A DNA stretch of 39,916 nt from a virus, in the IMG/VR virus record IMGVR_UViG_3300042566_000614, positions 1 to 39,916 of that record. One strand, 5' to 3'. Of the stretch, positions 1-39,916 are shown one piece after another. A model generated the notes under the pieces. It saw only the letters and a list, made by a program, of their open reading frames with translations, did not search any database and was not told the DNA's origin. Both the position numbers and the translations under genes were made by a program. How positions within the stretch are numbered: position 1 is the first letter of the stretch; each line of letters opens with the position of its first letter.

Positions 1-134
1 CCCGGGGGGGGGGGGGTGACCCCCTATAGGAAATTGCGAAGTGGTCGTTAACTTCAGCAAAATGCGAACTTAAGTCACAATCGGGCTTTAAACGACCCAC
101 AAGGCCGCGACGCCATGGGCATGGGCCTGCCCCT
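1..134. repeat. Contig-end overlap, left copy
   Basis: This stretch recurs at 39783-39916. Positions 8-134 (127 bases) are identical to 39790-39916. Position 7 is G here and T at 39789, and positions 1-6 again match. The run of G is therefore 13 long here and 9 long (after a T) at the other end. The overlap shows that the contig closes on itself, giving a unit genome of about 39,782 bp. It is more likely an assembly overlap of a circular or circularly permuted genome than a true terminal repeat, because exactly 127 identical bases is a common assembler k-mer length. Confidence 0.9.
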
Positions 135-299
135 TACCCCCGGATAAAAACGCGCTGTAGGCCCGGGAAAGTGCCTTGCCGGCGGTTTTTATCTTTCATG
201 GGCCGGCAATAAAAATCTATCGTCAATCCGCAAAATAAATTCGCGGTCTGTTACAACTTTACGCCGGCCTTACGCTACCCCGTCCACCAGGTAGCGCAA
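1..299. other. Structured noncoding region, possible cos or origin
   Basis: No convincing gene lies here. The stretch continues from 39755 through the contig junction. Seen directly: a poly-G run followed by GGGGG-TGA-CCCCC (12-24); an 8-bp inverted repeat TTGCCGGC/GCCGGCAA (176-183 and 202-209) with the recurrent element GGTTTTTAT in its loop; and a 7-bp inverted repeat CGCTACC/GGTAGCG (273-279 and 290-296) just before the 11-bp repeat array. Just before the junction, 39768-39782 holds a T-run/A-run palindrome. Position beside an HNH endonuclease gene and a multi-repeat array fits a packaging site or a replication origin; neither is proven. Confidence 0.55.
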
Positions 300-409
300 A
301 ACCACTGGCGAACCATTGGCGAACCACTGGCGAACCATTGGCGAACCATTGGCGAACCACTGGCGAACCACTGGCGAACCATTGGCGAACCACTGGCGAA
401 CCATTGGCA
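300..409. repeat. Ten tandem 11-bp repeats (iteron-like)
   Basis: Ten head-to-tail copies of AACCAYTGGCG with an exact 11-bp period, starting at 300, 311, 322, 333, 344, 355, 366, 377, 388 and 399. The only variation is the Y (order C T C T T C C T C T) and the last base of the final unit. Each unit contains CCAYTGG, a palindrome around the variable base, so each is a potential dimer binding site placed once per helical turn. Because 33 bp is 11 codons, several reading frames on both strands stay open through the array; these are not genes. Candidates are a replication initiator, packaging or repressor binding array. Confidence 0.85.
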
Positions 410-424
410 AAAAGGCAAAACAAA

Positions 425-474
425 AAGCCCTAGGGGGCTTGCATGGCGTGAACCACACAAGCCCCCTAGGGCTT
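425..474. terminator. Inverted double terminator (bidirectional)
   Basis: A perfect 17-bp inverted repeat (425-441 and 458-474) with a 16-nt loop. Each arm is itself a small hairpin, AAGCCC-CCTA-GGGCTT. Read on the minus strand, the left arm is followed at once by TTTTTGTTTTGCC, a good intrinsic terminator for the leftward operon ending at 504. Read on the plus strand, the right arm is followed by ATCGCTTTTTTACG, so it may stop rightward transcription from the HNH gene across the junction. It separates two convergent units. Confidence 0.8.
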
Positions 475-503
475 ATCGCTTTTTTACGGGTTAGCGGTAA
501 CCG

Positions 504-746
504 TTAACGCTTTGCGGCATAGCGGGCCGCTTCGGAAAAGTAGCGGGCAAGGGCCGCGAAAATTAGGGTAAATTCATCCGGTGTCGCGGGCTTTTTGCAC
601 CGGCGCATATAGGCCCGTTCAGCGGCCCCGTGGCCATCGTGGAATGTGTAGCAACTTATGGTCTTGTCGGTTTCCACGTCATCCGGGAAAAAGATGATAG
701 GCACCATGCGGCCCCCGTGCTTTTCTAGTCTCGCCTCAATTCTCAT
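504..746 (-). CDS. Hypothetical protein, 80 aa
   Basis: Last gene of the leftward operon 504-2233. I do not recognise a family. The protein is basic and soluble-looking, with a charged middle and an alanine/arginine-rich C-terminus that may be helical; there is no signal peptide or membrane segment. The ATG at 746 is preceded by AAGGGGCTTTAA, the same leader as the next gene upstream, which supports the start. The stop of the previous gene lies only 10 bases upstream, so translation is probably linked. The double terminator at 425-474 follows about 30 bases downstream. By position it may be an early host-takeover or accessory factor; that is inference only. Confidence 0.65.
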   Translation of the reverse strand: MRIEARLEKHGGRMVPIIFFPDDVETDKTISCYTFHDGHGAAERAYMRRCKKPATPDEFTLIFAALARYFSEAARYAAKR

Positions 747-756
747 TTAAAGCCCC

Positions 757-1074
757 TTATTCAAAATGCGGTATGACCTGCTCGGCCAATAAACTAGGCC
801 CAGTATCCTTGCGCCATAACCCCGCCGACGCCGGCCCCCGGGGCTTGCCATCCAGTTTAGATACCGCGACAAAATGCGTTTCACTTTTCCATGTCATGCG
901 TTTGTCATGTTTTGTGAAAAGCCATTCGCCGGGATGGGCGCCCGGGGCAAATGGGTCGTTTTTAAATACCATGACAAGGGCGCGGGCTAGATGCTCCGCT
1001 TGTTTTCGCGTGTGCATAACCTGATTTTCAGTGTGCGCCCCGCCCCTAATGCCGAATTCAACGACGTATTTCAT
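757..1074 (-). CDS. Hypothetical protein, 105 aa
   Basis: Unrecognised small soluble protein in the leftward operon. The ATG at 1074 abuts the TAA stop of the upstream gene (TAAATG), and the last codons of that gene (Lys-Gly-Leu) supply the ribosome binding site AAAGGGG. Direct stop-start contact predicts termination-reinitiation. There are no cysteine clusters, membrane segments or recognisable motifs; a moderately charged mixed alpha/beta composition is all that can be seen. The same AAGGGGCTTTAAATG leader precedes the next gene (746). Confidence 0.65.
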   Translation of the reverse strand: MKYVVEFGIRGGAHTENQVMHTRKQAEHLARALVMVFKNDPFAPGAHPGEWLFTKHDKRMTWKSETHFVAVSKLDGKPRGPASAGLWRKDTGPSLLAEQVIPHFE

Positions 1075-1257
1075 TTAAAGCCCCTTTGCGATAGCGTTAA
1101 AAGCTCGCCAGTACTCCGAAGCCATGCGCCGATCGTCGCAACGTACCTTGTCGCGCAAGTCACCCCCCGGCCCGTACAGTTTCACGCAATAAAGCCCGCC
1201 GGGGCTTAACCGCTCAAAAATTGTCCAAGCCCCGGATTTAAAAATTTTGGTTTTCAT
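1075..1257 (-). CDS. Hypothetical protein, 60 aa
   Basis: Begins MKTKIFKSGAWTIFERL. The open frame extends upstream to 1320, but the ATG at 1257 is chosen because AAAGGGAAAAA sits about 8 bases before it and because an earlier start would overlap the upstream gene by about 50 bases. The protein is short, basic, with alternating hydrophobic residues suggesting a small beta-sheet, and contains one cysteine. No family is recognised. Its stop is fused to the start of the next gene (TAAATG). Part of the seven-gene leftward operon. Confidence 0.6.
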   Translation of the reverse strand: MKTKIFKSGAWTIFERLSPGGLYCVKLYGPGGDLRDKVRCDDRRMASEYWRAFNAIAKGL

Positions 1258-1271
1258 GGTGTTTTTCCCTT

Positions 1272-1451
1272 TCATGCCGGGAGTACATCGAGCACGGTAT
1301 ATCCGGCCCGCTCTAAGCACTCGATTTCATACTGAGCCCGCCACGCTTCGCACTCGGTAGAGCCGCTGGCGTTATGTTCGGGTATTTCCCATTTAATGCT
1401 CACAATCTGGCGTGGGCTTTTAACCCAGCGGCTCACGTCAATATGTTTCAT
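1272..1451 (-). CDS. Hypothetical protein, 59 aa
   Basis: Begins MKHIDVSRWVK. The ATG at 1451 overlaps the TGA of the 31-codon gene upstream in an ATGA junction, which decides the start; an in-frame TTG at 1466 is the alternative. No strong ribosome binding site is visible, consistent with translation coupled to the upstream peptide. The sequence has conserved-looking tryptophans and two cysteines but no motif I can name. Function unknown. Confidence 0.6.
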   Translation of the reverse strand: MKHIDVSRWVKSPRQIVSIKWEIPEHNASGSTECEAWRAQYEIECLERAGYTVLDVLPA

Positions 1452-1543
1452 GGCTTCATGTCCCAAAAATAGTAGATAAAAGGGGCCGCAATAGTCGCAG
1501 CGAAGATAACCGCATGGGCTAGGTCTTTAAAAAATGCTTTCAT
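1448..1543 (-). CDS. Small membrane peptide, 31 aa
   Basis: Reading the minus strand from 1543 gives MKAFFKDLAHAV, then a hydrophobic stretch (about residues 10-27, alanine/isoleucine/phenylalanine/tyrosine-rich) that looks like one transmembrane helix, ending DMKP. Both ends are ATGA junctions: its ATG overlaps the TGA of the 70-aa gene upstream, and its TGA overlaps the ATG of the 59-aa gene downstream. GGAAAGG lies about 8 bases before the start. Double coupling plus a ribosome binding site makes a real gene likely despite its size. Small phage membrane peptides can be toxins, lysis-timing or superinfection factors; no specific role is shown. Confidence 0.65.
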   Translation of the reverse strand: MKAFFKDLAHAVIFAATIAAPFIYYFWDMKP

Positions 1544-1752
1544 GCTTTGCGCCTTTCCCAGAATGGGTCGAAAGCGAACGGGCAATCGAACATAAGTTCG
1601 CCGGTTACGTTACTTTTAAAAACAGTCTTGGACTGTTTAGGATACTCGGTCAGTATGGCCCGGCTTTTCTCGGTGACGGGTACGTACAGGTCCGATTGCC
1701 AGTTACTGCACTGGATGCCCGCTCCGGTTAGTGCCTGATATAGTGTTTTCAT
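1540..1752 (-). CDS. Hypothetical protein, 70 aa
   Basis: Begins MKTLYQALTGAG. The frame is open to 1839, but the ATG at 1752 has GAGGAA at good spacing and avoids overlapping the upstream gene. It appears soluble, with two cysteines and an aromatic C-terminus (PFAFDPFWERRKA). No family recognised. Its stop codon overlaps the start of the 31-aa membrane peptide (ATGA). The two products are therefore probably made in linked amounts. Confidence 0.6.
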   Translation of the reverse strand: MKTLYQALTGAGIQCSNWQSDLYVPVTEKSRAILTEYPKQSKTVFKSNVTGELMFDCPFAFDPFWERRKA

Positions 1753-1765
1753 GGTTTGTTCCTCG

Positions 1766-2233
1766 TCAATAGTCCTGCAACAAGTCGCGCAACGCTGAAA
1801 GCGTAGCGGGTGAAAAGTGTCGGCGTAATGCGGTGCCAACTTCTAAACACTGTTTGTAGGTGTTTAATGCTTTGAGAGAATCGTCGGAGTAACCGAAGTT
1901 TGCGCACCAATCGTTGAAGTTTTCATCGGCGGCGCTTGCATATATTAGCAGGCAGTGCATTACGGACGCAATGCTAGGTTTTTTAATTTTTGCCGGTGCT
2001 TTTATGTACGTTCTACCGCCTATGTCGCGCCGCACCACGGCGGGGGTACGCAGTCCGAGACCGGTAAAATAGTCGGTAGACCAGTACCCCGACGGCCCGG
2101 TGACAGATACGCGCCACTGGTCAACGTTACAGGGCTTGTCTTCGGCCCATTTGCTGGGCACTTCGGCCACGTACTCAATACGCACGGGCAATGTCTCGAT
2201 GTCTTCAATGGTTTGCGGTACTTGTTGGATCAT
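1766..2233 (-). CDS. Conserved phage protein of unknown function, 155 aa
   Basis: First gene of the leftward operon. The ATG at 2233 (MIQQVPQTIEDIETL) is chosen because GGAGAAAAG lies just upstream; an in-frame start at 2260 would lie within the palindromic operator. The C-terminal half contains NDWCANFGYSDD followed by a helical segment ending in FSPATLSALRDLL. I recall this pattern (an aromatic DWC..FGYD.DS..A segment) from many unnamed proteins of proteobacterial phages; none has a role I can state. An N-terminal basic/beta part with a glycine-tyrosine patch precedes it. Probably expressed early from the promoter at 2279-2306. Confidence 0.7.
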   Translation of the reverse strand: MIQQVPQTIEDIETLPVRIEYVAEVPSKWAEDKPCNVDQWRVSVTGPSGYWSTDYFTGLGLRTPAVVRRDIGGRTYIKAPAKIKKPSIASVMHCLLIYASAADENFNDWCANFGYSDDSLKALNTYKQCLEVGTALRRHFSPATLSALRDLLQDY

Positions 2234-2255
2234 GGTCTTTTCTCCGGTTGATCGC

Positions 2256-2306
2256 TGCAACGTTGCAACGTGGTTTTTATTGTAGTGGCTTTGTCGTTAT
2301 CTGCAA
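2256..2306 (-). promoter_or_regulatory. Leftward promoter with palindromic operator
   Basis: On the minus strand TTGCAG (2306-2301), a 16-bp spacer and TACAAT (2284-2279) form a sigma70-like promoter; transcription would start near 2272. Immediately downstream is the perfect 12-bp palindrome TGCAACGTTGCA (2256-2267), in the position of an operator or leader element, 22 bases before the ATG at 2233. The core TTGCA also occurs at the -35 box and just upstream of it. Promoter strength and the binding protein are not known. Confidence 0.5.
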
Positions 2307-2629
2307 GACCCCTACCGACCTGCAACGCAATAAAACCCGGCCCGGTTGACGCGCCACCAGTGCCACCCGGCCCGATCCTCTACCCGTGCCACGTTTTCGC
2401 GTTTTTATGCGTTTTCGCTGGGTTATGCACACGGCCACACTTAACGCCCTAAGCACAATAACGACACGCGCCCACATTGCAGGCCCATGCGCGCGTTTTT
2501 ATCTTGAGCACGTACTCCCCTACCGATAACGCCCATCTCGGCTTTAATCGGCGTTAAACGGCTTTAATGACTTAAAATAAAACCTCGGCGTTAAAAAGCA
2601 GGCCCGGGGCCAATTTTCTGCATTCGCCA
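2307..2629. repeat. Intergenic region with 10-bp repeats
   Basis: Noncoding space between the divergent leftward operon and TerS. The clearest structure is three consecutive 10-bp units, CGGCTTTAAT, CGGCGTTAAA, CGGCTTTAAT (2539-2568), one per helical turn; a further CGGCGTTAAA lies near 2584. Related GGGCTTTAAA sequences occur at 83-93 and 39758-39768. These look like protein binding sites upstream of the late promoter. No gene is supported in this stretch; small open frames here lack ribosome binding sites. Confidence 0.5.
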
Positions 2630-2657
2630 TTGGCAAAGTGGGGCGTTCTTATACAAT
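2630..2657 (+). promoter_or_regulatory. Late (TerS) promoter, possibly leaderless
   Basis: TTGGCA (2630-2635), 16-bp spacer and TACAAT (2652-2657) make a sigma70-like promoter. The ATG of TerS begins at 2665, 8 bases after the -10 box, exactly where transcription should start, and no ribosome binding site precedes it. The -35 box overlaps CCATTGGCAAA, identical to the last unit of the 11-bp repeat array near 402-412. It has the same -10 hexamer and spacer length as the leftward promoter at 2279-2306. Confidence 0.5.
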
Positions 2658-2664
2658 GCGCCGC

Positions 2665-3132
2665 ATGGCAAACCGAAAACCACCCGAAGTACACGCCAAA
2701 GATGGCACCCGACCCAAGCACAAGGGCACCAGCCTGCCCACGGCAGTGCGTGACCGCGTACCCGTGGCCGAATGGCTGGACAACCCCGACGCTTGGGACA
2801 AACAGACGTTTATCGTGGAGACCTCCGCATTCCTCTGGGACACCTACGGAATCGGCTCCAAGATGGACCGGCACGTCTTGGCCATGCTGGCTGACCAGAT
2901 TGATACCTACATCGAGTGCAATCGCGGTCTGGAGGGCGAAGACATCGTGGTATCAGTCAACGGCGGCTCATCGCTGGGCACGCATCCGTTGATCACGATC
3001 CGCGACAAAACCATCGTTAAGATCATCACCCTGATGAACGAGCTTGGGCTCACCCCGCGCAGCCGCCTCACGGCCAAAAAGGAGGACGGAAAACCGCTGG
3101 CGGGATTCCTCAAAGGACCGGGAAATAAATGA
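2665..3132 (+). CDS. terS: Terminase small subunit, P27-like
   Basis: 155 residues, beginning MANRKPPEVHAKDGTRPK. Recognised by its position directly before TerL, its length and the P27-type C-terminal pattern 'LGLTPRSRLTA' followed by a lysine-rich tail. It would recognise the packaging site on the phage DNA and load TerL. An in-frame GTG at 2638 would extend it by nine residues, but the ATG at 2665 is preferred because the -10 box lies between them; neither has a good ribosome binding site. The stop overlaps the TerL start (ATGA at 3129-3132). Family assignment is from memory of the P27 group. Confidence 0.85.
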   Translation: MANRKPPEVHAKDGTRPKHKGTSLPTAVRDRVPVAEWLDNPDAWDKQTFIVETSAFLWDTYGIGSKMDRHVLAMLADQIDTYIECNRGLEGEDIVVSVNGGSSLGTHPLITIRDKTIVKIITLMNELGLTPRSRLTAKKEDGKPLAGFLKGPGNK

Positions 3133-4817
3133 CCACCACACACACGATAGCGGACTGGCGCGATGGCGTCCGGTACGCACACAAGATAGTCAAGGGCGAA
3201 CTCAAAGCCTGCCGTAACGTCAAACTGGCCTGTGAACGCTTCCTGCGCCAGCTACAGGACAAGACATGGGAGTGGGAGTTCAAAGTCGAGTACGTGGAGC
3301 ACGTTCTTGAGTTCATGTCCATGCTCCAGCACACTAAAGGCCCGGACGCGGGCAAACCGCTGGTGCTGGAGGGCTTCCAGATCATGGCCCTGTGCGCCAT
3401 CTACGGCTTCAGGCACAAGGCCGACAATTCCAAGCGCCTGGTCTCCGATGTCATCATCTTCATCCCCCGCAAGGCCGGTAAATCGACCCTGACGGCCGGT
3501 ATTGGCCTGTATGAGCTTGCATTCGGGGAGGCCGGGGCCGAAGTGCTCACGCTGGCCACCAACCGTGAGCAGGCCAGCATCGTATTCGACGCGGCCAAGG
3601 GCTTCATCGAACGGATGCCCGTGGAACTTGCGGCCGTCTACGATGTCAACAAGTCTCTGATCAGCAAGGTCGGTGACAGCCAGTCCATGTTCAAGGCGTT
3701 GAGCCGCGACAACAAGAAGACTGGCGACGGTAAGAACCCATCATGCGCGATCATCGACGAGGGTGCGGCCATCGTGGACCGTAACTCGATTGAAGTTATC
3801 TTCTCGGGTATGGTGGCCCGCAAGAACCCGCTGCGCGTCTACATCACCACGGCCTCATTCACCAAAGACACGAAGTTCTATGAGGACATGCAGATGGTGG
3901 AGACCATGCTGCGCGGTGAGGCTGAGGACAACCCACGCTGGTTTGGCCTGCTGTACGGGCTTGACCCAGAGGACGATTGGGCGGACCCCGAGGTCTGGGC
4001 CAAAGCCAACCCCATGCACGGTATCAGCGTGTTCAGCGAGGCCATCGCAGCCCGCGCAGCCGAAGCCAAGCACAAGCCAGCCGCGCTCAACGAGTTCCTG
4101 TGCAAGACCCTCAACGTGTTCGTGTCGGCAAACTCGGCTTGGGTGGACCGGTCGTACTGGGACAAAGTGGCTGGCGCCACAACCAGCCGTGAACCGGAGG
4201 CTGTCTTTATCGGCTTCGACTTGGCCAGCACACGGGACTTGAACGCCATCTGCACGCTCAAACGGTACGCAGAGGATGACTTCGAGGCTGAGTTCATGTA
4301 CTTCCTGCCCGAGGCCGGGTTTGAACTTATCCCCAAGCACTACCAAGACGTTTTCCGGCTGGCGCAGTCCTCCGGCATCCTGCACCTCACGGAGGGCAAC
4401 GTCATGGATAACAACGAGATTTATGCCTACATAACTCGACAGCACCAAAAGTACCAACACGTAATCAAGGAAATCGGGTACGATTCCTATAACGCTGCAA
4501 GCCTTGTGTCCAAGCTGTACGAGGATCAGCTACCCGTCAAGAAAGTCGGCCAAGGCATGGCGGTTCTGAGCAACCCCAGCAAGCATGTCGAAAAACTTAT
4601 CCTTGCGGGCCAGATAAAACACGATGGCAATCCATTCACGGGCTGGCAGTTGGGTAACTGCGAAGTCTATGAGGACGTTCAAGGCAACATCAAAGTGCGC
4701 AAGAACGAAGCGGACAAAGCGGCCAAGGTTGACGGTATCGTGGCCCTTATAATTGCCATGCACTGCGCACTCGACAATCCTGTCGCGTCCGACTCATACG
4801 GTTTCAGAGAATTTTGA
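3129..4817 (+). CDS. terL: Terminase large subunit
   Basis: 562 residues, typical for the HK97-type (Terminase_1) family. It is the packaging motor ATPase with a headful or site-specific nuclease domain. Visible: Walker A PRKAGKST at about 113-120, Walker B 'CAIIDE' ending in Asp210-Glu211, a coupling motif YITTAS at about 238-243, then the RNase H-like nuclease domain starting with IGFDLAS (Asp364 likely metal ligand) and a later acidic position near the C-terminal 'DGIVALIIA'. Starts by ATGA overlap with TerS, and is followed by portal after 9 bases. Intact, no frameshift. Confidence 0.95.
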   Translation: MTTTHTIADWRDGVRYAHKIVKGELKACRNVKLACERFLRQLQDKTWEWEFKVEYVEHVLEFMSMLQHTKGPDAGKPLVLEGFQIMALCAIYGFRHKADNSKRLVSDVIIFIPRKAGKSTLTAGIGLYELAFGEAGAEVLTLATNREQASIVFDAAKGFIERMPVELAAVYDVNKSLISKVGDSQSMFKALSRDNKKTGDGKNPSCAIIDEGAAIVDRNSIEVIFSGMVARKNPLRVYITTASFTKDTKFYEDMQMVETMLRGEAEDNPRWFGLLYGLDPEDDWADPEVWAKANPMHGISVFSEAIAARAAEAKHKPAALNEFLCKTLNVFVSANSAWVDRSYWDKVAGATTSREPEAVFIGFDLASTRDLNAICTLKRYAEDDFEAEFMYFLPEAGFELIPKHYQDVFRLAQSSGILHLTEGNVMDNNEIYAYITRQHQKYQHVIKEIGYDSYNAASLVSKLYEDQLPVKKVGQGMAVLSNPSKHVEKLILAGQIKHDGNPFTGWQLGNCEVYEDVQGNIKVRKNEADKAAKVDGIVALIIAMHCALDNPVASDSYGFREF

Positions 4818-4826
4818 GGGGTTAAC

Positions 4827-6263
4827 ATGGACATTTACAACAAGGATAAGTACGCAGCGCAAAGTACTGACCCGAAAACGAAGAAAACTTCGACCGAAAG
4901 CAACACGCTTTTTGGCCAAACGGCGCTCGGTAACAACATCATTCGGCAAGCCGGTTCCGATAAAAACATCGCCGGTTCGCAGCTTCTCTACGTCACCACC
5001 TCCGCTTCGTCCGAGTCTGGCCGCATCGTGGATATGTCCACGCTGTCGCGCAACAGCACCGTGATGACTTGTGTGGCCCTCAAAGCCCGCGTGCTGGCGC
5101 AGTTGCCCATCAAGATCATGTTTGAGACCGATACGGGCGCCGTGGTCGATGCCTGCACGGACAAGAGCGTCGATGACCGCAACCGCACCAAGGCTCGGGC
5201 GGTGTACAACCTCCTGAACAACCCCAACAAGTTTCAGTCGGCCTATGAGTTCTGGGTGCAATGGCTGCTGTGGTACGACCTGTCCGGCGAAGCCTTCACG
5301 GTGTTCTGGCGCAAAGACCGCAAGTCGATCACGCAGACCCCGTTGGAGATGTACCTGCTGGACAGCACGCTCATCACCGCCCAGATCACTGCGGGACGTT
5401 ATCCGACGTACCGGCTGGCCACACCATCCTACGGCTTTTCCAAAGACGAGCCGTTGCAGCCCCATGAGGTCGTGCATGCCAAGGAACTGGCGTGGCAGGG
5501 CTCTGCGGGCTTCAACAAGGGCATTCTGGCCACCACGCTGGTGGGCATCGACCAAGACCTCGACCTGTACGCCAGCTTCGTCCTGCAAAACGGGGCCAAG
5601 CCCACGGGCATGTTCTACACGGACGCCGTTATCCCCGACTCCAAGTACAAGGAGATCGCGGCCCGCATTAAAAACGCTTGGGCCAACATGGTCGGGTCGC
5701 GCACAACCGACGCCAGCAAACCGGGCCAAGGTATCTTGCTCGACAACGGCCTGAAGTACGAATCGCTCAAGATGCTGACCATGCAGGATACGGATGCGGC
5801 CAAGCTGAAAGAGCAGACCATGGTGCGTATCGCCGCACTGTTTGGCGTGCCGCATCAACTGATCAACATTGGCCAGACCAAGTTCAACAACACGCAGACG
5901 CTGCTGGACGAGTTCTACAAGTCCACCATGCTCCCTGTCGTTATCAACGCCCAGCAGAAGTTTGGCACCGCGTTACTCGACGGCTTTCCACGCCTGAGCA
6001 TTCACTTCCAGACGGATGAGTTCCTGAAGGGTGCCCCGCTTGATCAGATGAATTACGCCACCGCAGGCGTTAAAAACGGTATACTGACGCCAAACGAGGC
6101 CCGTGCATACTTGGGCAACCCCAAGCACGACGACCCCGAAGCGGACAAACTCAAAGACCCCAAGGGAGGCCCGGATGGCATCCCGGGGCAGTCCCCCCAA
6201 GACACTGGCGGCGGGGGCAACAAAGACACTATCGGGCGCACTGGCCGTGACGGTAGCGCCTGA
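4827..6263 (+). CDS. Portal protein, HK97 family
   Basis: 478 residues. Forms the dodecameric ring at one capsid vertex through which DNA is packaged and to which the tail attaches. The core resembles HK97-type portals: the 'VMTCVALKARVLAQLP' helix near residues 73-90, the 'AYEFWVQWLLWYDLSGEAF' segment, and the clip/wing region with 'RIAALFGVPHQLINIG' near residue 330. The C-terminal 50 residues are proline/glycine/aspartate-rich and likely disordered. A good ribosome binding site, TGAGGGG, precedes the ATG. Order TerL-portal-protease-capsid is the HK97 arrangement. Confidence 0.93.
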   Translation: MDIYNKDKYAAQSTDPKTKKTSTESNTLFGQTALGNNIIRQAGSDKNIAGSQLLYVTTSASSESGRIVDMSTLSRNSTVMTCVALKARVLAQLPIKIMFETDTGAVVDACTDKSVDDRNRTKARAVYNLLNNPNKFQSAYEFWVQWLLWYDLSGEAFTVFWRKDRKSITQTPLEMYLLDSTLITAQITAGRYPTYRLATPSYGFSKDEPLQPHEVVHAKELAWQGSAGFNKGILATTLVGIDQDLDLYASFVLQNGAKPTGMFYTDAVIPDSKYKEIAARIKNAWANMVGSRTTDASKPGQGILLDNGLKYESLKMLTMQDTDAAKLKEQTMVRIAALFGVPHQLINIGQTKFNNTQTLLDEFYKSTMLPVVINAQQKFGTALLDGFPRLSIHFQTDEFLKGAPLDQMNYATAGVKNGILTPNEARAYLGNPKHDDPEADKLKDPKGGPDGIPGQSPQDTGGGGNKDTIGRTGRDGSA

Positions 6264-6324
6264 CCCCTACACCACACGACAAAATCGCGCTTAAAATGTG
6301 GGCATTAACACGCAGGGGCTACCC

Positions 6325-7128
6325 ATGACCAAGAATGTGAGAATCGTTTGCGAAGCCAAAGTGTCGCTCGGCCAAGACGCCGACGAAGGCCAGCAACCGA
6401 CTGGAGTTATTGAGGCCACCTGGACTACGTGGGGCGCCCGTGAAGGTGCCGATGGCCGCAAGTTCTTCTACAAGCCCGAGGGCTTTGCCCAGTGGGCAGA
6501 CGAGTTCAAGAAGTCGGGTCGTCCGTTGCCCATGTTTGTAAACCATGAGGGCCAGCAAGTTCCCGTGGGCGAGTGGACCGGGCTGGAAATGGACGATGAT
6601 GGCATGTCCGGCACCGGTCGCATCTTCATGAACACAACGGCAGGTCGAGACCTGTACACGGTCATGAAAGAAAGCCCCAAGATGTTCGGGGGCGTTTCTG
6701 TTGGCGCGTATGCCGACGAGTACCAGTGGGTCACGAAAGAGGGCGATGTCTTCCCCGCTGGGTCTGCCGACGTATGGGACGAAGGCTACTTCCAGATCAC
6801 CAAAGGCGGTCTGCGCGAGGTCTCTGTCGTTATGTACCCGAACAACACCAAGGCCGAGATCAGCAAGCTGGAGTTTTTCCGGCCTGACGGTTCGGCCGAT
6901 CTCAAGGTCATTGAGCGAGCCCTGCGTGACGCAGGACTTGCCAAGGAAGACGCGAAACTAGCCGCGTCTGTTCTCAAGGGCGTTGTCGCGCAGCGGGATG
7001 TTGCCGCCAGTGCCCCTGAAACCAACTCCGCGAAGCGGGATGCTGATACGGACGCGGCTCAAGCGGCCGAGTTGTTGCGCGAACTCGAAAAGCGCGAACT
7101 CTTGGCTGAAATCTCAAAGCGTTTTTAA
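6325..7128 (+). CDS. Prohead maturation protease, S78/HK97 type
   Basis: 267 residues with the ATG at 6325 (MTKNVRIVCEA), preceded by CAGGGGC; the frame is open from a GTG at 6298 but that has no ribosome binding site. The serine protease cleaves the scaffold (delta) domain of the capsid protein during maturation. His74 in 'MFVNHEGQ' and Ser125 in 'GGVSVGAY' fit the catalytic pair of the S78 family. The C-terminal 90 residues are helical and charged, likely an assembly-directing tail. It lies directly upstream of the first capsid gene, which carries the expected scaffold-like N-terminus. Confidence 0.9.
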   Translation: MTKNVRIVCEAKVSLGQDADEGQQPTGVIEATWTTWGAREGADGRKFFYKPEGFAQWADEFKKSGRPLPMFVNHEGQQVPVGEWTGLEMDDDGMSGTGRIFMNTTAGRDLYTVMKESPKMFGGVSVGAYADEYQWVTKEGDVFPAGSADVWDEGYFQITKGGLREVSVVMYPNNTKAEISKLEFFRPDGSADLKVIERALRDAGLAKEDAKLAASVLKGVVAQRDVAASAPETNSAKRDADTDAAQAAELLRELEKRELLAEISKRF

Positions 7129-7138
7129 GGAAACCATC

Positions 7139-8521
7139 ATGTTGAAAGAAGTTATCGAAAAACTGGACGGCATCAAAGCCGCCAGCGAAGCCCAGATCGC
7201 TGAAGCCAAGGTTCACGCCGAAGCCAAAGCCGCTGAAGCCAAAGAGGCTGCTGTCTCCGCTATCGAGGCCGTCAAGGTCGAGATGCAAGAGACCGTCAAG
7301 GCTCTGGAAGCCAAAGTGGCTGAGATCGGCGCTCCCGCCATCGTCAAAATCGAAAAGTCTGTTCGCGCCGATGTGAACAAGCACGTCAAAGAGCAACTGC
7401 GCGACATCGCCAACGGCTCCAAGACTCAGTTTGAACGCGAGTTCAAGATGTTCGCTGACGAGTCCGAGTACAACGCCTACATGGCTGAATCCTCGGCCTT
7501 GACTGCTGGCGGTGACGGCAAGGGTGGTCGTACCGCCTACGATCCGACCTTTGTCGCTCTGCGTCTGGCCAACCCGCTGCGCGGCATCTCTCGCGTCGTT
7601 ACCACTGAAGGCTCCAGCTATCAGTTCCGCGTGAAGACCGGCAACGCTGGTGCTCAGTGGGGCTACCCGGTGCAGAACAACGGCACCCCCACGACCGAAG
7701 ACACTTCGATCTGGCAGGTGGTGCTTAAGGACGTGAACGCCCAGTTCCCGATCCGTACCGCCGCGCTGGACGACATCGACGGTCTGGAAGCCAACGTGGT
7801 TGACGACATGCTGATGGAGTTTGCCCAAGTCGAAGCCCAGTCCATGATCGCCAACAACGACCAGACCGGCAGCGGCACCACCGTGTCCACTGGCGGCGCA
7901 GACGGCCTGCGTGGTCTGGACCAGTACGGCGGCGCAAACGCTACCTACACTGGCGGCACCGTGTCCACCGCAGCTTTCGGCTCCAGCGGCACCGGCTCCA
8001 GTTCTGGTCTGCACTCGCTGGCCACCTACGACCAGTTGACCACCAACGCCAACACGGTGGGCGCCAACAACATCTCGTACAAAGACGTTGTGAACCTCAT
8101 CTACAGCCTGCCGCAGCAGTACTGGACTGCCGACGCCAAGTTCATGATCAGCCCGATTCTGCTGCAAGCGATTCGCGGTCTGACCGATGACCAGAAGCGT
8201 CCTGTCTATATCGACGGTCTGGCCCGCAACGACGGTATCGTCGGCCAACTGCTGGGCTTCGATGTGGTCGTCAACAAGTACATGGATACACCTTCGCAGC
8301 TGGCAACCGGCGCCGCTGGCACCGTTAGCAAGTACCCCATGTTCTTCGCTGACTGGAGCCGCTTCCACACCATCGTTGACCGCCTGAACATGATCATGCG
8401 TCGTTATGATCAGACCCAGCCCGGTTACATCACCTTCTACGGTGAGAAGCGTCTGGCCACTTCCGTTCGTGACCCGAACGCTGGTGTGCGTTATCGCTCG
8501 ACTGGTACGGCTGCGGCCTAA
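7139..8521 (+). CDS. Major capsid protein 1, with scaffold-like N-terminus
   Basis: 460 residues, HK97 fold. Residues 1 to about 105 are alanine/glutamate/lysine-rich heptads typical of the delta (scaffold) domain removed by the prohead protease. The remainder carries recognisable capsid stretches: 'SSYQFRVKTG', 'DTSIWQ', 'VVDDMLMEFAQVEAQSMI', and the C-terminal 'QTQPGYITFYGEKRLA'. The ATG at 7139 has AAGGAAA seven bases upstream; the longer open frame back to 6983 overlaps the protease in another frame and is rejected. A strong terminator follows (8529-8552), which would keep this transcript abundant relative to the genes beyond it. A shorter paralogue follows immediately. Confidence 0.93.
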   Translation: MLKEVIEKLDGIKAASEAQIAEAKVHAEAKAAEAKEAAVSAIEAVKVEMQETVKALEAKVAEIGAPAIVKIEKSVRADVNKHVKEQLRDIANGSKTQFEREFKMFADESEYNAYMAESSALTAGGDGKGGRTAYDPTFVALRLANPLRGISRVVTTEGSSYQFRVKTGNAGAQWGYPVQNNGTPTTEDTSIWQVVLKDVNAQFPIRTAALDDIDGLEANVVDDMLMEFAQVEAQSMIANNDQTGSGTTVSTGGADGLRGLDQYGGANATYTGGTVSTAAFGSSGTGSSSGLHSLATYDQLTTNANTVGANNISYKDVVNLIYSLPQQYWTADAKFMISPILLQAIRGLTDDQKRPVYIDGLARNDGIVGQLLGFDVVVNKYMDTPSQLATGAAGTVSKYPMFFADWSRFHTIVDRLNMIMRRYDQTQPGYITFYGEKRLATSVRDPNAGVRYRSTGTAAA

Positions 8522-8528
8522 GTCCGGA

Positions 8529-8552
8529 GGGGGCTTCGGCCCCCTTTGTTTT
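8529..8552 (+). terminator. Intrinsic terminator between capsid genes
   Basis: GGGGGC (8529-8534), TTCG loop, GCCCCC (8539-8544), then TTTGTTTT. A stable UUCG-capped hairpin with a U tract, placed just after capsid gene 1. Partial read-through would set a high ratio of capsid protein 1 to everything downstream, including its paralogue. Confidence 0.85.
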
Positions 8553-8571
8553 AACTCCTAGAGACTCGACC

Positions 8572-9588
8572 ATGAAAATCAACGAACTTATCCTCAACGG
8601 CGTGAAGACGGCTCTGACCGAGGGCAAAGCAACCATTGACCTTAAAGAGCAGTCGAACATCACCGGCAGCGGCTCTGGCGTTGGCGGTCGAGTCCTCTTT
8701 GACGATGCTTTCGCTGCTGCGCGATACATCAACCCTTTCCGCCAAGGCTCTCGCCAGATCGTGCTCACGGACTCGGACGCCCAGTTCGTGGCCAAGACCG
8801 GCAATGCGGCCAACGCTACCAACCCTTGGGGCTACACGGTGAGCCCCAACAGCGGTTCCCCGAATATCGACACTTCGATCTGGCAACTGCCGGTTCGTGT
8901 TGTCTCCGCACAAATCCCCCTGCGCACTGCCGTGCTGTCCGACGTGAACGCGCTGGACACTGCCATCGTCGATGACCTCATGGCCGAGTTCAGCCAGCTT
9001 GAGGCCGCATCCATGGCCCTGAACGACGATCAGGCCGGGTCCACCACGGTGGCCACGGGCGCCACCTCCGGCCTGCGCGGCTTGGCCACCTATGCGGGTG
9101 GCACCAGCGCCGCATTCGGCACCAGCGGCACGGGTCTGACCAACGGTATCCACACCATCAAGACCGTGGCCAAAGCAGGCGCTACCATCGCCTACGACGA
9201 CATCGTGAACGTGGTCGGCGCACTGCCCGCCCAGTACTGGGCAATGCCGGGTACGGCGTGGCACATTCACCCCGACATGATCACGGCCCTGCGTGCCCTG
9301 AAAGTGCCCACGACCGGCATCCCCTTCTTCCTTGAAGTCGGTGACGAGGACGGCGGTGCAGTGGCCTTCCTGTTCGGCTTCCCAGTGGTCCCCAACCCGT
9401 ACCTCGACATCAATGTGGCGCCGATGTACTTGGCCAACTGGCCCCGATTCATGACTATTGGGGACTTCCCGGAGATCAAGCTGCAACGCATGGAGCAGAC
9501 CCAGCCAGGCTTCATCAACCTGTACGGCGAGAAGCGCGTGGTGTCCACCGTGCGTGACGTGTTTGCAGGCATCAGGTTCACCGTCTAA
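8572..9588 (+). CDS. Second HK97-fold capsid protein, no scaffold domain
   Basis: 338 residues, clearly paralogous to the protein at 7139-8521: both share a WGY segment, 'DTSIWQ', an 'RTA-LxD' patch, 'VDD-M-EF-Q-EA-SM', 'GLRGL', and the C-terminal 'QTQPG' to 'YGEKR'. It lacks the long coiled N-terminal domain; only about 35 residues precede the first strand-like segment. It is separated from gene 1 by a terminator, and its ribosome binding site is weak (AGAGA), so it is likely made in smaller amounts. It may form the pentameric vertices, decorate the shell or replace gene 1 in some positions; that is inference. Reading frame intact. Confidence 0.88.
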   Translation: MKINELILNGVKTALTEGKATIDLKEQSNITGSGSGVGGRVLFDDAFAAARYINPFRQGSRQIVLTDSDAQFVAKTGNAANATNPWGYTVSPNSGSPNIDTSIWQLPVRVVSAQIPLRTAVLSDVNALDTAIVDDLMAEFSQLEAASMALNDDQAGSTTVATGATSGLRGLATYAGGTSAAFGTSGTGLTNGIHTIKTVAKAGATIAYDDIVNVVGALPAQYWAMPGTAWHIHPDMITALRALKVPTTGIPFFLEVGDEDGGAVAFLFGFPVVPNPYLDINVAPMYLANWPRFMTIGDFPEIKLQRMEQTQPGFINLYGEKRVVSTVRDVFAGIRFTV

Positions 9589-9596
9589 GGATCGCC

Positions 9597-10250
9597 ATGA
9601 GCGCCATTGACTCCGTGATGTTGCCGAGTGACCTCGGCCCGACACGAAACCCGTTCAACTATGAGCGAATCGAACTCATCGACCGCGATGTGTCAACGGC
9701 GTGGCTGACCCAAGACGAAGTTCAAAACCAGTTGAACTTATTCGGCGACGACAGTCAAGCGGCTTACCTCGGGCCGCTTGAACTGGCTGTCCGGATGGCC
9801 ATCGAAGACTATCTGGGCGCGTCCTTTGTGAGCGAAGCGTACCGCGTGTATTACTCGCTCAATTCGCTTTATGGCAACCCGCTTGCGCTGGACATACCCA
9901 GCACCCTCAACGGCACACCGACCATCACCAAGGTGGCCTACTACGCAAGCGGCATGCCCCCGACTGAAACAGTGCTCGACCCTAGCGTCTACTTTTATGA
10001 CCTGTCGGGCAATCGTGTCGTTATCAGTTCGATGCCGGATGAGATCAACACCAGCGTGACCAACCCCATCTGGGTCGAGTACACCATTGGCGCCAACCCC
10101 ATGGCCGCTTACCCGGTCATCAAGCAAGCCGGATTGCTGCTGCTGACTCACCTGTACAACAACAGATCGCAAACCACGTCCAAAGCGCAGGTCGTTATCC
10201 CTTGGGGTATTGATATGCTTTTAAGACCCTACAAGCCTCTTATTTTGTGA
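9597..10250 (+). CDS. Head-tail connector, gp6-like
   Basis: 217 residues. Position after capsid genes and the pattern of an N-terminal helical part ('LGPLELAVRMAIEDYLG') , a beta-rich middle, and a C-terminal 'AGLLLLTHLYNNR' helix followed by 'VIPWGIDMLLRPYKPLIL' match HK97 gp6-type adaptors, which form a ring beneath the portal. AAGGA precedes the ATG. In most relatives the next neck gene follows directly; here a homing endonuclease gene sits in between. Confidence 0.8.
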   Translation: MSAIDSVMLPSDLGPTRNPFNYERIELIDRDVSTAWLTQDEVQNQLNLFGDDSQAAYLGPLELAVRMAIEDYLGASFVSEAYRVYYSLNSLYGNPLALDIPSTLNGTPTITKVAYYASGMPPTETVLDPSVYFYDLSGNRVVISSMPDEINTSVTNPIWVEYTIGANPMAAYPVIKQAGLLLLTHLYNNRSQTTSKAQVVIPWGIDMLLRPYKPLIL

Positions 10251-10256
10251 GGGCGT

Positions 10257-10895
10257 ATGAACGTGTACTGGATACGGTTGCCGCAACACACAAACGTACA
10301 TGCGCAAGGGTATGTTGGTATAACGCACGACTTTATGCAGCGTCTGTCCGCACATAAGTCTTGTGCCAAACAAGGACATGCAAACCCGCTGTACCGGGCA
10401 ATCCGAAAGCATGGCTGGGATACGTTAGTCAAGGAAGTTATCGCCCGAGGTACAGAGGCAGAATGCCGTGTCCTTGAATCACAGTTACGTCCCCGAGAAC
10501 GTATAGGATGGAATGTTCTTCCGGGCGGCACTGACATTTCTGGGTTTAAACTCTTGGGAACAAAGCAATCAGCGCAGCATATTGCCAACCGCAGCGCCGC
10601 ACTCACTGGGCGCGTATCTGGGTTTAAAGGAAAAAAGCATTCCCCAGAAGCCATTGAGAAGTGCCGCAGGGCGCATACGGGAAAGCCGAAAACCGTTATT
10701 GCCAATACAAAAAACGCAATCGCACACCAGCGGCCGATAACAATAAATGGCGTACAGTATGTAAGCCGACAAGAGGCGAGTATCATTACGGGTATCCCGG
10801 TCGGCAGTTTTGCATACCTCTTGGCCGGACGCATTGGCCCACGCAGTAAATACGCATGGGTAAAAACCATCACCGATACGGGAATGGGTAGCTGA
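10257..10895 (+). CDS. GIY-YIG homing endonuclease
   Basis: 212 residues. Free-standing homing endonuclease likely to cut cognate DNA lacking the gene and spread by repair. N-terminal GIY-YIG nuclease: 'VYWI' (3-6) and 'YVGIT' (19-23) replace the GIY and YIG signatures, Arg29 and Glu74 ('LESQL') fit the catalytic positions. Next, a NUMOD3-like basic segment, 'GFKGKKHSPEAIEKCRRAH' (about 121-140), and a C-terminal helix-turn-helix-like NUMOD1 region 'SRQEASIITGIPVGSF'. It interrupts the neck genes and is less GC-rich than its neighbours by eye, suggesting recent arrival. SD GAGGGC precedes the ATG; its stop overlaps a TGATATG junction with the next gene. Confidence 0.88.
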   Translation: MNVYWIRLPQHTNVHAQGYVGITHDFMQRLSAHKSCAKQGHANPLYRAIRKHGWDTLVKEVIARGTEAECRVLESQLRPRERIGWNVLPGGTDISGFKLLGTKQSAQHIANRSAALTGRVSGFKGKKHSPEAIEKCRRAHTGKPKTVIANTKNAIAHQRPITINGVQYVSRQEASIITGIPVGSFAYLLAGRIGPRSKYAWVKTITDTGMGS

Positions 10896-10896
10896 T

Positions 10897-11241
10897 ATGG
10901 CCATCGAACGGTACGAGAACGTAGCAGTCAACACGCTGAGTTTCGGCGTGGACACGCTCGGAGACTACACCGTTACCGAAACGCTGTGGTTTAACACCCG
11001 GGCGCGTGTGCGGGACGTTAAAAACAATCTTGAGATCGACGCCAAGTACCGCGTGTATCAAGACCTCGTTAATTTGACGTTCAACTACACGCCCAACATG
11101 AAACAGATCGTCGATCACCAGAATCTATACTCGCTTACGTGGCGCGGTAACGACTGGCGTATTTCCGATGTCATGGAATCGAATGATCGCATGAGCGTTA
11201 CGCTACTGTGCTACCGTAACGATCCCAACACCAAGGTTTAA
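10897..11241 (+). CDS. Head-closure / head-tail adaptor protein
   Basis: 114 residues. By size, position and beta-rich composition ('NNLEIDAKYRVYQDLVNLTFNYTPN', in two strands, then 'LTWRGNDWRISDVMES') this is a head-completion or stopper protein of the SPP1 gp16 / HK97 gp7-8 kind, which plugs the portal after packaging. The start is in a TGA-T-ATG junction with the homing endonuclease; no strong ribosome binding site is visible. Assignment rests mostly on synteny. Confidence 0.65.
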   Translation: MAIERYENVAVNTLSFGVDTLGDYTVTETLWFNTRARVRDVKNNLEIDAKYRVYQDLVNLTFNYTPNMKQIVDHQNLYSLTWRGNDWRISDVMESNDRMSVTLLCYRNDPNTKV

Positions 11242-11243
11242 CG

Positions 11244-11651
11244 ATGGCCACACAGCAAAATCCACGCGATTACGCCACGGCTATCCAAGCCAAGTTGGTC
11301 GAGGTCATGGGCGCGATACCGGTGTATGCGCTCATGAACCGCAATTACGCCACGCAGCCCAAGTTCGTTACGTGGCAACTGCGCAATATCCACCAGCCGG
11401 TTTATACCGGCCCAGTGCAAGCGGTGAAGGGCATCGACCGCCCGACATTCCAGATCAGCCTGTTCGCCCAGAACAGTGCTGATGTGCTGGATATGTCCAA
11501 TACGGTTCTGCAAGCCCTGCATGGCTTTACCGGCATGTACGGCACTTTGTACGTTACTAAGACCGATGTGCAATGGCTTTACCACTCGTATGACGATAAG
11601 TTGGGCCTCCACCAAGTCTTTTTAGACGCTACAATCGACATACCGACATGA
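11244..11651 (+). CDS. Tail terminator / tail completion protein
   Basis: 135 residues. The pattern (short helical N-terminus 'YATAIQAKLVEVMG', then beta strands including 'PTFQISLFAQNSADVLDM', and a conserved helix 'SNTVLQALHGFTG') fits tail terminator proteins, which cap the tail tube and join it to the head. It precedes the tail-tube genes as expected. The ATG at 11244 is two bases after the previous stop, and AAGG lies upstream. A 6-bp hairpin AAGACA-CGC-TGTCTT (11653-11667) follows and may shape transcription into the tail-tube genes. Confidence 0.65.
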   Translation: MATQQNPRDYATAIQAKLVEVMGAIPVYALMNRNYATQPKFVTWQLRNIHQPVYTGPVQAVKGIDRPTFQISLFAQNSADVLDMSNTVLQALHGFTGMYGTLYVTKTDVQWLYHSYDDKLGLHQVFLDATIDIPT

Positions 11652-11689
11652 CAAGACACGCTGTCTTTAACCCGCTATAAGGAACCAAC

Positions 11690-12184
11690 ATGGCACCCCC
11701 AGCAAAAGTTTTACCCGGTTTTTCAGCCGCCCTGTACATGCAGCCTTCGGCCAGCCCCACGGCACTGACCACGGCAGCGTTGTCTACTTACGCCACCGTG
11801 TCGGCACTGGCCATTTCGGCCAACCAACTTAACGTCGAAGCCATCCCGGCTTTCGGTCAAGACGATGCGGTGGCATCGTTCTCCATCGCGGGTTCGCGTC
11901 AGTCGGACAAAATCCCGGCTCAAGCCGCCCCGACCAGCATGACGATTACGGCACCTTGGGACCCCAGCGATGCCAACCTGCTGCTGATCCGCGGTGACGC
12001 CCAATCCGGCACCGTGGACCGCACGTTCATCATCACGGCCACTGACGGCACTGGTACTGTGTATTACGCCTTCAACGCCCGCGTGGGTGAGTTCAAGATT
12101 GACGCACAGCCAGGCGCCGAAGCCAAGGCCGTGTTCACGATCCATCCCCGTGGCAACCAGTACGGCTGGAGCAACACGCCGTAA
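11690..12184 (+). CDS. Tail tube protein 1
   Basis: 164 residues, beta-rich, soluble, no signal peptide. By position (after tail terminator, before chaperones and tape measure) it is a major tail protein that stacks as rings to form the tail tube. It is a clear paralogue of the next gene: residues 54-76 here are identical to 63-85 there, and 'VGEFKIDAQPGAEAK' and 'HPRGNQYGWSNT' are shared. Ribosome binding site AAGGAAC is nearly the same in both, which suggests similar expression. AAGGAACCAAC precedes the ATG. Confidence 0.85.
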   Translation: MAPPAKVLPGFSAALYMQPSASPTALTTAALSTYATVSALAISANQLNVEAIPAFGQDDAVASFSIAGSRQSDKIPAQAAPTSMTITAPWDPSDANLLLIRGDAQSGTVDRTFIITATDGTGTVYYAFNARVGEFKIDAQPGAEAKAVFTIHPRGNQYGWSNTP

Positions 12185-12219
12185 TTGGCGTAATGACAAC
12201 TCAACTTTAAGGAACAATC

Positions 12220-12738
12220 ATGGCCGCACCATCGAAAATCCTACCCGGCTTTGCCGCCTCGCTGTGGATGCAAACCGGCGCCAGCCCGGTTGCCTTCACG
12301 ACCGCCAACCTGTCCGTCTGGACAGGCCAAGTTGCCACCATCGTGGGCACCGCCGCCAACGGCACGGGCGCAGCAGGTACGCAACTTAACGTCGAGGCGG
12401 TTCCCGCTTTCGGCCAAGACGATGCAGTGGCATCGTTTTCGATTGCTGGTTCGCGCCAGTCGGACAAAATCCCGACCCAAGCCGCACCTACCAGCATGAC
12501 CATCACCGCGCCGTGGAACCCCAGCGATGCGGCCCTGTTGCAGATTCGCGCAGACGCCGCAGCCGGGACCGTGGATCGCACTTTCGTGGTGGCCGCTGTC
12601 GATGGCACCACCACGGTGGCCTACGCCTTCAACGGCCGTGTGGGTGAGTTCAAGATTGACGCGCAACCCGGTGCTGAAGCCAAGTGCGTGTTCACCATCC
12701 ACCCCCGTGGCAACCAGTACGGCTGGAGCAACACATGA
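12220..12738 (+). CDS. Tail tube protein 2 (tandem paralogue)
   Basis: 172 residues. Shares most of its sequence with tail tube protein 1 from residue about 55 on, but the N-terminal 54 residues differ and it carries an extra loop (GTAANGTGAAGT, about 43-54). The duplicated DNA includes several exact blocks over 20 bases, for example the one encoding VGEFKIDA. The two may co-assemble, alternate, or one may serve as tail-tip/initiator tube ring. The stop overlaps the next start (ATGA at 12735). Confidence 0.85.
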   Translation: MAAPSKILPGFAASLWMQTGASPVAFTTANLSVWTGQVATIVGTAANGTGAAGTQLNVEAVPAFGQDDAVASFSIAGSRQSDKIPTQAAPTSMTITAPWNPSDAALLQIRADAAAGTVDRTFVVAAVDGTTTVAYAFNGRVGEFKIDAQPGAEAKCVFTIHPRGNQYGWSNT

Positions 12739-12947
12739 ACGTAAAAGACGCAGTAGCGGAGTTGACCTCCACGTACCGCGCCTTGGACGATGTGGCGCGA
12801 AGCCTGCCGGTAGACGCCAACGAGGTCGCCGCAGCACTGGCCGGGGCGGACCCCGATTCGGCCGAAGCGGTGGCCTTACGGGCCTTGGCCAAGTTCAACC
12901 CGGTGATCAAACCGGCCAAGGCCAAACAGGTCGAAGTTAAAGACTGA
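12735..12947 (+). CDS. Small tail-region protein, 70 aa
   Basis: Begins MNVKDAVAELTS and is almost entirely helical and alanine-rich, with a lysine-rich C-terminus ending EVKD. ATGA overlap with tail tube protein 2 decides the start; the open frame upstream is a shadow inside that gene. A strong terminator (12951-12971) follows. No family recognised; by location a tail-assembly accessory protein. Confidence 0.7.
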   Translation: MNVKDAVAELTSTYRALDDVARSLPVDANEVAAALAGADPDSAEAVALRALAKFNPVIKPAKAKQVEVKD

Positions 12948-12950
12948 AAG

Positions 12951-12971
12951 AAGCCCCTTCGGGGGCTTTTT
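12951..12971 (+). terminator. Intrinsic terminator after tail-tube genes
   Basis: AAGCCCC (12951-12957), TTCG loop, GGGGCTT (12962-12968), followed by TTT. Again a UUCG-capped hairpin, placed after a highly expressed virion-protein block, as after the first capsid gene. It would lower expression of the tail chaperones and tape measure relative to the tube proteins. Confidence 0.82.
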
Positions 12972-12985
12972 CACATGGACACGAT

Positions 12986-13225
12986 ATGAGCACTCCGCAT
13001 GAAATAAAATCCGAGAATGACCTGCTGAACTATCTCCGAGACCGCATGATGTCCGGGGACAGCAACTGGTTCAGCTTCCCGGAACAAAGACTCACGGGTA
13101 TTGCGTTGGCCCATGAGATCGCCGCACGACACGCCGACAAGTTCACGCCAGAGCAAGTCGTCGAGTATGTGGTGAAACTCAACAACGCCATTTATCTCAA
13201 CATGATGCGGAGCAACAAGAGATGA
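12986..13225 (+). CDS. Hypothetical protein, 79 aa
   Basis: Begins MSTPHEIKSENDLLNYLRD; predicted mostly helical and soluble, with no recognised motif. It follows a terminator and precedes the tail chaperone, whose start overlaps its stop (ATGA, 13222-13225). The ribosome binding site is weak. It sits where some siphophages have a small tail gene; role unknown. Confidence 0.65.
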   Translation: MSTPHEIKSENDLLNYLRDRMMSGDSNWFSFPEQRLTGIALAHEIAARHADKFTPEQVVEYVVKLNNAIYLNMMRSNKR

Positions 13226-13692
13226 CACGATTTAGCAAAGCGATGGGCGACAAGTACGAAAGCGCAGTAGCCCAGATTCGCACCAAGACATTCACCTACG
13301 GCGGCTTTGACTTTAAAGTCCGCCTGCCTTTATCTGCCGAGGCCGAAGCGATGTACAAACGCATCGCAGAGGTTGACGAAGAAAGTCTTAAGGCCCGCGT
13401 CAGCAAGATGACTGAATCGCTGCGGGCCGATCCACCCGAGGGCGTCGAAGTCACCGACACGGACGTTATTGTCGATGGCCGGTCTACCCGCGAAGTGGCT
13501 ATGTCCATCATGCTGATGGAAAACCGGATCACGGAATACTTCCGTCTGTTGGTCCCGGTTGAAGGCACGTTTGACGACATCACATACGCAGAGATCGAGG
13601 AAGAATTTCCTCTGCCCGTGCAACTGGAGATGCTGGACGCCATCGTCGAAGCCATTCAGCCCGGGTATAAGGACGCCCGAAAAAACTCGTAA
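13222..13692 (+). CDS. Tail assembly chaperone G
   Basis: 156 residues when read without frameshift. Acts with the longer GT form to keep the tape measure soluble and recruit tail tube protein. Recognised by position immediately before the tape-measure block, by size, by charged helical composition, and by the slippery site 4 codons from its end: the codons AAA AAC preceded by A (13680-13686) allow a -1 shift. The last residues are 'GYKDARKNS'. Not similar to lambda gpG by eye; the call is mostly structural/syntenic. Confidence 0.85.
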   Translation: MTRFSKAMGDKYESAVAQIRTKTFTYGGFDFKVRLPLSAEAEAMYKRIAEVDEESLKARVSKMTESLRADPPEGVEVTDTDVIVDGRSTREVAMSIMLMENRITEYFRLLVPVEGTFDDITYAEIEEEFPLPVQLEMLDAIVEAIQPGYKDARKNS

Positions 13693-14039
13693 GGGACGTT
13701 CACCAGCAAGCCCGCGCTTATGTGTGGGCTCATGGTGGATGTCCCGACGACATCCCCACGGTCGATATGCGCAATATCGAGATCATGCTGAGTGATGGGG
13801 CCATCGGGAATAAAGCCATCTTGCTTGCCCTGAGCACCCTGACAACGGGCAACCTCAACTCCAAGTTGAAGCAGGGCCAGACGCCGTTTACAATTCGTAC
13901 AGTGCTCCCGTCAACGCATGAATACATCATTCCGCCACTGACCGACGAAGAACAAGCCGCGCAGACCAATCGCAGCCTCTTGACGTTCATGGCCACGGCC
14001 CCGGGAGCCCCGGCATCATTTACGGAGAAGCTGACATGA
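13222..14039 (+). CDS. Tail chaperone GT, product of -1 frameshift
   Basis: Predicted 272-residue fusion: G through Asn155 (codon 13684-13686), then -1 re-reading from 13686 (Leu-Val-Arg-Asp-Val-His), continuing into the open frame that ends at 14039 with 'ASFTEKLT'. The downstream part has no good independent start: the nearest, GTG at 13722, lies mid-segment in the fused frame and has no ribosome binding site. Two overlapping frames linked by a slippery site before the tape measure is the standard siphophage arrangement. The stop overlaps the start of the following gene (ATGA). Confidence 0.85.
13680..13686 (+). promoter_or_regulatory. Programmed -1 frameshift site, A AAA AAC
   Basis: The heptamer A AAA AAC is in the exact X XXY YYZ phase with the zero frame of the G gene (CGA AAA AAC TCG TAA). 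Slipping one base back gives AAA AAA then CTC, entering the GT frame. The zero-frame stop is 4 bases downstream of the site. A 7-bp hairpin GGATGTC/GACATCC begins about 50 bases downstream and is probably too far to stimulate; AGCCC/GGGCT (nearer) is weaker. Confidence 0.88.
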
Positions 14040-14524
14040 TCATCACCAAGGTGGAAGGACTGGAAGACCTGGAGTCGGCCCTTTCCGCCTTGGCTGATGG
14101 CTGGCGGTCCGATCTGGTCATGCGAAACACCGTCACCAAGGCGGCAAAACGGGCCATGGAGCCCGTTGCGGCCGATGTGGTGGCCTCTGCCCCCTACGAC
14201 GAAGAAAACACCGGCCCTATCCACCTGCGGGACACGGTGAGGCTCGACGCCCGCACACCCTCCGCGAAAGACTATGAATCGTCGATGGTCAACCAGTCCG
14301 ACATCGTTATCGCCATGGTGTCTGTGAAAAAGAGCGCAGTGTCGCTGTCGCAAGAGTTCGGCAACGCTGTCACCCCGGCGCACCCATATCTTCGCAATTC
14401 ACTGGCCCGCAATTACGACCGGGTTGTGGCCACATTTAAGTCCGAACTTGAATCGTTAATACTGGCATACGCACCCAAGCTGGCCAAACAAAAAGCCCGC
14501 GCAGCAAGGAAACAAAATGGCTAA
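14036..14524 (+). CDS. HK97 gp10-like minor tail/neck protein
   Basis: 162 residues. The pattern fits HK97 gp10-type proteins: an N-terminal 'VEGLEDLESALSAL', a helical 'AAKRAMEPVAADVVASAPYDEENTG', a 'LRDTVRL' beta strand, and the C-terminal 'QEFGNAVTPAHPYLRNSLARNYDRV'. Those proteins usually lie with the head-closure genes before the tail tube; here it sits between the chaperones and the tape measure, an unusual position. Start by ATGA overlap; it overlaps the tape-measure start by 8 bases. Confidence 0.8.
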   Translation: MIITKVEGLEDLESALSALADGWRSDLVMRNTVTKAAKRAMEPVAADVVASAPYDEENTGPIHLRDTVRLDARTPSAKDYESSMVNQSDIVIAMVSVKKSAVSLSQEFGNAVTPAHPYLRNSLARNYDRVVATFKSELESLILAYAPKLAKQKARAARKQNG

Positions 14525-16931
14525 CCAATTATTGGCACGTCTGGGCATTGTCCTTGGCGTAGACTCCGCCGAACTTGTCACGGGGCTTAACGCCGCCAAA
14601 GAGAAGTTCACGGGTTTTACGAAAGAGGTACAGCGGCAGTCCAACGAAGCCGCCAAAATGACCATGGCCCTGAAGATGGCCACGGAGTCTTACGGCAAAA
14701 CCCTCACGGCAGTTGAGAAGGTCGAGATGGAATTGACGCACGGTCGGCTGGCCGGTGCGAAGATTTCTGACGTGCAACTCAAACTGCTGCGCGATCAGGC
14801 CAAGGCATACGACGCCGTGGCCGCTGCGGCAGCCAAAGCGAACACAGCGCAAGGCAAGGGCATGCGGGCCGATCTGCAAGCCGCGTTGGCCTACCAGACA
14901 ACGGACGTTATCACGGGCCTTGCAGGCGGACAGAATCCGTTCATGGTGTTGTTACAGCAGGGTGGTCAACTGCGTGACCAGTTCGGTGGCTTTAAGCCCA
15001 TGTTTGAAGGCATCGCATCCGTTCTTACTGCCGCCCGTGTTGCAGCAGCCGGGTTTGCCGGGGCGCTGGCCACGCTGGGCTACGCCATGTACAAAGGCGC
15101 CGAAGAACAAAAGGCATTTAACAACATGCTGGTGCTGACTGGCGGTTATCTGAACATGACCGAAGCCAGCTTTACGGCATTGTCAGTGTCTATTGGAAAC
15201 AAGTACCACACGTCGATAAGTGACGTGCGGGGCGCCATGCAACAATTGGCCTCTACAGGCCAGTTCACCTCCGCCACGCTGTCTTCGGTCACGGGCCTTG
15301 TGGCGCGTATGTCGCGTCTGACCGGCGAATCGGCTGCAACGATTGCCACTTCTCTGATCCCGGCGCTGGATGGGTCTGCATCCTCGGCCAAGAAACTAAA
15401 TGACCAATATCACTTCCTGACGGTTGAGCAATACACGCATATCCGCCAGTTGGCCGCGCAGGGCAAGCAACAGGAGTCGATCCTGTACACAACGGAACTG
15501 CTGACCAAGAGCCTCAACCGCCAGACCAGTGAAGCCGGTTTGTTGGAGAAGGCATGGCGTGGCATTACCGGGGCCATGGGCGAGTTCTGGCAGAGCCTCA
15601 AGGACGTGGGCAAGACGCCTGACCTTGAACAGCAAGTGCGCGTGGCCTGGAATGCGGTCGGCATTGCCGCACGACGCGCCGAAAGCGAGAACGCCACGGC
15701 CCTCGACAAGCAAATGCTGCAACAGGCGCAGGACCGGTACGAGAAGGTCGTGGCCGCGCTGCGTGAGCATGAGGCTGAAAAACAGCGCACAGCCAAAGAG
15801 GCAGCGGACAACCAACGCAAGATCGACTACCAAGCATCTGGTCGGGCCGCAAAAGACAGGCAGTTGCGCTATCAAGCCGAGGACTTCGACGAAGCCGCAC
15901 GGGCCGCAGCACGAATCCAGTCGCTCGACAAGATCAGCGCCATCGAAGAAAAGCGCGTTAAAGACCGTGATGCCGCCATTCGTGCGGCCAAGCGGGCCAA
16001 CGAGGACGAGGACTTCGCCCACACGGCTGAACGCGCCAAAACGCTTGCTGCGCAACTACGGTCTATCGACGCCGCAGCCGCCCGGGAAAAGATGGAGGTG
16101 TACGCGAGTGCCCGCGAGGCGTATCGCACTCAGGCGCAGGCCCAGCAGGATGAAGTGGACCGCGAGAAAGAGCGCATCGCGTTTTATCGTGAGCATCTGT
16201 TCTTGCAAGGCACTGATCTTGAAATCGCGCTTACCCGCCTGAAGACGGAGCAGGAGATTCAGGCCATTTACGACAAAAAGGACAGTGGCCTCAAAGCTGA
16301 TAAAGACGCAGCGGCTGAACGGCTGCGTGCGATTCAGGCACAGCGGGAAGCCAACATTCAGGCAGGTGTCGAACTCAAGATGCTGCAAGACATGAATACC
16401 GCCGTGTATAACAACATGAGCAGCGCCCTTGAAAACTTTGTGCGCACCGGCAAGCTGTCCTTCAAGGACTTCGCCCGCAGCGTTATCCAAGACCTTATCG
16501 CCATCGCCATGAAGGCGCAAATGATGAGCCTGTTCAAGGGGTTCAACTTTTTCAACTCCGTGCCTACGGCGGCAACGGCGGCCGTGGCCTCATCCATGGG
16601 CGGTGATTCGCTGGATAACATGCTGCAACTCACCGGAGCGTTTGGTACTGCCCAGCGTGCAAACGGCGGCTCCGTGACTGGCGGTTCAACCTATCTGGTG
16701 GGCGAGAACGGCCCCGAGTTGTTCACGTCCAATACCTCGGGTACGATCATCCCCAATGGTCAAGTTGGGGCCGCATTGAACGCCCCGTCCGGCCCGGTCT
16801 TCAATGGCCCCTATATCGCCAATCTGAGCGCCATCGACACGCAGTCCGGCATCCAGTTCTTGGCCAAAAATAAACAAGCCGTGTGGGCGGCAAGCCAGTC
16901 AGCCCAACGCGCACTGCCAGCGAGTCGTTAA
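14517..16931 (+). CDS. Tape measure protein
   Basis: 804 residues, the tail length-setting protein; at about 0.15 nm per residue it predicts a tail near 120 nm. Lambda gpH-like: 'QNPFMVLLQQGGQLRDQFGG' (about 139-160), two hydrophobic stretches at about 165-195, long charged coiled coil about 370-600, then 'SFKDFARSVIQDLIAIAMK' and the glycine-rich 'YLVGENGPELF' C-terminus typical of the family. AAGGA precedes the ATG. The largest gene but one in the late region. Confidence 0.92.
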   Translation: MANQLLARLGIVLGVDSAELVTGLNAAKEKFTGFTKEVQRQSNEAAKMTMALKMATESYGKTLTAVEKVEMELTHGRLAGAKISDVQLKLLRDQAKAYDAVAAAAAKANTAQGKGMRADLQAALAYQTTDVITGLAGGQNPFMVLLQQGGQLRDQFGGFKPMFEGIASVLTAARVAAAGFAGALATLGYAMYKGAEEQKAFNNMLVLTGGYLNMTEASFTALSVSIGNKYHTSISDVRGAMQQLASTGQFTSATLSSVTGLVARMSRLTGESAATIATSLIPALDGSASSAKKLNDQYHFLTVEQYTHIRQLAAQGKQQESILYTTELLTKSLNRQTSEAGLLEKAWRGITGAMGEFWQSLKDVGKTPDLEQQVRVAWNAVGIAARRAESENATALDKQMLQQAQDRYEKVVAALREHEAEKQRTAKEAADNQRKIDYQASGRAAKDRQLRYQAEDFDEAARAAARIQSLDKISAIEEKRVKDRDAAIRAAKRANEDEDFAHTAERAKTLAAQLRSIDAAAAREKMEVYASAREAYRTQAQAQQDEVDREKERIAFYREHLFLQGTDLEIALTRLKTEQEIQAIYDKKDSGLKADKDAAAERLRAIQAQREANIQAGVELKMLQDMNTAVYNNMSSALENFVRTGKLSFKDFARSVIQDLIAIAMKAQMMSLFKGFNFFNSVPTAATAAVASSMGGDSLDNMLQLTGAFGTAQRANGGSVTGGSTYLVGENGPELFTSNTSGTIIPNGQVGAALNAPSGPVFNGPYIANLSAIDTQSGIQFLAKNKQAVWAASQSAQRALPASR

Positions 16932-16933
16932 CC

Positions 16934-17614
16934 ATGAGCCTGCAAACCATTCTGTCCATCTCCGAGTCGGTCGGAATTAACGACCAACGGTTCGTCGGCC
17001 AAACAATCAGCCGCAACCAAAAGATCGTCACATCCGAACAACTCACGGTCGTACCGTTTGCCTTTGAGATGCGGCCCATGAACTATCTGCTGTACAGCCA
17101 AAATCGTGGTGTGCTCAACCAGTTGCGCATTAACGACAAGGCGCTGGAGCAATACCTTAACTTCGGCTCTACCGGCTGGCTCAACTACATCAAGTACCAA
17201 GGCGATATGACTGCGGTGCAAATTGCGGCATGCCAGTGGGACATCACCAGCGCCAACAAGAATCTGGTGCTGGGAAGTCTGCCCGCCATCTCATCTACCG
17301 CGTATATTGTGCGGGCCGGAGACTTCGTGCAAGTGGGCCGGTACACGTACATCGCCACGGCAGACGTTCAGCGAGGCGCAGGCGCCACGGTAGTGATCCC
17401 GGTACACCGCAACCTGATCGACGCCCTGACGGCCCCTGTAGCGGCAGTAATGGGCCAATACGGCACCACCGTGAGCATGGGCGGCTCTACATACACGGGT
17501 GTGACCTTTCCCGTCATCCTCCGGGCCTACCCGACATACACGCTGGTGCCCATGACCAATGACTCGTTCATACAGTGGTCTGGCCCCTTCCAAGCCTTTG
17601 AGTCAGTTCTTTAA
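16934..17614 (+). CDS. Minor tail protein / distal tail region
   Basis: 226 residues. Located directly after the tape measure, where siphophages encode the distal tail or tail-tip hub protein. Beta-rich with 'MRPMNYLLYSQNRGVLNQLRIND' at about 44-66 and 'LRAYPTYTLVPMTNDSF' near the C-terminus. The ATG at 16934 is two bases after the tape-measure stop; the frame upstream lies within the tape measure and is ignored. No motif I can assign with certainty. Confidence 0.65.
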   Translation: MSLQTILSISESVGINDQRFVGQTISRNQKIVTSEQLTVVPFAFEMRPMNYLLYSQNRGVLNQLRINDKALEQYLNFGSTGWLNYIKYQGDMTAVQIAACQWDITSANKNLVLGSLPAISSTAYIVRAGDFVQVGRYTYIATADVQRGAGATVVIPVHRNLIDALTAPVAAVMGQYGTTVSMGGSTYTGVTFPVILRAYPTYTLVPMTNDSFIQWSGPFQAFESVL

Positions 17615-17626
17615 TCGGAGTTATCC

Positions 17627-18538
17627 ATGTCTGTGCCAAACACTTTCAACCTTGCCACCGGGTCCATCCCCCTGTCGCAACTCGACGCCAACTTTGCGTA
17701 TTACGACGCCGCATTCCAGATTAACGCCACGACATTCATGCTCAACCGCGACCTGTATCTGGAAGACCGCGTTGACAACACCAAGATCGCGGACTTCGAT
17801 GTGTCTGCAATTACCACAGGCACGATGCGGACGTATACACTGCCGAACTCGTCTGGTACGTTTGCTCTTATCGGGCTTGCCCAGACTTGGAGCGCCACGC
17901 AGACATTCTCGGCTGTCGTTCTTAACGGCACCGTAATGTCCGGCAACATTGGTTTTACTCTGTCGGGCACCACGTCGGCTTTATCGCTTAACGCAGGACA
18001 GACTACAGGCACCATTACGATTGGCGGTACAGCCGGAACCGGCACCATCACAATTGGCCAATCCACCGCAGCACAGACTCTCAACTTGGCAACTGGTGCC
18101 AACACTTCGGGCGTTACCAAAACGGTCAACATCGGCGCGTCCGGTGCGTCCGGCTCCATCACGAACATTAACTTGGGGTCTGCCGTTGCGGGCGCCACAG
18201 GCAAAACTACGATCAACAGCGAATGGACTGTCGTTAACGCCTTTGCGACCGAAGCCCCCATCACGGTAAACGCCACCACCCATACGGTGTTGAGCACCGC
18301 GTTCTCGCTTATTTTTACGACAACGACTTGCACGGTTACACTGCCGTCAGCGTCAACGTATAACGGCCGTATGCTGATGGTGAAAAACGTCACAGCTACA
18401 GCCGTTAACTCCAATGCGTCAAACGTGGTCCCGCTGGGCTCGACCACCGCAGGTACAGCAATCTTGGCCGCTACGGCTGGTAAGTTCGCGCTGCTACAGT
18501 CTGACGGCACGAACTGGATTGTTATGATGGCCAACTGA
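17627..18538 (+). CDS. Tail fibre-like protein inserted in tail module
   Basis: 303 residues, rich in threonine, glycine, alanine and serine, with short beta repeats ('TTGTITIGGTAGTGTITIGQ', residues about 125-145) typical of trimeric phage fibre shafts. The N-terminus 'SIPLSQLDANFAYYDAAF' is the recurrent virion-attachment start of tail fibres. The C-terminus 'MLMVKNVTAT' onward ('FALLQSDGTNWIVMMAN') resembles fibre ends of other phages. It lies between tail-tip genes, an unusual site. CGGAG precedes the ATG. A TGATATG junction links it to the next gene. Confidence 0.8.
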   Translation: MSVPNTFNLATGSIPLSQLDANFAYYDAAFQINATTFMLNRDLYLEDRVDNTKIADFDVSAITTGTMRTYTLPNSSGTFALIGLAQTWSATQTFSAVVLNGTVMSGNIGFTLSGTTSALSLNAGQTTGTITIGGTAGTGTITIGQSTAAQTLNLATGANTSGVTKTVNIGASGASGSITNINLGSAVAGATGKTTINSEWTVVNAFATEAPITVNATTHTVLSTAFSLIFTTTTCTVTLPSASTYNGRMLMVKNVTATAVNSNASNVVPLGSTTAGTAILAATAGKFALLQSDGTNWIVMMAN

Positions 18539-18539
18539 T

Positions 18540-19235
18540 ATGAACAACATAAAGTTCAACCAGACAATCGTAGACTGGATAAACAACTCCGGTCAAACGG
18601 TTCTGTGGCAAAACGACTCCAGCCAATTTGTAAACTGGTCGTCCGATGCCCAAGCCAACAACAGTATTCGGTACGCGGACTTTATCCGAATCACCACGGG
18701 CGTGGACACATACAGGTTCACGACGGCCCCGGCCGACATGACGGTATCTGCCGTAGATGCAAACGCTTTCGACGCCGTGGGCGTGCTCATCAAGGTCGGA
18801 GAAGCCCAGCGCGACATAAAGTCAACGGCCAACGAAACCACCATCACCATGACCGGTATCGACACGGCAATGCTGGGCTGGGTGCTGGGCCAGAACGTAA
18901 AGGGCGCGAAGATCGAGATGTGGCACGGGTTCTTTAACCCGGATGGCTCGTTGATAACGTCGGGCGGCACTGGCGGTCTGTACCAGTTCTTCAACGGTTT
19001 TATCAACTCGTTCTCCATCTCTGAACAGTGGATGGAGGACGCCCGGGCATACGTCGGTACGGTCACGGTAAGTGCTGCGGCGATTCAACTCATCCTGCAA
19101 AACCGCACTGCGGGCAGGTACACAAACAACAACTCATGGCAATTCTTCAACGCGGGTGATACCTCGATGAACCGTGTTGGCTTTATCGAGACCATCAACT
19201 ACCAGTTCGGTCAAAATGCGCCCCCTAATTCGTGA
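18540..19235 (+). CDS. Tail tip / baseplate hub-like protein
   Basis: 231 residues; the motif-like stretches 'FIRITTGVDTYRFT', 'LGQNVKGAKIEMWHGFF' and 'NNSWQFFNAGDTSMN' fit a family of tail proteins seen next to J-like genes, comparable in place to lambda gpL. It would form part of the tail tip, above the host-recognition protein. It starts in a TGA-T-ATG junction with the preceding fibre gene, suggesting reinitiation. No cysteine cluster like that in lambda gpL is visible. Confidence 0.65.
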   Translation: MNNIKFNQTIVDWINNSGQTVLWQNDSSQFVNWSSDAQANNSIRYADFIRITTGVDTYRFTTAPADMTVSAVDANAFDAVGVLIKVGEAQRDIKSTANETTITMTGIDTAMLGWVLGQNVKGAKIEMWHGFFNPDGSLITSGGTGGLYQFFNGFINSFSISEQWMEDARAYVGTVTVSAAAIQLILQNRTAGRYTNNNSWQFFNAGDTSMNRVGFIETINYQFGQNAPPNS

Positions 19236-19668
19236 CGCCTCGCCGTTTGACATTCCCGTGCTGCTGGACATGCTCCGGCAGTACCGGAGTCAGACGCCGT
19301 TGCCGTTTCTGGGCGAAGCCGATGACGCAGTACACATCACACGGCTGCTGGCGGAGATCATGGCCGGTAAAGGTCTGGTGCTGGTGTCTGAGGCCGATGG
19401 CGTGAACGGCATGCTGGTCGCGGGCATCGCCCCCAGCCTGTGGGCGCCGGACAAGCTGGTGATGACTGAATGGGCCTACTGGGTGAACCCCGAAGCCAGG
19501 GGCACCAGCGCCGGATACAGGCTGCTGCGGGCCTACGCAGAGCACGGCCAAGCCCTCAAAGCGCAGGGCCGCATAGCGGCCTTCCTGATCAGTAAAATGG
19601 TCAATAGCCCGGACCTGAGATACGACAGGTTCGGTTTCACAAAACTTGAAGAATTTTGGGTGGCCTGA
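19216..19668 (+). CDS. GNAT-family acetyltransferase
   Basis: 150 residues, beginning MRPLIRDASPFDIPVLLDML, the typical N-terminus of GNAT enzymes (strand, then helix). 'WVNPEARGTSAGYRLLRAY' (about 96-114) fits the acetyl-CoA binding motif A region with an R-x-x-G/S-x-G-like turn. It overlaps the previous gene by 20 bases and ends in a TGA-T-ATG junction with the J-like gene. GNAT genes inside tail modules are known from several phages; the substrate is unknown, and a host-directed or virion-modifying role is inference. Confidence 0.85.
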   Translation: MRPLIRDASPFDIPVLLDMLRQYRSQTPLPFLGEADDAVHITRLLAEIMAGKGLVLVSEADGVNGMLVAGIAPSLWAPDKLVMTEWAYWVNPEARGTSAGYRLLRAYAEHGQALKAQGRIAAFLISKMVNSPDLRYDRFGFTKLEEFWVA

Positions 19669-19669
19669 T

Positions 19670-22600
19670 ATGCCGTCGTCAATCGTTCTTGCCGCCGTCT
19701 TCGGTGACGCCCTTTTGGCCGCAGCGGCTCTTGGGGCCACCGGGTACGCCGTTACCAGCTTTGCCATCAATATGGTCGCCTCGGCCATTATCAGCAAAGC
19801 CCTAGCCCCGGATTCGCCTAACGCGGGAGCCACGGCCGATAGCCCAAATCCCGGAAGCCGTACTCAGGTGCCACCAGCCGGTGACAACAAAATACCGGTC
19901 GTGTATGGGTCTGCCTACTTGGGTGGCATTGTCACCGACCTCAGCATCACATCCGACAACCAGACGCTGTACTATGTGCTGACGCTGGCGGAAGTTACCA
20001 ACTCAGAATCCGGCGGTACTCCCGACACGTACACGTTCGGTGAAATCTACTGGGGCGGAAAGTTGGTAAACTTTAACGCCAACGGGTACTCCGTCGATAG
20101 CCTCACCGATCAGTCCACTGGAGCAGTTGATACATCCGTTGCGGGCAAGATGGAAATCTACCTGTACAGCAATGGGTCCAACAACCCGGCCAATTCATCC
20201 GTGTCGGCAATTACCGTTATGTCGGCTCCGGGCTTGACCTACCAATGGGACTCCACGAAGCTGATGAGCAACTGCGCGTTCGCCATCGTCAAGCTGACGT
20301 ACAGCCAAAGCGCAAACCTGACAGGCATTCAGCAAACCCGGTTTAAAGTAACGAACAGCCGTTCGGCCCCGGGCGATTGTATTTACGACTACCTTACGTC
20401 CAACCGTTACGGCGCAGCTATCCCGGCCGCGCAGGTGGACACGGCGTCGTTGACGGCGCTTAATGCCTACTCCGCCCAAAGTTTCAACTACACCACGTAC
20501 AACGGCGTCTACACCAGCCAAACACGTTTCCGATTTGACGGCACGGTAGATACCGCGCAGCCCGTCATGTCCAACTTACAACTCATGGCTGCGTGCTGCG
20601 ACTGCCTGTTGAAGTACAACGAGATAAAGGGCACTTGGGGCGTTATCGTTCAAACCCCGTCTGTGTCTGTTGTTATGGACATCAACAACTCCAATATGGT
20701 GTCGGGCATAACAATCACACCTACGGACATATCGGCCAGCTACAACATTGCTGAAGTTAAATTTCCCGATGGGTCGTCCAAGGACACATTCAACTCTGCA
20801 ACGTTTGACTTGGCTGTGCTTTACCCGGCGCTGCTGTACCCCAATGAGCCGGTCAACAAACAGACTATCAGCTTGCCGTTGGTTAACGATAGCGTTCGCG
20901 CCCAATACTTGGCCAACCGGTTTCTCAAAGCCGCCCGCGAAGACCTCAATATCCAAGTCGAGATCAACTACACGGGTTTGCAGCTTGAAGCTGGAGATGT
21001 CGTTACCGTAACGAACGCGAACTATGGGTGGGTCGCAAAGCAGTTCCGCATCAACAAAATCGTCGAGAAGTTTGCCGACGACGGCTCCGTAACCGCAGCT
21101 TTGAATCTTATGGAGTTCAACGCCGATGTGTACAGCGATGTAAGCATCACCCAGTTCTCGCCTGCGCCAAACACGGGTATAGGCTCCCCCACAGCTTTTG
21201 GCACTCTAATCGCCCCCGTTATCGTCAACCTGCAACCCAGTATTACCAATCCATCTTTTGGCGTGGCTGTCACTGCGGCCAGTTCCGGCATCACGCAATA
21301 TGCTGAAATCTGGTATTCGGCCTACGCCAACCCAACGGACGCACAACGCATCTTCGCGGGCACCACGGCAGTGAATCCGGGTGGCAATCCGTACACGCCC
21401 GGCGCCAGCATGGGCACGGTCACGCTGTCCAATATCCCAAGTGGTGATTGGTACTTCGCCGTCCGGATGGTCAACGCATTGGGTTCCAGCCAATTCTCGC
21501 CGTCGTCTACTGTGCTGCGGTGGCGCCCGACCACCTTCCAGTACACAAGCCGTTATCTGGTGGTGGCCTACGCAACGGCCGCAGACGGGTCCACCGGCTT
21601 CTCCGCGTCGCCAACCAACGCCACCTACTACGGTCTGTTGAACTCGGACGTGTCGAACTTCTCCAACACGCCATCGGACTACACCTGGTATCTCGCGCCA
21701 ACAGCTTTTGGTACATCGGCATATCTGCTGTATAGCAACCGCACTGGCCGTAAGTTCAGCTTCTCCACAGGCTTTGCCGCGTATGCTGGGGGAACGGCAC
21801 GTTTCGTACCTACCCAGACGACGATCTATGACCCGTCGATCTGGTCCGGTTTGCCGAATGGCATCAACTATATTGATCTTGATGCACGCACCGGGCAGTT
21901 GATTGAGACTGGCACGACCAACACTGGGGCCGGGGAAATCGCCATCGCCAATAACGCCAACGGCAAGGTGGTTGCATCACTTGACCCGTTGTTGGCAACT
22001 CAGTTTGGCCCGGGTGTTACGCAGATCAGCGGTTCGGCCGCAACCATAACCATCGACGTGTATGGCCGCGTGCTGGGCTTTGTTTCCCCTGATGGTTTCT
22101 ACTACACCCGGTACGACGCCACGGCTACCGCTGGCCAAACGGTGTTTACACCCACGGCCCGCCAAGCTGGGTATATCACGGGCATGGACTTCGTGTTCCG
22201 CAATGGCATGCTGCTGGACACGTCGGAATACACGGAGACCAGCACTACCGTTACGCTGAGTACAGGCGCGTTGGTAAACGACCGCATAACAATTCTGTCG
22301 TTGCGTGCCGTAAACCAAGGCGTCACATACGCCAGTCAGAACATAACCGTTCAGACCGTGGCGTCGAACGTCGTTACCTACAGTTCCGGTAGCCTGCCAT
22401 ACCAGAACATCGTTGCGGGTGATGTCCATACCTTTGCCAACACCGGCACCCCCACACAATACACAGTGCAAGCGTATAACGCGGCCACGCGCCAGATAAC
22501 GTACACGGCATCGGTGACGGGCGTGTCGGCAGGCGCCACGATCTATCAGTACCGGTCAAACGGATTGAGCTACAGGCCGTTCAGCCGTTGGACTACGACG

Positions 22601-23014
22601 CTGACCAGCGCGTCTTCGTATACACCAACAACGTGGGCCATCAACAGCGGATACGAGAAACTGTTTTTGAATGGCTTGGGTGTTAACGACCAAGATTATG
22701 ATCTGGTGTCGGGGGCCATAACCAACTTCCCCGGTGCGGCCACGGGCTTGCTGACCATCATCCAGTTCAACCAGAACAATCAAGCTACGCCTATTGGCGG
22801 GCCTACCAGCGTTACGACGAGCACGGTCACGGGACAGTCCACATATGCGTTCAATTACGACGCCAACGCGTTTGAACTGTATTACAACGGCCCCCTGCAA
22901 GTGGCCGGAACCGATTACACTACGGCAACAGGGTCGTACACGCTGGCCGCAGCGCCCGGGTCTACGACAGCCATCCTCCAGCAAAACACTTATAACCGCA
23001 CAGGTGCAGCATGA
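19670..23014 (+). CDS. J-like central tail-tip / host specificity protein
   Basis: 1114 residues from the ATG at 19670 (MPSSIVLAAVFG); the frame is open from 19646, but the TGA-T-ATG junction favours 19670. It binds the host receptor and forms the tail tip. N-terminal hydrophobic helical part (about 5-50), 'PPAGDNKIPVVYGSAYLGG' (about 65-85) typical of J-type proteins, then beta domains, a fibronectin-III-like region (about 500-625), and in the C-terminal third three related modules (near 22128, 22611 and 22830) each with a 'NG...Y' turn, which look like repeated fibre domains. Two neighbouring fibre genes may specialise the tip. Confidence 0.9.
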   Translation: MPSSIVLAAVFGDALLAAAALGATGYAVTSFAINMVASAIISKALAPDSPNAGATADSPNPGSRTQVPPAGDNKIPVVYGSAYLGGIVTDLSITSDNQTLYYVLTLAEVTNSESGGTPDTYTFGEIYWGGKLVNFNANGYSVDSLTDQSTGAVDTSVAGKMEIYLYSNGSNNPANSSVSAITVMSAPGLTYQWDSTKLMSNCAFAIVKLTYSQSANLTGIQQTRFKVTNSRSAPGDCIYDYLTSNRYGAAIPAAQVDTASLTALNAYSAQSFNYTTYNGVYTSQTRFRFDGTVDTAQPVMSNLQLMAACCDCLLKYNEIKGTWGVIVQTPSVSVVMDINNSNMVSGITITPTDISASYNIAEVKFPDGSSKDTFNSATFDLAVLYPALLYPNEPVNKQTISLPLVNDSVRAQYLANRFLKAAREDLNIQVEINYTGLQLEAGDVVTVTNANYGWVAKQFRINKIVEKFADDGSVTAALNLMEFNADVYSDVSITQFSPAPNTGIGSPTAFGTLIAPVIVNLQPSITNPSFGVAVTAASSGITQYAEIWYSAYANPTDAQRIFAGTTAVNPGGNPYTPGASMGTVTLSNIPSGDWYFAVRMVNALGSSQFSPSSTVLRWRPTTFQYTSRYLVVAYATAADGSTGFSASPTNATYYGLLNSDVSNFSNTPSDYTWYLAPTAFGTSAYLLYSNRTGRKFSFSTGFAAYAGGTARFVPTQTTIYDPSIWSGLPNGINYIDLDARTGQLIETGTTNTGAGEIAIANNANGKVVASLDPLLATQFGPGVTQISGSAATITIDVYGRVLGFVSPDGFYYTRYDATATAGQTVFTPTARQAGYITGMDFVFRNGMLLDTSEYTETSTTVTLSTGALVNDRITILSLRAVNQGVTYASQNITVQTVASNVVTYSSGSLPYQNIVAGDVHTFANTGTPTQYTVQAYNAATRQITYTASVTGVSAGATIYQYRSNGLSYRPFSRWTTTLTSASSYTPTTWAINSGYEKLFLNGLGVNDQDYDLVSGAITNFPGAATGLLTIIQFNQNNQATPIGGPTSVTTSTVTGQSTYAFNYDANAFELYYNGPLQVAGTDYTTATGSYTLAAAPGSTTAILQQNTYNRTGAA

Positions 23015-23895
23015 CACAAGCGTTTAATCTGGCTCTACTGGCCAATAACGTCAACACTTCGGGGCAGCTTAACGCTGCAACAGGTTTATATAACGCCACT
23101 CCGGTGGCCAATGGCGGTACTGGCGCAGCCACCCTTACGGCTAACAACCTGTTAGTGGGTAACGGCACGTCTGCCGTGGCGTTTATCGCCCCGGGCACAA
23201 ACGGAAATACGTTGGTCAGCAACGGAACCGTATGGCAGTCAACTGCGGCCCCCTACGCAGGCAGCAAAGGCCAAGTATTTACGTCCAGTGGAACATTTAC
23301 TGTACCCACCGGCGTTACTGCGGTCAAAGTCACTGTGGTGGGCGGTGGCGGTAACGGGGGTGCAGGCAACGTCAGCACAAGTTCTCCCGGGGGTGGTGGC
23401 GGTGGCGGTGTTGCTATCCGATACATCACTGGCCTTACGCCGGGTAATACCGTGGCGGTAACTGTCGGGGGTGTGGGCGGCACATCCTCTTTTGGGGCGT
23501 ATTGTTCAGCCACTGGCGGCGTTACACCGGCTTTGAATGGAGCAGGGGGTGCAGGCGGTACAGCTACCGGTGGCGATATAAACCTTTCAGGGGGTACGGG
23601 GGGCGAAGGTTACGCAAACGTAGTTAACGGGTATTGGCTGTATGCAGGGTCTTCCGGCGGGGGTTCCGGTGCAGGCGGCAAAGCTATGTCGGGGTCTCAG
23701 ACAGACCAAATACTTTCTTTTATTAACTATCCGGCCTCCGGGCAAGTGGGTGTTTTTGGCAGCGGAGCATACGGAAAAAACACGGCCGGTGCGGGTATTG
23801 CAGCAACCGGATATGGCAACGGTGGCGGAGGCGCTTTATCGGGAGCATATGCTGGCGGGGCGGGTACACCCGGAATTGTTGTTGTGGAGTGGTAA
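23011..23895 (+). CDS. Glycine-rich adhesin-like tail fibre tip
   Basis: 294 residues. N-terminal part (1-90) is a short beta repeat with the 'VANGGTGAATLTANNLLVGNG' pattern of phage fibres. From about 107 to the end there are several long glycine-rich loops, including runs of 7 glycines and a C-terminal 'GNGGGGALSGAYAGGAG'. This composition matches adhesins whose tips are built from stacked polyglycine-II helices, as in the T-even-like gp38 type. It probably binds a surface receptor. The start overlaps the J-like stop (ATGA); this gene and J could form one receptor-binding complex. Confidence 0.85.
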   Translation: MTQAFNLALLANNVNTSGQLNAATGLYNATPVANGGTGAATLTANNLLVGNGTSAVAFIAPGTNGNTLVSNGTVWQSTAAPYAGSKGQVFTSSGTFTVPTGVTAVKVTVVGGGGNGGAGNVSTSSPGGGGGGGVAIRYITGLTPGNTVAVTVGGVGGTSSFGAYCSATGGVTPALNGAGGAGGTATGGDINLSGGTGGEGYANVVNGYWLYAGSSGGGSGAGGKAMSGSQTDQILSFINYPASGQVGVFGSGAYGKNTAGAGIAATGYGNGGGGALSGAYAGGAGTPGIVVVEW

Positions 23896-23897
23896 AC

Positions 23898-24161
23898 ATG
23901 AAAAAAGCATTGATTTCACCAAACGAATCTGTCTCCTACATTTCTTCTTGGAGTCTCGTCGGGGATGTGTATAGGCCCATTTTCACTGTAGTTGGCGAAA
24001 GGGTAGCAGAGGTTGCAGATCAAGAATTTGAAGTTGCATTACCACTATTTTGGACAGCTTGTGCTGACGAAACTACCACCAGCGATTACTACTACGACGC
24101 GGCCAGCCAACGGATACTCCCTGTACCTACGCCTGCACCTTACCCAGCCATTGTGGGGTGA
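23898..24161 (+). CDS. Small fibre-associated protein, 87 aa
   Basis: Begins MKKALISPNESVSYISSW; contains 'EFEVALPLFWTACADE' and 'DYYYDAASQRI', a pattern recurring in small phage proteins encoded next to tail fibre genes. Role unknown; perhaps a fibre chaperone or decoration. The ATG at 23898 is preferred; a GTG at 23889 is inside the upstream gene. The reading frame ends with a proline-rich tail. Confidence 0.7.
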   Translation: MKKALISPNESVSYISSWSLVGDVYRPIFTVVGERVAEVADQEFEVALPLFWTACADETTTSDYYYDAASQRILPVPTPAPYPAIVG

Positions 24162-24217
24162 CAATACACCGACACGGTTACAATACCGAGAACCCAACCC
24201 CCGCCAAAGGACCGGCC

Positions 24218-24577
24218 ATGATCGGATCATTTATCGCTGTCCTGTTCCTGTGCCGTGAATTGGCGCACCGCGAACATCTCCGAACCACCAGTTACGCCCA
24301 GCACATGGCCTTGGCGGCTTTCTACGAAGGCATCGTTGAACTGGCGGATTCTCTGGCCGAGATGTACCAAGGCCGTCATGGCGTCATCGCCAATATCCCC
24401 CTTATGCCTGCTGGCCAAACCGGCAACATCATCGACGTGCTGGCCAAGTACCTTCAGTGGATTGAGGACAACCGGTATGAGGCCGTGGCGAAAACCGATA
24501 CGGCTTTGCAAAACCAGATCGACGAGATCGTATCGTTATATCTGACAACGCTGTACAAACTTCGCACGTTGAAATAA
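24218..24577 (+). CDS. DUF5856-like helical protein
   Basis: 119 residues with ATG at 24218 preceded by AAAGGA. Helical, with 'REHLRTTSYAQHMALAAFYEGIVELADSLAEMYQGRHG' (written here across two helices) in the pattern of phage proteins of the DUF5856 type, which resemble four-helix ferritin/Dps-like bundles. No clear metal-binding ligand pair can be assigned by eye. It lies at the end of the tail module before lysis genes. Confidence 0.75.
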   Translation: MIGSFIAVLFLCRELAHREHLRTTSYAQHMALAAFYEGIVELADSLAEMYQGRHGVIANIPLMPAGQTGNIIDVLAKYLQWIEDNRYEAVAKTDTALQNQIDEIVSLYLTTLYKLRTLK

Positions 24578-24587
24578 GGGGACAAGC

Positions 24588-25274
24588 ATGACGGCTCAAC
24601 GCGAACGCCACATCTTCCGGTCAGCCTATAACGCCAATGCGGGCACGACACCGGCCACCGTCTGGCCAAAGAATACGCTGTACGTGTTCCCCACGGCGGC
24701 CTCCAAGATGACCCTGTACAGCACCGCTGCGGGCGATATAGGCCAGCTTGTACTTATCGAGGGGCTGGACGCCAACTACGTCGAGCAAAGCGAAGTCTTG
24801 CCTCTGGCCGGTCAAACCGGTTCGCTCACGGCCCTGTCCTACCTGCGTATCAACAACATGACGGTCCTCACCGACAGCCCCCAAGGCAACATCTCGCTGG
24901 GCACAGGGACCGCTACAGGAGGCATCCCGGCCAACACCTACGGCTATATCGCGGCAGGCGACAATAATGACTCCACGGGCGTTTACACCGTGCCCGCAGG
25001 CTGGACATTGAACCTGATGATGGGTTCCATCTCGGCCGGGGGCTCTACCGGCGCTCAAGCCGTCACCGCAGATTTCCGCAGCAAGCTGGCCGGTGTCGAT
25101 TATTTGACAGCCAAGATCGTGCTGGCCAATTCTTTCCAGCCCTACCCGTACAACCCGGAGCTTGAGATACCGTCCAAGACCGATGTGTACGTCAACGCCT
25201 ACACCTCGTCGAACACGGCCCTTGTGGCAACCACGTTCAACGGCACCCTCAATAAAAACTCACTCGCAGGTTGA
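24588..25274 (+). CDS. Putative virion protein, 228 aa
   Basis: Beta-rich and threonine/asparagine-rich, with repeats of short strands: 'DANYVEQSEVLPLAGQTG', 'SYLRINNMTVL' and 'GYIAAGDNNDS'. I recall similar 'NYVEQSE...L.G' and 'SYLRINR' patterns in structural proteins of marine phages; role unknown, possibly a capsid decoration or fibre protein. AAGGGGAC precedes the ATG. It comes just before the lysis genes. Confidence 0.7.
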   Translation: MTAQRERHIFRSAYNANAGTTPATVWPKNTLYVFPTAASKMTLYSTAAGDIGQLVLIEGLDANYVEQSEVLPLAGQTGSLTALSYLRINNMTVLTDSPQGNISLGTGTATGGIPANTYGYIAAGDNNDSTGVYTVPAGWTLNLMMGSISAGGSTGAQAVTADFRSKLAGVDYLTAKIVLANSFQPYPYNPELEIPSKTDVYVNAYTSSNTALVATTFNGTLNKNSLAG

Positions 25275-25276
25275 AC

Positions 25277-25492
25277 ATGGCTCCTGAGCACTCTGACACT
25301 GTTGCTGTGGCCGCTACAAAGGCCGTACCCCCTGTCACCGTTTCATTGGCCACCATCATGGGTATGCAGGTGAGCGAATTGGTCTTGTGGGCCACGCTGA
25401 TCTACACCGTGTTGCTCATCGCCAAAACCGCATACCAGTTTTATCAGGCTATCAAGGCTTCCCGAAAGGTGGTGCCGTATGTCAGCGAATGA
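25277..25492 (+). CDS. Putative small holin, 71 aa
   Basis: From the ATG at 25277 (MAPEHSDTVAV). One strong transmembrane segment near residues 32-55 ('ELVLWATLIYTVLLIAKTAY') with a basic C-terminal tail ('KASRKVVPYVSE'). This looks like a class II/III small holin or a holin regulator. It lies immediately upstream of a second, 3TM-type holin gene that overlaps it by 14 bases. No signal peptide cleavage site is evident. Holin is inferred from position and topology. Confidence 0.6.
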   Translation: MAPEHSDTVAVAATKAVPPVTVSLATIMGMQVSELVLWATLIYTVLLIAKTAYQFYQAIKASRKVVPYVSE

Positions 25493-25871
25493 CCCCGTAA
25501 CCGCTGCGCTCAATCTGGGGCTGGCCGTCGTTGATCGGCTTTTTCCCAACCCGCAGGAAGCGGCCAATGCCAAGTTGAAACTCATTGAGATGCAGCAGAC
25601 CGGCGAACTGGCGCTCCTAACGGCCTCGGCCCAAGTCATCACGGCTGAAGCCAATTCCCAATCTTGGATCACCCGTAGCTGGCGCCCCATCCTCATGCTG
25701 ACCTTCGGAGCCCTGATTGTGGCCAGGTGGCTGGGCTGGACATCCCCGGGCCTGACTGAGGCCGAATACCTCAAGCTGTGGGACATTGTTGAACTGGGCA
25801 TTGGCGGTTACACCATTGGCCGCAGCGTCGAAACGGTGGCCACCACGGTCTCGCAGGCGCTCAAGAAATGA
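25479..25871 (+). CDS. Holin, 3TM family
   Basis: 130 residues. N-terminal helical part ('DPVTAALNLGLAVVDRLFPNP'), then a segment 'EANSQSWITRSWRPILMLTFGALIVARWLGW' characteristic of the Holin_3TMs type (here given in two parts: the ITRSWRP motif and the following membrane helix), and a second hydrophobic helix near 100-118. It likely makes membrane lesions that release the endolysin. Ribosome binding site AAAGGTGG overlaps the end of the preceding gene; its stop overlaps the endolysin start (ATGA). Confidence 0.85.
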   Translation: MSANDPVTAALNLGLAVVDRLFPNPQEAANAKLKLIEMQQTGELALLTASAQVITAEANSQSWITRSWRPILMLTFGALIVARWLGWTSPGLTEAEYLKLWDIVELGIGGYTIGRSVETVATTVSQALKK

Positions 25872-26353
25872 CCCAACTGACCCCGCACTTCACGCTCGAC
25901 GAGTTCACCCGGTCGGATTACGCCCGCGCTCACGGCATTGACAATACACTGCCGGATGACCTGCTGGAGACCGCTCGGTCCACCGCCCAGATGCTTGAGC
26001 GAATCAGAACGCTCCTGAGCACGATTTCTGGCAAGGACGTACCTATCCGTGTATCCAGTGCTTGGAGGTGCTTGGCGCTCGATCTGGCCATCCGCAAGCG
26101 GGCAAAACCGGGGGACCACTCCAAGATGCTGGCCGTGGACTTCACCGCCCCCGCTTTTGGCACCCCGTTTCAGATCGCCAAGACCTTGGCCCCGGCCATC
26201 TCGACCATCGGGATCGGCCAGTTGATCTACGAGCACCCCGTCCCGGGCAGAGAGTGGGTTCATGTGTCCAGCCGCATGCCCGAAAAGGTCATGAATCGGG
26301 TCATCACAATCTCTCCTGACGGCCCGATGCTGGGCATTCAGCCACCGGCCTGA
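25868..26353 (+). CDS. Endolysin, peptidase M15 type
   Basis: 161 residues. Zinc peptidase that cuts peptidoglycan cross-links (D-Ala-D-Ala carboxypeptidase-like fold). Visible ligands: His84 in 'GDHSKM', Asp91 in 'LAVDFTA' and His132 in 'EWVHVS', the expected HxxxxxxD and C-terminal H of M15. Start by ATGA overlap with the holin. The C-terminus overlaps the next gene on the other strand by 16 bases. No Rz/Rz1 spanin gene is visible nearby. Confidence 0.9.
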   Translation: MTQLTPHFTLDEFTRSDYARAHGIDNTLPDDLLETARSTAQMLERIRTLLSTISGKDVPIRVSSAWRCLALDLAIRKRAKPGDHSKMLAVDFTAPAFGTPFQIAKTLAPAISTIGIGQLIYEHPVPGREWVHVSSRMPEKVMNRVITISPDGPMLGIQPPA

Positions 26354-26652
26354 CCTTTCTCCTGCGCCACCATGCGCTCACCGAAGAACACGACCTTCTC
26401 AGCGTCGTATAGGCCGTCTTTGTAGCCTTCTTTGGCTTTGCCCAGCGTCCGGGCGGCACAGCGCCGCCATATCGCCTTGAACGCATTTCCTTCGGCAAAG
26501 GTCATTCCCAGTGCTTCAATGATGTCGTTGCATTCGGCTGAATATGGCGGAAAGTCTTTCGACGTGGGCCTGTCAATCCACACACGGTAATAACTCACAC
26601 TCTTGCCGGTGTATTCGGGTTTTGGTGTAGGTGCTGGGCGTGAATGTTCCAC
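26338..26652 (-). CDS. Conserved phage protein, DUF3310-like by pattern
   Basis: 104 residues, GTG start at 26652 with AAAGGAG six bases upstream; the preceding stop is one base away, so translation is linked. The segment 'PYSAECNDIIEALGMTFAEGNAFKAIWRR' (written across two helices) resembles the 'ALG...GNA.KYIWR' signature of phage DUF3310-type proteins, but I am unsure. A tryptophan/arginine-rich helix and 'DGLYDAEKVVFFGERM' follow. It is the last gene of the early operon; it overlaps the endolysin end convergently. Confidence 0.7.
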   Translation of the reverse strand: MEHSRPAPTPKPEYTGKSVSYYRVWIDRPTSKDFPPYSAECNDIIEALGMTFAEGNAFKAIWRRCAARTLGKAKEGYKDGLYDAEKVVFFGERMVAQEKGQAGG

Positions 26653-26653
26653 C

Positions 26654-27229
26654 TCATTCTCCTTTCAGGATGTGCTTGTAGCTGTCGATAAACGCTTTGC
26701 TCCATGACGTGTGCGTGCCCGTTTCAGGGAACTGGCCGGGGCCAAGCTGTCGATAAAAGAAATCACGGATAGTGAAGCTGTCATAACCGGCTGCGCACAG
26801 GCGCTGGCCAAGCGGTCCATACCACTCATCGAGTTTCTGGATAGCGGCCAGTTGGTATCCAACGACCATGCCGTCCGTGGGGCAGTTGTAATAGTGCTTG
26901 GGCTCGTCGCGCCACTCAAACAACGGTGGAACATAGACATGGCCAAACCGTTTGAGCAGGCGGTTCATGTACACCCAAAGTCCATGCTGGCCAAACTGCG
27001 TGATGCGCGAAGGCTCCGTGCTCAGTCGCTTCTCGTACAACTCACAATGCCCGTTGATAAAAATAACGCTACGACGACCGGCCATGCAGCAGGCCATAAA
27101 GATGCGCTCACGCACTTCCTCCCAGTTGTCATCAACGATATGCGCAGTCTTGAAGTCGCCAATCGGGCTGATAACTTCCACCGCTTTTGTGCCATGCGGC
27201 AGTAGCTGGACAATCAATGCGTCTTTCAT
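26654..27229 (-). CDS. Hypothetical protein, 191 aa
   Basis: No family recognised. Contains 'FINGHCELYEKRL', aromatic-rich C-terminal half with 'DEWYGPLGQRLCAAG' and 'FFYRQLGPGQFPETG', soluble, no membrane segment. The ATG overlaps the stop of the helicase gene (ATGA at 27226-27229), so it is probably produced with the helicase. A partner or regulator of the replication enzymes is a guess by position. Confidence 0.65.
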   Translation of the reverse strand: MKDALIVQLLPHGTKAVEVISPIGDFKTAHIVDDNWEEVRERIFMACCMAGRRSVIFINGHCELYEKRLSTEPSRITQFGQHGLWVYMNRLLKRFGHVYVPPLFEWRDEPKHYYNCPTDGMVVGYQLAAIQKLDEWYGPLGQRLCAAGYDSFTIRDFFYRQLGPGQFPETGTHTSWSKAFIDSYKHILKGE

Positions 27230-28641
27230 TTCAATAACTCCTGTGCTTCACGATAATCTTTCAACAATTTGATCATGCGCCGTTCATTGGTCTGGCGTTC
27301 ACGCTGCACGGCCAGCATGACCTCATCGACGGTATCACGCGCCGCGATGTACTTGTACATAACGTGATCACGCAATCCGACCTGCCGGGACGCGCCGATA
27401 CGCTCTTTGACCTGTGCATAGGCCTCGCGGCCCCACAGCATGGAATAAAACACCAGCGTGTTACCACCTGTTTGCAGGTTCAGCCCGTGCCCGCCACTTT
27501 GCGGATGAACAAACATCACCGGGTATTTACCGGCATTCCAGTCTTCCTGCATCTGGTCAAACTTCTTACCCTTAACGCCCGTAATGTTCGGAGCCTTCGG
27601 GAAAGCCTTTTGTAATTGCTCCAGATCGGGCTTGAACCAGTAGGCCACCAGCACGTTACCGGACACACCGTCAATGATCTCTTTCAGGGCTTCGATCTTG
27701 GCGTCATGCGTGACGTGCGTTATCCGTGCACCCTTATCGTCTTCAAGGTAGATTTTGCCGTTGGCCATCTGCCAGCACTTGGACGATAACGATGCAGCCG
27801 ACAAAGCCTCTGTCGAGCCCGCCGACAACTCCAGGAACATTTCCTTTTCGAGGTCTTGATACATCTTGCGGGCTTTGGGCGGCAGATCAACCCATACGGT
27901 TTCCTCGATAACTTCTGGCAACTCCAGCCAGTCCTCGGCCCGCATGGTCAGCACGATGTCCGAGATGAGCGCCGTTATCTTTTCGGCCGCGTCTTCGTCG
28001 GGTGTGTAGCCATATCCCATGTACCCGGACGGGCTGAAGAACCGGCTACGGAAACGGTCCACCTGTTGGCCAAGCCGCTGGCCCTCGTCGAGGATGTAGA
28101 TTTGCGCCCACAAGTCGAGCAGGCTTTTCGGGGCCGGTGTGCCCGTGGCGATGTAACGACGCTTGAACTTCTTGACGTGCCAACGCAGGACACCGAACCG
28201 GGTCTTGGCGGCAGGCGTCTTGAACATGCTGGACTCGTCGATCAGCAGCACGTCATACGGCCAGTCGTCTTTCTTCTTGTGTTTGGCCTTGAGCGTATGC
28301 AGCAGCCAGTACAGTTGCTCGACGTTGACGATATGAATCTGGGCATTCGATTGCAGGGCCAGCAGGCGTGCCCGTTCATCACCCATGATGAGTTTGAACG
28401 TCATGCCGCGCAGGTGTGCCCATTTCTTGGCCTCCTGACGCCACACGCCCTGTGCCGGACGCAGCGGGGCCACCAGCAGCACCCGTTTGATCTTGCCATC
28501 GTCGAACAGGTCTTTCAGGGCCGTGAGGAAGCTGACAGTCTTGCCGAGGCCCATGTCGAGAAACAACCCGGCTTGCGGGTGGGACTTAATAAAGTCAACG
28601 GCGCGAGTCTGGTACTTGCGCAGGTCTTTGCGGAATAACAC
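27226..28641 (-). CDS. SNF2-type DNA helicase/translocase
   Basis: 471 residues with a GTG start at 28641 preceded by AAAGGAAC. A superfamily II ATPase likely acting in replication or recombination. Walker A 'DMGLGKT' (29-35), Walker B/DEAH-like 'LLIDESSMF' (Asp135-Glu136), motif III-type 'ATGTPAPKSLLDLW', and a second RecA domain with 'VAYWFKPDLEQL', 'SGGHGLNLQ' and 'ERIGASRQVG'. It lies downstream of a duplicated promoter-leader module. Intact. Confidence 0.93.
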   Translation of the reverse strand: MLFRKDLRKYQTRAVDFIKSHPQAGLFLDMGLGKTVSFLTALKDLFDDGKIKRVLLVAPLRPAQGVWRQEAKKWAHLRGMTFKLIMGDERARLLALQSNAQIHIVNVEQLYWLLHTLKAKHKKKDDWPYDVLLIDESSMFKTPAAKTRFGVLRWHVKKFKRRYIATGTPAPKSLLDLWAQIYILDEGQRLGQQVDRFRSRFFSPSGYMGYGYTPDEDAAEKITALISDIVLTMRAEDWLELPEVIEETVWVDLPPKARKMYQDLEKEMFLELSAGSTEALSAASLSSKCWQMANGKIYLEDDKGARITHVTHDAKIEALKEIIDGVSGNVLVAYWFKPDLEQLQKAFPKAPNITGVKGKKFDQMQEDWNAGKYPVMFVHPQSGGHGLNLQTGGNTLVFYSMLWGREAYAQVKERIGASRQVGLRDHVMYKYIAARDTVDEVMLAVQRERQTNERRMIKLLKDYREAQELLK

Positions 28642-28644
28642 TGG

Positions 28645-28688
28645 GTTCCTTTCACTGAACGGGTTTTATCTTATCACAAATAAAAACC
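28645..28688 (-). promoter_or_regulatory. Early promoter-leader module, copy A
   Basis: On the minus strand: GGTTTTTAT (28688-28680), TTGTGA, TAAGAT (28673-28668) as a -10 box with an upstream TG (extended -10: TGA then TAAGAT), then 7 bases, then GTTCAGTGAAAGGAAC (28660-28645). The last block supplies the ribosome binding site for the helicase GTG at 28641. The same arrangement occurs at 36492-36536. It overlaps the 3' end of the VRR-NUC gene. Confidence 0.6.
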
Positions 28689-28963
28689 GAGTCCACATCT
28701 TTTTTCGTCAGACAGACAAAGACCTTAAAGCCCAACTTACGCAACATACCGTGTATGCGCTCTTGCAGGGGCTCAAACTTACCGCCCTTGGGCCGCTTGA
28801 ACTCGATAAAGACAACGACGCCCCCGGGCAACAGGCAAAGCCGGTCTGGCCAGCCCCGCATGAATCTCAGCTTTATGGCGTGACCGCCAAGACCCTTGAC
28901 GACCTTGACGCCATAGTCCTCGATAACGCTCTCTCGCGTCAGTCTTTCTTGTACCGGTCGCAC
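28652..28963 (-). CDS. VRR-NUC nuclease
   Basis: 103 residues from a GTG at 28963 (AAAGGG close upstream); the frame is open to 29017, but that part lies within the polymerase gene. A PD-(D/E)XK-type nuclease, structure-specific. The motif 'GWPDRLCLLPGGVVVFIEFKRP' holds the GxPD, and 'EFK' (Glu then Lys) catalytic signature, followed by Gln in 'PLQERIHG'. Overlaps the polymerase C-terminus by 25 bases. VRR-NUC next to SNF2 helicase and PolA is a common phage arrangement, probably for recombination or Holliday junction resolution. Confidence 0.88.
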   Translation of the reverse strand: MRPVQERLTRESVIEDYGVKVVKGLGGHAIKLRFMRGWPDRLCLLPGGVVVFIEFKRPKGGKFEPLQERIHGMLRKLGFKVFVCLTKKDVDSVFICDKIKPVQ

Positions 28964-30918
28964 ACAAAACCCTTTGCAGCCAACGGCGCACCATCCAGCC
29001 AATCGGGCAGATCGCACACCAGCAATTCCAGTTCCTTGATGTTGCCCGTGCCCTTATCGCGCAGTGTGATGATTTCGTCATGCACCGTGCCGATGACCGG
29101 GTATTCGGCCTTCTCGGCGTTGTACATGCCCTCCATCATCCCATCGCGGGCCACGGCCTGAATGATGTTTTCGATGAGCTTGCCGCCATAGGTCTTTTCG
29201 CGCACCCATTTGCCCATGTACTCCGTGGCAAAGCTGATCTCATGGGCTGGCTTGTCGTAACGCATGACCGGCACAGCGCGGGCGTATGGATAACGCAACT
29301 CACGGCCTGACGGCAACTTGACGCACAGCCAGTGGCTGCGCATGTAGAACTCGCACTTCAATCCGCGTGTGACATGTCCCGGATTGCGAATGGCCTGCAC
29401 CACCAACGTCTCCACGGTCTTCCAACTCGCCACAATGTTGGGATGCTCTTTGCGATAAGTCCGAACAGCGGACATGGCAAATTCGGGTTCAATGACCAGA
29501 CCCAAGTTGGCGCAGTAGTCCACGAACTTTGTGCCGCCAAGACCATAGCCGCAACCCAGCACCAAGTTTTTACCGATACGGCGTTGCTCGTCCGATACGT
29601 CTTCGTATCTGATCTTCCACAGCTTCGCGGCCATGACCTTATACACGTCGAGGCCGTTGCGGTAGGCTTCTAGGATTTCATTCTCGCCGGTCAGCCAAGC
29701 CAACAGTCGCGCTTCAATGGCCGTGTAGTCAACGACATAAAACTCTTTGCCTTCTGGCGCCTTGATAAAGCCGCGCATGCACTGGCTGATCATATCAACC
29801 GGGTCGGTGTACAACAGTGTCAAAGCATCGGCTTTATCTTCAGCGGTGAAGTCGTTACCGAGGATGTCAAAAATCTGATCGCGTTGCCAGTCCTTGAGCA
29901 TGCCCCGAATAAAGTTGTGGGGCTGCACCAAACGGCCAGAGTATCGCGCCGTATGCGCACCGTGGTAGAGAAACCCGCCCTGCACAACCCAATCGTCCGG
30001 ATCGGCGCACATGGACATGGCCAACAGCTTTTTCGTGCTGGCCTTGCTGGACGAGATGCGCAGTTCCAGCAGGCGCCGGGTCTTCGGGTCCAAGTCGTGC
30101 TCTTTGAGCACCGTGCGTACCGTTTCTGCCCGCAGATTGGCCAGGTCAATGCCTTGGGCCTCAAAGTGCTCCAGCAACTTGGCCACCTGCGTGGCTTTGA
30201 TACCCCCGGTGAGTTTGGCAACCTCGGCGGCGTTGCGTTGCTCCAGCACGTCGAGCACGGCCATGGTCTTGCGCACCAACGGAATGTCGATAGGCAGGCC
30301 ACGGTCGTTCATGTGCATGTCAAGTCTGAAGAACATCTGTTCGCGCTTGCGCAGGTCCGGCAATGCGGCATCCAAGGCCATCTCACCATACACGTCGTCG
30401 CGGCAATACTGGATGAATTTCTGGAACTCATCTGGCCGGTCTTGCGGCATGACCCGCGTGCTGGCGTCTTTTTTCGTGGGCTTGCGCGGCACGCTGAAAA
30501 TCTTGATGAGCCGTGTGCCCTCGGGGTTTTTCTTTACCTCGCAGCCAGCGGCATGCAGGGATTTATCGAGGGATCGGGGTAGGCCGGACGCTGCGGCTTT
30601 GGCGGCAGTGCAGACCCACTGTTTTTTGTCGATGTCGGGAATCTCGGGGTGTTGCCGTTTCAATGCGTGTTGCCACACCAGCCGTTCAAAGTTGGCGTTA
30701 TGTGCGCCGATCTTGCCGCCCTGCCGGATATACAGCATCAACGCTTCGGGCGGGGATTCCTCCAACGGCAACCATGTACGGACACCGTGCAACCCGGGCA
30801 ACCAGTAGCAGGCGATAAGGACTTCGGTGGAGGGATGGCGGGCATACCGGTGTGCCCCTACCTTGCGTATGTCGATGGTGCTGAAAGTTTCAAAGTCAAG
30901 GTGTGCGATATTGGACAT
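28939..30918 (-). CDS. DNA polymerase I-type (family A), phage replicative
   Basis: 659 residues. Replicates phage DNA. 3'-5' exonuclease at the N-terminus: Asp8/Glu10 in 'LDFET', 'HNANFE' (73-78), 'YCRDD' (171-175). Polymerase domain: motif A 'VVDYTAIEAR' with Asp397, motif B 'RRIGKNLVLGCGYG' (Arg446-447, Lys450, Tyr458), motif C His613-Asp614-Glu615. No 5'-3' exonuclease domain, as usual for siphophage enzymes. The ATG at 30918 has GGAGG upstream, and lies just after a terminator. Its last residues overlap the VRR-NUC start. Confidence 0.95.
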   Translation of the reverse strand: MSNIAHLDFETFSTIDIRKVGAHRYARHPSTEVLIACYWLPGLHGVRTWLPLEESPPEALMLYIRQGGKIGAHNANFERLVWQHALKRQHPEIPDIDKKQWVCTAAKAAASGLPRSLDKSLHAAGCEVKKNPEGTRLIKIFSVPRKPTKKDASTRVMPQDRPDEFQKFIQYCRDDVYGEMALDAALPDLRKREQMFFRLDMHMNDRGLPIDIPLVRKTMAVLDVLEQRNAAEVAKLTGGIKATQVAKLLEHFEAQGIDLANLRAETVRTVLKEHDLDPKTRRLLELRISSSKASTKKLLAMSMCADPDDWVVQGGFLYHGAHTARYSGRLVQPHNFIRGMLKDWQRDQIFDILGNDFTAEDKADALTLLYTDPVDMISQCMRGFIKAPEGKEFYVVDYTAIEARLLAWLTGENEILEAYRNGLDVYKVMAAKLWKIRYEDVSDEQRRIGKNLVLGCGYGLGGTKFVDYCANLGLVIEPEFAMSAVRTYRKEHPNIVASWKTVETLVVQAIRNPGHVTRGLKCEFYMRSHWLCVKLPSGRELRYPYARAVPVMRYDKPAHEISFATEYMGKWVREKTYGGKLIENIIQAVARDGMMEGMYNAEKAEYPVIGTVHDEIITLRDKGTGNIKELELLVCDLPDWLDGAPLAAKGFVCDRYKKD

Positions 30919-30935
30919 GGGAGCCTCCGGGCAAA

Positions 30936-30967
30936 TAAAAACCCCCGAACCTTGACAGGAACGGGGG
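30936..30967 (-). terminator. Intrinsic terminator before the polymerase gene
   Basis: On the minus strand CCCCCG (30967-30962), an internal loop plus TGTCAA, CGGGGG (30947-30942), then TTTTTATTTG. It stands between the histone H1-like gene and the polymerase, in the direction of the early operon, so it would reduce polymerase transcription from upstream. The polymerase ribosome binding site begins immediately after the U tract. This stretch also contains one GGTTTTTAT element. Confidence 0.7.
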
Positions 30968-30983
30968 CTGGCGCTGGGTCCGG

Positions 30984-31574
30984 TCAGACCGGATGAGCGA
31001 ACATGCCGTGCTTGCGGCTGGTGCCCGGGACGAGTTTGATCGTACCAGCACGCTCCATGCCGTACAGCACACGGCGCAACTTGCGGCTGTGGATTTCCAG
31101 CTTGGCGGCCAGGTCACGACTGTTGGTGGGCTTGCGCACCAGTTGCTTGATGCGCTTGCTCAGGGCTTCGCGCTCACCGTCAGCGAAGACGATGAACTCT
31201 TGAGGCCGTGCGGTCGTCTTAGCCGGAGCCTTGGCGGCGGGCTTTGCAGCCGCTTTCTTGGCGGGAGCAGGGGTAGCCTTGGCCGGGGCTTTTTTCGCAG
31301 CCACAGGCTTGGATTTGGCCTTTGCCGGGGCTTTCTTGGCCGGAGCCTTGGCGGCGGGCTTGGCCTTGGCGGCGGGCTTGGATTTGGCCTTTGCCGGGGC
31401 TTTCTTGGCCGGAGCCTTGGCGGCGGGCTTGGCCTTGGCGGCGGGCTTGGCCTTCACAGGGGCTTTCTTGGCCGCAGGCTTGGCCTTGGCAGCGGACTTG
31501 GCCTCGGCAACAGGCTTTTCAGCTTTGGTGCCTTCCAGTTCGCCCAGCAGATCGTCGATGTCGGTGTTGCTCAT
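30984..31574 (-). CDS. Histone H1-like protein with winged helix
   Basis: 196 residues. Residues 1-20 are acidic; about 26-122 is almost wholly lysine/alanine/proline (KPAAK, APAKK repeats) like histone H1 or AlgP tails, and would be disordered and DNA-binding. Residues 126-196 ('REALSKRIKQLVRKPTNSRD', 'RRVLYGMERAGTIK') look like a winged-helix domain. It may organise phage or host DNA, or bind ssDNA/dsDNA at the fork. Two exact 69-bp tandem copies lie inside (31311-31448). The start has a weak GAAAGA site. Confidence 0.85.
   Translation of the reverse strand: MSNTDIDDLLGELEGTKAEKPVAEAKSAAKAKPAAKKAPVKAKPAAKAKPAAKAPAKKAPAKAKSKPAAKAKPAAKAPAKKAPAKAKSKPVAAKKAPAKATPAPAKKAAAKPAAKAPAKTTARPQEFIVFADGEREALSKRIKQLVRKPTNSRDLAAKLEIHSRKLRRVLYGMERAGTIKLVPGTSRKHGMFAHPV
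31311..31448 (-). repeat. 69-bp tandem duplication in the H1-like gene
   Basis: Two consecutive 69-bp copies (31311-31379 and 31380-31448), encoding residues 66-88 and 43-65 of the H1-like protein. Seen directly; they keep the reading frame. Length polymorphism among related phages is likely. Confidence 0.9.
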
Positions 31575-31600
31575 GTGATGTCTTTCATGTGGTTGGTGGA

Positions 31601-32218
31601 TTACAGGAGGTCGTCATCGTCCTCATCGTCGTCCTCACGGGCTTTGCCCTTGGCCTTCGATTTGGATTTGGACTTGGATGCGCCGAAGTCGTCTTCGGCA
31701 TTGGGGTTGCCCGCCAGACGCTCACCGTCACCGAGTTTCTGGATGTTCACCAGACCAAAAGCAACGCCCTTGGACTCGTTGTCGTATGCAAACGCTTTGC
31801 AGGACACACGGCATTTAACGCCCGAATAAAACTCGCTCTTGTCCATGATCGGATCGGCGTTCTCGTCGACGATGCCGGGACGGTCGGTCGATTTGAAGCT
31901 GACGAAGGTGCCGGGTTCCGTAAATGGGTAGCCGTTTTCTTCGTATTCCTCGTTGTCGCGGAAAGGCCAGTTGTATTTGCCCTTTTTCACACCGGCCGCA
32001 AAGTCCGGGCCGAAACGCTCAACGCCAACGGCTTTCGCTGCGGCCTTCAGTTCGGACAGGTCTGCGTCTTCATCGAAACACAGGACAAGCGAGTATTTCG
32101 GATCGCCAACGGGCTCACCTTTTTTGTTCGTCCGGGCCTTGGGGCTGTGAACGGTAACGAAACAGGCGGTGCCTTCGGGAGTGTGGAGTCGGGATGCTTT
32201 CGATTTGGTAGTAGCCAT
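31601..32218 (-). CDS. ssDNA-binding protein, DUF2815-like
   Basis: 205 residues. Beta-rich OB-like core: 'GTACFVTVHSPKARTNKKGEPVGDPKYS' region near 13-40 with a KYS strand, 'FAAGVKKGKYNWPFRDNEEYEENGY', and 'RPGIVDENADPIMDKSEFYSGVKCRVSCKAFAYDN'. Those are DUF2815 patterns (T7 gp2.5-like ssDNA-binding proteins); segments are quoted only in part. The C-terminus is acidic and ends DDDEDDDDLL, like SSB tails that recruit partner enzymes. It lies directly after the DUF2800 nuclease gene, the common pairing. Confidence 0.88.
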   Translation of the reverse strand: MATTKSKASRLHTPEGTACFVTVHSPKARTNKKGEPVGDPKYSLVLCFDEDADLSELKAAAKAVGVERFGPDFAAGVKKGKYNWPFRDNEEYEENGYPFTEPGTFVSFKSTDRPGIVDENADPIMDKSEFYSGVKCRVSCKAFAYDNESKGVAFGLVNIQKLGDGERLAGNPNAEDDFGASKSKSKSKAKGKAREDDDEDDDDLL

Positions 32219-32270
32219 TTGATTCTTTCAGTTCGGTTATGTTCAATCGGTTCGATTGGTCGTGTGGGTT

Positions 32271-33401
32271 TTAGACAAGTTTTGCGATGGTCGGTTTCCT
32301 TTCTCCACGGGTGATAAGTTTGTCCAGTTTGGTCTTCGGCTTGGGCTCACCACGCTTTGCCGCAGGGATAACGCCCTTCGACGTTAAAACCTTTTCGGCC
32401 TCGCTTGGCGATATGAGGGTCACACTATAACGCTCTTTTGCCGTTAAGCCAAGGTCTGCCAAAACTTTATTTGCTTTTTCTTCATCTTCCCACTTGCGGT
32501 GGGGCGTGGAGAAGTCCTTTTCATAGCCCGGAATCTCAACCCCCGCGTGGGCCAGTTCAATCGCCCGTGCCGTCACAGCTTTGCCAATGGCCGTGATGCG
32601 TTCAAGAGCGATTAAAACTTCTGCGATTTGCGCGGGGGATAGAGACTTTGGGTCGGACACAGCAAACTCCTTTTTGGCGCCTTCCATAACGGTCGTGTAC
32701 TGGGCTTCGCAGTTGCCATCTGCGTAACAGTACTGGCAGTGGTCCCCGGCGACCCTGGGCGCTTTGCCACTGAAGATGACGGGAATGATCGGGATGACCT
32801 TTTTCTCCAGCCATGCCGTCAGTTGTGCGTCATTGACGCTGGCCTCGTTGATTGGCTTGCGCTTACGGGCACGGGGCTGGCAAACTACCTTGCGGTAGTT
32901 GCGGGCCTTGCCTGCCTCACGTCGATACCCGATCAGGTATAACAAGAGTTGCGTGTTGTCCTTAACGTCAACGGTGATGCCGATGCCGTGTTTGTAGTCG
33001 AACGCCACAATCTCTTTGGGCCGGTTGTCGATGATCACGTCAGCCGTGCCAAAACCAGTACCCGGTTCAACGCCAATCGACGCGCTGTAGTGAACGGTGT
33101 GTTCGATGAACAGCTTGGCTTGAGGGTTTGTGGCCATGTAACCACGAATCCAGTCCAGCGCGTGGCCTACCCCGTTGACCATATCGTCGTCAATCGGGAA
33201 ATGCTTCGGGTGCAACTTTTTCCCGAGGTAGCCTTCAGGCTGGTCATTCAGGATAAGACACACCTCCAGCAAGCCGTGTGCGCTGGTGCCTTCAATCGAG
33301 TACTTGTTTTCTTCGTAAGGCTTGTTTTTATTGGCCTCAATACTTCCCGGGCAGGCAAGCCACCTATGGGAAGCACTGGGGCTCAATACGGCGTGTTTCA
33401 T
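32271..33401 (-). CDS. DUF2800 PD-(D/E)XK nuclease
   Basis: 376 residues from the ATG at 33401, chosen because it overlaps the upstream stop (ATGA); a TTG at 33410 is alternative. A Cas4/AddB-like PD-(D/E)XK nuclease in which 'GTADVIID' and 'EIVAFDYKHG' (Asp and Lys) are the catalytic strands, and 'HCQYCYADGNCEAQY' is a cysteine cluster of the kind that can bind Fe-S or zinc. It likely works with the SSB in recombination. The N-terminal 'LSPSASHRWLACPGS' is the family signature. Confidence 0.9.
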   Translation of the reverse strand: MKHAVLSPSASHRWLACPGSIEANKNKPYEENKYSIEGTSAHGLLEVCLILNDQPEGYLGKKLHPKHFPIDDDMVNGVGHALDWIRGYMATNPQAKLFIEHTVHYSASIGVEPGTGFGTADVIIDNRPKEIVAFDYKHGIGITVDVKDNTQLLLYLIGYRREAGKARNYRKVVCQPRARKRKPINEASVNDAQLTAWLEKKVIPIIPVIFSGKAPRVAGDHCQYCYADGNCEAQYTTVMEGAKKEFAVSDPKSLSPAQIAEVLIALERITAIGKAVTARAIELAHAGVEIPGYEKDFSTPHRKWEDEEKANKVLADLGLTAKERYSVTLISPSEAEKVLTSKGVIPAAKRGEPKPKTKLDKLITRGERKPTIAKLV

Positions 33402-33604
33402 TCGCCGCAAACCTCGCGCTGCACGTTGAGCATGGCCAGCGCCACCGACTTACCCGCATTGGCCAGTGCCACGGGGTCAACGGTAACGCCAAACGGGATG
33501 CTACTCATGATGCCGTTCATGGCGAAAGCGAAGGCCAACTTGAACTCGTCGTGCTGGTCTTTCGGCAGCGGGAACATATCGGTTTGAGTGTTTTCTTGTG
33601 TCAT
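33398..33604 (-). CDS. Hypothetical protein, 68 aa
   Basis: Begins MTQENTQTDMFPLPKDQ; hydrophilic N-terminus, then a helix-rich part with alanine/methionine. The stop overlaps the DUF2800 start (ATGA), so it is probably co-translated with the nuclease. A long open frame upstream to 33784 exists, but it is compositionally odd and has a GTG start only. No family recognised. Confidence 0.6.
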   Translation of the reverse strand: MTQENTQTDMFPLPKDQHDEFKLAFAFAMNGIMSSIPFGVTVDPVALANAGKSVALAMLNVQREVCGE

Positions 33605-33806
33605 GGTTTTATCCGGTTGAGTTGAATGGGTGGGCCTACTCGCTGCGTCCGCGCTTTGGGTCGGTGTGTCTTTCGCAGACCGGCGCTGGGCGGTTCCTGC
33701 TTTCGCCTTAGCGTAAGGGCTTGTCGGCGTTTCACCTTCACAAGCCCGCAGGTGCAATCCCAGCGGCGTACTTTCCTTTTTCACAGCATCCGCTTTCGGC
33801 CCGAAA
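33605..33806 (-). other. Leader between early genes, possible RNA structure
   Basis: About 200 bases between the repeat protein gene (33809-34387) and the 68-aa gene. Contains the 8-bp inverted repeat GGGCTTGT/ACAAGCCC (33717-33724 and 33740-33747) with a small CCTTA/TAAGG hairpin beside it. An open frame with a GTG start covers it (to 33784); I do not think it is the real start of the gene downstream, but it cannot be excluded. Otherwise nothing clear. Confidence 0.4.
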
Positions 33807-33808
33807 CC

Positions 33809-34387
33809 TTAGATCAGGTCGTCGTCCTCGCCACCTTCAAGGGCAGCAGCAACGGCGTCGATGGCCTCTTGATACTGGTCTTCTTCCAGCTCGCTCACCT
33901 TGGCCACGCCGAGTTCCTTGAGCACGGACTTGGCCAGCGCCTTGTCGCTTTCGATCAGCTCTTTGAACTTGGCCGTAACGTCGTCAAGGCTCGGGCCTTT
34001 CTTGGCGCGGGGCTTGCGGGTCTTTTTCTCGGGTTCCGGTGCTTCCGGCTCGGCGGCCATAAAGCCTTCGATGTTCTCCAGCAGTTCGCTGTACTGGGAC
34101 TCATCGACATCGCCCAGCTTGCCTGCGCCAACGGTGGCCAGTGCCTCGACCATCTTGTCCTTGCCGTGCTTGTCCATCAAGCCTTTGAGGGCGGTGCGCA
34201 CGTCGTCTTCGGTGGGCTCGTCCTTAGGTACGGACTTTGACTTGGTGGCAGGTTTTGCAGCAGCCTTTGATGCTCCTGCGCTCTTTCCTGCCTTATCGCC
34301 ATCAACCAGAAACATGGTGGACAGGGCCATAAAGGCTTCGCCAATGATCGTGAGTTGTTCTGCGATTGCTTTGTTGTCTTGTGACAT
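33809..34387 (-). CDS. Duplicated-domain protein with SSB-like acidic tail
   Basis: 192 residues from the ATG at 34387 (AAGGAAC upstream). Residues about 58-110 and 135-185 are related helical repeats: 'DDVRTALKGLMDKHGKDKMV' and 'DDVTAKFKELIESDKALAKS', each followed by a 'GAGKLGDVDESQY' / 'GVAKVSELEEDQY' turn. The C-terminus EGGEDDDLI resembles the acidic tip of SSB proteins and of the SSB gene downstream. Likely a replication or recombination accessory protein; a lysine-rich linker (40-55, 118-130) could bind DNA. Confidence 0.75.
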   Translation of the reverse strand: MSQDNKAIAEQLTIIGEAFMALSTMFLVDGDKAGKSAGASKAAAKPATKSKSVPKDEPTEDDVRTALKGLMDKHGKDKMVEALATVGAGKLGDVDESQYSELLENIEGFMAAEPEAPEPEKKTRKPRAKKGPSLDDVTAKFKELIESDKALAKSVLKELGVAKVSELEEDQYQEAIDAVAAALEGGEDDDLI

Positions 34388-34450
34388 TTCGGTTCCTTGT
34401 GAAGTTACCACCCTATGTCCGGGGTGGCTGCGGTTGTCTTTCGACGATTC

Positions 34451-34774
34451 TTATTTAACGACGATGGCGAGTATAGCACCAATTAAAGTCAACGCAATAC
34501 CCCATGTGAAAATTCGACGAATTTTATTCAGCGCGTCTGTATCCGCAGCTTGGCGTTGATGCAGATACAGCTTTGCGGGGTCCGTGTATTCTGGTCCGTA
34601 CAGTCTTTCGACCCAGCCGGTGTACCTGCACTCGTCTTTAAAGAATTTCGGGTAGTAATTGCAGCCGATGGTCTTGTACTTGACGTTCTTATCGCGTCTG
34701 TGCTTGCGCGGTGTGTCGCGGGCGATATACCACGTCGGGCGGTTGTCTTCGAGGTCGGGGAAACGGGTTCTCAT
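34451..34774 (-). CDS. Membrane-anchored protein, 107 aa
   Basis: Basic, aromatic, with cysteines at the N-terminal half, and one C-terminal transmembrane segment ('FTWGIALTLIGAILAIVVK', residues about 89-107). No family recognised. Starts in an ATGA overlap with the 38-aa membrane protein gene upstream; CGGAGA precedes the ATG. A 6-bp hairpin CCACCC/GGGTGG lies in the short gap to the next gene downstream. Confidence 0.65.
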   Translation of the reverse strand: MRTRFPDLEDNRPTWYIARDTPRKHRRDKNVKYKTIGCNYYPKFFKDECRYTGWVERLYGPEYTDPAKLYLHQRQAADTDALNKIRRIFTWGIALTLIGAILAIVVK

Positions 34775-34887
34775 AGCTTGTCTCCGTAGAGGTAGTAGAT
34801 AGCTATCATGCCGACGATAACGACATCGGCTATGGCCAGCAAAAGCCAGCCGATCAGGCGATCACGATGCCGCTGTAGTAGGTACAT
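34771..34887 (-). CDS. Small membrane protein, 38 aa
   Basis: Begins MYLLQRHRDRLIGWLLL; one long hydrophobic helix (about 11-32) flanked by positive residues, ending YLYGDKL. The ATG at 34887 has AAGGGG upstream and lies inside the end of the glutaredoxin gene (26-base overlap); the stop overlaps the next start (ATGA). A longer open frame to 35040 is rejected because it is inside glutaredoxin. Function unknown. Confidence 0.65.
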   Translation of the reverse strand: MYLLQRHRDRLIGWLLLAIADVVIVGMIAIYYLYGDKL

Positions 34888-35122
34888 GTAAAAGCCCCTT
34901 GTCAATGAGGTACTTCTTGAGGCCGGCCAGACCGCCGATGCGTTGCCCGTCGATAAAAATCTGGGGCATTTGCCGCGCTTCGGGCCACATGGCGATAAGG
35001 GCTTCAACGGTGCCCGGTTTCTCGGCGTCCACTTCGGCAAACGGTAGACCCAGCTTCTTGAGGTTGCTCTTGGCTGTCTCGCAGTTCGGGCAGTTGGACT
35101 TGGAATAAATCGTGATGTTCAT
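34862..35122 (-). CDS. Glutaredoxin
   Basis: 86 residues, thioredoxin fold. 'YSKSNCPNCETAKSNL' has the CPNC redox pair Cys11/Cys14; 'MPQIFIDGQRIGGLAGL' has the cis-proline and the GG glutathione-binding turn. It probably provides electrons to ribonucleotide reductase of the host or phage-modified nucleotide metabolism. AGGAAG precedes the ATG. No reductase gene is in this window. Confidence 0.93.
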   Translation of the reverse strand: MNITIYSKSNCPNCETAKSNLKKLGLPFAEVDAEKPGTVEALIAMWPEARQMPQIFIDGQRIGGLAGLKKYLIDKGLLHVPTTAAS

Positions 35123-35140
35123 GCGGATACTTCCTGTGGG

Positions 35141-35533
35141 TTAACGAATGAGTTGACTGAACATATTAGCCGTTGTCGTGCCTCGGCGCACACGCAGGCG
35201 AGCATTTATCACGGCTTTATGTCGTGCCCGGTACTTGGCTTGTCGGGCGCGTTTGTCTTTACGGCTGCTGAAGGACGGGCGCTCGGCGTCCACACCGGGG
35301 CCGGCGACATACACGGCACTCGGCCTGCCGCCTTTGCCGGTCGATCGCTGCCATCGGGCTATGTGCAGCCGCACCGGACCATAGGTGTAACGCTCGTGCC
35401 GGATGGACGATTCGATCGCGCCTTCGGCCTTGCCCAGCTCACGGCATATCTCGTCTTTGGTGAGGCCATCTGGGTGGTGCTCCAAGAGCGCGATAATCGC
35501 GTCAATCGTGGGGGATGGGCGTGGCCGGTTCAT
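35141..35533 (-). CDS. Winged-helix DNA-binding protein
   Basis: 130 residues. N-terminal 'TIDAIIALLEHHPDGLTKDEICRELG' region (about 9-34) and the following 'AIESSIRHERYTYGPVRLHIARW' look like a winged helix, and the C-terminal 50 residues are arginine/lysine-rich, suggesting DNA binding. A candidate early regulator. The ATG overlaps the TGA of the 57-aa gene (ATGA, 35530-35533). Confidence 0.7.
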   Translation of the reverse strand: MNRPRPSPTIDAIIALLEHHPDGLTKDEICRELGKAEGAIESSIRHERYTYGPVRLHIARWQRSTGKGGRPSAVYVAGPGVDAERPSFSSRKDKRARQAKYRARHKAVINARLRVRRGTTTANMFSQLIR

Positions 35534-35703
35534 CGTGTGTTCTTCTCGCGCAGCTTGGCTTCGATGGTGGCGTAGTAATCGCGAAGGTCTTCAACTGTGG
35601 CATCTCGCCACATCGCCATTGGGTGACCGTCGTCTTCCCATTCAATCAGGCGTTGGAGAACTACGCGCCCCCGGAATCCTTGCCTGAAGTTCCAGTTGTT
35701 CAT
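35530..35703 (-). CDS. Small coupled ORF, 57 aa
   Basis: Minus-strand reading gives MNNWNFRQGFRGRVVLQR, then LIEWEDDGHPMAMW and ending in EAKLREKNTR. Strong ribosome binding site AAGGAGAAG precedes the ATG at 35703; both ends are ATGA junctions, with the 58-aa gene upstream and the winged-helix gene downstream. Charged, helical, with no cysteine or membrane segment. No family recognised. Its last codons resemble those of the upstream small ORF at the DNA level. Confidence 0.75.
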   Translation of the reverse strand: MNNWNFRQGFRGRVVLQRLIEWEDDGHPMAMWRDATVEDLRDYYATIEAKLREKNTR

Positions 35704-35876
35704 GTGCTCTTCTCCTTTAGCTTGGCTTCGTTTGCAAGGACGCGGCGTAGGGCGGTGATGGCTTCAAGATGTCCTGCATAACCTTGCTCAAGCGCCCATC
35801 GAGCGCCAGTCAAAGCGGCCATCTTTTCCAACGCCTCCAGCGCCTGACGCATCGCGGCTTGTTGTTCGGGTGTCAT
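35700..35876 (-). CDS. Small coupled ORF, 58 aa
   Basis: Begins MTPEQQAAMRQALEALEKM and ends EAKLKEKST; helical, alanine/glutamate-rich, possible coiled coil. Ribosome binding site CGGAGAAA precedes the ATG at 35876. Both ends are ATGA overlaps (start at 35873-35876, stop at 35700-35703). Small helical proteins with this N-terminal pattern occur in other phage early regions, function unknown. The codons for its C-terminus carry the ribosome binding site of the next gene. Confidence 0.78.
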   Translation of the reverse strand: MTPEQQAAMRQALEALEKMAALTGARWALEQGYAGHLEAITALRRVLANEAKLKEKST

Positions 35877-36169
35877 TTCGTTTCTCCGTATGGGATGCGC
35901 TTTCTCTGAACAGGCAGCGGATCGCCCAGGCTCTCAAGCCAGCAAATTTGGCACCAAACGCCTTCATGGCCTTTGATGGTGCTGGTGATTGTGTGGTGGT
36001 GCTCGCCGTGCTTTGGGCAGGTTACGAAACTGGCCTCGTAGGTTCCGATCGCAAGGTTCAAGGTTGCATCCAGTTTTACCACCGGCGATTGCGTACCGAT
36101 GCACGACACCAGCCCCTCATCGCTGATCGTGTGCGTGACGTTTCCGTCTTTGTCTTTGAATTCCATCAT
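35873..36169 (-). CDS. Zinc-finger-like protein, 98 aa
   Basis: Starts at 36169 (MMEFKDKDGNV) by ATGA overlap with the 32-aa ORF; GAGGAGG lies at good distance. Contains 'CPKHGEHHH' and 'WCQICWLES', four cysteine/histidine ligands in the spacing of a small zinc site. Possibly a regulator binding nucleic acid or protein. Beta-rich N-terminus. Family not named. Confidence 0.75.
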   Translation of the reverse strand: MMEFKDKDGNVTHTISDEGLVSCIGTQSPVVKLDATLNLAIGTYEASFVTCPKHGEHHHTITSTIKGHEGVWCQICWLESLGDPLPVQRKRIPYGETK

Positions 36170-36264
36170 ATTGGTGCCTCCTCGGCATCGGGGTATACCA
36201 GTGCAGCTTTGCCGCGTCCGGTGTCAAGCGGGTTAGGGAATGGCGGGAATGGCCACGTGTTCAT
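36166..36264 (-). CDS. Proline-rich small coupled ORF, 32 aa
   Basis: Reading gives MNTWPFPPFPNPLDTGRG, then KAALVYPDAEEAPI. The ATG at 36264 overlaps the TGA of the first gene (36261-36264), its TGA overlaps the next ATG (36166-36169), and AAGGAT lies upstream. Its last codons hold the GAGGAGG site of the zinc-finger gene. Whether the peptide matters or the ORF only couples translation is unclear. Confidence 0.65.
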   Translation of the reverse strand: MNTWPFPPFPNPLDTGRGKAALVYPDAEEAPI

Positions 36265-36485
36265 GTGACGATCCTTGCTTTAACGGACAGAACGGTATCG
36301 GGGTAGAGCTGCTGCACGGCCCAGATAACTTTCCGGATTGACGGGGGACGGTACTCAACCTCGCATCGGTCGAAGTCAACTGCGTCCTTGCAAGCGCCTT
36401 CGGCGTTATCGTGGCGTGACCAGATGAACCGGCACACCTCAATGCTGCCAGCGGTCATGGTGATCATGACGTTATACATATTCAT
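36261..36485 (-). CDS. First gene of the early operon, 74 aa
   Basis: Begins MNMYNVMITMTAGSIEV; the frame is open upstream to 36911, but 36485 is chosen because GTTCAGTGAAAGGAAC (the leader block) supplies AAAGGAAC just upstream. Soluble, two cysteines, 'RPPSIRKVIWAVQQLYPD' near the end. No family recognised. It leads a chain of five ATGA junctions (36261, 36166, 35873, 35700, 35530). Confidence 0.65.
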   Translation of the reverse strand: MNMYNVMITMTAGSIEVCRFIWSRHDNAEGACKDAVDFDRCEVEYRPPSIRKVIWAVQQLYPDTVLSVKARIVT

Positions 36486-36491
36486 GGGGAA

Positions 36492-36547
36492 GTTCCTTTC
36501 ACTGAACGAGGCCCGATAGTACCACAGATAAAAACCGGATAAAAACC
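36492..36547 (-). promoter_or_regulatory. Early promoter-leader module, copy B
   Basis: On the minus strand two tandem GGTTTTTAT elements (36547-36539 and 36536-36528), then CTGTGG, TACTAT (36521-36516) as an extended -10 (TGG then TACTAT), 8 bases, then GTTCAGTGAAAGGAAC (36507-36492). The arrangement matches copy A at 28645-28688. It would drive the early leftward operon beginning at 36485. No -35 box of the usual type is visible, so an activator may be needed. Confidence 0.6.
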
Positions 36548-36578
36548 ATACCCGACAAACCTGCATGGTCTTTAAGGC

Positions 36579-36603
36579 AAAAAAGAACCCGCCGAAGCGG
36601 GTT
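36579..36603 (-). terminator. Terminator inside the divergent control region
   Basis: On the minus strand AACCCGC-TTCG-GCGGGTT (36603-36586), followed by CTTTTTTGCC. A textbook intrinsic terminator acting leftward, yet it lies upstream of the early promoter copy B, so it can only end a short leftward transcript starting between it and the primase gene. Confidence 0.8.
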
Positions 36604-36714
36604 GTGAGGATGAGTCTTCCAATCAAGGTGTGCGCCAATCGCCAAGGCCAACAGGAGTGTGAAAGGAACCTTGGAGACAGCCCTGACGACTGACGCACGG
36701 GGGCCATCATACCA
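36579..36714 (-). ncRNA. Candidate small RNA, about 120 nt
   Basis: An extended -10 TGG-TATGAT on the minus strand (36714-36706) would start transcription near 36699, and the terminator at 36579-36603 would end it, giving about 120 nt. No convincing coding sequence lies inside. No clear -35 box is visible. It could be a regulatory RNA or a transcript that blocks leftward read-through; purely predicted. Confidence 0.35.
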
Positions 36715-36740
36715 CCAATACCGTAAGACTGCACCGCATC

Positions 36741-36780
36741 TTTCTGTGGCAGAATGCCCGTCCTACTATAAAGACCGGAG
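36741..36780 (+). promoter_or_regulatory. Weak rightward promoter for primase-helicase
   Basis: TTTCTG (36741-36746), 17-bp spacer, TACTAT (36764-36769) as -10, or TATAAA at 36767-36772. GGAG at 36777-36780 is the ribosome binding site for the ATG at 36792. The -10 is good, the -35 poor. Confidence 0.4.
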
Positions 36781-36791
36781 TGTGAAAACCC

Positions 36792-39002
36792 ATGACCAGT
36801 AATCCCTTCAGCTACGTCACATCGGGTGGCGTGGTCAACAAGTGCGTCAAGTCCTCGGATAACGACGCAACGCTTAAAGACCTTTACGACCGTTTCAACA
36901 AGCCGCTGCAACTCGACCTAACGGCCATCGAGTACCACAACGGCGACAAGCAACTGCGTTATGGCGTCAAAAAGGCTCTGCCGTACTTCGTCGGCGGTGA
37001 GTTTTCAGACCACAAGCGCAGCGATGAGTCCATCAAGACCCGAACGCTTATCACCCTCGACATCGAGCAATCCGACATCGCTGGCGCAGCCCCTCCCCCG
37101 CCGCAGGAGATTGCGGCCAAGCTGGAAGAACTCGGCGGCTGTGGCTGGGTCTACACCTCCATCTCCCACACGCCAGACCGCCCGCGATACCGTGTCGTCC
37201 TGCCCCTCGGCAAGCCCATCGAGCGTAGCAACGAGTACGACATGGGTGAAGCCCTTAAAGCCTCCACGCTGGCCGCTGCGAAGAAGCTGGGCATAGAACA
37301 GTGGTGCGCTCCTGAGTCCTACGTGCTGTCGCAGGCCATGTTCCTGCCGACCATGCTCAAAGGCATGTCCTTCTATCAGGAGTTTGTCGAGGGCAAAGCC
37401 TGGAGTCGCGTGGTCAAGAAAGCGCCTGCCGATATTCCGGACGAGATCGAGATGCCGGACAAGCCCAAGAAGGATGGGCCAGCGGACATCCCGGATGAGC
37501 GCCCGGACTTTATCTTGCAAGCCATCAAGGCCGCTGGGCTTTATCTCAAGCCCAACAAGCGCCACCCCGGCATGCACTTCATCACATGCCCCTTTGCAGA
37601 CGAACACGGACTGGTTAATGAAACACAAACGGTTTACTACGAGGCTCACTTTGATGGCAACCCGAAAGCTGCGGTCAAGTGCTTTGATACTGTGCCTGAT
37701 GTTGACGGCAAGCCTCATCTCACCATCGCCTCACTGGTTAGGTATCTTAAAGACGCCGGTCATATCACGGAGGATCAGCAGGCCGAGGCGGGTGTCTTGG
37801 ACGATCCCGACGCTTTCGATAAGCTGGCCGACATTGGACAACTACTGGACACACAGCCTGTACCGCGTGAATGGGCAATCGAGAAATTCGCGCCAGTCGG
37901 GAAGGTAACTGTACTGGCAGGCCCGGGTGGGGTGTCCAAGTCCATGATGATGCTGCACGTATTGACTTATGCCGCGATGGGGCAGGCGTGGGCAGGCTTC
38001 AAGCCCGAGGGTGTTCTTAAATCCCTGTATGTGAGTTATGAAGACGACAAGCAAGAACTTCACAAGCGAATCAACACCCTCGCCAATGAGCTTAGGAATG
38101 TTGATGACGGAACTTTTGACATGCTGTATGACGTGGATTCGTCTATTCGTCGTAATCTGCGTGTCTACGCTGCTGACGATAACGCTGCTGCATGGCTTTT
38201 GGCGGTAAAGCCGGACAGGTACTCGCCTGCGCAAAGGACGCAAAGGGTTGAGTGGCTTATCGACTATGTGAAAAGTAGAGGCATCAAGCTGCTGTGCTTG
38301 GACCCGGCTGTGTACACGCACCAGTTGGCCGAGAATGATGTGGCCGATATGGCCGAGTACATGCGGATACTGACGCAGATTGCCAAGCACGCAGGCTGCG
38401 CGGTGGTCGTGCTGCACCACATGAACAAGGGCGGTGCAAACTCGTCGCTGGATGATGTGACAAGCGGGTCGCTGAGGGGTGCTTCGTCGTTCAGTGATAA
38501 CGCTCGTTCGGTCATGACGGTTGTGAGCATGCCCATTCACGATGCTCCGACTTACGGCTTGCCGAGTGACCATGATACGGTTAGTCGTTATCTTGTGGCC
38601 AAGCACACAAAGCACAACTACTCGGGCTCCATGGGGGTGCAGGTGTTTGAGCGCAAAGGCGCATTGCTGATCCCCCGCACGGACATCCTGAAGTTATCTG
38701 CCGAGGAAGCGCAAGAAGCGCGTGACCAGCAAAAGCGTGAAGCGGCTACCCGCAAGATGCTCATGATGGTGCCGAGGGCTTTGGAGGTGCTTTCTGAGGC
38801 CGGTGATGCGGTTTCGCAGAACTTTGTGGCTCATGAGATGAACGCCAAGCCCGCCACGGTCAAAGAAGTCTTGCAATGGTGCGTGGATCAGGACTATGTG
38901 GAGATGTCCGAAGGCCCGAACCGTAGCCGTTTGCATGAGCTCAATAAAAACGGTCGCACATACCTGAAATTGCTTAAAAAAGAGGCAAAAAATGGTCTTT
39001 AA
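36792..39002 (+). CDS. Primase-helicase, AEP plus AAA_25
   Basis: 736 residues. N-terminal archaeo-eukaryotic primase-like domain: 'LITLDIEQSD' with Asp90/Glu92, then 'YTSISHTPDRPRYRVVLPL' with Ser124-His126 and Arg130/Arg134. A middle linker has two PADIPDE repeats (212-236). A short Cys/His segment, 'HFITCPFADEHG' (262-273), may bind zinc. Then a RepA/DnaB-like AAA_25 ATPase: Walker A GPGGVSKS (377-384), 'YVSYEDD', 'LLCLDPAVYTHQ' as Walker B, and 'HHMNKGG'. The C-terminus has a winged-helix-like part. It primes and unwinds for the family A polymerase. Start chosen by GGAG. Confidence 0.9.
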   Translation: MTSNPFSYVTSGGVVNKCVKSSDNDATLKDLYDRFNKPLQLDLTAIEYHNGDKQLRYGVKKALPYFVGGEFSDHKRSDESIKTRTLITLDIEQSDIAGAAPPPPQEIAAKLEELGGCGWVYTSISHTPDRPRYRVVLPLGKPIERSNEYDMGEALKASTLAAAKKLGIEQWCAPESYVLSQAMFLPTMLKGMSFYQEFVEGKAWSRVVKKAPADIPDEIEMPDKPKKDGPADIPDERPDFILQAIKAAGLYLKPNKRHPGMHFITCPFADEHGLVNETQTVYYEAHFDGNPKAAVKCFDTVPDVDGKPHLTIASLVRYLKDAGHITEDQQAEAGVLDDPDAFDKLADIGQLLDTQPVPREWAIEKFAPVGKVTVLAGPGGVSKSMMMLHVLTYAAMGQAWAGFKPEGVLKSLYVSYEDDKQELHKRINTLANELRNVDDGTFDMLYDVDSSIRRNLRVYAADDNAAAWLLAVKPDRYSPAQRTQRVEWLIDYVKSRGIKLLCLDPAVYTHQLAENDVADMAEYMRILTQIAKHAGCAVVVLHHMNKGGANSSLDDVTSGSLRGASSFSDNARSVMTVVSMPIHDAPTYGLPSDHDTVSRYLVAKHTKHNYSGSMGVQVFERKGALLIPRTDILKLSAEEAQEARDQQKREAATRKMLMMVPRALEVLSEAGDAVSQNFVAHEMNAKPATVKEVLQWCVDQDYVEMSEGPNRSRLHELNKNGRTYLKLLKKEAKNGL

Positions 39003-39026
39003 AAGGCCAAAAATTCAGGTGTTCCC

Positions 39027-39269
39027 GGTGTGTCCCGGGTGTGTCCCGGGTACACCCAGACACACCTGAGTGGTGGTGGTGTTCCCAACATCCCTTTAGG
39101 GGGATTGGGAAGCACCACCCACGGCCCAAAAAACACGTAACCATGCGGGTTGCAGGTGTGTCCAAGCGGTCTGGACACACCCGGACACACCGGAAAATAT
39201 AACGACAACGGAAACACCCGAAAAATGGGCGGAAAACAGGTCAAATAAAAACCGCGTTTTGGACACACC
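39027..39269. repeat. Seven GGTGTGTCC/GGACACACC sites
   Basis: Noncoding stretch 39003-39283. GGTGTGTCC at 39027, 39038 (11 bp apart) and 39155; its complement GGACACACC at 39173, 39183 and 39261, plus an imperfect one at 39058. Positions 39155-39181 form a perfect inverted pair with a 9-base spacer. These look like binding sites for a protein, perhaps an initiator or repressor, placed after the primase-helicase and before the HNH gene. No gene is seen here; a 19-codon open frame at 39143 has no ribosome binding site. Confidence 0.75.
39075..39119. other. Long imperfect hairpin
   Basis: GGTGGTG then TTCCCAA (39075-39088) pairs with TTGGGAA (39105-39111) and CACCACC (39113-39119), with one bulged base (39112); the inner TCCC/GGGA continues the stem. 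No U tract follows on either strand, so it is not a classic terminator. It lies inside the repeat region; possibly an RNA structure or a DNA cruciform. Confidence 0.55.
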
Positions 39270-39283
39270 CGAAAGGAACGGAA

Positions 39284-39754
39284 ATGCCCTCAGTGCCGGA
39301 CAACCGAACTTGCAGTATTTTGGGCTGCAAGAAGCCAAAAACATTCCGCAGTGGGTATTGCGTCGATCATGGCGGCGGGCCTACGGATAAAGCCAAGGAA
39401 AATGCCAAGCTCTACAACTCGGCCAAGTGGAAGGCAACGCGTGAGCAGCAGCGTTCACTGCATCCACTGTGTGCCCGGTGCCTGTGCGAAGGGCGCGTAA
39501 CGCAAACGGAGCATATTGACCATGTGTTCCCGCATCGCCGCGATCAGGGCAGGTTCATGGCCAACCTGTTTCAGGGGCTGTGCCAGAGCTGCCATACCCT
39601 GAAGACGATTGAGGAGAACAAGGGCGTTATTCAGCACTGGACGCAGAACGGCCTTGTCGAGTATGTCGAGGGCGACTACGGGTATGTGATGGCCGAGAAA
39701 AAATTTGCCGGAGATGTAGAGGCGCGATGGTACGAAGGCTCGGTTTGGAAATAA
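39284..39754 (+). CDS. HNH endonuclease
   Basis: 156 residues. Two zinc sites: an N-terminal Cys10, Cys15, Cys26, His29 set and Cys63/Cys66 with Cys100/Cys103. The HNH core is 'EHIDHVFPHRRDQGRFMANLFQGLC' with His77, His80, Asn94 and 'CHTLK'. The HNH-type proteins next to terminase genes in HK97-like phages help TerL cut the packaging site; here TerS lies 2.6 kb further on across the junction. A free homing enzyme is the alternative. AAAGGAAC precedes the ATG, in a stretch with the repeat GGACACACC. Confidence 0.92.
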   Translation: MPSVPDNRTCSILGCKKPKTFRSGYCVDHGGGPTDKAKENAKLYNSAKWKATREQQRSLHPLCARCLCEGRVTQTEHIDHVFPHRRDQGRFMANLFQGLCQSCHTLKTIEENKGVIQHWTQNGLVEYVEGDYGYVMAEKKFAGDVEARWYEGSVWK

Positions 39755-39782
39755 ATCGGGCTTTAAAATTTTTTCAAAAAAT
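39755..39782. other. T-run/A-run palindrome before the contig junction
   Basis: After the HNH stop, ATCGGGCTTTAAAATTTTTT and CAAAAAATCCCGGG form an AT-rich palindrome (ATTTTTT-C-AAAAAAT) flanked by CGGG and CCCG, running straight into the G-run. It could act as terminator for HNH or as a melting site. Part of the structured noncoding region continuing at position 1. Confidence 0.55.
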
Positions 39783-39916
39783 CCCGGGTGGGGGGGGGTG
39801 ACCCCCTATAGGAAATTGCGAAGTGGTCGTTAACTTCAGCAAAATGCGAACTTAAGTCACAATCGGGCTTTAAACGACCCACAAGGCCGCGACGCCATGG
39901 GCATGGGCCTGCCCCT
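39783..39916. repeat. Contig-end overlap, right copy
   Basis: Matches 1-134 with one mismatch at 39789 (T, versus G at 7). See the left copy for interpretation. Confidence 0.9.

Follow-up and report, generated by a model that had tools for sequence, protein, structure and literature searches.

Among the well-studied tailed phages, T4, with its vertex protein gp24, is the exception; in the others, the major capsid protein itself fills the pentameric vertices of the head (PMC9958956). The T4 vertex protein is thought to be derived by duplication from gp23; 65 N-terminal residues are lost from gp23 and ten from gp24, and some mutations in the axial domain of gp23 bypass gp24 (PMC9958956). In the T4 record, gene 23 is followed by a UUCG hairpin with a T run, then by segD, which encodes a GIY-YIG homing endonuclease, and then by gene 24. 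With phage HK97, the capsid protein gp5 has the HK97 fold and an N-terminal delta domain, and a protease gene lies upstream of its gene. The capsid protein of the Rhodobacter capsulatus GTA (RcGTA), 398 residues in length, forms both hexamers and pentamers as a single protein; its N-terminus in the particle lies around residues 99-106, and the heads are oblate and only rarely icosahedral (PMC7296036). The resolved RcGTA chains are of 270-297 residues. A diverged paralogue of a major capsid protein is encoded by gene 36 of the Caulobacter phage Colossus (PMC3556154); it occurs in one phage of a group with large genomes, at a distance of ~21 kb from the capsid gene, and is neither tandem nor universal. 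In the literature covered, mostly that outside subscription, no HK97-type siphophage with a vertex paralogue was found.

The locus described here encodes two capsid paralogues in tandem, MCP1 and MCP2. With moderate confidence, we propose that MCP1 forms the hexamers and MCP2 the pentameric vertices of one head, as do gp23 and gp24 of T4.

Two capsid paralogues in one head module

The window, by which is meant the whole stretch of DNA analysed, is an IMG/VR virus record of 39,916 bases from a freshwater phage. Its head module is of the siphophage type, with genes for the small terminase, large terminase, portal, S78 protease, MCP1, MCP2, and head-tail adaptor (Table 1), and no separate scaffold gene was identified in this module among the Pfam and PHROG profile matches. 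A gene for a GIY-YIG homing endonuclease with a NUMOD3 motif is situated inside the head-tail connector genes (10257-10895). Two tandem major-tail-protein-like genes (11690-12184 and 12220-12738) are 73% identical; unlike the capsid pair, this tail-gene pair is variable, with two copies in 70 of the 194 loci that gave a match and one in the other 124, loci cut by a contig end included.

Table 1. Coordinates of the capsid genes of the window, their parts and their neighbours.
Feature	Position	Strand	Basis and remarks
Prohead protease (Peptidase S78)	6298..7128	+	Just 5' of MCP1; Pfam PF04586 E 3.8e-10; PHROG head maturation protease
MCP1, major capsid protein of HK97 fold; long scaffold-like domain at N-terminus	7139..8521	+	Pfam Phage_capsid E 1.5e-27; model similar to RcGTA capsid
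MCP1 delta-like region, residues ~1-104	7139..7450	+	Ala/Glu/Lys-rich helices; absent in MCP2
UUCG hairpin terminator between MCP1 and MCP2	8525..8548	+	Terminator scan
MCP2, capsid paralogue of HK97 fold lacking a delta domain; putative vertex (penton) protein	8572..9588	+	Pfam Phage_capsid E 9.6e-17
MCP2 short N-terminal segment, ~25 residues ahead of core	8572..8646	+	Alignment of 70 pairs
Head-tail adaptor	9597..10250	+	Directly 3' of MCP2; PHROG head-tail adaptor E 3.5e-10

The two reading frames, of 460 and 338 aa, lie where a first-pass annotation of this DNA had placed them, and the four sequence stretches that it had quoted as common to the products are found in both. Each protein matches PF05065 (Phage_capsid) above the curated cut-off of 24.2 bits (MCP1, 97.1 bits; MCP2, 61.7 bits), and the two align with 41% identity over 369 residues (E 4e-77); PF05065 was the only family matched, and neither protein matched the T4 Gp23 family (PF07068). 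The AlphaFold2 model of MCP2 (pLDDT 74.8, pTM 0.76) has the HK97 fold; among solved structures, Foldseek matched it best to the RcGTA capsid (E 3e-17), with the HK97 capsid (E 5e-13) also one of the leading matches. The model of MCP1 is poor (pLDDT 55), yet it matched the RcGTA capsid at E 1.8e-13; it places long N-terminal helices at residues 2-62 and 75-92. The input alignment for structure prediction left out the row for phage P19250A, a relative introduced below. Predicted viral structures, when searched, yielded nothing beyond further uncultured-phage capsids. By both profile and fold, no solved structure is closer to either protein than the RcGTA capsid (6tb9, 6tba), which shares the HK97 fold at an identity of about 17-21%. 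Both proteins best match the same GTA chains, so that the fold search was uninformative as to pentamer or hexamer subunit, a distinction that a monomer model would be unable to make.

Across 70 pairs, the common core is preceded by 98-116 residues in MCP1 and by 23-33 in MCP2 (in the window, by ~105, mostly helical, and ~26, respectively), and a delta domain as in MCP1 is absent from MCP2 in all 70. MCP1 resembles HK97 gp5 in its fold, its N-terminal delta domain and its upstream protease gene, and it alone of the two combines a helical N-terminus of ~100 residues with an upstream S78 protease, as in a delta domain of the HK97 type; HK97 has one capsid gene, whereas the present phage and its relatives always carry a second paralogue, one lacking the delta domain. 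The earlier description of two HK97-fold paralogues, only the first with a delta-like domain, is upheld by Pfam, fold matches, and alignment alike. No significant similarity was detected between the N-termini of MCP2 and MCP1, and the notion that MCP2 retains the tip of the MCP1 scaffold domain was rejected, as 48 of 200 shuffles scored equally well. Within the core, 57 positions are fixed and identical across both proteins in the 70 pairs, while seven are fixed and different, and segments 268-274, 300-307, and 387-394, together with a C-terminal tail, are found in MCP1 only. Assigned by the order of structural elements and not by coordinates, the core differences would all fall beyond the spine helix, in the region that mainly forms the axial domain, to which gp24-bypass mutations map in T4 gp23 (PMC9958956).

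Two complete capsid folds could also mean that MCP1 and MCP2 build alternative shells, giving heads that differ in size or shape, and not a single shell in which they are mixed, and the closest solved relative does produce both oblate and rare icosahedral heads (PMC7296036). This is very improbable, however: MCP2 is without a scaffold domain, no gene for a separate scaffold was recognised in the head module, and a single portal and protease serve both proteins.

Distribution, origin and selection of the pair

The capsid pair is a constant feature of a large lineage of siphophages, most of them uncultured. Four scans covered viral contigs and a fifth covered genome contigs; some of the resulting loci lie on the same contig, and a locus was regarded as testable if the end of MCP1 was complete and followed by at least 700 bases. 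MCP2 lies directly behind MCP1 in all 258 testable loci (203 distinct junctions), none of which represents a relative with a single capsid gene, and conversely, MCP1 is found upstream in 257 of 257 MCP2 loci with room for it. Exactly two copies, with no third, occur in 12 complete or large records, one copy being split across the ends of one record. Beginning from 50,697 phage records, tblastn retrieved only the Methylophilaceae phage P19250A (KX815270), with both genes; it is the only isolate with the pair in the phage collection searched, and its gp5 and gp6 are 57 and 59% identical to MCP1 and MCP2, respectively. The pair sits between the protease and adaptor genes in the lineage, P19250A included. 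Gp6 of this phage is annotated as ‘hypothetical’, and the accessible parts of the literature on P19250A do not note the pairing; neither virion proteomics nor cryo-EM for the lineage was found in the literature covered.

Interrupted reading frames are rare among the loci. The MCP1 frame is interrupted in L129 (4491-5840) and that of MCP2 in L081 (613-1742), through a natural break or an assembly error. In L046 (5674-6999), and also in L066 and L067, the MCP2 frame runs ~110 residues further upstream with a different sequence, possibly representing an extra N-terminal domain or a separate in-frame gene start.

Beyond their own orthologues, MCP1 and MCP2 are each other's nearest known relatives. 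A tree of 30 pairs separates them on one fully supported branch, and when 15 single-capsid proteins from proteobacterial genomes are added as outgroups, MCP1, MCP2, and the outgroups form one group each (support of 86, 99, and 100). This topology points to a single duplication inside the lineage, prior to its radiation, with the root somewhat uncertain owing to the long outgroup branches. Considering the length of the RcGTA capsid protein, its start in the particle and the size of its resolved chains, the long N-terminal domain is probably ancestral, and would have been lost by MCP2.

Median dN/dS values over 264 unsaturated comparisons are 0.11 for MCP1 and 0.16 for MCP2, by which measure MCP2 is under purifying selection; these values and the tree rule out a pseudogene or a recent copy. 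The mean distance is nonetheless greater for MCP2 (0.35 compared to 0.21), which evolves faster. The two distance matrices correlate (Mantel r 0.61, a value reached in 0 of 999 permutations), and this r would leave room for some recombination. Faster evolution would fit a relic or redundant spare copy without a distinct role, but a dN/dS of ~0.16, frames intact in nearly all loci, and the lack of a single loss in 258 already disfavour this idea, which we consider the most improbable of all.

The intergenic hairpin and the T4 parallel

The UUCG hairpin reported earlier between the two genes was recovered by a terminator scan. Following the MCP1 stop, a hairpin more stable than its shuffles (z below -2) was found in 68 of 69 dereplicated loci; hairpins of this stability follow the portal gene in 9 of 60, the protease gene in 6 of 69, MCP2 in 18 of 68, the adaptor gene in 5 of 65, and the capsid gene of the single-capsid outgroups in 4 of 15. 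Comparison with these neighbouring genes and outgroups ruled out chance, or a general habit of the phages of the lineage, as its explanation. The 46 distinct hairpins vary in sequence, with both sides of the stem changing together at several pairs. A run of at least four T occurs at the 3' end in 56 of 68, and in a subgroup resembling L095 the hairpin is not followed by a T run. Another UUCG terminator-like hairpin was noticed by eye at 12950-12975 of the window, 3' of an 87-aa ORF behind the tail protein genes.

The 50-base gap between MCP1 and MCP2 in the window showed no promoter-like site, which makes read-through the probable source of MCP2 expression. The first-pass annotation also attributed a weak ribosome binding site to MCP2, and while this is true of the window (-2.9 compared to -6.1 kcal/mol for MCP1), it was rejected as a family trait; among 70 phages, the MCP1 site is the stronger in 35 and the weaker in 35. 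The position of MCP2 behind the terminator and its missing scaffold domain might suit it to a role in assembly, as a delta-less decoy or a regulator of size that would cap or limit the shells of MCP1 while being largely missing from virions. We judge this improbable, given that a full capsid fold, strong purifying selection, and retention throughout the lineage better fit a structural part, and that no earlier case of a full-length capsid paralogue acting as a decoy was found. The same features of MCP2 leave the decoy substrate suggested earlier without support.

Regarding a structural role, the locus shares with T4 gp23/gp24 its tandem capsid paralogues, a long N-terminal region on the first and a short one on the second (propeptides in T4), and a UUCG terminator after the first; MCP2, as a tandem duplicate with a shorter N-terminal extension, resembles a T4-like vertex paralogue in these respects. 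The two systems differ in capsid family (PF05065 here, PF07068 for gp23 and gp24), in scaffolding (separate core proteins in T4, a scaffold-like domain fused to MCP1 here), in size (a large prolate head in T4, a genome of ~40 kb here), in the identity of the paralogues (~20% in T4, 41% for MCP1/MCP2), and in that the vertex role is proven for gp24 and proposed for MCP2. Because the T4 proteins fall into a different Pfam family, the two systems are unlikely to have inherited the arrangement from a common ancestor, and convergence offers the simpler explanation; the arrangement thus looks to have evolved independently here. Only the single case of T4 provides the parallel, which may be coincidental. 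At one locus (L123, 5704-6246), MCP1 and MCP2 are separated by a 180-aa ORF, in the way that segD separates genes 23 and 24 of T4; by eye it appears to be GIY-YIG endonuclease-like, and it has no Pfam match.

A proposed division of labour

In the proposed model, MCP1 and MCP2 would function as the two shell proteins of a single phage head. MCP1, bearing the delta-like scaffold domain, would build the hexamer lattice with the portal and protease, and would be trimmed by the S78 protease. Without a scaffold domain, MCP2 would probably be unable to start a shell alone; its pentamers would occupy the eleven non-portal vertices through peripheral contacts common to MCP1. The terminator would hold MCP2 transcription, along with that of the connector and tail genes that follow, at a level lower than for MCP1, an attenuation that would suit a ratio of ~55 to 360 subunits if the head were T=7, as is assumed from the genome size. 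For MCP2, we infer in this model its presence in the virion, vertex location, copy number, and order of assembly, together with the transcription attenuation.

That MCP2 is a vertex or minor protein, one that may be made at low ratio, as the first-pass annotation had put forward, is likely considering the terminator kept in 68 of 69 loci and the similar anatomy of the T4 locus. The 57 fixed and identical positions are as expected if MCP1 and MCP2 share a lattice, and the concentration of their differences in the predicted axial region suggests a separate type of capsomer and not mixing. Counting against the vertex assignment, the faster evolution of MCP2 (0.35 vs. 0.21) also fits a peripheral role, and hairpins follow capsid genes even where there is no second capsid gene (the 4 of 15 outgroups). 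The main rival to the vertex assignment is a minor subunit placed elsewhere, either within hexamers or in a capsomer ring around the portal, where it would thin the scaffold domains of the prohead. The HK97 fold and the conserved residues common to MCP1 are compatible with such a location, as is a gene downstream of the terminator that adjoins the adaptor gene, but the systematic differences concentrate in the axial region and the T4 precedent is a vertex protein; we therefore regard a location elsewhere as possible but unlikely, and favour the vertices.

Whether the small HK97-type siphophages of this widespread lineage have arrived independently at a T4-style pairing of a scaffold-bearing hexamer protein with a scaffold-less penton, with a terminator setting their ratio, is to our minds an evenly balanced question. 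If true, the split between hexamer and penton proteins by gene duplication would have happened more than once, with this being an apparently independent case in a small HK97-type phage. A scaffold domain would then be needed on only one of two shell proteins, and the vertices of an HK97-type prohead would be filled by a subunit unable to nucleate assembly. With a phage of the lineage isolated on a cultured host, Methylophilaceae IMCC19250, the idea is directly testable. The annotation of a ‘hypothetical’ gene is corrected to that of a conserved capsid protein.

Follow-up and report, generated by a model that had tools for sequence, protein, structure and literature searches.

In most descriptions, a tail tube consists of many copies of a single protein. 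The lambda tube protein, gpV, is the product of a single gene and carries a C-terminal Ig domain in addition to its tube domain. Tubes or loci with two such proteins have also been reported. In SPP1, a single tube contains two protein forms, gp17.1 and gp17.1*, in a 3:1 ratio (PMC8718954, PMC7666168). Two major tail protein genes have been noted in Gordonia phages of cluster DJ and in phages of clusters AM, AU, AW, BI, CC, and EL (PMC12859696, PMC11080557). All 56 sequenced members of cluster DJ possess both genes, and the question has been raised whether the doubled tail genes of actinophages have overlapping or divergent functions (PMC12859696). In the DJ phage FortCran, the copies are 43% identical and separated by one gene, and one of them is thought to have been horizontally acquired. 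Two major tail proteins are also mentioned for sepunaviruses (PMC13152194). Finally, in the type VI secretion system (T6SS) of Bacteroides, Hcp2 and Hcp3, two tube paralogs that share a fold class, assemble together into a heterohexameric ring (PDB 9vne; PMC13323088).

The window analyzed here is the whole of virus record IMGVR_UViG_3300042566_000614 (39,916 bases, 56.6% G+C), and it encodes two adjacent genes, A and B (Table 1), that were originally predicted to be tandem paralogs of a tail-tube protein. Both parts of that prediction are borne out. The proteins are identical at 126 of 163 aligned residues (77%; BLASTP E 1.5e-90, far beyond chance), the genes lie 35 nt apart, and residues 54-76 of A recur without a single change as residues 63-85 of B. 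An AAGGAAC motif precedes each ATG by 4 nt, and exact DNA blocks of up to 32 nt are common to the pair, both as claimed. The N-terminal 54 residues had been described as different; they have diverged, with a 9-column insertion in B, but are not unrelated, in that 29 of the first 53 aligned residues of A are identical to B. Only 55% of third codon positions are identical, and the duplication is therefore old. Assignment to the tail-tube family rests on matches to the PHROG_158 major tail protein (A, E 8e-5; B, E 9.7e-6), while the Pfam match of A falls below the cut-off (14.5 of 27 bits) and B has none. AlphaFold2 (AF2) monomer models (pLDDT 80.5 for A and 77.6 for B) predict a beta-sandwich with a helix and a long b2-b3 loop, the loop being modelled with low confidence in both. 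The best structural matches are lambda-type tubes, with VIA Z scores of 11.3-11.8 for A against the lambda and YDC107 tubes and 11.4-11.9 for B against lambda gpV.

Table 1. Features of the tube gene pair and its surroundings, in window positions
Feature	Position	Strand	Evidence or remark
Tail-terminator-like gene, directly 5' of A	11244..11651	+	PHROG_347, E 2.4e-4 (weak match)
Ribosome binding site of A, AAGGAAC	11679..11685	+	Sequence; duplex energy -6.2
Tail-tube paralog A	11690..12184	+	164 aa; lambda gpV-type predicted fold; PHROG_158, AF2, VIA
In-step block 1 of A, residues 59-91	11864..11962	+	Predicted ring-ring loop and strand b3
In-step block 2 of A, residues 133-149	12086..12136	+	Predicted lumen strands b5.2-turn-b6.1
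32-nt exact block, 3' end of A	12146..12177	+	Repeated at 12703-12734, 3' end of B; outside the in-step blocks
Ribosome binding site of B, AAGGAAC	12209..12215	+	Sequence; duplex energy -6.1
Tail-tube paralog B	12220..12738	+	172 aa; predicted fold as A; 9-residue insertion near N-terminus
Counterpart of block 1 in B, residues 68-100	12421..12519	+	Sequence alignment to A 59-91
Counterpart of block 2 in B, residues 142-158	12643..12693	+	Sequence alignment to A 133-149
70-aa gene, ATG overlapping the stop of B	12735..12947	+	No clear family; PHROG_233, E 0.028
GC-rich hairpin and T run, likely intrinsic terminator	12948..12971	+	Fold -15.6 kcal/mol (30-nt stretch), z -3.2
Tape measure protein	14517..16931	+	804 aa; PHROG_24, E 5e-84; PF06791

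Compared with the systems described above, the locus resembles lambda in the predicted fold (VIA Z 11.3-11.9) and in its position after a terminator-like gene and before the tape measure gene, but lambda has one tube gene, and A (164 aa) and B (172 aa) comprise little more than the tube domain and lack the Ig domain. SPP1 derives its two forms from one gene by a frameshift-added domain, whereas A and B are two complete ORFs of equal domain plan, each with its own start and ribosome site, and a frameshift origin of the second form thus does not apply. As in cluster DJ, two related full-length major tail genes occur in the tail block; the present pair differs in its much higher identity (77%), its close spacing (35 nt), and the coordinated inner evolution described below. 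Hcp2 and Hcp3 belong to a secretion system and not to a phage. The closest relative in the phage collection is the Methylophilaceae phage P19250A (KX815270), the only record there matched by either tube protein and also the source of the best portal match (66%). Its gene order is similar, but it has one tube gene, whose product is 65.0% identical to A and 57.6% to B.

Gene order between the tail-terminator-like gene and the tape measure gene is kept in the relatives listed, and in many one-copy loci a relative of the 70-aa gene comes next after the tube gene. A terminator had been said to follow the pair; the hairpin exists, but it lies 3' of the 70-aa gene and was not among the sites listed by a terminator pattern scan. 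Further downstream, the heptamer AAAAAAC (13680-13686) occurs near the end of an ORF (13222-13692) and is followed by another frame (13722-14039), an arrangement that resembles the -1 frameshift of the lambda G/GT tail chaperone; neither frame has a PHROG match. The reported doubling of the capsid genes is real, with PF05065 (HK97-type) in the products of both genes (7139-8521 and 8572-9588), which are 41% identical over 369 columns. The first capsid protein is longer at its N-terminus than the second, and a hairpin of -19.2 kcal/mol lies between the two genes. P19250A holds both capsid-type genes, the second being 61% identical to that of the window, together with its one tube gene, so the capsid genes can be doubled independently of the tube gene. 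Amid the head-tail connector genes lies a homing endonuclease gene (10257-10895; PHROG_314, E 2.7e-18; GIY-YIG PHROG_5123, E 4.5e-9).

The A/B gene pair is carried by many uncultured water phages. Three IMG/VR scans, of which the best 80 matches each were kept, yielded 189 distinct tube regions with the window and P19250A included, and in the resulting counts, which are not population frequencies, 99 flank-complete regions had two tube genes and 73 a single one, while 17 were open; none of the 189 had three. B is thus absent from 73 flank-complete one-copy regions, yet the decay of one copy that had been named as a refutation was not seen: in 84 one-copy loci, the 65 gaps long enough to be searched contained no remnant of B, and the remaining 19 measured at most 30 nt. 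Contigs of bacterial and archaeal genomes yielded six loci, all in metagenome-assembled genomes. A related phage sequence with a divergent B-like tube (L240) lies in a contig that was binned with a metagenome-assembled genome of Candidatus Nitrosotalea, probably in error. When L240 was used as the query of a fourth scan, the best 80 of 160 loci (L241-L320) all had one tube gene, and 74 were flank-complete. All 59 distinct B-like single tubes, L240 included, possess B's insertion. At six columns diagnostic of A or B, they carry B's usual residue at 16 (W, where A has Y), 37 (66%), 41, and 125 and A's residue at 30, while at 40 they agree with neither. Their inner blocks are very different from those of both A and B. 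Three kinds of phage are therefore found: some have only A, some have only a B-like tube, and some have both proteins.

A midpoint-rooted tree was built from 283 tube genes, no two with the same DNA sequence. One clade (support 1.0) united all 100 second copies with the gene of L032, a locus that begins just before B, and the other held all 102 first copies and 80 singles. With the B-like singles added, again under a midpoint root, B was no longer one clade, as 5 of 101 fell beside the A clade, and no B fell inside the clade of A and singles. A and B are separate orthologous lineages from an old duplication. The suggestion that one-copy close relatives are A/B recombinants was rejected when the C-termini of 14 loci were compared, those of L203 and L142 being A-like. 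Tape measure length had a median of 795 aa in two-copy regions (n=65) and 598 aa in one-copy regions (n=49); phylogeny confounds this comparison, and the single-copy L203 (796 aa) and B-like singles (up to 819 aa) break the trend, so no link between copy number and tail length is claimed.

The evolution of the two proteins within genomes was followed in 85 of the 96 two-copy loci (a locus was dropped if both of its genes were at least 95% identical to those of a locus already retained). Protein identity between A and B was 0.734 within genomes and 0.688 between genomes, a difference reached in 0 of 500 permutations that ignored relatedness. In windows 61-75, 76-90, and 136-150, identity of A to its own B was 0.94, 0.95, and 0.90, relative to 0.84, 0.83, and 0.78 between the As of different phages and 0.86, 0.87, and 0.83 between the Bs. 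Two blocks, chosen after a scan of the gene, capture this signal. Fewer than 10% of foreign As were closer to a given A than its own B (ties not scored as closer) in 73 of 85 genomes for residues 59-91 and in 75 for residues 133-149, but in none for residues 1-58, 4 for 92-132, and 20 for 150-163. Even rare states of A (at most 12%) matched the phage's own B at 50 of 164 occurrences in the blocks versus 32 of 626 elsewhere. Examples include H136 (L044), T136 (L145, L033), V141 (L080, L081), S142 (L170, L177, L222), and N142 (L069), while at residue 136 of L152, L078, and L212 the rare state of A has no match in B.

Parsimony on a tree built from the remaining columns and two neighbouring genes agrees. 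In the blocks, 138 changes were coincident among 253 in A and 223 in B (62% of those possible), as against 17%, 23%, and 22% outside. At columns 134, 85, and 142, respectively, A, B, and the pair alike required 7, 4, and 4 steps. Homologous columns gave a mean of 0.58, whereas pairing A with a non-homologous column of B gave 0.17 (95th percentile 0.57). Across 89 related pairs of genomes, which are not independent, A and B had changed together inside the blocks with a match in 54 cases and without one in 16, A had changed on its own in 120, and B on its own in 64; the corresponding numbers outside were 29, 88, 495, and 460. Coordinated amino-acid change of A and B is concentrated in residues 59-91 and 133-149, although part of the match could stem from preferences that two homologs share at each site. 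Both genes are under purifying selection: dN/dS, from non-independent pairs, was 0.053 (A) and 0.043 (B) in the blocks and 0.080 and 0.094 outside, and no tube ORF fell outside 155-185 aa within the first 235 sequences. One B of 85 (L128) has a frameshift near its end, and its displaced frame still has a block matching its A. The proposal that the pair is maintained by selection is thus supported.

According to a survey of major tail proteins (PMC8718954), the lumen is lined by strands b2, b3, b5.2, and b6.1, most ring-ring contacts in most systems come from loop b2-b3, and the outer sheet consists of b1, b4, b5.1, and b6.2, with the helix on the outer side. When this topology is applied to the A model, the in-step blocks would fall on loop b2-b3 with strand b3 and on b5.2-turn-b6.1, an assignment that depends on monomer models with a low-confidence loop. 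Residues 85, 87, 89, 134, and 136 match between A and B (87 varies little), while 86, 88, 135, and 137 vary little and have no excess match. Such alternation is what a predicted lumen-facing side would be expected to produce, although residues 84 and 133 also match and break the strict pattern. With the blocks taken as inter-ring loop and lumen strands, we infer that rings of A and B would stack on each other round a single common channel. The two proteins, arisen by an old duplication of a lambda gpV-type tube gene, would then be obliged to keep an equal lining and stacking surface, leaving the outer faces (N-terminus, b1, helix, b4, b5.1, and B's insertion) free to diverge. That both are major subunits of one siphophage tail is, in our judgment, the probable explanation, and the "mixed rings" of the original prediction are favoured by the in-step change of the predicted inner parts. 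A stronger version is put forward more tentatively, as a possibility that we would ourselves rather doubt: the tube of a large aquatic phage group might be an obligate two-component polymer in which A/B rings alternate or are mixed. The two proteins would then co-evolve in their lining and stacking surface, each residue with its counterpart, and their outer coat could vary freely. Phages with only an A-type or only a B-like tube exist, and just 50 of the 164 rare A states in the blocks match the phage's own B; both facts count against a tail built from both proteins.

Common partners could also keep the inner surfaces of A and B alike if each virion were built from one of them alone, on the same tape measure and tip, to yield alternative tails that differ as surface variants. 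Relatives that encode single-type tubes count in favour of this, but pure tails would need only self-compatible loops. Moreover, in 39 genomes the inner parts of A and B were correlated with each other (Mantel r 0.76) more strongly than either was with any of five other genes (at most 0.52), including the tape measure (0.34 for A, 0.30 for B) and the terminator (0.51, 0.52). Direct contact is thereby favoured over a common third partner, though homologs with like site preferences may also resemble one another, and alternative tails appear highly improbable.

A division of labour along one tail, with one paralog confined to a specialised zone (the first ring on the tip or the last one below the terminator) and the bulk made of its partner, has a precedent in eCIS tube/initiator pairs, in which the second paralog is limited to the spike-proximal ring. 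Both proteins would still need equal stacking surfaces and lumen in such a tail. In keeping with this, partial correlations with the terminator (75 genomes) were found for the strands (0.43 for A, 0.38 for B), with little for the loop, but capsid C1, a control, was also positive with the strands (0.35, 46 genomes), and the signal is therefore not specific to the terminator. At the other end, Dit (27 genomes) had no correlation with the inner parts, its 0.27 being with outer A. Phages with A alone or a B-like tube alone manage without a partner. The ribosome site of B is the stronger, with median Shine-Dalgarno energies of -5.7 kcal/mol for A and -7.1 for B (n=85), the remaining tail genes having a median of -5.4 (n=216). 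In codon adaptation the two genes are equal (A 0.589, B 0.579; tape measure 0.490; n=36). These expression signals make the "specialised end ring" that had been raised as an option less favoured, and we consider the zoned tail unlikely.

Finally, the inner blocks might match because short gene conversions have recurred between the two adjacent genes, and maintenance by recombination had indeed been suggested. Several observations are in keeping with this. The phage's own B matches even some rare states of A, overall synonymous identity was 0.452 within and 0.404 between genomes (0 of 500 permutations), and the longest exact A-B tract over the whole gene averaged 17.4 nt versus 15.1 nt after codon reshuffling (p 0.0007). 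Tracts reached by less than 1% of reshufflings occurred in 5 of 85 genomes over the whole gene, the window among them, and in 3 and 5 of 85 in the two blocks. The window's own 32-nt tract was reached in 0 of 200 codon reshufflings of B. Relative to A-B pairs taken from different genomes, the longest of which is 38, it stands at the 99.9th percentile, and it may therefore have arisen by a recent conversion over a short stretch. A co-change at residue 87 in L072 and L048 has 6 of 7 and 5 of 6 identical flanking codons. In the blocks, however, synonymous codon identity (0.427) equals that expected from codon usage (0.416; 85 genomes, p 0.58), and it is outside them that an excess appears (0.467 versus 0.394). 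Longest tracts within the blocks show no overall excess (12.3 versus 11.0 nt, p 0.23; 11.2 versus 10.5 nt, p 0.97), and the flanks of matched rare states are only 0.445 identical (n=281). The 12 recent co-changes listed are not independent, since residues 139 and 77 account for three each, partly in related genomes. For 11 of them, at least one of the two genomes has unlike codons in A and B, and for 4 this is true of both genomes; the mean local synonymous identity is 0.50. The clustering of orthologs by gene and not by genome, together with the lack of a synonymous excess in the matched blocks, argues against conversion as the general cause, while the within-genome synonymous excess and the long tracts in 3 and 5 of 85 genomes indicate that some conversion occurs. 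Short tracts probably exist in a few genomes, the window included, and leave the matching blocks of most unexplained; old conversions with faded synonymous traces may contribute as well. As the origin of the matching blocks, then, repeated conversion is given somewhat less credence even than the zoned tail.

Doubled major tail genes have already been published, and it is the coordinated inner evolution of the pair that seems to be new. Coordinated evolution of tail-tube paralogs was not found in the literature searched, which included the accessible parts of PMC9022992, PMC11445458, PMC10504331, PMC10652937, and PMC9004378 and few subscription papers. For a tube in which A and B are both major subunits, the significance is threefold. 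First, inner parts that evolve in step provide an argument, drawn from sequence, for the presence of both proteins in one tail: in 99 flank-complete regions two paralogs persist, and joint change is far more pronounced in their predicted inner parts than on their outer faces. Second, the tube protein would be split into a common part for channel and stacking and a paralog-specific outer part. Third, the question of overlapping or divergent functions that was raised for the doubled genes of actinophages is made testable.
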